Positions 1 to 64,000 of a stretch of 64,000 nucleotides of DNA are shown here, piece after piece. A model generated the notes under the pieces. It saw only the letters and a program-made list of their open reading frames with translations. It was not told where the DNA came from and ran no database searches. Position numbers and translations under genes: made by a program. The stretch's first letter is position 1; the number at the start of each line of letters is the position of its first letter. Source of the DNA: Desulfomonile tiedjei (GTDB taxonomy: Bacteria; Desulfobacterota; Desulfomonilia; Desulfomonilales; Desulfomonilaceae); contig JACRDG010000025.1 of the NCBI GenBank assembly GCA_016218715.1, forward strand, positions 1 through 64,000, read 5' to 3'.

Positions 1-85
1 CTCCGTGGTGTAGATATCGTTGCGCTTGCGTGCAGAGATTGTGATGAGGGAGAGCTAGCTTGGCTTTCGGATTATTTGCGAGGTT

Positions 86-439
86 GTGTCGTCGGTCTGG
101 ATTTGTGACCGTGTGTGCGTTTTGACGTACCTCAGCAAGAGCTTCATGGACCTGATGGGTCTGACCTGGAAAGACTATGAGGGGCACCGCTGGATCCAGA
201 AGATGCAAATAGGTACCCCTCGAGAACTGCTCGCTCAATGGGAACGCTGTGTCGAAACCAGCGGGTCTTGGAGTCACCGGTTCACGATAACGGACAAACA
301 CGGGAAAGAGCGGACGATCGTCAGCAGAGGCGCTGCCGTCAAGGACGAAAAGGGCGAGGTGACGTCCTGGGTCGGCATCAACCTGGACATAAGCGATGTC
401 GCTTCCGACAAAGGCCCTTGTCGTCCCCTATCCGATTGA
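86..439 (+). CDS. stand-alone PAS domain fragment
   Basis: The 117-residue product is almost entirely one PAS sensor domain: the YLSKSFMDLMGLT segment (about residues 15-27), followed by the beta strands ending in the WVGINLDIS motif (about 91-99) typical of PAS/PAC modules. No output domain follows. The frame is closed by a stop at 56-58 on the 5' side and by TGA at 437-439. The start is a GTG with no convincing ribosome-binding site. The next gene lies in the same frame, with no other stop codon between. It is probably a remnant of a larger PAS sensor or a small free-standing PAS protein. Function is unknown beyond possible ligand or redox sensing. Confidence 0.5.
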   Translation: MSSVWICDRVCVLTYLSKSFMDLMGLTWKDYEGHRWIQKMQIGTPRELLAQWERCVETSGSWSHRFTITDKHGKERTIVSRGAAVKDEKGEVTSWVGINLDISDVASDKGPCRPLSD

Positions 440-493
440 TGCTCAGGTCTCCAGCGATGGGCGCCTAACCCCTTCGCCCGACATAAGGAAAGT

Positions 494-2779
494 ATGGAGC
501 GGAATAAGGAATCCAAATCATCTCCGGAGGACCTGCGCAGACGTGCTGAGAAGCTGGTGCGGGAACTCGCCCCGGACCGAGACACGCTCAATGTCTCCCC
601 CGACGATGTCAGGGGCTTGATCCACGAGTTGCAAGTCTACCAGGCGGAACTCGAGATACAGAATGAGGAACTCCGCCGCGCGCAACAGGAGCTGGGAGCC
701 TCGCGGGACAACTACGCAGACCTCTACGACTTTGCACCGGTAGGCTACTTCTCTTTCGACCCGCCCGGCCGGATCAGAAAGGTCAACCTGACCGGCGCAC
801 GTATGCTGAAGCACGAACGACAGCATCTGCTTATGAAACCCTTTATGACCCTCGTTTCCCGCGACGATCGACCGATATTCTACGCCCACTTGAGAAAGGT
901 CTTCGAGACCGGCGGGCAACAGACTTGTGAAATCCGGCTCGACCAACATGGCGGCGGGCAGATCCACGCAAGGCTGGAAAGCCTGTCTCTGGGAGCACAG
1001 AGCGAGTCGGACCCGCTCTGCCGGACTGCTGTCTCCGATATCACCGAACTGAAAGTTGCACAGGAAACGGTCTTGAATACTCAGCACCAGGTGTTGATGA
1101 GCATGGGGGAAGCGGTCTGCGTCTCGGACGAGTACGGGCACATTTCCACGATCAACCCGGCCTTCGAGAGCATGTTCGAGATCGAGGGGCCGAGACCGGG
1201 AAATTACGAGGGACTTCGTCTGAGCGACCTCCTCGATGACCAAGAGGGCACGACGTTCAACGACCTGAGAGAGCACTTGATTGCCCAAGGTCACTGGCGC
1301 GGAGAAGTTCGCGGCCGCAAAGGGAGCGGGGCCTGTTTTGACGCGGATGTGCGCATGACGGTCCTGGAGCTGTTCAGCCGCAAGAGCCTGATTACGGTGT
1401 GGGAGGACATCACGCGGCTCAAACTCGCGGACAAGGCCCTGCGCGAGAGCGAGGGCCGATTCCGCGCGATCTTCGAGAGTGCCGGCGATGCTATCTTTCT
1501 CAAGGACCGATCTTTCCGGTACACTCTGGTCAACCCCGCTTTCGCACAACTGTTCCACAGAACCGCCGAAAGCATCTGTGGGCTGCGCGCTGATGAGCTG
1601 TTCGGGGACGAGGGAGCGGATTACGAAACGGATGTGGACAGCCGCGTCCTCGCGGGGGAAACCTTAGAAGAACAGCGCACAAGGACCGTCGACGGGACCG
1701 CGAGAAGGATCCACGAAGTGAGGGCCCCGCTCCGCGACGCCCAGGGCGAAATTGTCGGCCTATTCGGGATTGCCCGCGACATCACCGAGCGAGAGCCGCT
1801 CCGGCCGGTACCGACTGCGGATGCGGACACCTCCGAATCACCTGCAATGCGGGAGGCTCTCAAGCAGGCAATGTATGCCGCAAAATGGGACACCGTCGTG
1901 CTGCTCCAGGGCGAGACGGGGAGCGGCAAGGATTACATGGCGCGGTTCATTCACGATCATTCCAAACGCTCGGCAGGCGCGTACGTGGGGATCAATTGCG
2001 CGGCCGTGCCGCCGGAATTGGCCGAGTCGGAGCTGTTCGGCCACGAGCGAGGCTCCTTCACCGGCGCACATGCCCGCAAACGGGGGCTCCTGGAAGTGGC
2101 TGAAGGAGGGACCCTTTTGCTGAACGAGATCGGCGACCTTCCGCTCCCGCTCCAGGCAAAGCTCCTGACCTTCTTTGACACGAAGAAGATCACCCGCGTG
2201 GGCGGGAATCAGGAAATAAGTGTCAATTGCCGCATCATTGCCGCCACCAACCGCGATTTGAACGAAGCAGTGCAGGCAGGGCACTTCAGGGAAGACCTGC
2301 TGTATCGCCTGAGCGTCATGGTGATCGAGGTTCCTCCCCTGCGAGAGCGAAAGGAGGACATTGTGCCGCTCGTCCACCAGATGCTTCCGCGGCTGGCTGC
2401 TGACCTGAAAGTGGCTCAGATCCCCGAAGTGAGCCCTGCCATGGTCGTCTGGTTCAAGCGGTACCAGTGGCCCGGCAATGTCAGGGAGCTTAAGAACGTG
2501 CTGGAACGGTGGATTATCACAGGGGAACTGCCGTGGCAGAGCGTTCCGACGGAGGAGCGGAAGGCCGCTTCACCGGGTCATTCCATCCAGGTCTCTCTTG
2601 GCGAGGGACGCACCCTGCGCGATATCACTCAGGAGGTGACGCTGTCCTTGTGTCTCGAAGCCTTGCGGCGAACGAAAGGCAACAGGACGCACGCGGCCGA
2701 GCTTCTCGGCATTTCGCGCGATTCGCTGTATCGACACCTCAAGCAGCTCAGCCCCGACGCGATACCTCCGGAAGAGTGA
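494..2779 (+). CDS. PAS-domain sigma-54-dependent transcriptional activator
   Basis: This 761-residue enhancer-binding protein has three PAS domains (about 70-190, 195-310 and 320-430), a sigma-54 AAA+ domain (about 450-680) and a C-terminal Fis-type helix-turn-helix (about 715-750, [20 protein letters not shown]). Walker A is GETGSGKD (473-480), and the sigma-54 contact loop reads GSFTGA in place of GAFTGA. Walker B reads [12 protein letters not shown], with Asn544 where most family members have Asp. There is no receiver domain, so the PAS modules are the likely input and no cognate kinase is needed. AAGGAAAG lies just upstream of the ATG. Its targets are not evident, and I saw no clear -24/-12 promoter near it. 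Confidence 0.93.
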
Positions 2780-2810
2780 AACCCGTCGGTGACCGAGTGC
2801 TCCTTTTCGC

Positions 2811-2952
2811 AAATACGGTGTCTCCCTTGGAGGCCCTGCTCTTGGCTGTTCAGTGGGGCCGGCATCTTGCCGGTCCATGTGGAAATGACAGGCGGGACGC
2901 CTGTCCCACCGAACAGCCGGTGAGGGCGCCGCGATAAACGGAAACCGTGTCT
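2811..2952. repeat. MITE/REP-like dispersed repeat, copy A
   Basis: The element begins with AAATACGGT (2811-2819) and ends in a degraded inverted copy, ACCGTGTCT (2944-2952). Inside are two palindromes: CCGGCA-TCT-TGCCGG (about 2859-2873) and GACAGGC-GGGAC-GCCTGTC (about 2887-2905). Almost the whole element matches the reverse complement of 9166-9330. It lies directly behind the sigma-54 activator and could form hairpins in the transcript. Confidence 0.8.
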
Positions 2953-3187
2953 TACACAAATCCGCGACAGAATCGATGAAATGGGCTCCTGAGTTCAGGA
3001 CCTTCCTTCATGCTTCTGTTCCTGGTTACTGTGCAGCTGCATCGCCCTCTCACGCCTGGGGCCTCGACCGTACAGATGCCAGTTATGGGCAGAGGTTTAG
3101 AACCACTGCGATTGTGGAGCGCGGCACTTTTTGGCCAGTCAACTGTCTAATATTTGGAGCTAAATTGCGACGTCGTCGCGCGGCCTC
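2953..3187. other. intergenic stretch without recognisable gene
   Basis: Short open frames exist on both strands, but none shows a ribosome-binding site, signal peptide or domain-like composition. I see only the promoter-like site at its right end. Confidence 0.5.
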
Positions 3188-3216
3188 TTGACATCGCGGT
3201 TCGGGATAACTAAACC
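3188..3216 (+). promoter_or_regulatory. candidate sigma-70 promoter for the Cys-rich protein and exporter locus
   Basis: TTGACA (3188-3193) is followed after 17 bp by TAAACC (3211-3216), about 20 bp before the GTG start at 3237. The spacer and downstream bases resemble the promoter-like site at 9458-9486, which precedes another small Cys-rich exported protein. Confidence 0.45.
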
Positions 3217-3236
3217 TGTACCAATAAGGGGCAGCC

Positions 3237-3656
3237 GTGACGGTGAGGTCTACCATATTTCGCATTCTGTGCGTTATTCTCTGCGTTTTTACTACAGCTA
3301 CCTATTCTCTCGCACTATTGAAAGGGGAAGGGTGCCTGTGGGAAGAGTCAAGCTCGCCTCTCGGTATTGTCTCCGCTTCCCCTGACCAGGCTTGTTGTTT
3401 CCACCGACCGTGTGGCGGTCTGTCTCCTGCGGAGGCCTGCTGCTCGACGGACGGGGACGACACCCACTCCGCCGCTCAGGACGGGTGGGGCCGTTGCTCG
3501 AGCAGTTGTTGCAAGGCGTTCCAGGCTCCGGTTTTTCTGACGAAGGCATCCGACGTCATGCTGAGGCTCGATGAGTCTCCGTCTCTGTTCGAGGCAACCC
3601 CTCTTCTTCCTGCTTCCGATTTCTCCCAATCCATATTCCGCCCTCCACAGGCCTAG
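3237..3656 (+). CDS. small Cys-rich exported protein
   Basis: The 139-residue product starts with a hydrophobic signal-like segment (about 6-28), followed by a Cys-rich middle with CC pairs around residues 53-54, 68-69 and 91-92, then a Pro/Ser-rich tail. The GTG start has AAGGGG in front of it at suitable spacing. Paired cysteines after an export signal suggest metal or redox chemistry in the periplasm. The gene heads the ABC exporter locus, in the same position that the protein at 9523 holds before the RND locus. I do not recognise the family, and the role is inferred only from composition and context. Confidence 0.55.
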   Translation: MTVRSTIFRILCVILCVFTTATYSLALLKGEGCLWEESSSPLGIVSASPDQACCFHRPCGGLSPAEACCSTDGDDTHSAAQDGWGRCSSSCCKAFQAPVFLTKASDVMLRLDESPSLFEATPLLPASDFSQSIFRPPQA

Positions 3657-3671
3657 CACTCGCTTTCGCAA

Positions 3672-3791
3672 ATAGGGTGTGTTACCCGGAGTCCCTGTCC
3701 TGGATTGTGCCGTGGGCTGGCATCTTGCCGGCCGCTGCCGAGAGACATCCAGCGACCGAGATCGGAAACACGCGAATACGCAACCGTACTT
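3672..3791. repeat. MITE/REP-like dispersed repeat, copy B
   Basis: The left end AAATAGGGT (3672-3680) and right end ACCGTACTT (3783-3791) are near-inverted copies of the terminal repeat seen in copies A and C. The internal palindrome TGGCATCTTGCCGG is kept, but the GACAGGC palindrome is missing. It sits between the Cys-rich gene and the adaptor gene, so the two may be partly uncoupled in transcription. Confidence 0.65.
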
Positions 3792-3938
3792 GCGCCATCG
3801 AGCACTGAGGTATTCTCGCCACACACGTGTGGCCTGATACCGGGTGCCATTGCCGGCTTGCCCGGCAGTCCCGGCGCATCGCGAGGTTGCATCTCGGCGC
3901 GAAAGGTTACGGGTGAAGAATTGGCAAACAACCGATTG

Positions 3939-5468
3939 ATGGACCTGCGCAATCCGTCCCGTCACGAGCAGGTCGAAGAGCCGGAAGTAGGTATTCCCAG
4001 CCCTCCCTTCCGCTGGAAGACCCGCGTTGCGCTCCCTGGCGCCCTCCTGGGCGGCCTCGTGGCGCTCCTTCTGGTGACCGGGTACAGCGAAGTCGTGCCG
4101 GCCGTGGCGGTGAACGCGAGCCCTGTGGTGGCCAAGAAGGTCAGCGGGCCGGTGGCGGGAGCTGTGACCGTCCAGGCCGCGGGATGGGTCGAAGCAGACC
4201 CGTACAAGTCCTACGTGACCGCATTGACCGATGGGATCGTGAAAGAAGTCCCGGTGCTGGAAGGCGATCCGGTGCAAAAGGACCAGGTGGTCGCGCGTCT
4301 CGTGGATGACGATGCAAAACTTGCCCACGAACTGACCCAAGCCCGGGTTCGTGAACTCGAGGCAGCGTTGCTGTCGACACGGGCCGACCTAACGGCAGCC
4401 AAGGAGGAGTGGGAGAACCCGGTCGAGCGGAACCGTTCCATCGGTGTGTTCGACGCTCAAGTGGCGGAAAGCAAGGCCACGCTGGAACAGCTGACCGCGG
4501 AGATCGACGTGGAGGCCGCTCAACTGGAACACGCCAAAAGCCAGAACGACCGTTTCGAGGGGTTATTCCAGTCGAATTCCATCTCGGAAGCGGACCTGAT
4601 TCGCGTCCGGTCGCAATACCATGCCCAGAAGGCCAAGCTCGCGGCCACCAAGGCGCGTCAGATCGCGGTCAAGGAACTCATTCCCAAATATGAGGCAGAG
4701 CTGCTGGCAGCCAAGGAACTGATGAGGTTGCGGACAGAGGAACGGCGCAAGCTGGATCACTCTCAGGCCGCGGTGATCAAAGCCGAAGCGACGCTGCAGC
4801 AGGCCAAGACTACGCTCGCGGAAGCAAAACTGCGCCTGGAACGGATGGAGATTCGCTCCTCCATGGACGGCACCGTCATGAGGCGACTGACCGTGCCTGG
4901 TTCCAAGGTGTTGATTGCCGTGGACAATGCGGCTTCTGCCCGTGTCCTGAGTCTGTACGACCCGAATCGGTTGCAGGTGCGCGTGGACGTTCCGCTGGGC
5001 GACGCGGCAAAGATCGGCGTCGGACAGCTCGCGGAGATTACTGTGGAGGTTCTCCCCGACCGCACCTTCTCCGGCACGGTCACCCGCGTGCTCCACGAGG
5101 CAAACATTCAGAAAAACACCTTGGAAGTGAAGGTAGCCATCGCGAATCCGGAACCTCAGCTCAGGCCCGAAATGCTGGCACGGGTCCGATTTCTCGCCAA
5201 GGTAGATCCTGCCGCGGATCAGGAGAAGGCGCGAGTCTTCGCACCGGACGCGGCGTTGCGGCGAAACGGCGGAACAACTACAGCCTGGGTGATCCGCGAC
5301 TTCAACGGAGACCGGGGAATTGCCTCGGCGCGGCCGGTTCAGGTGGGCACCCTCAAGAGTGAAGGATGGGTCGAAGTGCCGGAAGGTTTACAGCCTGGAG
5401 ATCTTATCGTGACCAGATCGCCACGCGAACTCAAGAACGGCGAACGAGTCCGGGTTATCGGGGAATAG
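3939..5468 (+). CDS. HlyD/MacA-type periplasmic adaptor of ABC exporter
   Basis: This is the membrane fusion protein linking an inner-membrane ABC transporter to an outer-membrane channel. One N-terminal membrane anchor (about residues 30-50 from this start) is followed by a biotinyl-lipoyl half-motif (GWVEADPYKSYVTALTDG), a long coiled-coil hairpin (about 120-300), the second lipoyl half (MEIRSSMDGTVM) and a beta-barrel region. The open frame extends upstream to 3705, but that part overlaps repeat copy B and looks non-coding. A TTG at 3921 behind GGTGAAG is an alternative start. The ATPase follows 32 bp downstream. The substrate is unknown; neighbouring Cys-rich proteins hint at a metal or small toxic compound. 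Confidence 0.88.
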   Translation: MDLRNPSRHEQVEEPEVGIPSPPFRWKTRVALPGALLGGLVALLLVTGYSEVVPAVAVNASPVVAKKVSGPVAGAVTVQAAGWVEADPYKSYVTALTDGIVKEVPVLEGDPVQKDQVVARLVDDDAKLAHELTQARVRELEAALLSTRADLTAAKEEWENPVERNRSIGVFDAQVAESKATLEQLTAEIDVEAAQLEHAKSQNDRFEGLFQSNSISEADLIRVRSQYHAQKAKLAATKARQIAVKELIPKYEAELLAAKELMRLRTEERRKLDHSQAAVIKAEATLQQAKTTLAEAKLRLERMEIRSSMDGTVMRRLTVPGSKVLIAVDNAASARVLSLYDPNRLQVRVDVPLGDAAKIGVGQLAEITVEVLPDRTFSGTVTRVLHEANIQKNTLEVKVAIANPEPQLRPEMLARVRFLAKVDPAADQEKARVFAPDAALRRNGGTTTAWVIRDFNGDRGIASARPVQVGTLKSEGWVEVPEGLQPGDLIVTRSPRELKNGERVRVIGE

Positions 5469-5500
5469 CGAGACAGTTCGAGAGACCGAGGGAGATCATA

Positions 5501-6211
5501 ATGGCGCTTATCGAATGCCGAAAGTTGACGAGGACGTACCAGAAGGGGACCAACACCATCACTCCGCTGGACGCCCTGGATATAGACATCGAGGAGGGGA
5601 CCTTCACCGCACTGATGGGTCCTTCAGGGAGCGGGAAGACCACGCTGCTCAACCTCATAGCAGGAATCGACACCCCCAGCGCGGGTTCGCTGATCGTTGG
5701 AGGAGTGGACATCGCCACGCTCCCGCGATCGAAACTGGGGCAATGGCGTGCCGAGAACATCGGGTACATCTTCCAGCTCTACAACCTCATCCCGGTGCTG
5801 ACTGCGTACGAGAACGTCGAACTACCGCTCCTCTTGCACGAACTCTCTGCCAAAGAGCGCCATCGGAAGGTCTCCGCGGCCCTTGAACTGGTCGGTATCG
5901 CGGATCGTCACGACCACTTCCCCAATCAATTGAGCGGCGGCCAGGAACAGCGGGTGGCTATTGCGCGCGCCATCGTCTCGGATCCCAAGATAATCGTCGC
6001 GGACGAACCCACGGGCGACCTCGATCGCAGCTCGGCAGGCGAAATCATGGGGCTCCTGCAGCAGATCAATCAGGAGTTGGGCCGAACGCTCATCATGGTG
6101 ACCCACGACCCCAAAACCACCAAGTACGCGCAGCGCACCTTGCACCTGGACAAGGGCAAGCTGCTTGAACTCGAAGCGGCCATCGCACGCGGGGTAGCGG
6201 CCCATTGCTGA
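5501..6211 (+). CDS. ABC transporter ATPase, MacB/LolD type
   Basis: The 236-residue nucleotide-binding subunit has Walker [10 protein letters not shown] (about 40-48), the Q-loop near IFQLYNLIP, signature LSGGQEQR (about 146-153; the usual third Q is replaced by E), Walker [13 protein letters not shown] and the switch histidine in VTHDP. The ATG at 5501 is chosen because GGGAGATC lies just before it and earlier in-frame starts run into the adaptor gene. It powers the two FtsX-type permeases encoded next, forming a mechanotransmission exporter of the MacB/LolCDE class that does not itself carry substrate across the inner membrane. Confidence 0.95.
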
Positions 6212-6233
6212 CCGCAACGTAGGGAGAACAAAG

Positions 6234-7385
6234 ATGCTCTCGTTCCGTTTCTTACCGCTGGTTTTCAAATACCTGTTCCGGCATCAGGCCCGCAGCCTGC
6301 TCACCCTCGGCGGGGTGGCCGCTGCGATGTTCCTGTTCTATTCGGTGCAGGCCATGCAGCAGGGGGTTCGCGACGCCACGCGGGTGACCGCTGACGACAC
6401 GAGGCTCGTGGTGTACCGTCAGGACCGCTACTGCCCGTTTACGAGCAACCTGCCCCAGGATTACGCGCGGCGTATCGCAGCGATTCCCGGAGTCAAGGCC
6501 GTGGTTCCGGTGAGCATTGCGGTCAACAACTGCCGGACCGGCCTGGACGTGGTTACGTTCCGGGGTGTTCCCAAGGATGCCTTTGAGAGCGGCTTCTTCG
6601 GCAAGGTCCGCCTGACGCAGGGATCGCTGGAAAGCTGGAAGAGTCGCAACGACGCGGCGCTCGTCGGCGAGCGACTGGCGAAACGGCGCTCGCTCAAACC
6701 AGGCGACCGTCTCGATATCGGCGGCATCACCATATCGGTGGCCGGGATACTCGATTCCGCGGAGCCGCAGGACCAGAATGCGGCGTACACGCACATCGAC
6801 TTCATCCAGAGGGCATCGGGGAACAAGGTCGGGATCGTCACGCAATTCAACGTCGCAGTGCAGGAGCCGGGTCAACTCGGCAGCGTGGCCAAGGCCATCG
6901 ATGACGAGTTCCGCAATGCCCAGGAGCCGACGGCGACGTGGTCGGAAAAGATGTTCGTCGCGCGGGTGGCCACGGACATAATAGAGATAGCCAACTTCGC
7001 TCACTGGCTGGGATGGGGCTGTATCGTCGGCGTGTTTGCCCTTGTGGGGAACGCCATCGTGCTGTCAGTGCGCGATCGCATGCGGGACCACGCGGTCATG
7101 CAGACCCTGGGATACAGCCAGGGGCTCATCGCGAAGCTCGTCATCGCAGAGAGCATGGCGCTGAGCTTGACCGGCGGGTTGATCGGCGTGATGGCAGGCG
7201 TGGCCCTCACGCACTGGGGAAATTTCAGCCTCTCCATGGAAGGACTGAGCATTCACGTGCACGCGAGCGCTGGCTCCATCCTCATGGGGTTGGCATTGTC
7301 CGCTTTCACCGGGGTGTCCGCCGGTCTGTTCCCCGCGTGGCTGACCTGGCAACGAGAGATCTCCGCGTGCTTCAGGGCTGTTTAG
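6234..7385 (+). CDS. FtsX-like ABC transporter permease (first copy)
   Basis: The 383-residue integral membrane subunit shows the MacB/FtsX layout: a first transmembrane helix (about 18-40), a large periplasmic MacB-PCD-like domain (about 45-255), then three helices (about 262-285, 305-335 and 350-372). The motif MRDHAVMQTLGYSQGLI after the second helix is typical of this permease class. It follows the ATPase by 22 bp and precedes a second permease by 9 bp, so the two probably form a heterodimer around the ATPase dimer. Two conserved cysteines occur in the periplasmic part (YCPFT and NNCRT). Confidence 0.92.
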   Translation: MLSFRFLPLVFKYLFRHQARSLLTLGGVAAAMFLFYSVQAMQQGVRDATRVTADDTRLVVYRQDRYCPFTSNLPQDYARRIAAIPGVKAVVPVSIAVNNCRTGLDVVTFRGVPKDAFESGFFGKVRLTQGSLESWKSRNDAALVGERLAKRRSLKPGDRLDIGGITISVAGILDSAEPQDQNAAYTHIDFIQRASGNKVGIVTQFNVAVQEPGQLGSVAKAIDDEFRNAQEPTATWSEKMFVARVATDIIEIANFAHWLGWGCIVGVFALVGNAIVLSVRDRMRDHAVMQTLGYSQGLIAKLVIAESMALSLTGGLIGVMAGVALTHWGNFSLSMEGLSIHVHASAGSILMGLALSAFTGVSAGLFPAWLTWQREISACFRAV

Positions 7386-7394
7386 CAGGAAAGC

Positions 7395-8576
7395 ATGAAA
7401 GGACCCCGTATGCGTCTACTGCCTTTTGATTATGGCGTGCGAAATCTCGGGCGGTCGCCGGCTCGGCTGGCGGCGACCGTGCTGGCGAGTGCGCTCGTGG
7501 TGTGTCTCGTGCTGGCCGCGGCCTCGTTCGTTCGGGGGATGGCACGCTCTCTCGTGGTTACCACCGACTCGTCCAACGTGATCCTGCTGGCCGCGGGGAG
7601 CGAAGAGAGCCTCGAACGGAGCCAGATTCCGGGCAATACCGCGAGTCTCCTCGCTGCGGATCTCCCCGGAATCAAGACTCGGCTTGGAGTACCTTACGTG
7701 TCGCCCGAAATCGAGGCAGCGCTCATTGTTCGGGCCGACCGAGACAGCCGTGACGAACTGCGAGCCATGATACGAGGCTTCGCGCCTGAAGCGTTTCTCG
7801 TGCATCCCCGCGTGCAGGTCGTGGAGGGGCGGATCCCGAGGCCGGGGAAGGACGAGATTATGGTGGGAGGCCTGGCCCCGGAGATGATGGGGCTGCCGGA
7901 CGAGCGCCTGCGAATCGGGAGCAAGTTGTGGTTTGACAATCGTCCGTGGACTGTTGCGGGCCGTTTCCGCGCGATAGGAACGGTGATGGACGCGGAGGTG
8001 TGGGTGCCGTACACGGATTTGCAGGTGGCGACCAAGCGGGACACGGTGTCGTGTGTGGTGGTCACCCTGGACGACGCTGACTTCTCGGACGTTGACGCGT
8101 TCACCAAACAGCGGTTCGATTTGGGGTTGGTCGCGATTCGGGAAAGTGAATACTACTCCTCCATCATGAAATTCTACAAGCCGGTTCATGCCATGATCTG
8201 GATCACCGCGATCCTGATCGCCTCGGCCGGCGTCCTCGGCGGACTGAACACGATGTACGCGGCCTTCGCCGCCAGAATCCGGGAACTGGGCATGCTCCAG
8301 TCTCTGGGATACTCGCGACCCGCCATTGTGGCGAGCCTGGTCCAGGAGTCGCTCCTGGCCGCGTCTGCGGGGACGCTCCTCGGGTCCGCGGTGGGGCTGT
8401 GGTTCATCGACGGGCTCGCGGTCCGCTTTTCCATGGGAGTCTTTCAACTGGTAATCGACTACCGGGTCCTGCTCTTTGGCGTGATTGCAGGGGTCATCAT
8501 GGGAATCGTCGGTGCACTGCCTCCGGCCTGGCGGTGCCTGCGTAGGCCGATAACGGAAGCCCTCAAGGCTGCATGA
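7395..8576 (+). CDS. FtsX-like ABC transporter permease (second copy)
   Basis: The 393-residue product has the same four-helix FtsX topology: helix 1 (about 17-40), a periplasmic domain (about 42-260), and helices near 268-292, 318-345 and 358-382. The motif IRELGMLQSLGYSRPAIV parallels that of the preceding gene. AGGA lies before the ATG at 7395. An ATG at 7410, with its own AAAGGA, is an alternative start. It is the likely heterodimer partner of the upstream permease. The tail ends with the usual RRPITEALKAA segment of the family. Confidence 0.92.
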   Translation: MKGPRMRLLPFDYGVRNLGRSPARLAATVLASALVVCLVLAAASFVRGMARSLVVTTDSSNVILLAAGSEESLERSQIPGNTASLLAADLPGIKTRLGVPYVSPEIEAALIVRADRDSRDELRAMIRGFAPEAFLVHPRVQVVEGRIPRPGKDEIMVGGLAPEMMGLPDERLRIGSKLWFDNRPWTVAGRFRAIGTVMDAEVWVPYTDLQVATKRDTVSCVVVTLDDADFSDVDAFTKQRFDLGLVAIRESEYYSSIMKFYKPVHAMIWITAILIASAGVLGGLNTMYAAFAARIRELGMLQSLGYSRPAIVASLVQESLLAASAGTLLGSAVGLWFIDGLAVRFSMGVFQLVIDYRVLLFGVIAGVIMGIVGALPPAWRCLRRPITEALKAA

Positions 8577-8594
8577 CAGGAAAGGAAGAAATAA

Positions 8595-9131
8595 ATGAAA
8601 CCAACTTTGAATCTTTGTCGATCTCGTTGGCTGCTTGCTGCGATGCTGGGCCTCCTGGCCGCAATCACCGCTCCCGGTCAAGATGCGGTGTGGGCTCAGG
8701 GCGCCACGTCGCTCCCCACGGACCTGTTCGTGAGCGCAGCGCCTCCCAATGCCCTCGACGTCGGGGAAGCCCGAAAAACTGCCGAAGAAGGAAAGCCTGT
8801 GGTAGTTCGCGGGAAAATCGGCGGCCTGGCTTCGCCGTTTGCCGATAAGTACGCCATGTTCCTCCTGGCGGACAGTCAACTGACGCTCCCGGCGTGCGGC
8901 ACCCAGACGCCGTGGGACTATTGTTGCGAACCACGGGAAAAAGTCATGGCCAATCTGGCGACCATCCAGGTGGTGGATGCTGCCGGCAAGCTGTTGAAGG
9001 CCCCGCTTCGAGGAGTCAGCGGCCTGAATCCCATGGCCGATGTCGTGGTCCTGGGCACCGTGGTAAAGCGGGACACCAATATCCTGATTGTGAACGCCAA
9101 GAATATCTACGTGGCGAAGGCAGCAAAGTAG
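8595..9131 (+). CDS. exported OB-fold-like protein of the exporter operon
   Basis: The 178-residue protein has a signal peptide (about 1-35) and a compact beta-rich domain. The segment PVVVRGKIGG, the CGTQTPWDYCCEP cysteine cluster (about 100-112) and the closing VVVLGTVVKRD strand resemble OB-fold nucleic-acid-binding-like periplasmic proteins. It follows the second permease by 18 bp and is the last gene of the operon. It may help the exporter bind substrate, possibly via the Cys cluster. The fold assignment is from pattern only, and the function is unknown. Confidence 0.7.
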   Translation: MKPTLNLCRSRWLLAAMLGLLAAITAPGQDAVWAQGATSLPTDLFVSAAPPNALDVGEARKTAEEGKPVVVRGKIGGLASPFADKYAMFLLADSQLTLPACGTQTPWDYCCEPREKVMANLATIQVVDAAGKLLKAPLRGVSGLNPMADVVVLGTVVKRDTNILIVNAKNIYVAKAAK

Positions 9132-9149
9132 AGGCGGGAAGATCCGCCT
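9132..9149 (+). terminator. weak hairpin after the exporter operon
   Basis: A six-base-pair stem, AGGCGG/CCGCCT, with a six-base loop begins at the stop codon and is followed by TTAGT rather than a clear U-tract. It is a possible weak terminator. Confidence 0.3.
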
Positions 9150-9165
9150 TAGTACGCCATTTCAT

Positions 9166-9330
9166 AAATACGGTCGCGGATTCTCGCGGGACGCGGTTTG
9201 AGTCAACCTCCGCGGCCTCTCTGGCTGTATTGGTGGGACAGGCGTCCCGCCTGTCATTTTCCCATGGACCGGCAAGATGCCGGCCCCACTGAACAGCCAA
9301 AGGCAGGGACCCAAGGGAGACACCGTATTT
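9166..9330. repeat. MITE/REP-like dispersed repeat, copy C (most complete)
   Basis: This 165-bp element is bounded by perfect 9-bp inverted repeats, AAATACGGT (9166-9174) and ACCGTATTT (9322-9330). Inside are the palindromes GACAGGC-GTCCC-GCCTGTC and CCGGCA-AGA-TGCCGG. It is the reverse complement of copy A over nearly its full length. It carries no coding capacity and separates the ABC exporter operon from the metal-efflux locus. Confidence 0.85.
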
Positions 9331-9457
9331 GCGATAAGATGTACTTAGCGAACGAGCCTGGCGAGGGACTACCGGTAAGGCACCATGTTTGTGCCATGGA
9401 GTTATCGGGGACCAACCCGCCCGTAAAGGAATGGATGCGCTCAATACCGAGAAATGG

Positions 9458-9486
9458 TTGACAGGGCGGGTCGATAGCACTAAAGT
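9458..9486 (+). promoter_or_regulatory. candidate sigma-70 promoter for the metal-efflux locus
   Basis: TTGACA (9458-9463), a 17-bp spacer and TAAAGT (9481-9486) lie about 37 bp before the GTG at 9523. The block shares the pattern G-TCG-ACTAAA-TACC with the site at 3188-3216, suggesting similar control. Confidence 0.5.
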
Positions 9487-9522
9487 AATACCTCAAGAAC
9501 GTGTGGCCGACGGGGTCCTGCC

Positions 9523-9963
9523 GTGAAGAAGGCGCTCACAACTTGGTCGATGGTACTGATTTACGCATTCAGCATGTGCGGCGGTGTGGCCGCGGCAGGA
9601 TGCTGTATGGACCGGCCGACCGCCGCGGAAGCGGAGCATACCGATCATCAGCACCATCATTCCAAGGCCCAGGTGAGCCTGCACGCATTCTTGCACGCGT
9701 TGTCTCTCGCTGAATATTCGGCCATCGTAGACCACCACTGCTGTTGTCTCGCTTCCAGCCCGGGAGAGGATATCCAAGCAGCCCACATAGTGAGGAATCA
9801 GCGACCGGTCCCCGAGACCTTCGCAGCTCACCATTTTGCAGCCTATGTCAATTCACCTACCTTTGGCCCAGAGTCCCAGACACCTTCCTTCCGCTTGTTG
9901 AATGGACCTCGGGAACACAATGCCACCATTGTATCAATTCGTTCTGTCTCCCTGTTGATTTGA
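9523..9963 (+). CDS. Cys/His-rich exported protein heading the metal-efflux locus
   Basis: The 146-residue product has an N-terminal signal segment (about 1-25) followed by GCC, a His cluster (DHQHHH, about 42-47) and DHHCCC (about 70-75), all likely metal ligands. The rest is low in known motifs. The GTG start follows the promoter-like site at 9458. Placement directly before a CzcB/CzcA pair suggests a periplasmic metal-binding or sensing role. I do not recognise a named family. Confidence 0.65.
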   Translation: MKKALTTWSMVLIYAFSMCGGVAAAGCCMDRPTAAEAEHTDHQHHHSKAQVSLHAFLHALSLAEYSAIVDHHCCCLASSPGEDIQAAHIVRNQRPVPETFAAHHFAAYVNSPTFGPESQTPSFRLLNGPREHNATIVSIRSVSLLI

Positions 9964-10173
9964 GCCGATCCAGGCGGTCTACCGCCCGCGGAGAGCGTCC
10001 CGCTCAGGGGTCTTTCTATGCCCCTGATTCGTCGCGGCGTGCTCTCGTCGCAAGGTAACCGTTCACCGGCACAAACGCAGCGCCCCGGAATGACCTGGCG
10101 AGCGATTACCCGACCGTGAGCGGCGTTGCTTGTGGGCTCGGAAAACCGGTTCATCACGACAGGAGATATCAGT

Positions 10174-10455
10174 ATGTCGCGATTCATCGTGGTTCTTGCA
10201 GGACTCTTTGCGATGTTTCCGTTCTACACGGCTGTCGCCGCAGAGAACGGCCGATTCGCCCTCAATGAGAAGTGGAAACGTCAACAAGCCTGCCAGGCAG
10301 ACCAGGCCGCGCAGTTGCGATCGCTTGAAGCCGAGGCGGAATGCTCATTTCCAGGAATCGACGCAAAGCCATCGTCTTCGCCACGTGTCAACCGCTCCGG
10401 AAACGGAGCTCCGGCGCTGTCAGGATCTCCCCAGACAAACCGGCAGCAGCCGTAG
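10174..10455 (+). CDS. small exported protein of the metal-efflux locus
   Basis: The 93-residue product begins with a clear signal peptide (about 1-22, ending VAAE). A short charged stretch with two cysteines (QQACQAD and AEAECSF) and a Ser/Pro/Asn-rich tail follow. The ATG at 10174 is preferred because AGGAG lies eight bases before it. It lies 128 bp before the adaptor gene. No family is recognised, but the position between the Cys/His-rich protein and the pump suggests involvement in metal handling. Confidence 0.5.
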   Translation: MSRFIVVLAGLFAMFPFYTAVAAENGRFALNEKWKRQQACQADQAAQLRSLEAEAECSFPGIDAKPSSSPRVNRSGNGAPALSGSPQTNRQQP

Positions 10456-10583
10456 GGCCTTTCAGCACGATGCCGGGGAGCGGTGGCGAACAGGCCGGCT
10501 TTCAGTGCCGAGGCACTGAGGCAAACGTTCGCAGCGTTCAAGGAAGTCCCTCGGTCGAGTAAAGAGTTTTGAGAGAACAAGCC

Positions 10584-15315
<4,732 letters not shown>

Positions 15316-15424
15316 CCGTGCATGCTTTCGACGGAGGGCTACATCGGCCGTAGGTTTGGTCGTTATAGGGTCGTAAACCCGGCATTCAGACTGGGACAAA
15401 CGCATCATAATCGAGGAGGTACGT

Positions 15425-15622
15425 ATGAAAAAGATCGTGATACTTCTTACCGTCGGTGCATTAGTGGCAGCCGGCGCTGTGATGGTATGGGGCGAGAAAC
15501 CTGCGAAGGAGCCGAGGGTTTACTGCTGTCACGGCAAGGGGAAGTGCGACAAGCTGCACACGAAAGCCGAGTGTGAAAAGGAAGGTGGCAAGGTCGTCGA
15601 GAACTGCAAGGAATGCAAGTAG
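15425..15622 (+). CDS. small Cys-rich exported protein at the end of the metal locus
   Basis: The 65-residue product has a signal peptide (about 1-23) and a mature part with seven cysteines: YCCHGKGKC, AEC and NCKEC. A strong AGGAGGT lies just before the ATG. Such a short secreted Cys/His peptide next to an efflux pump fits a periplasmic metal-binding role, although disulfide bonding alone is also possible. It lies about 110 bp behind the pump gene and may have its own promoter. Confidence 0.75.
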   Translation: MKKIVILLTVGALVAAGAVMVWGEKPAKEPRVYCCHGKGKCDKLHTKAECEKEGGKVVENCKECK

Positions 15623-15673
15623 TCCTGACTTGAAAGCCTGCTCTGTCAGGCAGGTAAGATGATCGATTGCCAA

Positions 15674-15715
15674 GACTGAAGGCTCCGCCGCCATAATGCG
15701 GTAGATCCTTCAGTC
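15674..15715. terminator. hairpin between convergent genes
   Basis: A perfect nine-base stem, GACTGAAGG/CCTTCAGTC, encloses a second CCGC/GCGG stem. It lies between the convergent small Cys-rich gene and the PilZ-like gene and may stop transcription from both sides, although neither side has a U-tract. Confidence 0.55.
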
Positions 15716-15740
15716 CGCGGGCGCCACAGCGACATCACCT

Positions 15741-16283
15741 TCAAGCGGTCGCCAGATGTATTAGTTTCTTGAGCATCTCGCGATGGGCTTCCGAAATGTC
15801 GGTTATGCGGAGCCCGTAGACGGTCTCGTCATCCGATGTCTTTGGTTTGACCGAAACGCAGCGGGCTTCAAACGTCAACGGCTCCAGCGCGAAGAACAGA
15901 TCCGCCGAGATCACCAGGCGCTTAGTCTCGCCGACTTCGGTTTCGATACCCGTGACCTTGAGTTCCTGCTCGGAAATGGCGCATACCAGGCCGTTCTGTT
16001 CGGGAACTCCCAATTCGTAGATCGGAACGAGGCAGGACAGCTCCTCACGCGGTTCCAGGCTTATCTCATGGACGTCGATGCGCACCGTGTCCTCCGCGTG
16101 AGCTGTCCGTCTCTCCACCTCGGCCGGGGAGACGAATCCCCCGGCAGTGAGCTTCTCGAACGTTCGCGTCAGGCCTCTCGCGGAGAGGCCGTACTTTTCC
16201 ATCAGTTCCGCGTCGGTCATGCCTGTCCGCACGTCCGCGAGGAAATCTTTGACACTGATCTGAAGTCTCGGTTTGGGACGCAT
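15741..16283 (-). CDS. PilZ-like protein with N-terminal helical module
   Basis: The 180-residue product has two parts. Residues 10-57 form a helical module (VRTGMTDAELMEKYGLSARGL) repeated in the upstream gene. Residues 60-178 resemble a PilZ domain in strand pattern, with EPREELSC near the usual RxxxR position and CAISEQELKVTGI near the usual DxSxxG. Both c-di-GMP motifs are degenerate, so nucleotide binding is doubtful. It lies about 100 bp behind the leftward gene that carries two copies of the same module, so they probably form one transcription unit. Likely cytoplasmic signalling protein. Confidence 0.7.
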   Translation of the reverse strand: MRPKPRLQISVKDFLADVRTGMTDAELMEKYGLSARGLTRTFEKLTAGGFVSPAEVERRTAHAEDTVRIDVHEISLEPREELSCLVPIYELGVPEQNGLVCAISEQELKVTGIETEVGETKRLVISADLFFALEPLTFEARCVSVKPKTSDDETVYGLRITDISEAHREMLKKLIHLATA

Positions 16284-16385
16284 CAGGTCTACCTTTGACT
16301 ATTTAGGGCCGCATTGCGATGTCTCTTGTCAACGACGTGGAGACCAAGAGAACTCGGTCACTCACTAGACGCACGGTTGTCGGAC

Positions 16386-17600
16386 TCACTCGTCCTCGTA
16401 CTCCGTGTCCAACTGTTCTCTGATGTTATCGTAGGCTGCGGCCGTCGCGCAAGCCGCGATGGGTATGGTGGCGAGAAGCCCCAATCCGAAGAGCAACGCT
16501 CCGACAATCTGAATCCCGAATAGGAGCAGGCAGAACCCAAAGATCGGGAACCACTTCCGGGTGATCAGCTTCCGGCTCGTTTCCATGGCATTCCAGAAAA
16601 ACATCCTCTTGTCCACAAGCAGTGGCACCATAAAAAGGTACGCCACGGCGAGGTAGATGCCGGGGAGCAGCAGGAAGAACATGCCGATGGTGATGAAGGC
16701 GCCGGAAACGAGACTCCCCAGCACCAGTTGCAATAGAAATTCTGTCCCGGTAAAGAAATCTGAGAATTCCGGCGTGCCCCCTCTCTTGATCTTCAGCGCT
16801 ACGACGAAGAATCCGGCCTGCACGATCGTAGACAACACCCAGCCTACCGGAGGGCCGACTACCGGTATGAAGCCGAGAATGAAGAGTATGACGAACAACA
16901 GGGCTGTTGCGCCGATGAAGCCGCCCAGGTACCGGAGAAAAATGGCCCATCCCTGCTTGAGGTATCCCACGGGATCGACCTCATAGTCCCTCTCGAGCAG
17001 TTCAGCGCTCCATTGCGACGCCTCGCCCGTGTCGATTCCGAAGGATTCCCGGTTCTGAATCGGTGCTGCCTCGGAGCTGAGGCTCTGCTGCGGTGCGACA
17101 TCCAGCTCGAGTTCAGCGCCTTGGTCGTCCGGCTGCGTTGTCTGCTCCCGGTCGGGCGGCAGAGCCTCTTCGTGACCGGGCGACCCCGTGGCAGGAGGGG
17201 TTTCCCCGATTTCCACCGAGCTCGATGTTCCGCGCCCGCGTACCTCTGTGACCGTCAGATACCCCGCCCGGGTCAATGAATCGATCAGGCCCGGTATCTT
17301 CGTCACCGGGAGACTGTACTTCTCTGCGATTTCCGGGTCCGAGGCGCCGGCCTTGATATCGGCGGTGACAGCTCTTGCGAACGCTTTCTTGTCCGTGGAC
17401 GATGAAGGCGGCGGCGTTTCAGAAGGGGTGCCGCGGTCCAATTCCTCCTGACTGAGATACCGGGCCGCCAGAAGCTTGTTTTTCAAACTTCCAAGGCCTC
17501 TGAGCGTCAGCTGGTGCTTGGCCATGAGTTGTTCGTCCGTCATGCCGTCGCGGATGTCGGCAACGACTTCTTTGGCTGACACCTGTTTCTTTTCCTTCAC
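16386..17600 (-). CDS. membrane protein with two N-terminal helical modules
   Basis: The 404-residue product starts at GTG behind a purine-rich stretch. Two copies of a module of about 48 residues come first (about 6-53, VVADIRDGMTDEQLMAKH; and about 70-118, VTADIKAGASDPEIAEKY). A Pro/Ser/Gln-rich acidic linker follows (about 120-205), then a hydrophobic region with four to six helices (about 225-390). The membrane part resembles DUF4013/DUF975-like polytopic proteins. The module looks like a small helix-turn-helix or protein-interaction unit and is shared with the downstream PilZ-like protein. The protein may relay a cytoplasmic signal to the membrane; function is unknown. Confidence 0.7.
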   Translation of the reverse strand: MKEKKQVSAKEVVADIRDGMTDEQLMAKHQLTLRGLGSLKNKLLAARYLSQEELDRGTPSETPPPSSSTDKKAFARAVTADIKAGASDPEIAEKYSLPVTKIPGLIDSLTRAGYLTVTEVRGRGTSSSVEIGETPPATGSPGHEEALPPDREQTTQPDDQGAELELDVAPQQSLSSEAAPIQNRESFGIDTGEASQWSAELLERDYEVDPVGYLKQGWAIFLRYLGGFIGATALLFVILFILGFIPVVGPPVGWVLSTIVQAGFFVVALKIKRGGTPEFSDFFTGTEFLLQLVLGSLVSGAFITIGMFFLLLPGIYLAVAYLFMVPLLVDKRMFFWNAMETSRKLITRKWFPIFGFCLLLFGIQIVGALLFGLGLLATIPIAACATAAAYDNIREQLDTEYEDE

Positions 17601-17634
17601 CTCCGCACCCTCCGTGAACCAGCTCTCCTGCGTT

Positions 17635-18129
17635 TCAGGCTTCGCCTTGCAGGCCCTTGGGGTCAGGCGAACGGCTTGCTATGCCGGCTGCATTGCCTTC
17701 GTCGGACGTCCTCCTGTCCATTCTAATGAAGATGGCCGCAAGAATGAACAACAACCATTCTGCAATCAATAACGCCATCACCACTCCCGCCGGATTGTCG
17801 ATGAAGAACAGACTTACCTGTACTGGGTACAAAATTTCGAGAATAATTCTGGCCGACCATAAGATCGATTGAATGATGGCGTAAGCAAACAGCAGCTCAT
17901 TCTGTGTGTTCAGCGAAAAGAGAATTGTTACCGCTCCGAATGCTATCAAGAGAATGCCGATAGCGGCAACGGCAAGCGTAACGAGATTAATCTCATGAGG
18001 ATTCAACAAGGCAAATCCCTTTGATTGATAGGCAAAGTAGGGCATGACGAAATGGGATAGCCCTAGAACGATTTCCACCACCCCGGCAATCAGGAGGATT
18101 CTGGCGATCCCATTACCATACCCTTTCAT
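17635..18129 (-). CDS. small four-helix membrane protein
   Basis: The 164-residue product has four predicted membrane helices (about 8-30, 48-70, 78-105 and 112-138) and a short polar C-terminus. The ATG at 18129 is preferred because AAGGAGG lies just upstream; longer in-frame versions add only low-complexity sequence. It lies 34 bp before the module-bearing membrane protein and probably belongs to the same leftward unit. No family is recognised. Confidence 0.65.
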   Translation of the reverse strand: MKGYGNGIARILLIAGVVEIVLGLSHFVMPYFAYQSKGFALLNPHEINLVTLAVAAIGILLIAFGAVTILFSLNTQNELLFAYAIIQSILWSARIILEILYPVQVSLFFIDNPAGVVMALLIAEWLLFILAAIFIRMDRRTSDEGNAAGIASRSPDPKGLQGEA

Positions 18130-18533
18130 TCCATCGCCTCCTTCTTGATCTGTCCGGCGGCTGAACCATTGAGCTGGCAAGCGAACTCCTTGGGACATCG
18201 CTTCCGCCGGTGATTTCCATTTGAAGAGCCGCTTGGAAAGCCGAGCGACCGCGCAGTGCCGTTTCGGTGAAGCGTCGCGTGGCCGTCGCTGCGGTCCAAA
18301 TCTGATCCGCCAAGTACCCGATTCTCGCACACCAATGCCACAAGCGTCAAGAATGGCCTTCCAGACGATGCATGATACGCCGAGCCGTTTCTTGCCCCAC
18401 AAGAAGCCTGGCCAAATCGGCGCTCTTTGAAAAAACACAAACCGCACTTGACAGGACAGGCAGGTATAATAGAGAATAGCTATGAGAGATATCGGATGAG
18501 CCAATTCTTTGAGCAGTCGAACGTCTCGTCCGC
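18130..18533. other. divergent intergenic region
   Basis: No convincing gene. A perfect TATAAT at about 18465 faces the rightward TIM-barrel gene, but the TTGACA before it is only 11 bp away, too close for a standard promoter. Confidence 0.4.
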
Positions 18534-19427
18534 ATGGAGCAAATGGAGCCTGAGACGAACACTGACATCACGTTCGCGGGACAGCAGCGCAGGAGCAAGC
18601 CATTGACAAGATCCCCCAAACTGGCTGTCTGCAATTTCATGGAGGATGCGAGGCGCCTACGCCGATTTGCCCTGGAATACGGATTTGACGGAGTGGATTG
18701 GAGCTTCAACCGGGACAATCTTCCCGGCAGCCGTCAGCAGGTTGCGGCACTCGTTGACTCTGTCTCCGAGCTTTCACCTCTTGAAGTCAGGTATCACTGC
18801 TTTCTGGAGAACACGGACCTGGGCCATGTCGAGGACCGCGAGGCCGACCGCGCCGCGGGCGTATTCCGATCTGTCTGCGAGGTGGTTTCCGCTGCGAGAG
18901 GCGAGATACTGACCGTCCATATAGGTATAGGGCGTGAGTCCACGGCCGATCTCTCCTGGGACAAAACCGTCGAACGACTCGGCGGATTGGTGGAGTTTGG
19001 GGAAAGCCTGGGAGTACGCGTGTGCCTGGAAAATCTCGCGTGGGGTTGGACCAGCCGTCCGCCACTCTTCGAGAAGCTTCTCAGAAAATCCGGCTGCTGG
19101 GGCACCTTCGACATAGGCCACGCGCGGGTCAGCTCTTCAGTGACGAGCAGGGCTTACCTCATTGAGGATTTTGTCGCGCCGCATCCGGACCGAGTCCTCA
19201 ACGCGCATATCTACCACGAGGAGACCGATCACGGCCATACGCCTCCGAAGGAGGTCTCCGACGTTGAAGAACGTCTTTCGCTCCTGGCGCGACTCTCCAG
19301 GTGTGACTGGTGGGTCTTGGAGTTGAGAGAGGAGAATGCCTTGCTGGAGACGTTGGCCGCGGTCCGAACCTTCCTCGACGCGCGATCAGCTCCGGACTCG
19401 CGATGCGTCGCACTCACAAGCGAATAG
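18534..19427 (+). CDS. sugar phosphate isomerase/epimerase-like TIM-barrel protein
   Basis: The 297-residue product matches the xylose-isomerase-like/AP-endonuclease-2 TIM-barrel pattern: VDWSFN early, HIGIG (about 124-128), CLENLAWG (about 163-170), FDIGHAR (about 193-199) and NAHIYHE with downstream HGH as likely metal ligands. Such proteins isomerise or epimerise sugars, or act as sugar-related lyases. The first 25 residues are polar and poorly conserved-looking, so a TTG near 18603 could be the real start. It ends 2 bp before the stop of the convergent membrane-protein gene. Confidence 0.75.
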   Translation: MEQMEPETNTDITFAGQQRRSKPLTRSPKLAVCNFMEDARRLRRFALEYGFDGVDWSFNRDNLPGSRQQVAALVDSVSELSPLEVRYHCFLENTDLGHVEDREADRAAGVFRSVCEVVSAARGEILTVHIGIGRESTADLSWDKTVERLGGLVEFGESLGVRVCLENLAWGWTSRPPLFEKLLRKSGCWGTFDIGHARVSSSVTSRAYLIEDFVAPHPDRVLNAHIYHEETDHGHTPPKEVSDVEERLSLLARLSRCDWWVLELREENALLETLAAVRTFLDARSAPDSRCVALTSE

Positions 19428-19429
19428 AG

Positions 19430-21247
19430 TCAATATCCTTTCCGGATGAAGAGCCAGGCAGTGTCTCTCGCTTCGACCTGTTCCCATGCGGGGGAGGTGC
19501 GAAAATACTCGACCGGTTCCTTCAATGCGGCTTCGACCACCACCGATGAGACGAAGGTCTTCTGAGCGAGCTCCGTAAGGTCTTTCGGCCCGATGCCGTT
19601 TTCCCAGCGAGGCTCGGCGGGTGGAGGCGCTTGGAGTGACGCTGACAGGAATGCCTTCACCGCCTCGAAGTCGCCGGTCTGGCCCATGTAGTGCATGCCG
19701 AGCTGCTCGTACGCCGGTGACTGCGAGCCCATGAGGAACCGGTGCACCGTGGGGACCTTATACTGGGCTCCCAGATTCCCGGCAAAAAAGAGTCGCGGCT
19801 TTTCCCAAAAAATACCGCGTACCTGCCGCTGGGAGACGTTCATCAGGTATCCGCCGGAACGCAGCCGGTCGATCGTGGACCTTTTCCAGGTCTCCTGGTC
19901 ATCGTGGATGCGGTTCGTCGCAAACGAACTCGTGGTCAGATCCGCCCCGCGCGTCAACTGAAACTCGTTGGTTACGGAATAGACAGACATCACGAGACAG
20001 GCAGCCACCAGCAACATCCCCGCGCCGTGGCTCCGCGGAAAGTGCAACTCCTTCGTCAACCGAACGAAGATCACTACCAACAGGACGTGAAACGCAGGCA
20101 CCCCGCGAAACGGCCACTTGAACAAAGTAAGGACTGGCGTCTCTGCGAAGAAATCGGAAAGACCAAAGGACGCGGGCGACAGCACGAGCACGAACAACCC
20201 GACCCCGGCGAGAAGAACCACCATACCAGCCTGCTTCAACAGATCCGGTCTCCTCACGAAGCCCACGAGCGCAAACCATGCCGGGACACCGCCGCAGAAG
20301 AGCATGAAGTTCGTGAGCAGCATCTTAGTCCCAAAATGCTGCCAGACAGCGTAGGTTTGGGGAAACAACAGACCGAGGTAGGCCTGGAGCGGCACGCTGA
20401 ATTGTACCCATTTGACCGCTTCGTGCCGCCGCCCGTAGTATTCGTACACCGCACTCGCCTGCCAGAGCAGCGGAACCACTATCACCAGACAGAGGACAGC
20501 CTGCAGGCCGAAGCGCCGGGCAAGCAAAGACCAGGTCACCGGTGCGGAGACGATTCTACTCACGAGACAGAAGAAGACCACCAGTGCGGAATAGAACGTT
20601 GCGGTCGGCCCTCCGGAATAGAACATGCACAGAACCGCGAAGCCCGTCACAATGTGAGCTAAAACCACTTCCCGGGTCGCCGTGGCATCGATCAATCGAA
20701 CTGCTCCTGCAGCCGTCCACGGGAGGAAGGCGTACGGGAGGAAGTTGCAGGCCCAGTTCCCGGCCTGAATGGAAAAACATCCGCTGAATCCCAACGAAAA
20801 CCCGGTTACCAATCGAGCCCATGCCGGAGCGCCGAGTGTAGCAGCGAGGAACCAGCCTCCCAGAGCAAAGAGTGCGAGATGCAAGGATACGACGACATTC
20901 GTCATGGTCTCGGGATCGTGCTCCAGTACGAGCGCAGGAATCAGAGAGAACGGGTTGAGAACTCCCGGCTGCATGATGGAAACGAGCGGAGTCCCGCCGC
21001 CTCCACCGACGAGCGAGGTGTGCCACGGGAATCGGCCCGATTTGACCTGCCTGGCCGCATCGACGATGAGAGGCCCCGTAGCGATCACATTGTCGTCCCG
21101 GTAGAAGGTCACGCAGAATGAGGAAAAGCTGATCCAGAAGGAGAAGACCAGGAGAAAAGTGATGAGGCCGGCCCAGAGATTCTCTTTCGCTCGCAGGTCG
21201 TCAGCGTTGGTGGATCTTTCTTGTGACAGGCCCATACCTCCGGACAT
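19430..21247 (-). CDS. large polytopic membrane protein, YfhO/GT-C-like
   Basis: The 605-residue product has roughly 11-12 hydrophobic helices distributed from residue 28 to about 425, then a soluble C-terminal region. After helix 1 comes a loop with YRDDN and a glycine-rich GGGGGTPL segment. This layout recalls bacterial GT-C glycosyltransferase or YfhO-like membrane proteins that use lipid-linked sugars, although no catalytic motif is certain. It is convergent with the TIM-barrel gene and divergent from the deacetylase-like gene. The three could act in surface polysaccharide metabolism, which is inference from context. Confidence 0.65.
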   Translation of the reverse strand: MSGGMGLSQERSTNADDLRAKENLWAGLITFLLVFSFWISFSSFCVTFYRDDNVIATGPLIVDAARQVKSGRFPWHTSLVGGGGGTPLVSIMQPGVLNPFSLIPALVLEHDPETMTNVVVSLHLALFALGGWFLAATLGAPAWARLVTGFSLGFSGCFSIQAGNWACNFLPYAFLPWTAAGAVRLIDATATREVVLAHIVTGFAVLCMFYSGGPTATFYSALVVFFCLVSRIVSAPVTWSLLARRFGLQAVLCLVIVVPLLWQASAVYEYYGRRHEAVKWVQFSVPLQAYLGLLFPQTYAVWQHFGTKMLLTNFMLFCGGVPAWFALVGFVRRPDLLKQAGMVVLLAGVGLFVLVLSPASFGLSDFFAETPVLTLFKWPFRGVPAFHVLLVVIFVRLTKELHFPRSHGAGMLLVAACLVMSVYSVTNEFQLTRGADLTTSSFATNRIHDDQETWKRSTIDRLRSGGYLMNVSQRQVRGIFWEKPRLFFAGNLGAQYKVPTVHRFLMGSQSPAYEQLGMHYMGQTGDFEAVKAFLSASLQAPPPAEPRWENGIGPKDLTELAQKTFVSSVVVEAALKEPVEYFRTSPAWEQVEARDTAWLFIRKGY

Positions 21248-21452
21248 CTTGTGCCTTCTGCATGATTAGCGCCGCGCAGCCGAGTTTGTCAAGTCTGAAC
21301 GGCCTTCCGAGCGGGAACGGCTACACGATGCGGGTCGGCCTTGCTCTCGACTCAGGGAGAAAAGATCGCTGCATTGACAGCTCGAACACCATTGTGTACG
21401 GTCCGCATCATCGGTCTGGGTTGGGAGCAGAAGTCCGGCTCGTGGAGATCCC

Positions 21453-22433
21453 ATGCTGTTGGCGGTTACGATTGACGTGGAAGAGGAAGGCCTCTTCGGC
21501 GGCGCTTATGCTGCAAACAACGTTCGTGCGACGAACGTTCAGCGTCTGACGGCTCTGGACCGTGTCTTCAGCGAATTCGCCATACGTCCTACGCTGCTCG
21601 TCACGTACCAGGCTGCGCGCGATCCCGCGAATCAAGAACTGCTTCTCAAGCTCAGGGATCAATGGAAGGGGGAGATCGGCTGCCATCTGCACCACTGGAA
21701 TACGCCGCCGCTGGAGCCGTTGCCGTACGCGGAACCCGTGCCGTCCGGCCTCATGCCGGAAAGCCTCCTTGCAGCCAAGCTGAACACACTCCTCGATGTT
21801 CTGGCCGGGATGGGCGTCGAGCCGGTCTCCTTCAGAATGGGCCGGTTCAACATGGGACCGAAGATGTTCTCGGTCCTGGAGCAGAGCCCCATCCGGGTCG
21901 ACACGAGCATCGCTCCCATGCGCAAATACTATGGCGGCCCCGAGCAGTTGTGGGCTCCGACCGATCCGTATTTTCCCGATCCGGACAATCCGTATGTGCC
22001 TGGAGGGTCGCACATCCTCGAACTTCCCATGACCATCCTGCCGGTCACGCCCGGCCTTGCAGTAATTTTGGAGCGTTTCAGCCGCCTCGGGCCGCGGGCT
22101 GACTCGATGGCATCGTGGGTCGCCAAGTACGTCGCTTCGCTCCCCGCACAGCCACTGTGGACCGGTCTGGAACGGTTGAAGACCGCGGTGCGGCTCCACC
22201 GGAAGCGGCGAGGGGAGTGCCTGACGATCTTCTTCCATTCCTCCGAGCTGATGCCCGGCGCTTCCCCCGAGAACCGGACCGAGGACGACGTGAAGAGATT
22301 CCTGGAGCGACTGGCCGCGTTCTTTGCCTGGCTGCGGGACGACATCCACGTCGAATCGCTGACGCTGTCGGAGATTGCCGCAAGATACGCAGGCCGCGCC
22401 CCGCGGGCGGAATGGGGTCAGACGCGGGATTAA
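21453..22433 (+). CDS. polysaccharide deacetylase-like protein (NodB-type fold)
   Basis: The 326-residue product opens with LAVTIDVEEE, the position of the TFDDG motif in NodB enzymes, and contains EIGCHLHHW (about 70-78), matching the H-x-x-x-H metal-site segment. The motif FRMGRFNMG and the late FFHSSEL segment fit the later barrel strands. It belongs to the WalW/deacetylase-like branch rather than to classical chitin deacetylases. There is no signal peptide, so action on a cytoplasmic or lipid-linked glycan intermediate is likely. GGAGA precedes the ATG. It lies divergently from the large membrane protein. Confidence 0.75.
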   Translation: MLLAVTIDVEEEGLFGGAYAANNVRATNVQRLTALDRVFSEFAIRPTLLVTYQAARDPANQELLLKLRDQWKGEIGCHLHHWNTPPLEPLPYAEPVPSGLMPESLLAAKLNTLLDVLAGMGVEPVSFRMGRFNMGPKMFSVLEQSPIRVDTSIAPMRKYYGGPEQLWAPTDPYFPDPDNPYVPGGSHILELPMTILPVTPGLAVILERFSRLGPRADSMASWVAKYVASLPAQPLWTGLERLKTAVRLHRKRRGECLTIFFHSSELMPGASPENRTEDDVKRFLERLAAFFAWLRDDIHVESLTLSEIAARYAGRAPRAEWGQTRD

Positions 22434-22447
22434 GTGGACTATTGCAC

Positions 22448-22737
22448 AAATACGGTAGCGTATATGAGGTAACGTGCGAGCGTTGCATGTTGCGTCCTGG
22501 AGGGACGCACTTTGAATAGCCACGGGTTTCAACCCGTGGAACGAAAGCCCCGATGAAGACGGTCTGGACCCTGAAAGAGTCCACCAATCCCGCAATCCAG
22601 GGCTCGTGCCTGCTCAACCCCTTCAGGGTCGGTTTCGAACTATGGTTGGACGCCTCTTTCCACGGGTTGAAACCCGTGGCTACTGTTGGTCAGCCCCTTC
22701 GGGGCTTGGCGGTTACCCCGAATACGTAACCGTACTT
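22448..22737. repeat. MITE/REP-like repeat, copy D (composite)
   Basis: The element starts with AAATACGGT (22448-22456) and ends with ACCGTACTT (22729-22737), like copies B and C, but the interior differs. It contains an exact inverted pair, 22517-22541 and 22658-22682, each itself a hairpin with stem CCACGGGTT/AACCCGTGG. It also has a second inverted pair, ACCCTGAA/TTCAGGGT, around 22570 and 22625. A sequence like the middle of copy C continues to about 22830. Confidence 0.7.
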
Positions 22738-22973
22738 TCGCCATCGTGCGCTGAACTCGAACGGTGCGGTTCGCTTCGCTCACCACACCCTGCGGAGCCT
22801 GGCTGCATTGGTGGGCATCTCGCCTGTTGCGGTGGAAATAACAGTCCCGCGTCAACGCGGCTCAAAGACGCGAACAGAAACGAGCACGCCGCGTAACCAC
22901 TGTGTTATGCTGGCCCCGGTCCTCAGGTGAAAGTGCCGCAAAACCTCAATCAGTCAGGCAACAGGAGGGGTTC

Positions 22974-25736
22974 ATGCTCACCATCAACGCCCGCAGTCTT
23001 GAAGTCCTCGGCCGGTTGCTGGCCATTGGGCTTGTCGTTGTCTTCGTCTCTTGTGCGAAAGAACAGAATCCGGAGCTGTTGCTGCGGGCCAGCGCTGAAG
23101 GGCGTCTGGACGAAGTCACACGCCTCCTGAACGGCGGCGCTGATGTGAATGCAAAGGGCGAGGCAGAGGAAACGGCCCTCCTACGAGCTTCCGGGACAGG
23201 CCACCTAGCGGTCGCAAGACTACTCCTTGAGAAAGGAGCTGACGTTAACGCCAAAAACAGGAACGGTGTGACGCCCCTGGTGGCGGCTGTCAGGTTGGGT
23301 CATCTAGAAGTCGCGAAACTGCTTGCGGACAACGGTGCTGATGTCAATGTACGGCGAGGACCAGGAGATGAGACCGCGATCATGTTGGTCGCCAGTCACG
23401 GTCTCCTGGATTCCGTGAAACTGCTCGTGGATCTGGGCGCGGATGTGAATGCAAAGGACAAGGAAGGCGGGACTGCGCTGATGAATGCTGCAGCCCATGG
23501 TCATGTTACCGTGGTCAAGCTGTTGCTGGAGAGAGGAGCTGATGTCAATGCGAGAGACAAAGAGGGCGCTACACCGTTGTGGGACGCGGCCTGGGGAGGC
23601 AACGCCGAGGTGGTGCGACTGCTTCTGGACAATGGTGCTGACGTCAATGCAAGGACCAAGAACAGTTGGATACCCCTGATGATGGCGGCGGCGGAGGGCC
23701 ATCTGGACGTAGTGAGACTGCTCTTGGACAAAGGGGCTGACCTCCATGCGAAGAACAAAGAAGGCTGGACAGCGCTGACCCGGGCTGCTGACAAAGGCCA
23801 CGCGGAGACGGTAAAACTCCTTCTGGAGAGAGGTGCCGATCTGAAGACTGAGGGCGGCAGTGCCCTCAGGTACGCGAGCGGGTCGGGCCATTTGGAAGTG
23901 GTGAAGCTCCTACTGGGCAAAGGCGTTGAGGTCAGCTCAGGACGCGGAGGGGCCCTGGAAATGGCTGCCATGGACGGTCACGTGGAAGTGATGAAGCTGC
24001 TTCTGGACAAGGGGGCCGATCCCAATGCTCAGGGAATATTTCACCTGCCACTACTCTTCGAGGTGGCTGCCCAGAATAACGTGGAACCGGTGAGGCTGCT
24101 TCTGGACAGGGGCGCTGATTTGAATGTAAAGGGCAGCGATGGTTTCACGGCGCTGATGTGCGCCGTCCTCGGCTGGCACCCGGCGATGAGGGAGTTCAGG
24201 GCGCAGCCGAAGGCAGGGACAGAAACAAAGAGCCTGGAATTAGTGAGCTTGCTTTTGGACAGGGGTGCTGATGTAAACGCGAGAGACAGGGACAAACGAA
24301 CGATCCTCATGAGGGCTGCTGAAGGCGGGAACCCGGACGTGGTCAAGCTCCTCATCGAGAGGGGGGCTGACCTCAAGGCTCAATTGCCCGATGGCACGAC
24401 GGTTCTTATGGTAGCTGCCGAGAATGGCCACCCGGAGGTGGTGAAACTCCTCTTGGAAAAGGGAGCTGAGGCCAATGGGAAAGACCGGAAGGGACAAACC
24501 GCTCTGATGACGGCCGCGTGGAAACGCCACCCTCATGTGGTCAAAGCGCTCTTGGAAAAAGGCGCTGATGTGAATGCCAGGACCGCGACCGGATGGAGGC
24601 CCCTGAACAGTGCTGCCGCGGGAGGCGACCCCGAGGTCGTGACATTGCTGCTGGCCAAGGGCGCGGACATAAATGCCCATGCCGATGACGGCGAGACAGC
24701 GCTGCAGACTGCCAAGGATAACGACCGCAAGGACATCGTGAAACTGCTGGCAGCTCGCGACGCGGGGGAAACAGCAGCGAAGCCAGGTTCGCGAAGTGCT
24801 CCTGGGGGCAAGGACAAGAACCAGGAGTTGATACGGGCCTCTAGGGAGGGTCGCGTCGAAGAAGTCTTAACGCTCTTGAAAGGCGGTGCCGATCCAAACG
24901 CACGGGATAGTGCACTTGCCTTTACGGCACTGGACGTGGCCTCCATGATGGGCCATCGGGAAGTCGTGAAAATACTCCTGGAAAAGGATGCTAATGTCAA
25001 TCTCCGGGACAAGAAGGGTTCGACGCCCCTGATGAGCGCTGCCAGGCCTGGCCATGGGGAAGTGGTAAAACTCCTCCTTGACAAGGGAGCCAATGTGAAT
25101 GCTCAAGAGCAAGACGGTAAGACGGCCCTCATGTGGGCCGCAGGCTCCGGGCAGGCGGACGTGGTGAAGTTGCTTCTCGACAGAGGGGCTGATGTCAACG
25201 CTAAGGAGACAAACGGCGAGACAGCCCTCATACGGGCTGTCAGGAAAGGGGACCTGCGTACTGTCAAGCTGCTCCTCGAGAGACGAGCAGACGTGAATGC
25301 GAGGAGAGACGCGTCCGGTTCCTCGGCATTGAGCGTGGCTTCCTCAGTCGGCCATGAAGAGGTGGCAAGGCTCCTTATAGACAACGGAGCGGACGTCAAC
25401 GGTGCAAACGAGAGCGGCAGGACGGCCCTGATGTCTGCCGCATACAGTGGGCGTACGGAAGTGGTCAAGCTGCTCCTCGAAAAAGGAGCGGATGTGAACG
25501 CCAAGGACAGGAATGGCTGGATGGCGCTAAAGGATGCGGTCGGGCAAGGGCATTTGGCCGTTGTGAAAATCCTCCTGGAGAAAGGGGCTGACCCAAATCC
25601 GGAGGCCAAACCCGGTTTCACACTCTTAGAATCCGCTCGGATGAAAGGTTACAGGGAAATCGCAGAATTGCTGAAAGCCTACGGTGCCAAAGCATCTGAG
25701 CTGGACCTCGGCGGTCGGGGATCTCACCGGCCGTGA
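22974..25736 (+). CDS. ankyrin-repeat lipoprotein with about 26 repeats
   Basis: The 920-residue product carries a lipoprotein-type signal ending in VVFVSC (Cys at about 26), then about 26 ankyrin repeats of 33 residues with consensus G-TAL--AA--GH-EVVKLLLE-GADVNA. The ATG at 22974 follows AGGAGGGG. Around residue 615 a Lys/Gly/Ala-rich linker interrupts the array, and a second block restarts with KNQELIRASREGRVEEV, echoing the start of the first block (QNPELLLRASAEGRLDEV). It is probably attached to the membrane facing the periplasm and acts as a protein-binding scaffold. One repeat (around residues 395-430) carries an insertion. Confidence 0.93.
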   Translation: MLTINARSLEVLGRLLAIGLVVVFVSCAKEQNPELLLRASAEGRLDEVTRLLNGGADVNAKGEAEETALLRASGTGHLAVARLLLEKGADVNAKNRNGVTPLVAAVRLGHLEVAKLLADNGADVNVRRGPGDETAIMLVASHGLLDSVKLLVDLGADVNAKDKEGGTALMNAAAHGHVTVVKLLLERGADVNARDKEGATPLWDAAWGGNAEVVRLLLDNGADVNARTKNSWIPLMMAAAEGHLDVVRLLLDKGADLHAKNKEGWTALTRAADKGHAETVKLLLERGADLKTEGGSALRYASGSGHLEVVKLLLGKGVEVSSGRGGALEMAAMDGHVEVMKLLLDKGADPNAQGIFHLPLLFEVAAQNNVEPVRLLLDRGADLNVKGSDGFTALMCAVLGWHPAMREFRAQPKAGTETKSLELVSLLLDRGADVNARDRDKRTILMRAAEGGNPDVVKLLIERGADLKAQLPDGTTVLMVAAENGHPEVVKLLLEKGAEANGKDRKGQTALMTAAWKRHPHVVKALLEKGADVNARTATGWRPLNSAAAGGDPEVVTLLLAKGADINAHADDGETALQTAKDNDRKDIVKLLAARDAGETAAKPGSRSAPGGKDKNQELIRASREGRVEEVLTLLKGGADPNARDSALAFTALDVASMMGHREVVKILLEKDANVNLRDKKGSTPLMSAARPGHGEVVKLLLDKGANVNAQEQDGKTALMWAAGSGQADVVKLLLDRGADVNAKETNGETALIRAVRKGDLRTVKLLLERRADVNARRDASGSSALSVASSVGHEEVARLLIDNGADVNGANESGRTALMSAAYSGRTEVVKLLLEKGADVNAKDRNGWMALKDAVGQGHLAVVKILLEKGADPNPEAKPGFTLLESARMKGYREIAELLKAYGAKASELDLGGRGSHRP

Positions 25737-25784
25737 AGAAGGTCTTATTCTTTGGACATGATCAAGTGATCCAAACCACCGCGG

Positions 25785-26036
25785 ATGAGTGGACGTCAAG
25801 ACATGGATTTTTCAGCGCTGGGCAAATGGATCGTTCTTCTTGGATTGGGGCTCGTGGTCGTGGGCGTGGCCATCTGGCTCTTGGGTAAGGCGGGCATCCC
25901 GTTCGGCAGCCTGCCTGGTGACATTCGCATAGAACGACCCGGCTTCTCCTTCAACTTCCCGCTCGTGACCTGCATCCTGATCAGCGTCGTGCTCACCCTC
26001 ATCGCCAACCTGGTGCTGTGGTTCCTGCGCAAGTGA
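25785..26036 (+). CDS. DUF2905 family small membrane protein
   Basis: The 83-residue protein has two membrane helices flanking the family signature LPGDIRIERPGFSFNFPL. DUF2905 proteins are widespread small inner-membrane proteins of unknown role. The ATG at 25803 (MDFSALGKW) is a likely alternative start because family members usually begin just before GK. It converges on the chemoreceptor gene with 14 bp between stops. Confidence 0.85.
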   Translation: MSGRQDMDFSALGKWIVLLGLGLVVVGVAIWLLGKAGIPFGSLPGDIRIERPGFSFNFPLVTCILISVVLTLIANLVLWFLRK

Positions 26037-26050
26037 ATTACCTCTAAGCA

Positions 26051-28129
26051 CTACACCTTGTAGCGCTCGACGAGCTGTTTCAGCATCGAGCCAAGGTCCT
26101 CCAGGCGGCGGGCTGCGTTTTCGAGCTGCAGGGCGCCGTCGAGGTTCTGCTTCACCGCGCTTTCGATATTGGACATGGCATCGGACACCTGGTGCACCCC
26201 CGCAGATTGCTGCTCGGCCGACGTGTCGATTACCTCCGCAGCCTGGGCAGAGTCTGCCACGCGCTTGGCCAACTCGTCGATGGATCGACCCGCTGCCGCA
26301 GACTGATCGACACCCGCCTCAACTGCCTTGGTCCCCTGCTCGGTGGCCATGACCACGGCGCTTACCCACTTGTGAGTCTCCTCGAGAATCGCCCGAACCT
26401 GATCCGTAGCCTGCTTGGACTGGTCCGCTAGGGCCTTGATCTCCTGTGCCACCACGGCAAAACCTTTCCCGTAATCCCCGGCTCGTGCAGCCTCGATGGA
26501 CGCGTTGACCGCAAGGAGGTTCGACTGGTCGGCCAGATCCTTCACCGTGGTGATGATCTCTTCAATGGCGCGGCTGTGGTCGCTGAGCTTTACGACGGTT
26601 TCGCCGATCGACTCCATCTGGTCGCGGATGAGCCCCATCCGTTCGATGGTATCGTCCGTGGCCTTCTTCCCTGACTCGGAGATCTTCACCGCCTGAATGG
26701 AACCCGCGGCGACCTTTTTCGCCTTGTCGCCGGACATCCGTGCAGCTTGCTTGAGTTGTTCCACGGTGGCCGACGTCTCGGTTACCGCGGAAGAGGTTTG
26801 CGACGTGCTCGCCGCCACTTCGGCGACCGTGGTGGAGATCTCCGCAGCCGAGCTGCTCAGCACGGACACTCCTTCGAGCACCTGCTTGATCTGATACCGA
26901 AGATTGCCGGCCATGAGCCGAAACGCCCGCGCCAAGTCCCCCAGTTCGTCGGCTCTCTTGAGTTCCGGAATCTCGACGGTCAGGTCACCCTCACTAATGT
27001 GGCTCGCCTGTTCGGCAATGGCGGCCATCGGCCGCGCGATGGTTCTCGCGAGGAGGAACGCCGATACGGCCACGACCGATGCTATGAGCACCGCTACCAT
27101 CATTATCCAAAGGCCGATGGCACGGACCGACCCGAAGGCCTCGCTCGAGTCCATCTGCGCGATGATGCCCCAGTCAAAGTCCGCGCCGAGATTGTCGCGT
27201 GCGGCGAGCCCCAGGGGAGTCCACGCAGACAACGTCGGTACCCCTCTCATCCCGACTATTTCTTGGACATCGGCCTTCCCCGCGACCACGTCTTTCGCGC
27301 CAGGGGTTTCTATCTTGAATGCGAGGATCCTCGCGGTTGGCCTGGTCCGGGTACCGGACCGCAGGAGTTGGTCCTGGCCTATGAGGAACGCGTCACCCGT
27401 ACGTCCGATTTGGCTCATTCGCGCCATGGATCGGCCGATCTGCGCGGGGCTGAATCTAAGCACCAGCACTCCGTAGAGCTTCTTGTCATCCCGGAATACC
27501 GGCACTCCCATGAAGCCGCCGATCGATCCGGCCGGCTCGTACTGGCTAAAATCCACGAGCGCGGGCTTCTCGGTCTTGACCACTTTTGCCCATAATTCCG
27601 AGAGCTTTGTGCTCTTAAGCCCACTGGACGCAACACTGGCGCCCAAATCGGGGAGTTTCTTGACCGAGTACAAGATGAGCCCTTCCTCTTTCCCGACCAC
27701 AAGGAGAAGGTCCTGATAGCCTCGCCCAGCCTCGAAGTTCTCCACGAACCTCACGAACATCGGATCGAGTTCGGCCAGGGTCTTCTTGAACTCGGTGGAA
27801 TTGATATCGACCGGCGCGTCCGGGTGAGCCTTGCCGTAATCGAGAAAGGACGCGTAAGTGAGATAATCGGCCAGCGTCTTGAACGACGATTGAACTGCGG
27901 AACTGGTGCCAAGGTAATTCATATCACCCAGCATTTCCGTGAAGTAGTCGTTCACGTCATCACGTGCTCGGTCCCGGCTGGCAGTGAGAGACGCAACGGT
28001 GGCTTCCCGCAGTGCCGCGGTCCCTTTACTGAAGGAGAGGTAACCGACTATTCCGATCGGTACGAGAGCGACGAGCAGAAAATATCCAACAAGCTTGGCC
28101 ATGAGGCTCTTACGGAAAAAGGTTGGCAT
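26051..28129 (-). CDS. methyl-accepting chemotaxis protein with Cache sensor
   Basis: The 692-residue transmembrane chemoreceptor has helix 1 (about 12-34), a periplasmic Cache-type sensing region (about 38-335), helix 2 (about 338-360), a HAMP domain and a long cytoplasmic signalling coiled coil. The conserved tip contains [20 protein letters not shown]-type sequence and [16 protein letters not shown]. The ATG at 28129 is preferred because longer versions add only polar sequence and CAGGAG lies just before it. No cheA, cheW or methyltransferase genes are close, so it is an orphan receptor feeding a distant chemotaxis or other array. Confidence 0.95.
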
Positions 28130-28602
28130 TGCAAACTCCTGAATTCTTCTTCTCGACCGGCAGTTGCCTCTGAAATTGTAACGAAGAGACCGGAAACGAG
28201 CAGGATCGCGGCACAGCGAGTTCGGTTTCCTTCGAGGCCAGTTCTGACAATGAGCGGTATCCGGGTCGTGAGGCCGAATGCCGCGAACGCTTGCCCTCAC
28301 GCATGGGAAGCCTCCGGACGACCCTCCCTAACGCCGATCACGGAATCTTAGCGAACCGTTCTAGGGAAACTGTGTCAGTCCCTCGGGGACGCCATTTTCG
28401 ACTGCCTTCTAAGTATTCGGTCGATATGCGATCCGCCGCTATTCGTTCATTTTCCAGAACACAAGACCTCTGAGCGTCACATAGATCAATTTATACCGCT
28501 ATATTTTTGCACATCTTTTTCCGAAAAACAACCGGCACATCGTTCCCGCTTTTTCAGCGTCCGGAATTCCTGAATCGCCGAGAGCTCTCACGGACTGTGG
28601 GG

Positions 28603-28631
28603 TTGACTTCGCCGCGGGGCTTGGATAGAGT
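28603..28631 (+). promoter_or_regulatory. candidate sigma-70 promoter for the substrate-binding protein
   Basis: TTGACT (28603-28608), 17-bp spacing and TAGAGT (28626-28631) lie about 100 bp before the start at 28735. The rest of the 605-bp gap between the divergent genes has no gene; it contains an AT-rich patch near 28480-28520. Confidence 0.5.
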
Positions 28632-28734
28632 CGGCTCTTGGAAAGGCTTTTACCCTGCGGAAATGTGTCGCGCGACGGGAGTGTCGAACGTGTGTCAGAG
28701 ACCGCGAAACAGATCGGTGCGAGGAGGATTGCTG

Positions 28735-29697
28735 ATGACCCCGATGTTCGTTTCTTTGTTGGCAGCTCTCCTGGTGGCAGCCGTCACTCTGATTCACGCC
28801 GACAGCTTGGCTGCCGAAAAGAAAATTGCGGTCATGTGGGTGGGAGAGTCCGAAATGCCAACGAACGTCATCAAGGGATTCCTGCCGCGACTGAAAGAAC
28901 TGGCCCCGGACATGAGGGTCACCGTCAAGATGGCGCTCCCCGATTTTCAAATTGCGGGTCAACTGTTCCACGATTTTGAGACCCAGATGGACGGCATCGT
29001 GTTCCTCCGTTCCGGCGGCGCTGAATTCCTCGGCAAGGCCAAGCCGAAAATCCCCTGTTTTGTGGGAGACACGAACAATCCTCGGGAACTGGGAGTCGTG
29101 CTCAACTTGGAGAAGCCGGAAGGAAATATCACCGGCGTGACCAACTACGTGCCGTACAGCAAACGTCTTGCCGCGATCCAGACCATCTTTCCGAACGTCA
29201 AGAGCGTAGGATTGCTCCTCGAAAAAGACCACCCGGGGACACCGATCGACCAGGAGGGTACGAGCACGGAGTGCGAAAAACTGCGAATTGAGTATCAGGA
29301 ATTCGTGGCTGCAAATCGTGACGACCTGGCCAAAGGGGCCAAGGAACTGGCCTCGAAGGTGCAGTTGCTCATTGCCTCAAGCACCGCCCTCTGTGAGGAC
29401 AACACGCCCCTGCTGGTGGAAATCAGTCATGCAACCAAAGTCCCGCTGTTCGCCTACTCGGACGCTGCGGTGAAGAATGGGGCGCTGGCAGGCCTGGCAG
29501 CGAGAAGCGACGTCCTTGGCCGGATGCTGGCGGATTCGGTGGTCGATGTGGTCGTCAAGGGGAAGCCGGTGGCTCAGGTACCGGTGAAAACGGACCCGGA
29601 CCCGAGGATTGCGCTCAACGAAAAGGAAATGGAGTTTTTCGGGATCAGGTTGCCCCCCAGCGTCTTGCGGGAAGCCCAGATCGTGAAAAAGCGCTGA
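28735..29697 (+). CDS. ABC-type substrate-binding protein (ABC_sub_bind family)
   Basis: The 320-residue exported protein has a signal peptide (about 1-28) and the two-lobe periplasmic binding fold of the ABC_sub_bind/TrpX-like family. Recognisable parts are KKIAVMWVGES at the start, the hinge region GNITGVTNYVP and the late VPLFAYSDAAVKNGALAGL segment, all typical of the family. GAGGAGG precedes the ATG. No permease or ATPase gene is adjacent, so it is an orphan binding protein or works with a sensor such as the neighbouring chemoreceptor. The ligand is unknown; amino acids or related compounds are known ligands in the family. Confidence 0.88.
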   Translation: MTPMFVSLLAALLVAAVTLIHADSLAAEKKIAVMWVGESEMPTNVIKGFLPRLKELAPDMRVTVKMALPDFQIAGQLFHDFETQMDGIVFLRSGGAEFLGKAKPKIPCFVGDTNNPRELGVVLNLEKPEGNITGVTNYVPYSKRLAAIQTIFPNVKSVGLLLEKDHPGTPIDQEGTSTECEKLRIEYQEFVAANRDDLAKGAKELASKVQLLIASSTALCEDNTPLLVEISHATKVPLFAYSDAAVKNGALAGLAARSDVLGRMLADSVVDVVVKGKPVAQVPVKTDPDPRIALNEKEMEFFGIRLPPSVLREAQIVKKR

Positions 29698-29700
29698 CCT

Positions 29701-29850
29701 AAGTACACGTTTTCGCAAGTTCGTTCGCGCATTTCGGGGGCCTTGATGGCACAGGCATCTTGCCTGTCATTGCCTCATGGACCGGCAAGATGCCGGCCAG
29801 ACCGAACGGCCAAAGGCAGGGACCCAGAGGGAGACTCTGTGTTTGTGAAA
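29701..29850. repeat. MITE/REP-like dispersed repeat, copy E (degraded ends)
   Basis: The interior matches copy C in the same orientation: ACAGGCATCTTGCCTGT and ACCGGCAAGATGCCGG palindromes, then the GGCCAAAGGCAGGGACCCA block. The terminal repeats have decayed. It fills the gap between the substrate-binding protein gene and the convergent response regulator. Confidence 0.75.
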
Positions 29851-29979
29851 AGGTGTATTAAGTCCATCGGGTACGTCGAGGAAACGTCCGGCCGGACGCT
29901 CGGTGGAAGAAAGCCCGAGACCATCACTCCTCGTTTGAAGGCTCACGGGCAGCGGTAACGCGGGACTGCTTCAGGAACC

Positions 29980-30399
29980 TCAGGCCTCCGCGATGCTCTC
30001 ACTCGCGGTCCAGTACGAATCGATCGCCCGTACGAGTTCAATGAATTCCACATGGCTGGCAGGCTTGATCATATAGCCGGCCACCCCCAGATCGAAGCTT
30101 CGGTACTTGTCTTCGTACTCTCTGGACGTGGTGAGCATAATGATGGGAATCGGCCTCAGGCTATCGTCCTGCTTGGCGACTTTGAGGAATTCGATGCCGT
30201 TCATGCGCGGCATGTTGATATCGAGGAGGATAAGGCACGGTTTCGGGTTCTTGCTATCCCGCAAGTACTCCAAAGCCTGTTCGCCATTGTTGGCAACCTT
30301 GAGAGGGTTGGGAATATTCAGCTCTTTGATGGCCCGCTTGACCGCCATAGCATCGACCTTATCGTCGTCGACCAGCAGAATGGGTCCAGTGCTTTTCAT
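29980..30399 (-). CDS. single-domain response regulator, Rcp1-like
   Basis: The 139-residue protein is a stand-alone receiver domain: ILLVDDDKVD at the N-terminus (acidic pocket), LILLDINMPRMNG with the phospho-acceptor Asp near 60, the conserved Thr in MLTTS and Lys in MIKPAS. It has the DDD start and insertion style of the Rcp1 subfamily, which often pairs with bacteriophytochrome or PAS kinases. The ATG at 30399 follows AGGAGC; longer in-frame versions are not supported. No kinase is adjacent. With no output domain, it probably acts by protein interaction or phosphotransfer. Confidence 0.93.
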   Translation of the reverse strand: MKSTGPILLVDDDKVDAMAVKRAIKELNIPNPLKVANNGEQALEYLRDSKNPKPCLILLDINMPRMNGIEFLKVAKQDDSLRPIPIIMLTTSREYEDKYRSFDLGVAGYMIKPASHVEFIELVRAIDSYWTASESIAEA

Positions 30400-30738
30400 T
30401 TGGGGGCTCCTGTATTGCCACCGTTGAGCCGCATCAATACTCCGCGGTGTGTCCCAATTCGAACTTTGAAAATACCCTAAATTGCGAGCGTGTGTAAAGC
30501 CTCGTGACGCATATTCGTCCCCACGGACGTATGCTGAAGCACCTTGAGGCTGTTCCCGTTCGCAATGGCGCTTCAGCATCAGGCGACCCAAAAATGTCAT
30601 CAGAACAATGCATTGGCTGGAGAAACGAACCACCCGATCCTGCAGCGTCTGTCGGATTCTCTCTGACGCCCGGTACAATTGACCGTGCTCGTGAGATCCG
30701 CCGCGATCCATTTCCCGGTTCCGGTACGACAGTTCGGG
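30400..30738. other. intergenic region without recognisable gene
   Basis: It lies upstream of the response regulator and behind the leftward retropepsin-like pair. No structural RNA, repeat or coding signal could be supported. Confidence 0.4.
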
Positions 30739-31335
30739 TCACTCGCGTTCGTCACCGCCTGCCGGAGTGTCGGGACACCGGGGTTCCACGGTGAACTTCA
30801 GGGACGGATCGACCAGAAGCGAGCCGCTCATGAAGCTGCGGCCGATGAGCACGGGGTACCGGAACCGGCTGCGGTCCACGAGAGTAACCTGGACCTCACG
30901 ATAGATGTTGCCGAGGCAGATGCCCAGCATTACCACCGGGCGCCTTTGAGCCTGTCCCGTCTGGCGCTTGATTCTCGCAGTCCGAACGAGCTTACGTTCG
31001 AGCGTGATCGAGTGCCCGTCCGGATCGACCACGTCAAAACGGACCCACTTCTCCCCCGCGCGGTTGAAACGTGTCACGTCCGCGGCGTTCAGCGATGAAT
31101 TGTCCGCTCCAGTGTCGATCTTGGCGGGGAGCAAGAGCGCTCCCGGATGAATCCGAACCTTCTCCACGACGCCGACAACGGGTCTGGGGTCCTCGGCCGC
31201 GGCAACCGCAGAGGTCAACGCTGCTACGAAAAGGAGGAGCAGACTGAACCACAGGCTCCTAGCTGCTCGGCGCCTGCCATCACGAGCACAATATCCGTCC
31301 GGCTCCATTTCTCTGCGCGTGGTGAACAGCTTCAC
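30739..31335 (-). CDS. exported retropepsin-like protease (RimB/Zn_protease family), second of tandem pair
   Basis: The 198-residue protein has a signal anchor (about 27-47) and a retropepsin-like domain with PAKIDTGADNSSLNA (catalytic motif DTGA at about 74-77), later PVLIGRSFM, as in the ATP-dependent-zinc-protease family (PF05618), also called RimB-like. The GTG start at 31335 overlaps the stop of the upstream paralogue (GTGA), implying translational coupling; the ATG at 31308 is an alternative. The usual neighbours, a RimK-type ATP-grasp ligase or a 7TM-transglutaminase, are absent. Likely an extracytoplasmic aspartic peptidase; substrate unknown. Confidence 0.85.
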   Translation of the reverse strand: MKLFTTRREMEPDGYCARDGRRRAARSLWFSLLLLFVAALTSAVAAAEDPRPVVGVVEKVRIHPGALLLPAKIDTGADNSSLNAADVTRFNRAGEKWVRFDVVDPDGHSITLERKLVRTARIKRQTGQAQRRPVVMLGICLGNIYREVQVTLVDRSRFRYPVLIGRSFMSGSLLVDPSLKFTVEPRCPDTPAGGDERE

Positions 31336-31838
31336 TGCTCGGATCCCTTCCTGCCGCCATGTCCGGTCAGATACTCGCGTGAGGGGTCCACAATAATGCG
31401 GTCCAGCATGAAACTCCGGCCGATGAGCAGCGGATATTTTCGCCCCGATCGATCGGTGAGATTCACAAGGGTTCGCCTGCACTGCTTGCCGAGGCAGACC
31501 TCCAGAACGATCAGCGGTCGCTCCACGTCCTCACCGTCGTGTTGCGGGACGATCTCGATACCCACCTGTTCGCTCTCGATGGTAACGGTACGGCCTTGGC
31601 GGGTGTCCACGGTGAACCGGAGCATTTTGATCCCGTCACGATCGATCGCGGTGATGTGCCGCGCGTCGAGCGACGTGTTGTCCGCTCCGGTGTCCACTTT
31701 GGCGTCAAGAACGATATTCTCCGGAAGGATCACTGCCTTTTCCACTCCGCCCACCACCTGCTTTTGTGCGGCCGACGCGGCTGCCGGCGCGAGAAGGATC
31801 ACTACCAGGACCGAGGTCCACCAGGACATGCTTTTCAC
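31332..31838 (-). CDS. exported retropepsin-like protease (RimB/Zn_protease family), first of tandem pair
   Basis: The 168-residue protein has a signal peptide (about 1-24) followed by the same fold as its downstream neighbour: VLDAKVDTGADNTSLDA (DTGA at 49-52), a strand-rich middle and PLLIGRSFMLDRIIVDP. It ends in the GTGA overlap with the second copy. The two proteins are paralogues from a tandem duplication and could form a heterodimer, as retropepsins need two DTG strands for one active site. Family members are known for peptidase activity linked to glutamate-tail processing or transglutaminase systems, but no such partner is nearby. Confidence 0.87.
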   Translation of the reverse strand: MKSMSWWTSVLVVILLAPAAASAAQKQVVGGVEKAVILPENIVLDAKVDTGADNTSLDARHITAIDRDGIKMLRFTVDTRQGRTVTIESEQVGIEIVPQHDGEDVERPLIVLEVCLGKQCRRTLVNLTDRSGRKYPLLIGRSFMLDRIIVDPSREYLTGHGGRKGSEQ

Positions 31839-32407
31839 GGGGTCTCCGGGAGACGACTGACATTGGGATAGGTGGAGCAGTTTTGAATACTTATGGCTGA
31901 GGCCAACATTTTTGTCAAGAAGACAACTGCCTCGAATTTCAACGAGCGCAACTTTGCCAGAGGGTCTCTTTTTGGATTTACCGCGGGACCAGCGGCTGAT
32001 ATAGTTATAAGAAAGCGCCTTGAAAGTCGCGGGAGATTCTTGCGACTGCGTAGATCAAGCTGCGGCCCCCTGCTGAATGTCGGCACTGTGCCGCGTGACA
32101 CGAGATTGATTTCTTCCTCCCCCTCAGGGGTGCCAGGACTCGTTCGGCGTAGAAACTCCGAACGGTTAGAGTCGCGAGAAAGTTCCGAGAGAAAGAAACG
32201 TCATGGGGGTTTGCATTTCGTCTGGCGGATAGTGTCATGAGAAGTCCCGTTTTTCCACTAATGCTCATGAGGAGCAACCGTTCACCGGGACAAATGCTGT
32301 CTCTCGCAATGACGATCGGGGACGATGAAACAAGACCGGTTACCAGGTCACGGCGACCGGCGAGGCTGCCAGCCATTTTCACGCGGATTCTAAAGGAGGC
32401 CGGATTC
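31839..32407. other. divergent intergenic region, 569 bp
   Basis: No gene is supported. On the minus strand TTGACA (complement at about 31914-31919) lies 19 bp from TAAGTA and could drive the retropepsin pair. A 24-base block at 32276-32299 matches 10057-10080 at 21 positions, probably a remnant of another dispersed repeat. Confidence 0.4.
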
Positions 32408-33451
32408 ATGGGAGCGAGGTACCTCATACCTGTCCTGACGGTCACTCTCTTTTGTGCGTCAATCGGAAGCGGGACTCCCGTGGCTGCAGACCAAGAGGCA
32501 CAGATCAATCGTTTCTACCAGGCCACGGTCGACGCGCTCAAAGCAGAGGGGACGCAGGCTGAGCCTCTCGCGGGGTTGGTCGAGAAGAATCGAGCACTGG
32601 CGGAAAAGTGCCTTGCCGTAATCAAGGAAAAGGCTGCAGAATCCGGTGACGCGCAGCAATCGTTCCGGTACCTTGCCGACAGGCTGGAAGAGAGCCTCTG
32701 GTTTACAAGCAAGCAACCGAACTGCGATCCGCAGACCGTGGAGAAGATGCTCGACGCGGCAAAGAAGCGGGTCGACGACGGGGACAAGATCTTCTACCTG
32801 CAGAGTATTGCCCGCCAATGTCCCCAGGCAGGGACCGCATACCACTGGTTGGGAGACGTGTACATGAAGCGCGGACAGGTGGGAATGGCAGTGGATGCCT
32901 ACAAGAAGGGACTCCAAGTCAAGAATGACGAAGACTCCAGGGCGGCCTTGGCCACAGCCGAACAGATGCTGAGTGAATACCGGCAGGGAAAACCGATCCA
33001 GAAAGCCGATGTTCGGCAGCTCTTAAAGACGGGCCTCATGGCTCCGATGAAGGGAGTGACGATCCGCAAAGTGGAAGTTCGGAACGCCCTCGCGACGAAT
33101 CAGGTGCACTTTGACGAGTGGTCTGCTCAGATCCGGCCGGATGCGCTGCCGCAGTTGAAGGCAGTGGGAGAAGCCCTGAAACAAGAGCTCCAGGCAGGCA
33201 CGAAGGTCGGAGTGATCGTGGAAGGCCATACCGACAGACGCGGACCTCTGGAGAGAAACATGCAACTCTCCAAAGAGAGAGCCGAAGCAATCAAGAAGTA
33301 TCTGGTGCAGAATTTCCAGATCGACCCGTCCCTGGTGGTAACCGAGGGATACGGTCCGTCCCGGCCCTATTCGCCCGGGGAGGATGATTCGGGGCACGCC
33401 CTGAACCGGCGAGTGGAGTTCAAGAAGACCAACGTGTCGCCCGGCCGGTAA
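32408..33451 (+). CDS. TPR-OmpA family outer-membrane/peptidoglycan-binding lipoprotein-like protein
   Basis: The 347-residue exported protein has a signal peptide (about 1-27), a helical region with tetratricopeptide-like units (about 120-200, AYHWLGDVYMKRGQVGMAVDAYKKGL) and a C-terminal OmpA domain (about 225-340). The OmpA part contains VEGHTDRRG, the NMQLSKERAEAIKKYL helix and RRVEF, the residues that bind diaminopimelate of peptidoglycan. AAAGGAGG lies before the ATG. It precedes the caspase-like protease gene by 192 bp and may anchor or localise that protein to the cell wall; this is inference from context. Confidence 0.9.
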   Translation: MGARYLIPVLTVTLFCASIGSGTPVAADQEAQINRFYQATVDALKAEGTQAEPLAGLVEKNRALAEKCLAVIKEKAAESGDAQQSFRYLADRLEESLWFTSKQPNCDPQTVEKMLDAAKKRVDDGDKIFYLQSIARQCPQAGTAYHWLGDVYMKRGQVGMAVDAYKKGLQVKNDEDSRAALATAEQMLSEYRQGKPIQKADVRQLLKTGLMAPMKGVTIRKVEVRNALATNQVHFDEWSAQIRPDALPQLKAVGEALKQELQAGTKVGVIVEGHTDRRGPLERNMQLSKERAEAIKKYLVQNFQIDPSLVVTEGYGPSRPYSPGEDDSGHALNRRVEFKKTNVSPGR

Positions 33452-33643
33452 AAGGGCCGGTAAACGGGCCGGCTGCCGTGGTGGCGTCGCCGGAGGACCG
33501 AAAGCAGAGAAGAAAGCGTTAAGACACTGCATTTGTGTGCCAGCGTGCTGGGCAATACATAAGGGCGGGGAGAGAAGAAGGCAAGTTTCCTCCCGCCCAT
33601 ACGAGGAAACGGATGAGCCAACGTTGATGGCGGGAGGGGAGTC

Positions 33644-35272
33644 GTGGAGCAGGACAACATTCCATATGGTCGAGCCCGCGGAGGTATAGCGACAACAGGT
33701 AACGCTGTGTTCATCGCACTGGTGACCATACTGACAGTGGCGGCCACCCTGTGGCTTCCATCAGACACAGCGGCCAAGGATCGCGAGGCGGTGGAAAAAG
33801 CCATCAGGCGTGCCGGGCAAGTCAGCCGCGCCGAGACGCCGGCGCTCGGGCAGGGCGACCTGTACGCGCTCGTCGTCGGGGTCTCGAAATACCAGCACCA
33901 TCCGAAAGTTCCCAGCTTGAATCTCTCGTGCGCTGATGCGAAAGGCTTTGCCGAGTTCCTCCAAACGCAAGCAAAGGTATTCAAGAATATTCACGTGACC
34001 CTGTTGCTGGATGAACAGGCCACCAAGATGACGCTGGAAAAGTACCTGAACTACGAACTCCCCAAGGCAGGCAAGGACGACACGGTAATTCTCTTTTTCA
34101 GTGGTCACGGTTCCGGCGACGTGTCTCGGCCGGGGGACTATTATTTCCTTACCTACGACGCGGACCCGGATTACCTTGAAGCGACTGCGGTCAAAATGAG
34201 CGGATTGGGCTTTCTTAAGCGGCAGGATGCCCGACGGGTCTTGCTCGTTGCCGACGCCTGCCACGCAGGGGCGTTTTCTCAGATCAGGACCAAGGGAGTG
34301 GAATCCCCGTTGACTTTGCTGATGAAAGAGTTGCGCGAATCGTCCGGCCTGGCGTTCATGACGTCGAGCAAGCCGACCGAGTCATCCCAGGAGAAACCAG
34401 GGCTGACGAACAGCGTGTTCACCCATTACCTCCTGAAAGGCCTCCGCGGAGAGGCTGACGCGGACCGCAACGCAGTCGTGACCCTCCAGGAGCTGTACGA
34501 TTACGTGTACGAACGCACCAAAGGCGAAACTGCCGGGGCACAGCACCCTCAGTTGGAAAGGTCAGGAGAGGGAAAGATGCCTTTGGCGGTCCTGGGGACG
34601 CTGGAAGATTCCGCACAGCTGGAGATGTGGGTCATCGCCCAGGACCCGAGATGCACCGACCGGAACTGCATCGATCCGCCAAGTGATGCGGCTGTCTGCA
34701 ATGATCCCCTTTGCCAGGACCAGGGGATCACCGACGGCGCAACGATGCATCTCGGCCAAAACTACCAGATCGCGTTCAGACCCTCGACCACCGGGTACGT
34801 GTACGTGTATCAGGTCGATGCGAAAGGGGATGTCTACAAGCTCTTCCCCGGGGACGAGTTCACCCCCCAGGACAATAGAATGAACAACCCATTGAAAGGA
34901 GGAGAAATCTACTGGATTCCGTCGAAAAATGCATGGTTGCGTCACGGAGGCCAGGAAGGGAAAGAGAAGATCTACGTCGTGGCCTCGCGGAGCCGGAACA
35001 AAGTGCTCGAGGATCTGTACGCGGAAATCCACGGGATGAGAGCAAGAACCGAGGCAGGGGCGAACCTCGTCCAAGCGGCACAAGGCGATTTAGAGATCTA
35101 TCTCAAGAGCATGGCACCGGCGAACGTACAGGTGAAGAAGGCCAAATCCCCGAAAGACGTGACGGTGGTGGGCATTGAGCCCGGGAAGTCACACGAACTG
35201 GCATGCCATGTAATCGATTCCTGCGAACTCGATGCAGCCAAATCCGTCTGGTTCTGGCTCAAGCAGAAATAG
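33644..35272 (+). CDS. membrane-anchored caspase-like protease with DUF4384
   Basis: The 542-residue protein has an N-terminal signal anchor (about 20-42), a caspase-fold peptidase domain (about 70-320, family C14) and a DUF4384-type domain (about 345-460, GDVYKLFPGDEF). The catalytic dyad is visible: His155 in FFSGHGSGD and Cys206 in VADACHAGA. The GTG start follows GGGAGGGG. Bacterial orthocaspases usually cleave after Arg or Lys, and some act in regulated death or defence. Here the anchor predicts a periplasmic active site. It stands convergently to the TPR-CHAT gene. Confidence 0.93.
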   Translation: MEQDNIPYGRARGGIATTGNAVFIALVTILTVAATLWLPSDTAAKDREAVEKAIRRAGQVSRAETPALGQGDLYALVVGVSKYQHHPKVPSLNLSCADAKGFAEFLQTQAKVFKNIHVTLLLDEQATKMTLEKYLNYELPKAGKDDTVILFFSGHGSGDVSRPGDYYFLTYDADPDYLEATAVKMSGLGFLKRQDARRVLLVADACHAGAFSQIRTKGVESPLTLLMKELRESSGLAFMTSSKPTESSQEKPGLTNSVFTHYLLKGLRGEADADRNAVVTLQELYDYVYERTKGETAGAQHPQLERSGEGKMPLAVLGTLEDSAQLEMWVIAQDPRCTDRNCIDPPSDAAVCNDPLCQDQGITDGATMHLGQNYQIAFRPSTTGYVYVYQVDAKGDVYKLFPGDEFTPQDNRMNNPLKGGEIYWIPSKNAWLRHGGQEGKEKIYVVASRSRNKVLEDLYAEIHGMRARTEAGANLVQAAQGDLEIYLKSMAPANVQVKKAKSPKDVTVVGIEPGKSHELACHVIDSCELDAAKSVWFWLKQK

Positions 35273-35400
35273 GAAGACGGTCAAGTCCAGGACTCGACAC
35301 TTCCAAGCCCACACCTGGCAGGATTAAGGGGAGGCAGCGGGCTTCCTTCGGTGCTCTCCGCCCCATGCCGCGGGGCAAAGGGGGATCCTCCTTATCCCGG

Positions 35401-38400
35401 CTATTTTGTCTCCGCCTCACCCACCAGGATGAACGGAGCCCAAAAGAACGGGTGCTCGTAACCCTTGTTCCGGATTGTCGCCCGGGCTTCCCGCAGCGCT
35501 TCCAGATTTGTTTTGCGTTGCTGCAGGGACTTGAAGAAACTCTCCGCCAGTACTACGGACGCGTCGACGTGGACCGACCACAGACTTATCAGCACGGAAC
35601 CGGCCCCTCCGTATTGAAACGCTCTCCCCATACTCATGGTCCCCTCACCAGAGACGTTGCTGCCGAGACCGCTCTCGCACGCGATAAGTGTCACCAGATC
35701 GGGGTTCATCTTCAGTGACATGACCTCGCTCATTCCGAGCACTCCGTCGCTCTGCCGGCTTGGGTCCATATAGGTCAGAAAAATCACCGGCTCCGGAAAC
35801 CACCGCCCCTCTGCCAGCCCGTGCGTGCCGAAGACCAGAGACCAGTACACCGTCAGATCCCTGTCCACGAATGCCGACTTTGTCGCGTGTCCACCACGCC
35901 GGATCTCTGCACGATCGCCATAGGTCTGTTGCAATGACTCGCCAAGCTGCTCGGTCTCGTGGAGCGGGGGAAGCTTCAGCTCGGGCTCCGCGGCCATCAG
36001 TTCCACCACCTGTTTGGCCTTCTTTTCTGCCGCGAGCTTGTCTTTCTGTACGGGCGGTTTGCCCTCTGTCCTACGTTGGAGGAGGTCGCGGGGGAGAGCA
36101 CCGATTTTGTCCTTTTCTTCCGCTTTGACGGCTCTCTCCGCCCGGGGATCGCCCGGGAAGATCGGGTCCACCATGGCCAGGAGCCTTGCGCCGTGACCCT
36201 TATCCTTGGACCACCGGCGAGCCAGTGTGAGCGCGGTGCCGGACTGATAGTACGAAACGGGATTGCGATCGCCGAAGAACTTTACCTGGCCAGGGTCGAT
36301 GTACGGTATCTCCTTGTCCGTCTTGACCTTGCCGACGCCGCTTAACACCAGCGCCTCAAACGGAACTATGCCCAGTAAGTCGTCGGGCATGATAATGACC
36401 GGCTGGTTCTCCGACACCTCACCGAGAGCATCTACGAGGAGGAGGTCGCGTAGCGTCTCTGACGCCTTGAAATCGAAGGCTGCAAGCTTTTTCTTGAACT
36501 TGCCGAGGTCCGCATCTTCGCTCTCCATCTTCAATGGTTGGCGAAACGCCCGGATGAGACGGTAGAGTTTCGGTCGTTCAATGGGCTTGAACACCGCTTT
36601 TACGATATCTTTCCCGTGCGCGAGGTACACGAGGACGCCGTTGTCAGTGACCTTGTAGGCCAGCACCATCTCGTTCGAATTGAGTTCTGTCTTATCGATG
36701 GGTATTGGACGCGGAAATCGCACATCGTGGAATCTCGGGGCCTGCTGTTTGATCGTCTCCTGGAGCCGGCGGTATTCGGTTCTCAATTTATCTATCTTCT
36801 CGCGAAGTAAGGGAACACGCTGTTTGTCGCCTTCCTTCGCCTTGCAACGGTCCAATTCCTGGTGTGCGCTGGCGATCTGGTTTTCCAACACCACCAGGCG
36901 CTCCAACATATCCTTGTCAACGCCATAGGTTGCCGATCCGATCCGCCCGGCCAATTTCTCACCGAACGATCGAGCCTTGGCCTGCTCCGCGGCCTCCCAG
37001 GAAGCCGGAAATTTGCCGATCAGCAGGCGAACCCGCGCAAGTCCCTCATAAGGAAGGAGATGTTTGACGCCGAGCACCTCTTCTCCGTGAAGAAACGTGC
37101 GTCGAGCCTCGGGATCCAGGGTGTCCCGGATATCCTCGGAAGCGGTCACGGCTTGCTCGTAGGCCTTCTCAGCCTCGGCCAGTCTCTTCAACCGCTCGTT
37201 CGCCAGTCCCAAACCTACCAGAGCCAAGAAGCGATACTTGAGACTCCCCGACGTATCTGCCAGAGATTGGAGATCGGTGAACTTGACGATCGCCTGTTCC
37301 GGCTCCACGTCGAGCAGGTATCTCGCCCGAACGTACGTGAGGAGCATGAAGTCTTCTCGCTCTTCCGGTTTGACGATACCTTCCGCTTCTCTGATGAGCG
37401 CGTCGGCCTTCTTGAGATCTGCCGTTCGCTCTGTATCCTTCCGGTCGGAGCTGTCGTAGTATTTCGACTGTTCCAGATAGAACAGGGCAAACTTGCACAG
37501 AAGTTCGCCGAGCGGCACGCCGATCCTGCGCTTTACCTTGAGTGCTTCCTGATAATGTTTTTCCGCTTGCCGAATATCATCTGCATTCCCCGTGCGGGTG
37601 AGCAAGTTCGCCAAATCTCCGAGCGTATTGCTTTCGAAGAGGCTGTCTCCTATATCCCGTTGAATCTTGATGGCATGCTGATATTGCTTGCCCGCTTCGT
37701 CGAAGTTGCCGTAGTGCTCGTATAGATTCCCGAGCCTCAGGATCGCGGTTGCCTGCAACCTCCGGTCTCTAATCTCTTCGGCCAGTTCGATGGCCTGCTC
37801 GGAGGCCTTGAGCGCCTCGATGAAGCGCCCCTGCTCCTTCATTACCCACGCTTCGTCGTGCAGAGCCCATGCCTCGACCTCTTTCGCTCCCACCTCTTTC
37901 GCGATCTGCCGGGATTGCTCGAACAGCTTGAAGGCTTCCGTGTAGTCACCATAGGCAAGGTAGATCAGGCCGATGTTGTTGAGCTGATTGGCACGGAACC
38001 GTGGTATGCCGAGCCGTTCGCGTATTTCCAGCGCGGCCTTGTAGTGTTTGAGCGCGGCCGGATAGTTCCCCCTCTTCCAATTCACCGAGCCGAGGTTGTT
38101 GTACCCAAACGCCTGAGTGGCAGGATCGCCAACCTGCGTGGCTAGCTCGAGGGACCTGTTGTAGCGTTCCAGGGCTTCATTGTACTGGGCCCTCGACTCG
38201 TAGACGTGACCGATCACGGTGAGCAGCAAGGCCTGTCGTTTTCGATCTCCGACGCTCTCGTAAATCTTCAGTGCCTCATTCAAATCCGTGAGCGCCTGGT
38301 CGTATTTCTGTCTCTGGTGGTACATGAGCCCGCGGGTGTGCAGGAGGGCTCCCGTCTTTCTGGGCTCCTTCCCGCCCTTGAGGATCCGCTCGGCCTCGTT

Positions 38401-38931
38401 CAGGTCCTTCTCCGCCTTGTCATACTGGTAAAGACGGACCTTTGCTGCGGCCCGGTCCATCAAGACCCCGAAGAGTTCTTCGTCTTCCCTCCCGCGTTGC
38501 TGAGCGAGCACGGAGGCTGATTGATCGAAAGCTGACACCGCCTGCTCGTAAGCAGTCCTGGCAGCCAAGAGCTGCCCCTGCACGTGGAGGACCTTGGCCT
38601 TTTCCACAGGTCGGTTCAGTCTCGAAAAAAGATTCCCTGAGTCTTGGAGAAACCCGGTGGCCAGATCGAAGTCGGAGACCTCGAAGTGGCTCCTCCCGAG
38701 GTAGAATTTGGCAATCCCCTGACAAAATTCATCATCGCCGCATACGCGGAGCATCCTGGTGAAAACCCCGATCGCCTCACGGAATCGTGCCTGGTCCATG
38801 AGCCGCTGGCCTTCGCGGTTCAAATCTCGGACCTGCTCGTTGTCTGCAGCGAATACCGCCCCCCACCCGAACAGGGTTATGCCGAGAAATGCAAAGAGCC
38901 CTGCCATGATCGACAGTAAACGTTTTCCCAT
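35401..38931 (-). CDS. exported TPR-CHAT protease-like protein
   Basis: The 1176-residue protein has a signal peptide (about 1-29), at least twelve tetratricopeptide repeats (about 50-640), a helical linker and a C-terminal CHAT domain (about 800-1176) of the caspase superfamily. The dyad is intact: His1037 in FGTHGLAEG and Cys1085 in IACESGLGS, with the trailing SLWSVHVDAS segment typical of CHAT. The ATG at 38931 matches the signal peptide; longer in-frame starts add an unlikely leader. Cytoplasmic TPR-CHAT proteins serve as CRISPR-linked or stress proteases, but this one is predicted to act outside the cytoplasm. Convergent with the caspase-like gene. Confidence 0.93.
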   Translation of the reverse strand: MGKRLLSIMAGLFAFLGITLFGWGAVFAADNEQVRDLNREGQRLMDQARFREAIGVFTRMLRVCGDDEFCQGIAKFYLGRSHFEVSDFDLATGFLQDSGNLFSRLNRPVEKAKVLHVQGQLLAARTAYEQAVSAFDQSASVLAQQRGREDEELFGVLMDRAAAKVRLYQYDKAEKDLNEAERILKGGKEPRKTGALLHTRGLMYHQRQKYDQALTDLNEALKIYESVGDRKRQALLLTVIGHVYESRAQYNEALERYNRSLELATQVGDPATQAFGYNNLGSVNWKRGNYPAALKHYKAALEIRERLGIPRFRANQLNNIGLIYLAYGDYTEAFKLFEQSRQIAKEVGAKEVEAWALHDEAWVMKEQGRFIEALKASEQAIELAEEIRDRRLQATAILRLGNLYEHYGNFDEAGKQYQHAIKIQRDIGDSLFESNTLGDLANLLTRTGNADDIRQAEKHYQEALKVKRRIGVPLGELLCKFALFYLEQSKYYDSSDRKDTERTADLKKADALIREAEGIVKPEEREDFMLLTYVRARYLLDVEPEQAIVKFTDLQSLADTSGSLKYRFLALVGLGLANERLKRLAEAEKAYEQAVTASEDIRDTLDPEARRTFLHGEEVLGVKHLLPYEGLARVRLLIGKFPASWEAAEQAKARSFGEKLAGRIGSATYGVDKDMLERLVVLENQIASAHQELDRCKAKEGDKQRVPLLREKIDKLRTEYRRLQETIKQQAPRFHDVRFPRPIPIDKTELNSNEMVLAYKVTDNGVLVYLAHGKDIVKAVFKPIERPKLYRLIRAFRQPLKMESEDADLGKFKKKLAAFDFKASETLRDLLLVDALGEVSENQPVIIMPDDLLGIVPFEALVLSGVGKVKTDKEIPYIDPGQVKFFGDRNPVSYYQSGTALTLARRWSKDKGHGARLLAMVDPIFPGDPRAERAVKAEEKDKIGALPRDLLQRRTEGKPPVQKDKLAAEKKAKQVVELMAAEPELKLPPLHETEQLGESLQQTYGDRAEIRRGGHATKSAFVDRDLTVYWSLVFGTHGLAEGRWFPEPVIFLTYMDPSRQSDGVLGMSEVMSLKMNPDLVTLIACESGLGSNVSGEGTMSMGRAFQYGGAGSVLISLWSVHVDASVVLAESFFKSLQQRKTNLEALREARATIRNKGYEHPFFWAPFILVGEAETK

Positions 38932-39708
38932 AGCTGATCCCCTCCCTGTATCGCTCGGCTTGGACGTTGAGCCCCGCCAGCCTAGCCCGCCGCGGAATCC
39001 GCTGGTTAGCACGGGCAAGCTCGATGAATTCCGCTGTGTCGAATACCCGGATGTAGACTCTCCTCACCGTACTATATAGCACGAAGGGGCCGAGGGACAA
39101 GGTACAAAAGACCCAGAGCTTGTAACCGGAAGCAGGCGAATAGACCACGCGGCGTACCGGATATTTCAGGCCACCGTCTCTTGCCACGGGATGTGGCTTT
39201 CAATCCGCTTCATTCAACGTCAGGAGTTTGGGGAATTTGGAAGCACGCAGCATAATCGACGCGTCGCGCTGAATGCCGCTCTGAAGACATAATCGACGTC
39301 GGTCATCAAACGGGTCGTTGTCATCAGTCCGGTACCGCGGTCCTCGGGACAGTCCCACGGGGGCTTTGCGGCGAGGGGTGGGAACGGAGATCTTGTGGAA
39401 GATTCCGGGCTTCCTGACGCGTGCTTGCGCGCCGAGTCAGGAAAAAAAAATCGTTCGGGATGCCCGTTCTCATGGTGCGGGCATCTGGTAAAACATGGCT
39501 GGGGCTTGGCAGCTGCTTGTGTCGGTCACATGCTGACAATTTATGTGACAAGGTTAAGTAATGAAAACAATATGATACGGTTATTTGATTAACAGTATTT
39601 TTGAAAACATACTGTGTTGTAATAGATATTAGTTATAACATACGGATTATTGGTAAATAACTAGCATACTATGGAAAAACACGGCGGAATGGGGCCGCAT
39701 TTTCTTGC
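38932..39708. other. intergenic region with AT-rich patch
   Basis: No gene is supported. Two short direct repeats, CATAATCGACG, lie at about 39252 and 39290. From about 39530 to 39665 the sequence is strikingly AT-rich compared with its surroundings, just before the promoter at 39709. Confidence 0.5.
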
Positions 39709-39738
39709 TTGACATTCCCTCATGCCCTGACCTAACAT
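39709..39738 (+). promoter_or_regulatory. sigma-70 promoter of first beta-barrel-like gene
   Basis: TTGACA (39709-39714) and TAACAT (39733-39738) with an 18-bp spacer. The sequence around the -35 box, GCATTTTCTTGCTTGACA, is repeated almost exactly before the paralogous gene (GCATTTTCCTGCTTGACA). Confidence 0.7.
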
Positions 39739-39805
39739 CATAGTCACCGACGTACAATCTTTTGTTTTTAATGTGCCTGTGCAATAAAGTTTGGGAGGTA
39801 ATGTT

Positions 39806-40801
39806 ATGCGCGGGAGTCGAGATATCTTGCGATTGTCCATAGTGGCGATCTGCGTGCTGATTTTTGCCGCGGCCGGCTGGTGCGGTGGACCGCCTGCGGG
39901 GCCTTCTGCAGCGTTGAGTGCAGCAGGAGCACCCGGTGAAGGGGCGGCGGACCAGGGCTCGGTAGGTCAGTCCTATAGCGGATCCCAGCAACCTGCTGGA
40001 GCTGCCGACCAAGGCGGCGTCAGCGTAGGCCCCAATTACGGTGGAAGCAGCGGTGCGGACGGCGGCAATGGTCGTAGCCCGGGTTTCGATCTGAAATCGA
40101 TCGGAATAACCTCGGGAATTACCAAGGGAGATAGGTTGAAGTACGACCCTATGTCCCTCGGAGATATGAACTTCACGTTCCTTTGGGACTACAACGTAAC
40201 GGAATTCTTCGGTTCCGGGAACTACAGTGGACCGGCGGGTCCCTTTAACGCCAACGATTCTCTCAGTTCGACCTACACACTCACGATGAATGCGCTGAGT
40301 CTCGATATCGACACAGCGAAGCTCATCGGGGGGGGGTCGTGGATCGTCGGTGGTCCCCGGCTGCAGTTCACCAACTTCTCGGACCTGCTTGTCGTGGATG
40401 ACACCACCGCTCCGGCTTTGAGCAAGAGTGCCGGCAAGAGCTTCTCGATGTTCGGGTTCGGCTTCTGGGGCACCCTGGACTTGGCTCACATGACCGGGCT
40501 GAGTTACAATGGTGAGATGGCTGTGTTCAAACCGCGCCTCAACGCTGCGGTGGTCTACGGCACGGGCAGTGGGATGAACTACTGGGAATGGGAGGCCTTC
40601 CTGCAGGTAGCCAAGACCGCGAGCAGCCTCTACACCAGCAACTCGGTAGGCATCGGGCCGCTGGCCGTGGAGATTGGATACTCCAGGTACTACTTCAACG
40701 AGAAGATTCAGCAAATCTCCGGCGCGGGTCAGGCAGAGGGGAACGTCCGCATGGTGGTTGGAATCCCGGTTATCCGGGTGAATGTTCCCATAGTGTTTTA
40801 A
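39806..40801 (+). CDS. exported beta-barrel-like protein, first of tandem paralogues
   Basis: The 331-residue protein has a signal peptide ending near AAAGWCGGP (about 30), then a Gly/Ala/Ser-rich low-complexity segment (about 35-90) and a beta-rich domain with many alternating aromatic and polar strands, ending in a typical strand-like tail (IRVNVPIVF). The ATG at 39806 follows GGGAGGT. The domain shares FGFWGTLDLA, GGPRLQ and MNYWEWE with the next gene. Likely an outer-membrane barrel or surface protein. It has its own promoter and a terminator behind it. Function unknown. Confidence 0.75.
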   Translation: MRGSRDILRLSIVAICVLIFAAAGWCGGPPAGPSAALSAAGAPGEGAADQGSVGQSYSGSQQPAGAADQGGVSVGPNYGGSSGADGGNGRSPGFDLKSIGITSGITKGDRLKYDPMSLGDMNFTFLWDYNVTEFFGSGNYSGPAGPFNANDSLSSTYTLTMNALSLDIDTAKLIGGGSWIVGGPRLQFTNFSDLLVVDDTTAPALSKSAGKSFSMFGFGFWGTLDLAHMTGLSYNGEMAVFKPRLNAAVVYGTGSGMNYWEWEAFLQVAKTASSLYTSNSVGIGPLAVEIGYSRYYFNEKIQQISGAGQAEGNVRMVVGIPVIRVNVPIVF

Positions 40802-40828
40802 TGACGACTGACGGCGATAGATGATTGA

Positions 40829-40853
40829 AGGGGGGGAGTGAACCTCTCCCCCC
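40829..40853 (+). terminator. G/C hairpin behind first barrel gene
   Basis: A run of seven G followed by AG pairs with CTCTCCCCCC across a short loop (about 40829-40853). There is no U-tract, so it is a weak or first-stage terminator. Confidence 0.45.
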
Positions 40854-40928
40854 GAGACAAACATAACGAATGCTCAAGGGGGCCGGGGTATGGCTCCCAA
40901 TAATCGTGGCGCGAGCCGCACTTCTACT

Positions 40929-40965
40929 AAGCCCCTTTCTTGAAGAAGAAGGGGGTCTTTTTTTT
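40929..40965 (+). terminator. rho-independent terminator
   Basis: The stem formed by GCCCCTTTCTT and AAGAAGGGGG with a GAAG loop is followed by TCTTTTTTTT. It closes the first barrel-like transcription unit before the second promoter. Confidence 0.85.
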
Positions 40966-41135
40966 GTCAGGCCCAGTTTGTCGATTATCTCCCGAGCCCA
41001 CGAGGATTATCGCGGCGAACGTTGCGAGGGCAAGAGATTACGGCGACCCGGAACGGATCGGCATGTGATAGCGACGCGACGTGACGAGGAGCGTTCGAGG
41101 TCAGAACACCTCTGCGCCGCCCCGCATTTTCCTGC

Positions 41136-41164
41136 TTGACAGGTTGTTCCAGGCTCTCTATCAT
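41136..41164 (+). promoter_or_regulatory. sigma-70 promoter of second beta-barrel-like gene
   Basis: TTGACA (41136-41141), 17-bp spacer and TATCAT (41159-41164). The -35 region copies that of the first paralogue, so the promoter seems to have been duplicated with the gene. Confidence 0.75.
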
Positions 41165-41234
41165 GCTAAAATTGTTTGTGGAAGCTCGTCAGATTGATGT
41201 TCATGTGCAATTGGAAGTGCGGGAGGGTATTGGT

Positions 41235-42131
41235 ATGGGACGGAATCGCCACGTGGCGCACGTGTTTTTGGCGGCTGCCTTTGCGCTGGTGTTCGCCTCC
41301 GCAGGATGGTGCGGGGGGCCGTTTGGACTCACAGGGTCCGAATGTGACGGCCAAGGCGGCTTGACTGCGGGAGGCGGTCTAGGTAGGGGGACCACGTTTG
41401 AGGGGGCCTCTAGCCGGACCCCGGGGTCGAACTTGAGTTTCCTTGGGCTGCACACTGGGTTTACCAACTATGGTTGGATGAAGCTCAACCCTACCGACTT
41501 CGGTAGCGTGAGCCTGGGCGTTACGTGGGACTATTTCTACTCCATGGGCCACGGTTCCAGTTATTACGCGGGGCCGCTGCATCCGATTATTGGCCAGGGA
41601 GACACCGTCGATGCCCAGTTTTTCGTCTTGCTCAACACCGTGAGCCTCGACGTCGGCCTCGCATCGCTGATCGGTGGTGGAAGCCGGATCAAAGGGGGAC
41701 CGAGGGTCCAATTGGCTATTTATAGCGATACGCTCATGATCAGTGATGCGGACGTCGGTCGGGATATCGACGCATCCGCGGGTTACACCATGTTTGGACT
41801 CGGGTTCTGGGGATCGCTCGACCTGGCTTCCGTGACCGGGCTGGACTGGGTCGGCCGGCATGCGGCCATCAAGCCCCGTCTGATAGGCGCTGCCGCCGCC
41901 GGCGGAGGCGGCCAGATGAACTACTGGGAGTGGGAGCTGTTCTTACGCGTGTTGAGCGCAGGGAGCCCCGTGTCAGTGATTGGGTCGGTCACCCTTGGGC
42001 AGGTGGATGTAGAGATCGGGTACGCCAAGTACACCTTTGTCGAGCACGCGGAGGGTACCAACGCAGACGCCACCACCCGCCTCGCAATAGGGATGCCGTT
42101 GATTCGCGCATCGGTGCCCATTTCTTTCTGA
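41235..42131 (+). CDS. exported beta-barrel-like protein, second of tandem paralogues
   Basis: The 298-residue protein has a signal peptide ending in SAGWCGGPFG, a shorter Gly-rich segment, and the same beta-rich domain as its neighbour: FGLGFWGSLDLASVTG, GGPRVQ and MNYWEWELF. Its tail (LIRASVPISF) also looks like a terminal outer-membrane strand. The ATG at 41235 has GGGAGGG before it; an upstream frame extends to 41136 but covers the promoter. The shorter linker is the main difference from the first copy. Function unknown; the two may be alternative surface proteins. Confidence 0.75.
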   Translation: MGRNRHVAHVFLAAAFALVFASAGWCGGPFGLTGSECDGQGGLTAGGGLGRGTTFEGASSRTPGSNLSFLGLHTGFTNYGWMKLNPTDFGSVSLGVTWDYFYSMGHGSSYYAGPLHPIIGQGDTVDAQFFVLLNTVSLDVGLASLIGGGSRIKGGPRVQLAIYSDTLMISDADVGRDIDASAGYTMFGLGFWGSLDLASVTGLDWVGRHAAIKPRLIGAAAAGGGGQMNYWEWELFLRVLSAGSPVSVIGSVTLGQVDVEIGYAKYTFVEHAEGTNADATTRLAIGMPLIRASVPISF

Positions 42132-42245
42132 TTGGCCTGAAACAGCAAGCGAGGAGACCCGCCGACTATAAACCCGGGGCTGGGTGCTCGAGGGAGCCAC
42201 GTCGCGGCTGCCAAGAAGTTCTCCGCGAACTAAACCTTTACCGTA

Positions 42246-42276
42246 CCCCTCTCCGAAAAGGAGAGGGGCTTTTTTT
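42246..42276 (+). terminator. rho-independent terminator
   Basis: The stem CCCCTCTCC/GGAGAGGGG with a GAAAA loop is followed by CTTTTTTT. It is a strong terminator for the second barrel gene. Confidence 0.92.
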
Positions 42277-42360
42277 CGTCCGCAGGCACTCGGCCGTACT
42301 GCCCCGTGCGGCATGACCCGGTCCCGGCAAACTCCGCAGAAACGAGAGGTGAACGCCGAA

Positions 42361-42957
42361 ATGCACATCCGCATCTTTTCCGACTTTGTTTGACCGTACT
42401 GCTACATCGGCAAGGGACTTGTCGAGAAATTGAAACAGGAATTCCCGATTGAAGACGATTGGGTAAGCTTTGAACTGCGGCCGGAGACCCCACAGGAAGG
42501 AGTCCTCTTGGCCAGTCGGTTTCCCGAGGCCGAACTGAAACGAATCTACGAGAACCTCCGGCGAGCCGGAACACCGCTCGGGATTGTGTTCGGAGAGGTG
42601 TCCGTCACCCCCAATTCGCATCTCGCTCTGGAAGCCGGCGAGTACGCCCGGGATCACGGACACTTCGCGTCGTTCCACGAACGGACTTTCCGCGCCTACT
42701 TCACCGAGGGCAGGGACATTGGCAGGCTCGATGTGGTGCTGGACCTCGCACGGGAGGACGGCCTTGACCGGGGAGATCTCGCCGAGGCCCTCAGAGGCCG
42801 GCGTTTCGCCCAACGGCTCGCGGAGGCGCGGCGAGAAGGGGAGGGGCTGGGAGTGAGGGCTGTCCCTACGTTCATAATCGACGCGAAACACATAATCGTC
42901 GGCGTTCAGCCCCTGGAAGCGATGGGAGATCGCCTCAGGCAGATTACGTCCCCATAA
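42361..42957 (+). CDS. selenocysteine-containing DsbA/FrnE-like thiol oxidoreductase
   Basis: Reading through the in-frame TGA at 42391-42393 gives a 198-residue thioredoxin-fold protein starting MHIRIFSDFV, then U-P-Y-C at residues 11-14. Family members (FrnE/2-hydroxychromene-isomerase-like DsbA) have C-P-W/Y-C at this place, so the TGA falls exactly on the first active-site Cys. The rest fits the family: helical insertion, EAGEYARDHG, and VPTFI with the cis-Pro (P169). GAGAGGTG precedes the ATG. A SECIS-like hairpin begins 14 bases after the TGA, its loop 21 bases after. No signal peptide, so a cytoplasmic disulfide or redox role is likely. Gene callers will usually report only a shortened version starting near 42430. 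Confidence 0.85.
42407..42425 (+). promoter_or_regulatory. bacterial SECIS-like hairpin
   Basis: Stem TCGGCAAG pairs with CTTGTCGA (one G-U pair) around a three-base GGA loop at 42415-42417. The loop begins 21 bases after the UGA, within the 16-37 range known for bacterial SECIS elements, and has the required G in the first loop positions. It is predicted to recruit SelB with Sec-tRNA. Confidence 0.75.
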
Positions 42958-43122
42958 GGTGCCGATCGTTGAAGATCGCAGCAATCCGGAGGGTCGAGGA
43001 CACTGAACCTGCAGGGAGCACGTGGTGAATGGAGGCTTCGATGGTTGGACGGATATTGCGCTAACGTGATGAGCCCGAGAATCGTGGGGCAGTTGAACGA
43101 CGGCTGTCGATTATGCCGCGAC

Positions 43123-43644
43123 TTACAAGGCGAGTTCCCGTAACCTCCTCCCGGCGTCCACATTCCCTCTTTCCGCTGCCCACCGGTACCATTTTACGGC
43201 CTCAGACTCGTCCCGCTCGACGCCCAACCCTTTCTCGTACATGATGCCAAGATTGAGTTGTGCCTCGGCCAAGCCCCTCACCGCGGCTTTCCGATACCAT
43301 TTCACCGCTTCCTGATAGCTCTGTGCGATGCCCTGGCCCTTCTCGTACATGTATCCAAGGTTGACCTGTGCTCGCTCGTCTCCTTGTTCCGCGGCCATCC
43401 GGTACCATCGTGCTGCCTCAACATAATCGGAGCGGACACCTTTTCCCGATTTGTACATAAGCCCCAGGTTGAACTGTGCACGAGGGTGGCCCTGTTCTGC
43501 AGCCAGGCGGCACCATTTGACCGCTTCCGTCTTGTCCTGGGGTACCCCGAGTCCCTTTGCGTAAGCAACGGCCAGATGGAATTGGGCCTCGGCGTCTCCC
43601 TGTTCCGCGAGGGTTCGCTGTTGAGGAGTGTACATTCCTTCCAT
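43123..43644 (-). CDS. Sel1-repeat protein
   Basis: The 173-residue protein is made almost wholly of Sel1-like repeats of 36 residues (four full copies, about 15-160) with the pattern A-x-x-x-L-G-x-M-Y-x-x-G-x-G-V and A-x-x-W-Y-R-x-A-A. No signal peptide or membrane helix is visible. Such solenoids mediate protein interactions, often in stress or surface signalling. It is a single gene with no obvious operon partner. Confidence 0.85.
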   Translation of the reverse strand: MEGMYTPQQRTLAEQGDAEAQFHLAVAYAKGLGVPQDKTEAVKWCRLAAEQGHPRAQFNLGLMYKSGKGVRSDYVEAARWYRMAAEQGDERAQVNLGYMYEKGQGIAQSYQEAVKWYRKAAVRGLAEAQLNLGIMYEKGLGVERDESEAVKWYRWAAERGNVDAGRRLRELAL

Positions 43645-44193
43645 GGGTCTGTCCTGCCAAGTTGCCGAGGGTCGGCGGTCCTACAGGAATTTGTGGATCC
43701 CGTCCTGTGGATGTCTGCAGAGGTTCTCAGACCCTGTGTCGAGAACGATTCTCAGACGGACGGACCTGCGAGTGTCCGGCGACCGCGTCTCTCCGAGGAT
43801 CATCGGCCGTGTTGCGAAGGCCCGGGCTGCTCGGTCCAACGCCTGCCACTCCCGCGCGAGGTGCTCCGCAGCCGTTCCTCGGATCAGGAAAACGCCCTGT
43901 ACAGGCGAAGCTGAGCCCACGTGGGGTCGGGCTCTTCCTCGAATCGGTCTATGCCAGTAATAGTAACAAAAACAGTCGGTTGTGGCAAGTCAAAAGTGTG
44001 CCGGATGCGTGGTTTCCCCTGGAGGCACAAAAGACCCACCGGCTGCTCGAATGTTAAATCGCATGCAAACGAGTTTGCGAAGAAGCTCCCCTGCAAAAAG
44101 TCACTCCGCAGAATCCTTCTTTACAAGGAAATCCGTGTGATAAAAGGGTTTAGTGCAGAAACGACTGGCCGGTCGGTCATCCGGCCTTTCCCA
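43645..44193. other. intergenic region without recognisable gene
   Basis: Short frames on both strands show no convincing start or composition. Nothing beyond the promoter to its right could be supported. Confidence 0.4.
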
Positions 44194-44222
44194 TTGACAA
44201 GGATATAGGTGCACCCTAGAAT
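44194..44222 (+). promoter_or_regulatory. strong candidate sigma-70 promoter
   Basis: TTGACA (44194-44199), 17-bp spacer and TAGAAT (44217-44222). The next gene starts at 44514, so the transcript would have a leader of about 285 bases, or the promoter serves a small RNA. Confidence 0.6.
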
Positions 44223-44513
44223 CGGACGACGCCGCATCTGCCGTGTTGCCCTTCAAAAGCGCGGCAGTGCTCGATCAGAAGGCCGTTGAGCCTTCGATCA
44301 TTGCGTAGCCAAATCTGCATCGGAGACTTGAGAAGCGTGGTGCTCGCTTTCGGCTTAGGGCTGGTAAGATATGGAGTTCCGTGAGCCACTGGCGAGCCCG
44401 GTCATGGTCCGCTGCAGCGGTCTGACCCTTCCGCGAGCCAGCGATGCTCCACTTCAGCAGGTGATGCATCACCATAATTTCACAACCTGGCATAACAACA
44501 AGAGGAATCAAAC

Positions 44514-45170
44514 ATGCCTGAACGGCAGTACCTCATCGACGACTTCAGTGTTCAGGAGAGTTGGCGTATCTTTCGGATTATATCCGAATTCGTCGACGGC
44601 ATTGAGTCTCTCTCCGTGGTTCACCCCGGGGTGGCGGTTTTCGGCTCGTCCCGAACCCGAGAACCCGATCCACTGTACGATGTGGGACGTCAAGTCGGCC
44701 GACTGCTCGCCGAGAACGGCTTCTCCGCTATCACGGGAGGCGGGCCCGGAGCGATGGAAGCGGTCAATCGCGGAGCGGCCGAGGCCAACGGGAAATCGGT
44801 GGGGCTGTGCATCCAACTCCCGAAGGAACAGGCCGCGAACCCCTACGCCAACATCAAAGTATATTTCCGCTACTTTTTCCTGAGGAAGGTCATGTTCGTC
44901 AAACACTCGGTGGCGTACATCATCCTTCCCGGTGGGTTTGGCACGCTCGACGAACTATTCGAGGCGCTCACCCTGATCCAAACCCACCGTATACGCCCAT
45001 TTCCGGTCGTCATGCTCGGGAAAGATTACTGGAAGGACCTGGTCTCCTGGATCAAGAAGACCATGTTGAGCAAACATGGCATGATCGAACCCGACGACCT
45101 TGACCTGTTCAAGGTGACCGACGATCCCGCGGAAGCGGTCGCGGCAATCAAGAGGATCGTAGTCCTGTAA
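44514..45170 (+). CDS. LOG family protein (TIGR00730-type Rossmann fold)
   Basis: The 218-residue protein carries both signatures of the LOG/lysine-decarboxylase-like family: GGGPGAMEA (75-83) and PGGFGTLDE (139-147). Characterised members are cytokinin-activating phosphoribohydrolases or general nucleoside 5'-monophosphate nucleosidases (PpnN-like). FGSSRTREPDPLY near the N-terminus is also typical. AGAGGA lies before the ATG. In a non-plant-associated bacterium a nucleotide-hydrolysing role is likely. It stands alone. Confidence 0.9.
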   Translation: MPERQYLIDDFSVQESWRIFRIISEFVDGIESLSVVHPGVAVFGSSRTREPDPLYDVGRQVGRLLAENGFSAITGGGPGAMEAVNRGAAEANGKSVGLCIQLPKEQAANPYANIKVYFRYFFLRKVMFVKHSVAYIILPGGFGTLDELFEALTLIQTHRIRPFPVVMLGKDYWKDLVSWIKKTMLSKHGMIEPDDLDLFKVTDDPAEAVAAIKRIVVL

Positions 45171-45230
45171 CAAGCGGGGAAGACTGATCGGATCAGGGCT
45201 GGATAGGCCACTTGGTCAAGATGACAGTTC

Positions 45231-45263
45231 GAAAAGAAAAAGGGCACGTGCTTCCGTGCCCTT
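45231..45263 (-). terminator. rho-independent terminator (leftward)
   Basis: A perfect nine-base stem, AAGGGCACG/CGTGCCCTT, with a six-base loop has an A-rich tract on its left side, which is a U-tract for leftward transcription. It should end the 45380-45898 gene and may also stop readthrough from the LOG gene. Confidence 0.75.
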
Positions 45264-45379
45264 GCCAGTCTCAACGAACTCCGGGTCCAGGGAAAAGCCT
45301 CTCTGAGGGTGTTTCCACAGCCGCCCGGATGTTCAGCCGTTGGGCAATCTCGGCCCTTGTGGGACCGAAGGAATATCAG

Positions 45380-45898
45380 CTACTGCCAGATCGGCTTGAG
45401 TGACGGTCTGTTGTTGCTCACCCTGGGCATGCCCTGGGGCTTGCACTTCGCCACCGGCGGCGCACACATAGGCATGCAGGGCGGCGGCATCATCGGCACG
45501 CAACACCCAGGCGCACAGCTCGGCGTGTCGCAACCCCGAAAGCGGGACACCATATTGCCGATCAGTTTGAAGGGAAGGGCGACCATACCCACAACCGCTG
45601 AAAGCGGATTAAAGCCCGTGCCGCACGAAGGCTCACACGACGGGGGCGGACACGGAGGCGGACATTGAGGCGGACATGCCGGCATGCAAGAAAGGGGCCT
45701 GGGACCGGCCATTGCAGGAGCTCCCAACAACTGACCGGACCCGGGCGGAACCATCGCAGGTCCGGACATGGGAACCCTTACCTTGAGAGGCACACAGTTC
45801 CCGTCCGGGCCGCAATATGCGGCGTGCGTCACAGCCGGACCAATTGCCGCAACCAAAAGCGCGAAACCGATAGCAATGGAGAGTGATCGTAGAACCAT
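45380..45898 (-). CDS. Pro/Cys/Met-rich exported protein
   Basis: The 172-residue product has a signal peptide (about 1-26) and an unusual mature part dominated by Pro, Cys and Met: CMPACPPQCPPPCPPP, a central hydrophobic stretch (about 105-120), CDTPSCAPGCC and MMPPPCMPMCAPP. AAGGAG precedes the ATG at 45898 at the best spacing; the ATG at 45904 and a GTG-free longer form to 45943 are less likely. Met/Cys-rich secreted proteins can bind copper or other soft metals, or be surface structural proteins. Leftward promoter and terminator flank it. No family recognised. Confidence 0.65.
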   Translation of the reverse strand: MVLRSLSIAIGFALLVAAIGPAVTHAAYCGPDGNCVPLKVRVPMSGPAMVPPGSGQLLGAPAMAGPRPLSCMPACPPQCPPPCPPPSCEPSCGTGFNPLSAVVGMVALPFKLIGNMVSRFRGCDTPSCAPGCCVPMMPPPCMPMCAPPVAKCKPQGMPRVSNNRPSLKPIWQ

Positions 45899-45958
45899 AC
45901 CCATACTCCTTGGGAAAAAAAGTAATGAAAACGAATTTTTCAATGCTGCTATGAAGCT

Positions 45959-45987
45959 ATACTATCATCTTGCACTGGAGTAGTCAA
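45959..45987 (-). promoter_or_regulatory. sigma-70 promoter of the Pro/Cys/Met-rich gene
   Basis: On the minus strand TTGACT (45987-45982) is followed after 17 bp by TAGTAT (45964-45959), about 60 bp before the start at 45898. Confidence 0.65.
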
Positions 45988-46537
45988 CACATTACAGCCG
46001 TATATTTAGTGTGATGAAGAACTTTTATGAGAAAAAGGGTCAGGTGTAACCGCGGGGATCGGGAATTATGTGAGAGAAAAGTGTAACGGAAATTACTTTG
46101 ATTATGTAATCTTATAAAAAGAACCTAAATTAGTTTATTAAGTTTTGCGAGGCGGCCATCTCCTGGGAATCTCACGAAATTTCCTAACCCATGCGCGCAA
46201 CCCCCTGTCATTCAACGCGCTCCTCTTCATCGTAATCGACGAAAACCACCCCCGTCTCCGCGATCGTGACCTCCGTCGTGGCCGTCGACCGGGACACACG
46301 GTCCTGCGGAATCAGGAGCGGCGACCGCGCCACACCCCCGTGGACAGGGGACCCGCCTTGATTTTCCGCTATACAAGCTTATACTGAAGCAACGGATCGG
46401 ACGCGGTAGTTGTCAACCTTTCCGAGCGCTTTGCGAGGCCCCTCAGGAGGGCGGCCGGACATCGTGTGGGACAACTAATCCATCCTTCTTGAAAGACGCC
46501 CCGTTCCCCGTGAAAGGACGGGACAGGACAAGAGTTG
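45988..46537. other. intergenic region before mnmG
   Basis: The left part (to about 46145) is AT-rich and codes for nothing recognisable. The right part is GC-rich without a supported gene. Confidence 0.4.
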
Positions 46538-48397
46538 ATGAGATGGCATGACGTCGATGTAATCGTGGTGGGAGCGGGTCACGCAGGATGCGAAGCGGCG
46601 CTGGTCTGCGCCAGAACCGGCCTCTCCGTCTGGATGTACACTCTCAACGCGGACAGCATCGGATTGATGCCGTGCAATCCATCCATCGGGGGCCTGGGAA
46701 AAGGGCACCTGGTCAAAGAGATCGACGCACTCGGCGGCGAGATGGGGCGGGCCGCGGACGCCGCATGTATTCAGTACAAGTTGCTTGGAACGAGCAAGGG
46801 GCCTGCCGTGCAGGGCTCGCGCATGCAGTGCGACCGCCTTGCCTATTCCTTGGCCATGAAATCAGCGGTGGAGCGAGAATCGAATCTCCTGATCCGCCAG
46901 GAGATGGTGACGGGCCTGCTCCTCGACGGCAGTCGGTGTGTCGGGATACGGGAGCGTTCCGGGTACGACGTGCGGTCCCGGGCACTCATTCTTGCCACAG
47001 GAACCTTTCTCGACGGCGTGGTGCACGTGGGCTCGGTTTCGTACGGCGCGGGCCGGGCCGGTGAGTTCCCTGCGCGGGAACTGGCTCTGCAGCTCAGAGA
47101 CCTCGGATTCCCGTGGGGCCGATTCAAGACCGGCACCCCTGCACGGCTCAAGGGGTCTACCGTGGATTTCTCCGTGATGAAGGAAGACCCGGGGGACGAA
47201 GTCATGCGTCCGTTTTCGTTGCGGACCGCCCGGATCGCCGGACCGAGGCGATCTTGCTTCAGAACCAATACGTCCAGGCAAACCCATGAGATCGTGAGCC
47301 GGAACCTCCTGCGGTCTCCGCTCTATTCCGGCACGATCACGGGTACGCCCGCTCGATACTGCCCGTCACTGGAGGACAAGATCGCCCGATTCCCGCAACG
47401 GGAGACTCACCCGGTCGTGGTGGAACCGGAGGGCCTGCATACATCGGAGGTTTACCTCAAGGGACTCGGTAACTCCCTCCCCCCCGAGATCCAGTTCGAC
47501 CTGATCCGTTCGGTTCCGGGGTTGGAAGAAGCAGAAATAGTCAGGCCTGCGTATGCCATCGAATACGATTTCATCCGGCCGACTTGTTTGAAGGTGAGCC
47601 TCGAGACCAAGGCATACGAGGGGTTGTACTTTGCAGGGCAGATAAATGGCACATCAGGGTACGAGGAGGCTGCGGCCCAGGGACTCCTGGCGGGCATCAA
47701 CGCGGTCATGAGCATCAGGGGGAGGGATCCTTTCGTGTTGGACCGATCCGAGGCCTACATGGGGGTCATGGTGGACGACCTGGTGACCAGGGGGGTTGAA
47801 GAGCCGTACCGCATGTTTACCTCGCGAGCCGAGTACCGGCTGTTGCTCCGGGAAGATAACGCGGCGGAACGTCTGCTGGCAAAAGGCCGGGATCTGGGTT
47901 TGATCCCCGATGTCCTGGCGCAAGAGACTCAAGCGCGGCTACAGGAGGTGGAAAGTGCCTTGCAGACATTGGATCGAACCCGGATACGGCACGGTGAGGA
48001 GGTAAACGAGCTGTTGGCCTCCCGGGGAGCCTCTGAAATCCGTGAGGCCATGCCCGCGGCGAAGTTCCTGAAAAGGCCTGAGATCAGCGCAAAGGATCTC
48101 GTGAACCTCGGCATACTTCCGAAAGATCTGTCTCCGAATGCGGTGCGGGAAATCGAGATTCGCGTCAAATACGACGGGTACATAGAACGCCAGAAGCGGG
48201 AGTCGGAACGATTTCGCAAGACAGAGGAAGTGTTGATCCCGAAAGACCTCGATTACGACTCGGTGCAGGGTCTCTCCCGGGAACTGCGTGAACGGCTGCG
48301 AAGTATTTCACCTCGGTCTTTGGGGCAGGCCTCCCGCGTACCGGGGATCACCCCTGCAGCAATCAGTGCTCTCATGGTACGTCTTCGCTCGAAGTGA
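46538..48397 (+). CDS. mnmG: tRNA uridine-5-carboxymethylaminomethyl modification enzyme MnmG (GidA)
   Basis: The 619-residue FAD- and NADH-dependent enzyme works with MnmE to modify U34 of several tRNAs. N-terminal FAD-binding motif VGAGHAGCEAAL (about 10-21), CNPSIGGLGKGHLV (about 47-60), the second nucleotide-binding region around ILATGTFLDG, FAGQINGTSGYEEAAAQGLLAG near 370 and the C-terminal helical domain are all present. Length is normal. The ATG at 46538 is preferred to a TTG one codon earlier. It is not linked to mnmE or rsmG here. The next gene is convergent. Confidence 0.97.
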   Translation: MRWHDVDVIVVGAGHAGCEAALVCARTGLSVWMYTLNADSIGLMPCNPSIGGLGKGHLVKEIDALGGEMGRAADAACIQYKLLGTSKGPAVQGSRMQCDRLAYSLAMKSAVERESNLLIRQEMVTGLLLDGSRCVGIRERSGYDVRSRALILATGTFLDGVVHVGSVSYGAGRAGEFPARELALQLRDLGFPWGRFKTGTPARLKGSTVDFSVMKEDPGDEVMRPFSLRTARIAGPRRSCFRTNTSRQTHEIVSRNLLRSPLYSGTITGTPARYCPSLEDKIARFPQRETHPVVVEPEGLHTSEVYLKGLGNSLPPEIQFDLIRSVPGLEEAEIVRPAYAIEYDFIRPTCLKVSLETKAYEGLYFAGQINGTSGYEEAAAQGLLAGINAVMSIRGRDPFVLDRSEAYMGVMVDDLVTRGVEEPYRMFTSRAEYRLLLREDNAAERLLAKGRDLGLIPDVLAQETQARLQEVESALQTLDRTRIRHGEEVNELLASRGASEIREAMPAAKFLKRPEISAKDLVNLGILPKDLSPNAVREIEIRVKYDGYIERQKRESERFRKTEEVLIPKDLDYDSVQGLSRELRERLRSISPRSLGQASRVPGITPAAISALMVRLRSK

Positions 48398-48443
48398 GAC
48401 CGAGATACCGAGACCCGAAGCGCACCTGCCGGAGACCCAATTA

Positions 48444-51110
48444 TCAGTATGCCACAGCCCGGAGCTTCATGGTGAAGAACCGGCAGAGGTTGATGCCAAT
48501 CTGTGGGTAGACCCGCATTATTTCCTGGAACTGATGGTGGCGCAGGACGAAAACCTCGACGGGTTCCGCTGCCACGCATGTTGCGTTCGGAGGCATACGT
48601 GAGAAGAGGCTGAGTTCTCCTACGAAAGAACCCGGTCCGAGGGTGACCTTCTCCTTCTGAAGGTTGGTTCCGAACCCCTCGTACACGGTGATCTTCCCTC
48701 GGACCATCAGATAGATGGAGGCGTTCTCCTCGCCTTCTCTTATGAGGACGTCCCCTGCCTGAAAGTGCTCTACGTTCAGGACCGACGCGATCGCGTGGAA
48801 CTCCCGCACTCCCATCCCTTCGAAGATGGAGAACTCTTTAAGTTTATTGATCTTTTCTATGATAGTAGGCGTTGGCATTTCCGCAACCTCGTTGAAAGCT
48901 CGCTTGAGGGCAGACCTGGCGACCTCCTGGACGAATGGAGATTCATCTTCCAGTCTGGATTCCAATATGGGGACGAACGACCGTTCAGGTTTCTGGTCCC
49001 CGATGACGTACGCGGCCAGGAGTCGTGTCACCGGGTCTTCCGCGCCGGCAAGCAGGCTCAAGACTCGTTCGAGGGTTTCGTTTCGCATAAGCGGGAAGAG
49101 TCTTCTGCCTGCCTCGATTTTGCGTTCGAGGGGAACATCTTCGAGGAGCGGTATCAGATACGCTCCCAGCTCCTTCTGTACCGAGGTTTCCAGAAGCTCG
49201 ACCGCAATGGAAGCGGTCTCGGATCTCAGCGCCTGGTAGAGGAGCCGCATGTCCGCATGGTAGACCCACAGCGCGTAGAACACGAGACTCAGGATTTCGT
49301 CGTTCAACTCCTCGAGATGCGTGCGTAGCATCTGCACGCTGGGTGCGTTCTTCATTGGCTGCAAGCACTGGATGGCCAGGAGATTGCTGTATGCCTGGGC
49401 CAGTTCTTTGCCGAGAAACGGGACCATCTCGAATTCCTTCAGGCCCGAGACTCTAATCACCTCGAGTATCCCCTGCTTGGCGCGAGGGGGGGCTTCAATG
49501 AGTGACAGCTCCAAGAACGGGAGAATGCTTTCCCGGTAGGTCATCAATGCGTCCATCGCGGATTTTCGGACATCGTCGTCAGGATCCGCAAGCAGCGCTA
49601 TGAGCTTTCTCACTGCCCGGACATCCTTGTGCGCGGCCAATGACACTGCCGCTTCCGCGCGGGTCGCTGGGTTTGGGTCCTCAAGGAGCTTCAGTGCAAC
49701 ATCGGGCGCCAGGGTCGGGACCACCCGCGTTTCGACGGGGGTCTGATCCTCCACACGGCTCTCGACGTCCACAGGGCCGAGTTCCATGGCGGCTCCACCG
49801 CTGTCGAAGGTCCGAACTGACTCTATCTGATCGAAATCTATTTGTTTTTCTACAATTACCTGCTTGAGGATCCGCTTGTAGTGCTTCCTGAAGAAAAGGG
49901 TCTCCACCACCCAATAGATCGCGAGGACCAGCGCCAGATACGAGAGCAGCCGAGCATCCAGAACGGGCTTGAGAAAGATCATGGCCAGGGAGCCGGCAAG
50001 CATACCGACCTTGATCACCGTGCCGCGGATGAATGTCCGGCTCCACACAAGCAGTTCGCCAGGTACGATGTTGAACAGAATCTTGTTCACCGGACCCGAC
50101 ACGGCCCGCTGAATGAGGATCGCGGTGAACTGGCCGTAACACGCCACGAATATGTTGAAGTATGCAGCCAACCCAGAGAAAAGGATCGTAAAATTGAGCG
50201 GGTGTACCAGAGAGGCGTTCGTGAGTCCCATCGTGGAATACAGACGGCCCATGAAGAACAGCAGCACGAATGTGGTCAAGGTGGTCAGGCCGCGGAAGAT
50301 GCTCAGGAACGATATCAGCGATTGCTCCGAGGCGAACGTATGGTTGGCGATCACGCTGAACTGAGAGAGGAATATGGGGAGAAGGATGTTCGGGATCAGG
50401 CCCGTGATGACCAGGTACCGGACAATGGGGTACGTCTTCATGATGCCGGGCACTTCGATCAGTCGGACGGTGCGGGCCGCTGTCTTTTCCGCTGAGCCGC
50501 GGGGGCCGGTTGCGCCTACCACACGAAACGCGGTGCGGGCTACGAAGAAGGCGACCGCCATGCAAACCGCAGCAAAGAGAAGGAGCGCTGCATTTTCCCC
50601 GAACGTCCTGGTGAACGGCTGGGTGCCGAAGCTCCCGAGCGTGGTTCCCAGCACCTGGCCGGCCGTGATGAGCGGAAAGATTCGCTTGCCTTGGCGCGCG
50701 TCAAACAGATCGCCGGCGATGTTCCACAGGTACACGAGGAGGATGGCGTCAAGGAGGTAGAGAAGCTGATACAGTATCGGATATGCGATGCTGATATCGG
50801 CCCTCACCATGAGGAACAAGGCAGCGGAAGAGACCGCATAGAAGATCAGGAACCCGGTCAGAAGATGATGATCGCGAAAGCGGCGTCCGAGCCGGTCGGC
50901 AATCCCGAAGATCACGAAGGTCAAGAGCGCGTTGATCACCAACATCTGCGGGATGTATTGGGGGCCGTAACGTTTGAGAAAGGCCGTATCCACATAGTTG
51001 CGGAAAACCGCGGTCACCAGGAAGATCGCGAAGAAGATCGCGGTCATCCAAAGGAATCTGGATGACTCGTGGACATAGACCTTCAGGTATTTTTCGAGGA
51101 AACCTCTCAT
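48444..51110 (-). CDS. transporter-HEAT-cyclic nucleotide-binding fusion protein
   Basis: The 888-residue protein has three parts. The N-terminal half (about 1-425) is a polytopic membrane domain of about 11-12 helices resembling nucleotide (ATP/ADP) translocase or MFS-type carriers. The middle (about 480-730) has HEAT-like helical repeats (LLEDPNPATRAEAAVSLAAH). The C-terminal region (about 755-880) is a cyclic-nucleotide-binding domain with GDVLIREGEENASIYLMVRG and GELSLFSRMPPNATC. The arrangement suggests transport or sensing gated by cNMP. The substrate is unknown. It is a single gene, convergent with mnmG. Confidence 0.85.
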   Translation of the reverse strand: MRGFLEKYLKVYVHESSRFLWMTAIFFAIFLVTAVFRNYVDTAFLKRYGPQYIPQMLVINALLTFVIFGIADRLGRRFRDHHLLTGFLIFYAVSSAALFLMVRADISIAYPILYQLLYLLDAILLVYLWNIAGDLFDARQGKRIFPLITAGQVLGTTLGSFGTQPFTRTFGENAALLLFAAVCMAVAFFVARTAFRVVGATGPRGSAEKTAARTVRLIEVPGIMKTYPIVRYLVITGLIPNILLPIFLSQFSVIANHTFASEQSLISFLSIFRGLTTLTTFVLLFFMGRLYSTMGLTNASLVHPLNFTILFSGLAAYFNIFVACYGQFTAILIQRAVSGPVNKILFNIVPGELLVWSRTFIRGTVIKVGMLAGSLAMIFLKPVLDARLLSYLALVLAIYWVVETLFFRKHYKRILKQVIVEKQIDFDQIESVRTFDSGGAAMELGPVDVESRVEDQTPVETRVVPTLAPDVALKLLEDPNPATRAEAAVSLAAHKDVRAVRKLIALLADPDDDVRKSAMDALMTYRESILPFLELSLIEAPPRAKQGILEVIRVSGLKEFEMVPFLGKELAQAYSNLLAIQCLQPMKNAPSVQMLRTHLEELNDEILSLVFYALWVYHADMRLLYQALRSETASIAVELLETSVQKELGAYLIPLLEDVPLERKIEAGRRLFPLMRNETLERVLSLLAGAEDPVTRLLAAYVIGDQKPERSFVPILESRLEDESPFVQEVARSALKRAFNEVAEMPTPTIIEKINKLKEFSIFEGMGVREFHAIASVLNVEHFQAGDVLIREGEENASIYLMVRGKITVYEGFGTNLQKEKVTLGPGSFVGELSLFSRMPPNATCVAAEPVEVFVLRHHQFQEIMRVYPQIGINLCRFFTMKLRAVAY

Positions 51111-51376
51111 CACTTACCCGGACGATCAGACACGCGGCTTTTCAATCGTGCGTGCCCATTCTTGCGAGACGATGCTCATTCAGGGGGCAGAACGGTTCGC
51201 CCCTCCTCCCGGCCTTGTGGAACGGTCCCGACCGTGCGTCGGCCTCACAGAGGCTGCCGCAAGGCTCAGTGGCGCTCAGTATTGGGGTTGTGACTGTTGC
51301 AAGGGCCTAATTCTAGGCAATCGAGCGTCTGGTGTCAATGCGGGAATTGTCCGAGCGGCCGTTCGATCCGGCCGGC

Positions 51377-51940
51377 TCAGCGGACGCTGTTGAAGAGCTT
51401 CGCTTTGATGCGGGTGGACTCCTCGGAGTCGCGAAGGGATTGGCGAACCTTCCCGTCTTTGGTGGCGTGGAGGAGATCCCTCGACACAATGTGCACCGCA
51501 TAGGCTTGAAAGGTCTCACTATTCGAATGGGAGTCCCAAGCAGGAACGACCTCCAGGATGACGTCCTTTTCCACCAGGAGTCCATATTCATCTTTGTACG
51601 GCCCGCGCACGGGGCCGACCGCGTAGTAGCGGCGGTGTGAGCTGAAAAACCGTTCCTGCGACAGGATCGCCTTGTCCAAGCTCGTTCTGGCCATTCCTTG
51701 CCATTCGGCCATCTTTGCCGTCAGAAGGTAGTCGAAAGCGAGATGCGCCATGAAGTAGGCGACGATCGCGTTGATGATGAAGGTCGTCACGGTGAGCTTG
51801 AGGAGTCCGTTAGCTTTGATCGACACCCGACGCCCGATGACGTACAGCCACAGTACATACAGCGTCGGGGAAAAGACCAGTACGATCAAGCACAAATAGA
51901 CGGTCCCGAGGAGGATCGATTCAAAGATTGACCACAGCAT
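51377..51940 (-). CDS. membrane-anchored protein, possibly pilin-like
   Basis: The 187-residue product has two hydrophobic helices (about 8-35 and 50-75) and a polar C-terminal domain with SQERFFSSHRRYYAVGPVRGPY, which recalls the variable region of type IV pilin-like or related secreted proteins. The ATG at 51940 has GGAGGCGGCG before it; an in-frame GTG at 51964 is the alternative. It precedes the large fusion protein gene in the same direction by 266 bp. The assignment is tentative. Confidence 0.55.
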   Translation of the reverse strand: MLWSIFESILLGTVYLCLIVLVFSPTLYVLWLYVIGRRVSIKANGLLKLTVTTFIINAIVAYFMAHLAFDYLLTAKMAEWQGMARTSLDKAILSQERFFSSHRRYYAVGPVRGPYKDEYGLLVEKDVILEVVPAWDSHSNSETFQAYAVHIVSRDLLHATKDGKVRQSLRDSEESTRIKAKLFNSVR

Positions 51941-52000
51941 CGCCGCCTCCGATGCGGACTTCACCGATGCCCGACGTTTCAGGCCGCTTGGCCTGTACCA

Positions 52001-52954
52001 TTATTGCATCGGCGTTCCGGTCTCTTCTCCGCAGGGGCTGAAGTCAGGCGAAAGGCGCAGCTCTCCCCAGCGGGAAAACAGTTTGTTCTTTTGCTCAATA
52101 ATTCTCTCAGCCTGCTGCTGAACCACCTCATGCAATTCCGGGGATACTCGGACTTGTTCGAGATCCTCAAAGCTCATGAATGCGAGCAACCGGAGAGCGA
52201 GCGACAGAGGAGAATAGGGGCTCAGCACCACTACTTTCTTGACCGAGTACCGACTGATCCATTTCGGATGGTCATAGATCGCTGCGAGAACCTTCGGCGA
52301 GGTCGGCCTGGTCGCGCCGATCATCACCACGTCCTTCTCCGTCAGCCGCGGGTTGTCGAGGAGTTGACGAATCACGCGATGATCCTGATCCCTGGCGATC
52401 CGCTGAATGAGCCTGAAGTCCGGTCTCCGCGCCAGTGCCTTGCGCATTCCCAACGGGGTCTCTTTCAGGGCACCATCGAGAAAGGGCTGATGCGGGATTT
52501 CGCGTGAACCTTCGTGGGGGAGATCCAGCAGAATCGCTACCAGAGAATATTCGCCCCGTGACTGGGCTTCGTCGACCAGTTGCGACATTCGACCGCTGCC
52601 CAGGATCGCGGCGAGAATTCCGGTGACAATCAGTCCGTTGTACAGCCTGACAAAGTCCTCGTCACTCTTGAGAACTCTTTCCCAGATCACTCCCAGAACA
52701 TCCACCGCCAGCTCGTTTTCCACCTCTTTCAACCGCTGGGCAAGGGCGTAGCTCCGTTGCCGGACGTCGCTGATCCGGGAAAGACGCAGGACTAACCCCT
52801 CGACAAGAGGGTATCTTTCCTCCTCATGCATCATCGAAGTCCAAAGGTCCTCGTCTCCGCCTCCACGGACGGGGCTCGCGCGCAACCCGCGCGAGCGTTG
52901 GGACCGGGACGCTTGCTTCGCACCCTTTCGGGCTGACTGCTTCCGGGGTTTCAT
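52001..52954 (-). CDS. helical-repeat protein of unknown function
   Basis: The 317-residue protein begins with a basic tail (about 1-30) and continues as an all-helical solenoid with repeated patterns such as KALARRPDFRLIQRIA and QLLDNPRLTEKDVVMIGA (about 165-200), similar to leucine-rich-variant or DUF2336-like repeats. No signal peptide. It may be a cytosolic scaffold. It lies 60 bp upstream of the membrane protein gene, in the same direction, and diverges from the HAD-like gene. Confidence 0.6.
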   Translation of the reverse strand: MKPRKQSARKGAKQASRSQRSRGLRASPVRGGGDEDLWTSMMHEEERYPLVEGLVLRLSRISDVRQRSYALAQRLKEVENELAVDVLGVIWERVLKSDEDFVRLYNGLIVTGILAAILGSGRMSQLVDEAQSRGEYSLVAILLDLPHEGSREIPHQPFLDGALKETPLGMRKALARRPDFRLIQRIARDQDHRVIRQLLDNPRLTEKDVVMIGATRPTSPKVLAAIYDHPKWISRYSVKKVVVLSPYSPLSLALRLLAFMSFEDLEQVRVSPELHEVVQQQAERIIEQKNKLFSRWGELRLSPDFSPCGEETGTPMQ

Positions 52955-53006
52955 TTTCCGGAAGAACTGATACCATACTACTTAATATAGCAGGAGCGAA
53001 CCGACA

Positions 53007-53570
53007 ATGAAAATAGCCTTCGATGTGGATGGGGTCGTTCTCAGATCGATCGACGTTATCCTGGACTACATCAACAGAGTTGCAAATCGAAACCTCCGCG
53101 TGGACGACCTTACGGCATGGGACCTCGAGCCGCTGAATATTGACCTCCGAACGCTTCATGCCGCGGTGCAACACATGTACGCTCAGCCGTCGGTTGAAAA
53201 CTACTCCGGCGCCGTGGAGGTCCTCTCCCGAATCTATCAGACAACCCGAGATCCTCTCTTGTTCATTACCGGCCGTGCGGACCCGGAAACGGCATTACGC
53301 CAACTGCAAGTACTCCCCTGGAATCCCACGGTCCCGGAAATGGTGGTGACGGGAGGTACGCGGGACAAGCGCGCCTACCTCGCTGAACGAGCGGTCGATT
53401 TTATCGTGGAGGACGATCCCGCGTACTTGCAGGCTTACCTTGACGCGGGATTCGGCGTGGGTCTGATGCTTCGGCCCTGGAATCGCCAGTCGGCATTGAG
53501 CGTAACCAGGAGATTTGAAGGGTGGCAAGACGTGGAACTGTGGTTCAGCGGATTGCGGGAGCAATCATAG
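53007..53570 (+). CDS. HAD-superfamily hydrolase-like protein
   Basis: The 187-residue product begins MKIAFDVDGVVL, HAD motif I with the nucleophile Asp, contains FITGR (motif II Thr, about 91-95), a Lys region, and IVEDDP (motif IV, about 132-137). It resembles 5'-nucleotidases and related phosphatases. AGGAG precedes the ATG. It diverges from the helical-repeat gene and precedes the pspA-like operon by 119 bp. Substrate unknown. Confidence 0.8.
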   Translation: MKIAFDVDGVVLRSIDVILDYINRVANRNLRVDDLTAWDLEPLNIDLRTLHAAVQHMYAQPSVENYSGAVEVLSRIYQTTRDPLLFITGRADPETALRQLQVLPWNPTVPEMVVTGGTRDKRAYLAERAVDFIVEDDPAYLQAYLDAGFGVGLMLRPWNRQSALSVTRRFEGWQDVELWFSGLREQS

Positions 53571-53593
53571 GAAGGTCGCGCAGGAGAATATCC

Positions 53594-53622
53594 TTGATCG
53601 GTACTGCGGGCCGGTATATACA
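53594..53622 (+). promoter_or_regulatory. candidate sigma-70 promoter of the pspA-AAA-tsaD operon
   Basis: TTGATC (53594-53599), 17-bp spacer and TATACA (53617-53622) lie about 68 bp before the start of the PspA-like gene. No sigma-54 site typical of enterobacterial psp promoters is visible. Confidence 0.5.
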
Positions 53623-53689
53623 ATAAGGTTGTGAAAAGATGGGGAAATGCGCGGTCGCGACCTGCCAATGAGACTCAGGGAGGAGTGAG

Positions 53690-54430
53690 ATGGGCTTTTT
53701 CGGGAAACTTTGGGCGCGAATCAGAGGGTTCTTCATAGGGGTCGGTGATGACATCGTCTCGGCAAGTCCCGAGGCAATCAAGGCTACCTATGCATCTGCC
53801 ATCGACGACGCGAAAAAACGGTACAAAGAGATGGAAAAGGCTGTGGCGCTCCTGGCCACTCAGCGAGAAAAGACCGATACTGCGCTGAAAGAACTCGACC
53901 GGGAGGAGGCAGACCTCCAGCGAAAGCTCGAAGGAGCACTGGCAGCGGCGCAGGCCGAACCGGGAAATACCGTGCATCAGGAGGCGGGAGCCCGCTATAT
54001 CACCCGCCTGAAAGAGATCGACGAGAAACAGGCCCAACTTGCCACGGATCTGGAAGGGCAGCAAGTCAGAGTGGAGGAGTATAAGGGCAAGCTTCGGGGC
54101 TTCATGGACGAGATCGAACGGCTCAAACGGGAACAGGGGGAGATGGTGGCGGAATTCGTGTCCGCTCAGCAAATGGTTCAGCTCGAAGATCGCCTCAAGG
54201 GACTCGGCGACACGGCCGTCGACGAATCTCTCGTCGCGATCCGGGATAAGGTGGCCGGCCTGCGATCGAGGGCCAAGATCGCTGCCGAAATGAGAGGTTC
54301 CACTCTCCCCAGCCAGGACACGGCCTACGAGAAGATGGGCAAAGAGAAGGAAGCCGCGGCACGCTTTGAGGAGTTGCTCAAAGCGCGCACCGCGCCCAGA
54401 ACGGAAACGAAGGAACGAGATCTCGGATAA
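53690..54430 (+). CDS. PspA/IM30-like protein (ESCRT-III-related)
   Basis: The 246-residue protein has the PspA/IM30 layout: an amphipathic N-terminal helix (GFFGKLWARIRGFF), then long coiled-coil helices (about 30-170) with A-x-x-x-K and heptad patterns, and C-terminal helices (about 175-230). Known members form membrane-remodelling polymers that repair or protect the inner membrane and are structurally related to ESCRT-III. GGAGGAG precedes the ATG. The AAA+ gene follows 36 bp downstream, which suggests a dedicated partner, as Vps4 is for ESCRT-III. Confidence 0.82.
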   Translation: MGFFGKLWARIRGFFIGVGDDIVSASPEAIKATYASAIDDAKKRYKEMEKAVALLATQREKTDTALKELDREEADLQRKLEGALAAAQAEPGNTVHQEAGARYITRLKEIDEKQAQLATDLEGQQVRVEEYKGKLRGFMDEIERLKREQGEMVAEFVSAQQMVQLEDRLKGLGDTAVDESLVAIRDKVAGLRSRAKIAAEMRGSTLPSQDTAYEKMGKEKEAAARFEELLKARTAPRTETKERDLG

Positions 54431-54466
54431 GACCAGGGCTCCAAGGAGACCCCTCACAAGATTCAC

Positions 54467-56257
54467 ATGACAACCCAAGAAGATCCCATCGCCGCTGTAC
54501 CGACCGCGGGCACGGAAGCGGGAGCGTACGCTCAACGCCCTGCGTTTGCGGAAAGAATTATCGAGAAATACGTTTCCGCTCAGTCCAACATCTTCCTGGT
54601 CTATGGGAACACGAAGGATATTTATCCCGTCGAACCGAATCGGTATGTCAATCTCGTAGACTTCTTCGTCGAGGCCCTCATCAAGCCGACGCGGCCCGAC
54701 GCACCCCGCATCGTCATCATCTACGATCCTGCCGAAGGGATCACGTTCCTCAATCCGATGGACAAGTTGCTGGTCGGTCGTGAGATCGGTGAGAGCCGGC
54801 TGGAGAAGGTTGTTTCCAGTTCCCGAACCGATGTCGGGACCGCATGCGCGGCATTGCGGGAGTTCACCCGACTCAACCTAATGATCCCCGCCTCCAGCGA
54901 TCCCGCACGCAAGATCAGGAAGGACTTCGCTATCATCATACGATATGGGGAGGCGGTCGCGCCGGCGTCGCGGGACGAGCTTCTGTTCGATGCGGATCGC
55001 GTCAGGGTCGTCACCCTGGAGAACTGGTTTTCCGACAGCGCGTTTGTCGCTTCGTCCGACATTCTGTTCCTGATCGGCGAAACGCTCAGCGGAATCAGTG
55101 ACCGCGTCGTCGATCTGCCCTACGTATCGACGATCAAGATTGACCGGCCCAACGAAGACGAAAGACGCTCCTACATGGATTACGTGATGAAGACGGAAAC
55201 GGTGGAAGTAGCAGACCCCGTCTCGCAAGTGGTGCTCAGTTCCGCGGGATTGACGCTCCTCTCGATGCGACAGATCTTCCGTCAGGCACGGTACAAGGCC
55301 CAAACAATCACCCCGCAGCTCCTCGCGGAGAAGACGAAAGAGATCATCGAAAAGGAACTGGAAGGTCACATCGAATTCCCGGATCTCACCTACGGGTTCG
55401 AGAAGGTCATCGGAGCGTCTCGACTCGTGAAGAAACTGAACCAACTCAAGGCATGCTTGCAGGGTGGGGATCCGGAACTCATGCCGGTGGGCATTCTCGT
55501 TCCCGGCGCCAACGGGGTAGGGAAGACCTTCATCTACCGAGCGTTTGCCAAGGAGTGCGGCTGGGTCGCGGTGGTGCTCAAGAACGTCAGGGGGCCGTAT
55601 GTCGGGCAGACGGAAAAGAACTGGGAACGCATACGCTCCGTCCTCGAGTCGATGGGGAGCGTCATGGTGATCTACGACGAGGCTGACACCGAAATTGGCG
55701 GTCGAAGCGCCCAGACACACGACGTTGACCGGAGGCTCTTCGGCAATATCCTCAAAATGATGTCTGAACCGAGGAACCGGGGAAGGATCGTCTGGATCAT
55801 TATCACCGCTCGGCCGGATCGCCTCGAGCCGGACATCAAACGCTCGGGAAGGGCAGGCGAGCATCTCCCGGTGTTCGACAGTGAAGGGGAGGAGAAGGAG
55901 GCCTTTCTCCACCACATCCTCAAGCAGGCCGTCATCGAATTGGATGCCTTTACGACCGATCAGAAAGCGGAGTTCTTGGAACTGACTTCCGGCTATTTCC
56001 CCGCGGATTTCGATCACCTGATCACTGCGGTCAAACGGCGAAGGCTCGTCGAGGGAAGCCTTTCCCCCGAAATGATCGTCGAAGAGGTCAAAGACTTCAT
56101 CCCGGCCGACGTGGCCCGCCAGAGGGAGTACCAGGAACTCCTCGCGGTTCTCGAATGCACATCCCGGGAGCTTCTCCCGGATCGTTACGCCAAGCTTTCC
56201 CGAGAAGAGGTCGAGATGAGGGTTCGAGAGATCAAGGCCATGACAGGGCAGGTTTGA
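54467..56257 (+). CDS. two-part AAA+ ATPase partner of the PspA-like protein
   Basis: The 596-residue protein has an N-terminal half (about 20-290) resembling an AAA fold without intact Walker motifs (NIFLVYGNTKDIYP; IVIIYDPAEG). A C-terminal active AAA+ module (about 320-530) carries Walker A GANGVGKT (347-354), Walker B VMVIYDEAD (399-407), a sensor-like IIITARPD and a possible Arg finger in SGRAGEH. A helical tail follows. It lies in the PspA-like operon, and its TGA overlaps the tsaD start (TGATG), implying translational coupling. The likely role is ATP-driven remodelling of the PspA polymer, as an inference from the pairing. Confidence 0.85.
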   Translation: MTTQEDPIAAVPTAGTEAGAYAQRPAFAERIIEKYVSAQSNIFLVYGNTKDIYPVEPNRYVNLVDFFVEALIKPTRPDAPRIVIIYDPAEGITFLNPMDKLLVGREIGESRLEKVVSSSRTDVGTACAALREFTRLNLMIPASSDPARKIRKDFAIIIRYGEAVAPASRDELLFDADRVRVVTLENWFSDSAFVASSDILFLIGETLSGISDRVVDLPYVSTIKIDRPNEDERRSYMDYVMKTETVEVADPVSQVVLSSAGLTLLSMRQIFRQARYKAQTITPQLLAEKTKEIIEKELEGHIEFPDLTYGFEKVIGASRLVKKLNQLKACLQGGDPELMPVGILVPGANGVGKTFIYRAFAKECGWVAVVLKNVRGPYVGQTEKNWERIRSVLESMGSVMVIYDEADTEIGGRSAQTHDVDRRLFGNILKMMSEPRNRGRIVWIIITARPDRLEPDIKRSGRAGEHLPVFDSEGEEKEAFLHHILKQAVIELDAFTTDQKAEFLELTSGYFPADFDHLITAVKRRRLVEGSLSPEMIVEEVKDFIPADVARQREYQELLAVLECTSRELLPDRYAKLSREEVEMRVREIKAMTGQV

Positions 56258-57312
56258 TGCTGGTGCTGGCGATCGAAACCTCGTGCGACGAGACCGCTGC
56301 CTCGGTGGTGCTGGACGGTACCCGCATCCTTTCGGATGTGGTGGTATCTCAGATGGAAATTCACCGGGAGTTCGGCGGAGTGGTACCGGAGTTGGCTTCC
56401 AGGAAGCACATCGAGGCCATATCGCTCGTGGTGGAAGAGGCCCTCGTTCGGGCGAACGTCACTCCCCAACGAATTGAGGCGATCGGCGTTACCAGAGGAC
56501 CCGGGCTGATCGGCTGTCTCCTCGTCGGAATCGCAACAGCAAAGGGCATGGCCTTGGCACTCGACATCCCGATGTGCGGGGTGCATCACCTCCACGCTCA
56601 CCTTTTCGCTGTCTTGCTGGACAGGCCGGACGTAGTCTTTCCGTTTGTGGGCCTGGTGGTTTCAGGTGGCCACACGAGCCTCTTCCACGTGAAGAGTCCC
56701 CTCGATATCCAACTCGTTGGCAAGACGCGGGACGACGCGGCCGGTGAGGCCTTTGACAAGGTGGCCAAACTCCTCGGTTTGGGGTATCCTGGCGGACCGA
56801 TTATCGAGGAAGTGGCCCAAGGCGTCGATCCAGGGTCGGTCCGCTTCCCTCGTGCGCTCATGGAAAAGAATAACCTCGATTTCTCGTTTTCCGGCCTCAA
56901 GACCGCCGTCTTGAAGCGTGTGGAAGGGCTGTTCGAAGTCAAACAACGGAACGATCGGTCTGGAAGCTTCCATCCCCTCGTACCTCCAGTGCGTTTGCAG
57001 GAAGCGCGGAACGAGATTCGGGAGGTTGCCGCAGCGTTCCAGGAAGCAGTGGTCGAGACGCTGGTGGTGAAGGGGTTACGCTGCGCGGAGAAGTATGCTT
57101 CCGAGAAGCTGGTGGTGTGCGGCGGCGTCGCAGCCAACCGGACTTTGCGGCGGAGGATGACCGAGGAGGCCGCCCGGCTGGGTATCGAACCCGTGTTCCC
57201 ACCGATCAGGTTGTGTACGGACAACGCTGCCATGGTAGCGGCTCGCGCCGACGCGCTCCTCGCGGCCGGGAAGACCGATGATCTCGGGTTCGGTGCCCTG
57301 AGTCGGTGGTAA
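56257..57312 (+). CDS. tsaD: tRNA N6-threonylcarbamoyladenosine transferase TsaD
   Basis: The 351-residue enzyme installs the t6A modification at A37 of ANN-decoding tRNAs, with TsaB, TsaC and TsaE. LAIETSCDETAAS at the start, the metal-binding HLHAH (about 111-115), SGGHTS, DDAAGEAFDKVAKLLGLGYPGGP (about 158-180) and CGGVAANR (about 289-296) are diagnostic. The ATG overlaps the upstream stop codon by one base. Its place behind a PspA/AAA pair is unusual, but tsaD is often in varied operons. Confidence 0.97.
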   Translation: MLVLAIETSCDETAASVVLDGTRILSDVVVSQMEIHREFGGVVPELASRKHIEAISLVVEEALVRANVTPQRIEAIGVTRGPGLIGCLLVGIATAKGMALALDIPMCGVHHLHAHLFAVLLDRPDVVFPFVGLVVSGGHTSLFHVKSPLDIQLVGKTRDDAAGEAFDKVAKLLGLGYPGGPIIEEVAQGVDPGSVRFPRALMEKNNLDFSFSGLKTAVLKRVEGLFEVKQRNDRSGSFHPLVPPVRLQEARNEIREVAAAFQEAVVETLVVKGLRCAEKYASEKLVVCGGVAANRTLRRRMTEEAARLGIEPVFPPIRLCTDNAAMVAARADALLAAGKTDDLGFGALSRW

Positions 57313-57447
57313 AGTGGGGCTCACTGAAAGCGGTTCTATCATCGAGGGCTCATTGGGTCTCGATTGGTTGAGCGCGGCGAATCTCGCGGCACGGCACTAC
57401 AACCGTGTCAGGCGAGCGTGCAGGCCGAATACATCGTGGAGGATGCT

Positions 57448-57969
57448 ATGACGCAGGTCAAAAAAAGGATCCTTTTTGACGCCGAGACGATTGGTGCACG
57501 AGTCAAAGAGCTCGCGACGGAGATCTCGACGAATCACCCCGATGGGAACCTGCTCCTGATCGGCCTACTGAAAGGCTCGTTCGTGTTCCTCGCTGATCTG
57601 GTTCGACACCTCACCGTGCCCTGCGAGATCGATTTTGCGAGGGTCGCCTCCTACGGAACTGGAACGGTCAGCAGTGGCACCCTCGAGATCATCATGGATG
57701 TCCAGACGCCGATAAGAGGCAAAGACGTCATTCTGGTGGATGACATTGTGGACACCGGCCTGACCCTCAGCGAATACAGAAAGCGGATCGAGCAGGAAGA
57801 TCCGCGATGCCTGGAAGTCGCAGCGCTCGTGGACAAGGCCGCGAGGAGGGACAAGCATGTGAATCTGGACTATTGCGGCTTCCAGATTGATGAAGGTTTC
57901 TTGGTCGGGTACGGCCTGGACTGCAACGAGCAGTTTCGTCACTTGGATTCCATCTGTGTCCTCGAATAG
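57448..57969 (+). CDS. hpt: hypoxanthine phosphoribosyltransferase
   Basis: The 173-residue purine salvage enzyme shows the PRPP-binding motif VILVDDIVDTGLTL (about 94-107), LIGLLKGSFVF near the N-terminus, SYGTGTVSSG and the late FLVGYGLD segment. It converts hypoxanthine or guanine to IMP or GMP. GGAGG precedes the ATG at 57448. It follows tsaD by 135 bp. Confidence 0.95.
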   Translation: MTQVKKRILFDAETIGARVKELATEISTNHPDGNLLLIGLLKGSFVFLADLVRHLTVPCEIDFARVASYGTGTVSSGTLEIIMDVQTPIRGKDVILVDDIVDTGLTLSEYRKRIEQEDPRCLEVAALVDKAARRDKHVNLDYCGFQIDEGFLVGYGLDCNEQFRHLDSICVLE

Positions 57970-58096
57970 GTGATGTTCCAGGGGGGCCATGATCCTGACC
58001 TGTCCTTTTCCAGCCCATTAGGTGTCAACTTCAGGCGTGCCGCGAGATTCACAGAGCGGCACTATGAGAGCCAAGCGTCCACGGGGACATACCAAG

Positions 58097-59119
58097 ATGA
58101 TACAGCCTGACCTGATCAATCGCTCCCAGACTGTCATCAGGGCTTTGATGGCGGTTGTGTTCGTCCTGGTAATCGGCACGGCAGGTTATGTCTTCATCGA
58201 GGGGTGGTCTGTCCTGGACAGCTTCTTCATGACGGTCATAACCATTACCACCATCGGATTCGAGGTACTTCACCCGCTGAGTCGGAACGGGGTTCTGTTC
58301 ACCCTGTTCATCGTCTTCGCGGGGATCGGTATCGTGGGGTACTCGGCGCTTGCCGTGGCGCGTATGCTCGTCGAAGGTGACGTCGAAAGGATAATTACAA
58401 GGCGGCGCACCATGAAAGAGATCCAGAAGCTAAGAAACCATTTTGTCGTGTGCGGATTCGGCCGTATGGGCAGCTTTATCTGCCAGGAATTGCGGGAACG
58501 AAGCCTTCCGTTCGTGGTGATCGAACACGAGCCGGAACGGCAGGACAAGGCTCTCCAGGCCGGTTTCAATCTTTCTCCGGGCGATGCCACGGAAGAAGAC
58601 GTGATGCTTCAAGCGGGGATCAAACATGCTCGCGCGCTGGTCGCAGTGCTCGACTCTGACGCGGCCAATGTTTACACGGTGTTGACCGCCAGGGAACTCA
58701 ACCCTCAGCTGGAAATCATTGCCAGGGCAGGAGAAGAGTCGGCCCAAAAGAAGCTGCTCAGAGCCGGTGCCAACCGCGTCATCAGTCCGTACAAGATCGG
58801 CGGAATACGACTGGTCATGGGGATTCTCAAGCCCGCGGTCATGAGCTTCCTCGAGGTGGCGTTTGACCACAAGCAGTTGGACCTCGAGCTGGAACAGATA
58901 GGGGTCGCCGAGCGTTCGGTGTACTCCGAACAGAGGCTTGTTGACACGGGGATTCGAAGGGATATGGACCTGATCATCATCGCTATCAAGAAGCAGGACG
59001 GCCAGATGGTATTCAATCCGGGCCCGTACACGGTTATCGAAGGCGGCGATACGCTCATTGCCATGGGTGACAAGAGCAGTCTCGCGGTCCTCGAACAGAA
59101 AGCGGGGGAGAATCTCTGA
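58097..59119 (+). CDS. potassium channel with RCK (TrkA-N) domain
   Basis: The 340-residue protein has two membrane helices (about 10-32 and 68-92) around a pore loop, then a RCK/TrkA-N NAD-binding domain (VVCGFGRMGSFI, about 116-127) and a TrkA-C domain (about 265-340). The pore reads TITTIGFEVLHPLS: the GYG filter is replaced by GFE, as in a subfamily with G-F-x-E-V. The ATG at 58097 is chosen because the protein then begins directly before helix 1; ATG 58064 and a GTG at 58022 are alternatives. It likely forms a ligand-gated cation channel; ion selectivity is uncertain. Confidence 0.88.
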   Translation: MIQPDLINRSQTVIRALMAVVFVLVIGTAGYVFIEGWSVLDSFFMTVITITTIGFEVLHPLSRNGVLFTLFIVFAGIGIVGYSALAVARMLVEGDVERIITRRRTMKEIQKLRNHFVVCGFGRMGSFICQELRERSLPFVVIEHEPERQDKALQAGFNLSPGDATEEDVMLQAGIKHARALVAVLDSDAANVYTVLTARELNPQLEIIARAGEESAQKKLLRAGANRVISPYKIGGIRLVMGILKPAVMSFLEVAFDHKQLDLELEQIGVAERSVYSEQRLVDTGIRRDMDLIIIAIKKQDGQMVFNPGPYTVIEGGDTLIAMGDKSSLAVLEQKAGENL

Positions 59120-59159
59120 CCGCTGGTTCGGCGTGGAACCAGGAACTCGGCGGCCTCTT

Positions 59160-59285
59160 TCGCAGGTCCGGTCACGTATTTCAGGCAGCCTGGTGGACGG
59201 ACATCTTACCTGTCTCACCAATACAGCCAGTAACGCCGCTGAGATGCACAGGAGCCGCGTCGCGCAGAAATCCCCGACCGTATTC
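59160..59285. repeat. MITE/REP-like dispersed repeat, copy F (partial)
   Basis: The right end ACCGTATTC (59277-59285) and the CACCAATACAGCCAG block match the reverse complement of the left half of copy C. The right half is absent and the left border is decayed. Confidence 0.6.
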
Positions 59286-59296
59286 ATGGATTCGCA

Positions 59297-60418
59297 TTAA
59301 GTGATTTCCTTCCTGTAGATGCGGTATCTCTTGTACGCCCTGCCGCCCACCTCCCGATCGTACTGATTGATCGCGTCGTTGTCTTCCAGGTTCCAGCTCA
59401 ATTCCATAAACTTGTACGCCCGTTCGGTGGCTTTGCGATTCAGATAGTCGAAGGCGACCAGAGAGACGCCCAGTTTCTGATATGCCTTCTTGAAGCCGAA
59501 GAGGAGCCCCCGGTACGCTTTGACTTCACTCTTGAAGCGCAGGATCTTGAACAGCCCCGAGAAACCGATACGCCCATTCAATCGCTGCAGCAAAGGGTTG
59601 ATGTCGGGGAGCACCACAGCGACGCCGGCAGGCTCGTCCTTGTAATAGAGGAAGAACACAAGCTCGGGGTCGGCTATGAGACCAAGATTTCTTGCAGTTT
59701 CCCGCACTTCCTCGTCGGTCGGGGGCACGAAACCCCAGTTTTCCGCCCAGCATTCCCGATAGATGTCGTTGATCAGCCGCGCTTCGTTCAATAAATCCCG
59801 CCGGTTGATGGTTCGGAGACGGATATTGCCGTTCCTCAGTACGCGGCCGGCCAGGCGACGGACCCGTTCGGAGGTGCGAAAGTCCGGCTCCAGAATGTAG
59901 GCGATAAGGTCTTTCTCTTTCCGAAAGCCGTATGCCTGGATCAGGTCGATGTAGTAAGGCGGGTTGTAGGTCATCATGATGGCCGGCGGTGACTCGAACC
60001 CCTCGATGAGCGTTCCGACCTCATAATTGGTAGACGGATTGAGCGGTCCGCGGAAGAACGTCATGCCGCGCTCGCGGACCCATCCCTCCGCCTCGGCAAA
60101 GAGAGCGGCAGCCACCTCGGGGTCGTTCTCGCTTTCAAAGAAACCCCACGCGCCCATCTTCTCGTCATGGAACTGGTTGTAATTTCGGTCTACGATGCCG
60201 GCTATTCTGCCGACGGTCCTACCTCCGCGGCGGGCCAACAGGAGCACGCGCTCGGAAAATTTCCAGAACGGATGTCTTGCGGTATCCAGCAGACGCCGCT
60301 GGATCCATTTGAGCGGCGGCACCCAGTTCGGGTCGTTTCCGTAGATCTTCCACGGAAAGTTCAGGAATTCATCCATTTCCCTACGACCCTGTACGGGTGA
60401 CACGTCAAGGCCCTTCAT
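59297..60418 (-). CDS. GNAT-like N-acyltransferase family protein
   Basis: The 373-residue product resembles the double-GNAT acyltransferase-like family (YghO type): an N-terminal part with RRGGRTVGRIAGIVDRNYN (about 65-83), the segment FFRGPLNPSTNYEVGTLIEGF (about 118-138) and a C-terminal GNAT-like half with VFFLYYKDEPAGVAVVLPDIN and LVAFDYLNRKATERAYKFMEL. The ATG at 60418 follows GGAGGC; longer forms are poor. Substrate unknown. Confidence 0.75.
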   Translation of the reverse strand: MKGLDVSPVQGRREMDEFLNFPWKIYGNDPNWVPPLKWIQRRLLDTARHPFWKFSERVLLLARRGGRTVGRIAGIVDRNYNQFHDEKMGAWGFFESENDPEVAAALFAEAEGWVRERGMTFFRGPLNPSTNYEVGTLIEGFESPPAIMMTYNPPYYIDLIQAYGFRKEKDLIAYILEPDFRTSERVRRLAGRVLRNGNIRLRTINRRDLLNEARLINDIYRECWAENWGFVPPTDEEVRETARNLGLIADPELVFFLYYKDEPAGVAVVLPDINPLLQRLNGRIGFSGLFKILRFKSEVKAYRGLLFGFKKAYQKLGVSLVAFDYLNRKATERAYKFMELSWNLEDNDAINQYDREVGGRAYKRYRIYRKEIT

Positions 60419-60598
60419 ACAGTTGCCTCCGCGTGAGAGTTCTCGTCCTCGTGCTGGAACCAGCATAAGGCCGGTGCGGGCCACAAGGCAAGCTTCAAGG
60501 ACTGTACACGGCTTGCCCGGATACGGTCCTCTCACGTTTTTCTTAGGAACTCTACACTTTATCTGTCTTTTCTTCAACAAATGTGGTAGATTATAAAG

Positions 60599-61006
60599 AT
60601 GCGTATCATGGCATTATTCCTGTCGGCTTTGGTGGTGTGCTTTGCTATGGCTGCCGCGGACGCGGCCCGCGCCCAAAGCTACGACATCCGTGGACAATGG
60701 GTGGGAAACGCCAAGGGCCCCATCTTCGGAGCCGAGGGGACAGTGGTCATCACTCAGCAAGCCGGTGAGGAGATCCAGGGAGTCGTCGAAGGCGGCAATA
60801 TTTTCGGGCGGGCCAAGTTCAACTTTGCGGGGAGGATTCGGGGTAACATCATTTCCGGGAGTTACGACCGGATGACATTCCAAGGCGCCCTGTACGCCGA
60901 CGGATCGATCAGAGGGCTCTTCAGGGCGATTGACGGGGAGGACTATCAAGTCTTCCTGCGGAGGCAGTACTCCTATTGGGGGGCGCCCAACGGGGGAAAT
61001 TGGTGA
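60599..61006 (+). CDS. small exported beta-rich protein
   Basis: The 135-residue product has a signal peptide (about 1-25) and a Gly-rich beta-strand domain with repeated G-x-x-x-G patterns (VVEGGNIFGRAKFNFAGRI). It may have a lipocalin-like fold, but this is uncertain. It lies 148 bp before the amidotransferase-like gene in the same direction. No family recognised. Confidence 0.6.
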   Translation: MRIMALFLSALVVCFAMAAADAARAQSYDIRGQWVGNAKGPIFGAEGTVVITQQAGEEIQGVVEGGNIFGRAKFNFAGRIRGNIISGSYDRMTFQGALYADGSIRGLFRAIDGEDYQVFLRRQYSYWGAPNGGNW

Positions 61007-61153
61007 TCCCGTGGATCTCTTCTCCCGAGATTGCCGGCACCGAGGAACCGAGACCGTCCGCCGGTGGACCGGAACGGGATTTGCGCCGCGTCCTGCGGAC
61101 CGCTCCTCATCTCAAGCGATTCCTCGGCTCCTGTGACTCCTTCCATTCCCGTA

Positions 61154-62005
61154 ATGAATCCTAAGAATCAGAACAACCGACATTTTCGCAGCTGGCTGCT
61201 CGTCGCACTTCTGGCGTTAACGGCAGCGGCCGCGGTCGTACTGATTCTTGATATGTGGCCCAGGTACTTGAATTTGAACGGTTTACTGGTAGACCTCGAA
61301 CTTGACGGACCTGATCCCTCGCGATACCGTGAACTCAGAGACGCGTTCACCAGACGCCTGCCTCAAGAGGTCCCCGCAGTCAGCAATTTCCGGGTGACGC
61401 TTGAGTACGAGCATTTTGCCGCGTTGGATCGCGCGTTCTTCGATAGCCACCGCGTAGACTTTATCCTTCTCAGCCCTCAAAGCACCCCCTGGCACATGTA
61501 CCGCGGCGATGCAGCCGACAAGCTCAGACGGCTGGGCGATCTCTTGAAAGACCTGGCCTTGGGTCAGAACCGCTCGGTGTTGGGTATTTGCGGAGGCCAT
61601 CAATTCCTGGCGTTGGCTTTCGGCGGGAGGCTAGGGTTCATAGATCCGAAGCTGGACGAGATTCCCCCCGAGCGTTACCCGAAAGGGGCACTCTCGGAGC
61701 GCGGGGTAGTGATTCTGGAAACGGTGAAGGATGACCCGATCTTTGATGGGCTCGTGGTCCACCCCGGCCGCTTCCGGGTTGTCGAGAGCCATTACGAAGA
61801 AGTGAAGGAGATTCCCCCGCCGTTCGTCAATCTGGCGAAGAGCGAGACCTCGGCGATACAGTTGATGCGCATCCCTGGAAAGACCGTCTACGGGGTCGCT
61901 TTCCACCCGGAAAGAGGATGGGACCCAGCCGGAGATCCTGCAAGCTTCTCGCCTGATGGAAGGCTGATCCTCGCGAACTTCCTGAGAATGGTCCCGCTCA
62001 ATTGA
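61154..62005 (+). CDS. membrane-anchored class I glutamine amidotransferase-like protein
   Basis: The 283-residue protein has an N-terminal signal anchor (about 14-35) and a class I GATase domain. The catalytic triad is visible: Cys146 in GICGGHQFL, His251 and Glu253 in AFHPERG. A second conserved His lies in VESHYEEV. GATase domains normally release ammonia for a partner synthetase in the cytoplasm, but the anchor predicts location outside or at the membrane. It follows the small exported gene. Could be a peptidase-like or gamma-glutamyl hydrolase relative. Confidence 0.8.
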   Translation: MNPKNQNNRHFRSWLLVALLALTAAAAVVLILDMWPRYLNLNGLLVDLELDGPDPSRYRELRDAFTRRLPQEVPAVSNFRVTLEYEHFAALDRAFFDSHRVDFILLSPQSTPWHMYRGDAADKLRRLGDLLKDLALGQNRSVLGICGGHQFLALAFGGRLGFIDPKLDEIPPERYPKGALSERGVVILETVKDDPIFDGLVVHPGRFRVVESHYEEVKEIPPPFVNLAKSETSAIQLMRIPGKTVYGVAFHPERGWDPAGDPASFSPDGRLILANFLRMVPLN

Positions 62006-62073
62006 CGAACTTGACCATCCAGGGCCGAGTGTCCATGTTTTGGTTGAACGATCCCCAATGAGAGAGGTGCGTC

Positions 62074-62493
62074 ATGAACGAAATCGAGAAGTCGAAGATC
62101 AGGCTTTCGCACTGGATTGACCATAATGTAGACCACCTGAAGGGATATCATGAAGTTGCTGCCGCGCTCCAGGAAGCAGGAGAGACAGAGGCGGCGGACT
62201 CGATTCGTCGCGGAGTCGAGTCGGTCGAGGAAGCCAACCGGCACTTCCAACAGGCCGTGGCGCGGTTGTCCGACGGAGCACCGAGCGAGGTTCGTCCGCT
62301 TCGGGGGCACGGGGAAGAAGCCGAAACTCACTCCCACGAACACGAGCACGAACACGCTCATCACCACACGCACGAGCACGCGCACGGCCACTCGGATGAG
62401 AAGGAGCGCGAACACGGCCACCACGAGCACACCCATGGCCACTCGCATGAAGAGGGGCATCATCACGGTCATCATCACGAGGCCAAGGGCTGA
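62074..62493 (+). CDS. His-rich metal-binding protein
   Basis: The 139-residue protein has an N-terminal helical domain (about 1-65, HWIDHNVDHLKGYHEVAAALQEAG) and a His-rich tail (about 80-135) with long HEH/HGH runs. It has no signal peptide, so it is cytoplasmic. Such tails store or deliver nickel, zinc or cobalt. GAGAGGTG precedes the ATG. It follows the amidotransferase-like gene by 68 bp and may share its transcript. Confidence 0.85.
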   Translation: MNEIEKSKIRLSHWIDHNVDHLKGYHEVAAALQEAGETEAADSIRRGVESVEEANRHFQQAVARLSDGAPSEVRPLRGHGEEAETHSHEHEHEHAHHHTHEHAHGHSDEKEREHGHHEHTHGHSHEEGHHHGHHHEAKG

Positions 62494-62955
62494 TCGACAA
62501 GACCGGCAAGATGGCGGTCACACTGCATAGTACGCGCGCAATCGCTCGGGGACGGCTCAAGAACAAGCGAGGCCCCGGCCCTCCAGAGCTTCCACGGCAT
62601 TCCCGCACTCCACAAGACCTCAGGGGGAGAATCCAACAAACGCTGCGAGTTCGGGAGATTCGGTTCTGAGCTTAAGGCATTGTTCTGATGAGAGGTTTTA
62701 GGTCGGCAGAAACATGAGCGCATTGCGAATGCGATTAATCTCCATGAACTCTAGAACAAATCGACCCCAAATGTCGGAAAACACTTGACAGCCGGCCAAT
62801 TCCCACATATAGCGACCTCCGTGATTACGGACCATTAGACGTAACCGGCTGTCATCATAGTCGGAAATGGTTCTATGTTCTCTCTTTGTCCGACACGATT
62901 TGCCGCAGCATTCCTGGGGTGGACAAGACTGAAATTTCCTTTCTTGGATGGGGGT
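62494..62955. other. intergenic region without recognisable gene
   Basis: No repeat or coding signal could be supported. Confidence 0.4.
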
Positions 62956-63384
62956 ATGGTTATGGGTAAAGGAGATTCTCTTCAACGAGCCGACGCTGCG
63001 TCGGAAGCGACTCCATCGAGTAACTACGACTACTTCAAGGCGGTCGTCAGCATGGCCAAGAAGAACGGATGGGATATCGAGAGCCTCGGCCTCATAAGCG
63101 AGGTCCGCCCTGTCCCTCCCACCCCGTCGCTCACTCGGAAGGAAGCCATGGAACGGAGCCGATTGGTTCGGACCGTCCTGAAGCGATTCAGCCGGGTACT
63201 GACGCCCCCCGTTCCGGTCGATCTGGAGCGGTCCCTGCGGGAAAAAGATCCCAAGAGTCTCCTTCCGTGGGAGGAAGAGGTTCTTGCAAAAACGGACAAG
63301 TGGCGTATCCAATTCAAGGACGCAGAAGCTGAAATCCTCGACGAACTTCGCAGTGCCATCATGAGACCCACCGAATCGCGCTGA
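62956..63384 (+). CDS. hypothetical cytoplasmic protein
   Basis: The 142-residue product is polar and mainly helical, with KAVVSMAKKNGWDIESLGLISEV near residue 27 and a charged C-terminal helix. ATG 62956 or 62962 is the likely start, preceded by GGGGGT. A terminator follows directly. No family recognised. Confidence 0.6.
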   Translation: MVMGKGDSLQRADAASEATPSSNYDYFKAVVSMAKKNGWDIESLGLISEVRPVPPTPSLTRKEAMERSRLVRTVLKRFSRVLTPPVPVDLERSLREKDPKSLLPWEEEVLAKTDKWRIQFKDAEAEILDELRSAIMRPTESR

Positions 63385-63397
63385 CTCCCTTAGATTA

Positions 63398-63444
63398 CCG
63401 GGAAACCTCCTTTTTAAGCAAAGGCGGTTTCCCGGCTGTTTCTT
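63398..63444 (+). terminator. rho-independent-like terminator
   Basis: The long inverted repeat CCGGGAAACC-TCC and GGC-GGTTTCCCGG (63398-63410 and 63423-63435) with an intervening T-rich loop is followed by CTGTTTCTT. It closes the preceding gene. Confidence 0.8.
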
Positions 63445-63540
63445 CCCAAACACGGGTAACTCGTCACCACTTCTTTCGGACAGGTCTGCTGGGTTCTTCG
63501 CTTCGCATATGAGCCGACCTTCCCGCGCTTCGCGTCCTGG

Positions 63541-63569
63541 GCTGTTCAGTGGGGCCGGCATCTTGCCGG
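63541..63569. repeat. MITE/REP-like dispersed repeat, core fragment (copy G)
   Basis: A 29-base block with the CCGGCA-TCT-TGCCGG palindrome is identical to the core of copy A, without the terminal repeats. Confidence 0.75.
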
Positions 63570-63701
63570 CCGCTCGGCGCATGAAGCGACCAGGCATGGT
63601 GACGCCGAGGCGTGCGAGCCTGGAGATGACCCGTTTCGGTTCGCCAGTTCGGGAGGGTACCCGACCTTGCTTTGTTTCCCGTATCACCGCAGCCATATTC
63701 C

Positions 63702-63730
63702 TTGACATTTTACGTAATATCGAATAGATA
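63702..63730 (+). promoter_or_regulatory. candidate sigma-70 promoter at right edge
   Basis: TTGACA (63702-63707), 17-bp spacer and TAGATA (63725-63730). A transcript would start just before the ATG at 63738, so the message would be nearly leaderless. Confidence 0.45.
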
Positions 63731-63737
63731 GTCCATC

Positions 63738-64000
63738 ATGTTGAAGAGCATGTTTAAACAGCTTGAGAAGCGCGTACCGGTGGCAACCTTGATGTCGAGG
63801 TTCAGAGACCTGTTCGACTCACGCGCTCCCGATGAGCCACGGTTTACCGACGAGAGTTTTTCCCATCTGCTTCAATTCCTGGAAGAAGGCGAACCCTCTT
63901 TCCAAGGAGTCGCGGTTCAGGCCGGGGTCAGATGGTCTGACTCTTCTCAGCGGGTGATGCTGCGCAACACAATCCTTCGGAGGGGGTTCGTCAGCCCGTC
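63738..64000 (+). CDS. partial open gene running off the right edge
   Basis: An ATG at 63738 opens a frame that has no stop for at least 87 codons and continues beyond the window. The visible part begins MLKSMFKQLEKRV and is helical and charged. No ribosome-binding site precedes the ATG; an internal ATG at 63750 is possible. No family can be assigned from this fragment. Confidence 0.55.
   Translation, partial: MLKSMFKQLEKRVPVATLMSRFRDLFDSRAPDEPRFTDESFSHLLQFLEEGEPSFQGVAVQAGVRWSDSSQRVMLRNTILRRGFVSP

Follow-up and report, generated by a model that had tools for sequence, protein, structure and literature searches.

Sec-containing DsbA-like proteins with a UxxC motif have been known since 2005, when they were found in Sargasso Sea data and assigned to COG2761 (PMC1088965). 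In 2006, DsbA-like selenoproteins were reported from the genomes of bacteria, several Deltaproteobacteria among them, in a study that also described a general trend of conversion from Cys to Sec (PMC1794560). The 2008 table of the GOS selenoproteins lists the family DsbA 1 with 63 and 704, which we read as the Sec and Cys forms, respectively (PMC2398784). The numbers given in 2016, in a survey that covered over 5,200 organisms, are 41 and 45, read here as organisms and proteins (PMC5029168).

The gene analyzed in this study lies within a stretch of 64,000 nucleotides of a Desulfomonile tiedjei contig, hereafter the window, to which all coordinates refer unless a contig is named. It shares with the described DsbA-like UxxC selenoproteins (COG2761/PF01323; PMC1088965, 'DsbA 1' in PMC2398784 and 'DsbA-like form 1' in PMC13188914) the Pfam family, a UxxC motif with Sec in first position and a bacterial SECIS element (bSECIS) directly downstream, and it differs from them in the lineage of the host. 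The likeness to these published proteins, of which NIP15863.1 is an example, is one of family, motif and SECIS. That the window gene joins a kind of selenoprotein described since 2005 is thus well supported; the kind itself is not new, and the novelty implied in an earlier note on this DNA was too high.

Among related proteins outside this kind, D. radiodurans FrnE (PDB 5CNW, 5CP1; PMC8945050) has CPWC where the window protein has UPYC, and both are cytoplasmic. FrnE carries Cys instead of Sec and has in addition a C-terminal CX4C motif (239-244), which the window protein lacks. This motif is not obligatory, since it occurs in many but not all FrnE proteins and is also missing from those of D. 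maricopensis and S. roseofulvus (PMC8945050). SCO1869 of Streptomyces coelicolor (PDB 3GL5), a putative DsbA oxidoreductase that is not reported as a selenoprotein, has the same fold as the window protein (TM 0.91) and a weaker sequence match (3.7e-11). The DsbA-type fold is common also to 2-hydroxychromene-2-carboxylate (HCCA) isomerase and GST kappa, with lower structural scores. These two enzymes perform a different chemistry and have no CXXC pair.

A FrnE-like gene with an in-frame TGA

The gene occupies positions 42361-42957 of the forward strand, from the ATG at 42361 to the TAA at 42955-42957, and the only stop codon inside this frame is the TGA at 42391-42393. When the TGA is translated as U, the product is a protein of 198 amino acids (MHIRIFSDFV-U-PYC-YIGKGL...) with Sec as residue 11, in the first position of a U-P-Y-C active site. 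The resolving Cys14 (TGC, 42400-42402, +) is invariant in the alignment, and U11 and C14 are the only Cys or Sec residues of the window protein. By eye, a Shine-Dalgarno-like GAGGTG can be read at 42346-42351 (+), nine nucleotides 5' of the ATG. Further upstream, a hairpin resembling an intrinsic terminator (42246-42275, +), with a stem of 9 bp and a run of T behind it, lies 3' of the preceding gene and suggests that the selenoprotein gene forms a transcription unit of its own.

With translation table 11, the first open reading frame downstream of the TGA begins at TTG 42430, and the active site is lost from the 175 amino acids that it encodes. Automatic annotation cuts the gene behind its active site, and as a consequence this enzyme and dozens of its relatives would be missed or taken as inactive fragments. 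The earlier note had proposed both a TGA where a CPYC motif has its first Cys and an annotated frame that would begin near 42430 without the active site. The former proved exact to the base, in a frame that is otherwise open, and the latter is what table 11 returns.

The Sec-containing protein matches the Pfam family DSBA (PF01323) at 2e-27, with 96.7 bits against a gathering cut-off of 25.6. D. radiodurans FrnE is the best match in a sequence search of the PDB (5e-22), and Foldseek aligns it with the AlphaFold model of the window protein (pLDDT 97.3) at about 6e-16 and with a TM score of 0.87-0.90. FrnE is therefore the nearest of the solved structures by sequence and by fold, and the assignment of the protein to a FrnE-like subfamily, already made from the letters alone, was right. 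In the model, the protein adopts the fold of the DsbA superfamily, a thioredoxin fold with a helical insertion, here composed of a beta-alpha-beta unit, a helical block and a beta-beta-alpha unit. U11-P-Y-C14 opens the helix formed by residues 12-24, and Pro169 (42865-42867, +; V-P-T), which is invariant in 46 sequences, occupies the position expected for the thioredoxin-fold cis-Pro that adjoins the active site. From what is known of the family, we take the geometry of Pro169 to be cis. Since residues 2-7 already form the first core strand, the protein should have no signal peptide and reside in the cytoplasm.

We collected homologues from relatives, from the phylum at large by means of a profile search (395 genomes) and from one alphaproteobacterial MAG. 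The full-length gene is present in seven other genomes among the relatives, six of which belong to the same family as the window genome, and each copy has a single TGA at the identical codon. In the phylum, the profile search returned matches in 88 of the 395 genomes. A contig scan with the window protein returned a single distant Cys homologue, in the alphaproteobacterial MAG. After exclusion of split and partial matches (G174, G382 and the second match in G265), 74 loci have TGA and 17 have TGC or TGT, always in the first position of xPxC. Sec or Cys is thus what the alignment of homologues places at this codon, and the in-frame UGA is conserved and aligned with Cys, as in bacterial selenoproteins. 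In the phylum survey alone, Sec forms outnumber Cys forms by 69 to 16 (69 of 85 loci), compared with 63 and 704 for DsbA 1 in the GOS data. This predominance of Sec over Cys is the less expected part of our observations.

The hairpin downstream of the TGA

The TGA is followed by a hairpin at 42407-42425 (+), in which eight pairs (42407-42414 with 42418-42425) enclose the apical loop GGA (42415-42417). Published constraints on bSECIS elements are a loop of 3-9 nt with G in the first two positions, a stem of 4-16 bp, a distance of 16-37 nt from the UGA and a minimum free energy of -7.5 or lower (PMC13188914). With its 8 bp, its GGA loop, a distance of 21 nt from UGA to loop and -8.8 kcal/mol, the hairpin of the window gene satisfies all of them, and it lies where it had been predicted from the sequence.

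The same rule is satisfied by 12.6% of the sampled TGA triplets and by 13.7% of the random positions in the window. With about 13% of positions passing by either measure, comparative evidence is needed. Folding of the single sequence gave z-scores of -0.9 to -1.1 relative to dinucleotide shuffles of 40- and 50-nt stretches, which is not significant, and an Rfam cmscan of positions 42300-42600 returned no match.

We aligned 66 TGA sequences without gaps, numbering the UGA as positions 1-3. A 7-bp helix between positions 17-23 and 29-35 is paired in 95.2% of the cells of this alignment, a figure favoured by the omission of eight TGA sequences that have another register by eye or belong to distant clades; slid registers reach 22.6-50.5%. 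Six of the seven pairs change on both sides, and the double-change cells are 86, as opposed to 27.4 in shuffles. When all TGA genes are considered, the mean number of pairs is 6.39 out of 7 in the 74 TGA genes and 3.47 in the 17 Cys genes. Six or seven pairs form in 67 of the 74 TGA loci, 32 of which pass the strict energy rule. For three loci with low pairing scores (L076, L105 and L110), a hairpin in a neighbouring register appears possible by eye.

Because the region is coding, we used synonymous recoding as a control for the stability of the hairpin. In TGA genes, the natural hairpins exceed the recoded ones in stability (mean z-score -1.55), whereas those of Cys genes do not (mean +0.25). 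The z-score reaches -3.1 in the window gene, where only 1.3% of the recodings are as stable. Beyond chance is the retention of a TGA at one codon by 74 loci, together with a helix that covaries in a fixed position. The SECIS assignment is therefore upheld in two ways, through the published constraints and through compensatory covariation.

Selenocysteine machinery and the reading of the UGA

The window genome encodes selA (3e-177), selB (1.1e-114) and selD (1.5e-110), as well as one tRNA-Sec with the anticodon TCA (UCA in the tRNA). The set of genes named in the earlier note as a check, from selA to selD, is thus present in the same genome. Codon 17 of the selD gene (L018:1483-2532, contig C85) is likewise an in-frame TGA (AGUASK); the product is a second selenoprotein of this genome and would also be truncated by annotation.

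Given that selA is present in 355 of the 395 genomes of the phylum, its co-occurrence with the TGA gene is only mildly informative. A selA this widespread may point to a lineage rich in selenoproteins, of the kind formerly placed in the Deltaproteobacteria. According to a comparison of the two lists by hand, 68 of the 69 TGA genomes of the survey have selA. The exception is G233 (locus L092), a 240-contig assembly in which the TGA form has an intact hairpin and neither selA nor tRNA-Sec was found; a missing piece of the assembly, or a relic gene after recent loss of the Sec machinery, would explain it. Among the 16 genomes with the Cys form, three (G074, G255 and G296) yielded neither selA nor tRNA-Sec, and the best match to the tRNA-Sec model in each was a tRNA-Ser. 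This model also matches tRNA-Ser, and the anticodons assigned by ARAGORN were decisive.

Homologues, Sec machinery and covarying hairpin all favour the reading of UGA 42391-42393 as selenocysteine, which belongs to the active site of a redox enzyme of the FrnE/DsbA type, and we infer with very high confidence that Sec is inserted there in the cell. If the TGA were instead a real stop, the locus would be a pseudogene or would produce a truncated protein from TTG 42430 without active site, and gene finders would indeed choose 42430-42957. However, the ten residues encoded 5' of the TGA show conservation at the protein level and are preceded by the Shine-Dalgarno-like site, while 74 diverged loci keep the TGA at one codon with intact flanks and Cys homologues swap exactly this codon. 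The covarying hairpin is also retained, unlike in a pseudogene, and a genuine stop is in our view extremely improbable. Single-base errors between TGA and TGC do occur, and the window genome is an assembly of 124 contigs, so that the codon could in principle be TGC or TGT. Seven relatives, one of them represented by the near-closed two-contig assembly G005, have the same TGA, however, as do 66 further loci from the phylum. A sequencing error is excluded by this retention of the TGA in dozens of genomes that are independent of each other, and the probability that we assign to a sequencing or assembly error is negligible.

A further possibility is that the UGA is recoded as Trp or Cys, through near-cognate readthrough or a suppressor, and that the hairpin is incidental. 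The genome, however, has the whole Sec pathway with a tRNA-Sec of UCA anticodon, Cys is the only residue that takes the place of Sec in xPxC homologues, and the hairpin falls within the bSECIS constraints and covaries. We therefore deem insertion of another residue very improbable. The remaining alternative accepts Sec and concerns the enzyme, which could be peroxidase-like or similar to GST kappa or HCCA isomerase rather than a disulfide reductase or isomerase. Enzymes of the latter two types have the same fold and were among the results of the structure search (2imd, 3fz5 and 1yzx). They ranked well below FrnE, however, and the window protein retains the two redox positions of a CXXC oxidoreductase as U11 and C14, which makes a different enzymatic activity unlikely.

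In the reading that we favour, the gene product is a FrnE-like thiol-disulfide oxidoreductase that belongs to the DsbA family and acts in the cytoplasm. SelB in complex with Sec-tRNA-Sec would bind the hairpin directly 3' of the UGA and decode it as Sec. If the reaction resembles that of FrnE and other UxxC oxidoreductases, Sec11 would provide the attacking nucleophile, a selenolate, which would either react with a substrate disulfide to give a mixed selenosulfide or be oxidised by a peroxide. Cys14 would then resolve this intermediate to give a Sec11-Cys14 selenenylsulfide, to be reduced by a cytoplasmic thiol donor. Since the protein is cytoplasmic, disulfide reduction or repair is more likely than oxidation. 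We found no gene neighbour conserved in most relatives and therefore propose no partner.

Several other genes of the window surround this locus. Two tandem proteins (39791-40801 and 41136-42131) have N-termini resembling signal peptides, contain AGWCGGP and have no Pfam match; they look like paralogues of an exported, possibly outer-membrane, family. On the reverse strand, 35401-39018 encodes a protein of about 1,200 amino acids that has TPR repeats and ends in a CHAT domain, possibly a caspase-like peptidase. Near the selenoprotein gene are also a SLOG protein that resembles LOG/lysine decarboxylases (44514-45170, +) and a Sel1-repeat protein (43123-43644, -), whose name has nothing to do with selenium.

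Sec and Cys forms during evolution

The tree of the 91 sequences, whose root is not established, requires six changes between Sec and Cys. One Cys form (L041), from a genome in which selA was not detected, is nested among Sec forms in their clade, and two others (L089 and L099) form a fully supported clade with the Sec form L073. L039 and L041 keep five of the seven SECIS pairs and the GG in the loop, as expected if Sec had been lost to Cys. L089, L111 and L113 likewise keep five of seven pairs, and the signal is suggestive only. Because the root is not established, the polarity of these changes is one that we infer. We give about even chances to a history in which Sec has been the long-term state of a Sec-predominant FrnE clade in this phylum and Cys a derived state that arose repeatedly. 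If true, the direction from Sec to Cys in this clade would oppose the published trend from Cys to Sec.

The 74 Sec and 17 Cys versions, with their well-resolved SECIS, offer a natural comparison of the contribution of Sec to a cytoplasmic disulfide oxidoreductase. They also allow the study of the Sec/Cys exchange that follows the loss of the Sec machinery.

Besides these loci, the phylum has five distant paralogues without the xPxC motif (L115, L116, L119, L120 and L121). These have S-P-Y-G or A-S-x-L-C in its place and are possibly related to HCCA isomerase-like enzymes. A separate distant clade (L114, L117, L118 and L122) is composed of U-P-W-C proteins with TGA, possibly another subfamily of DsbA-type selenoproteins.
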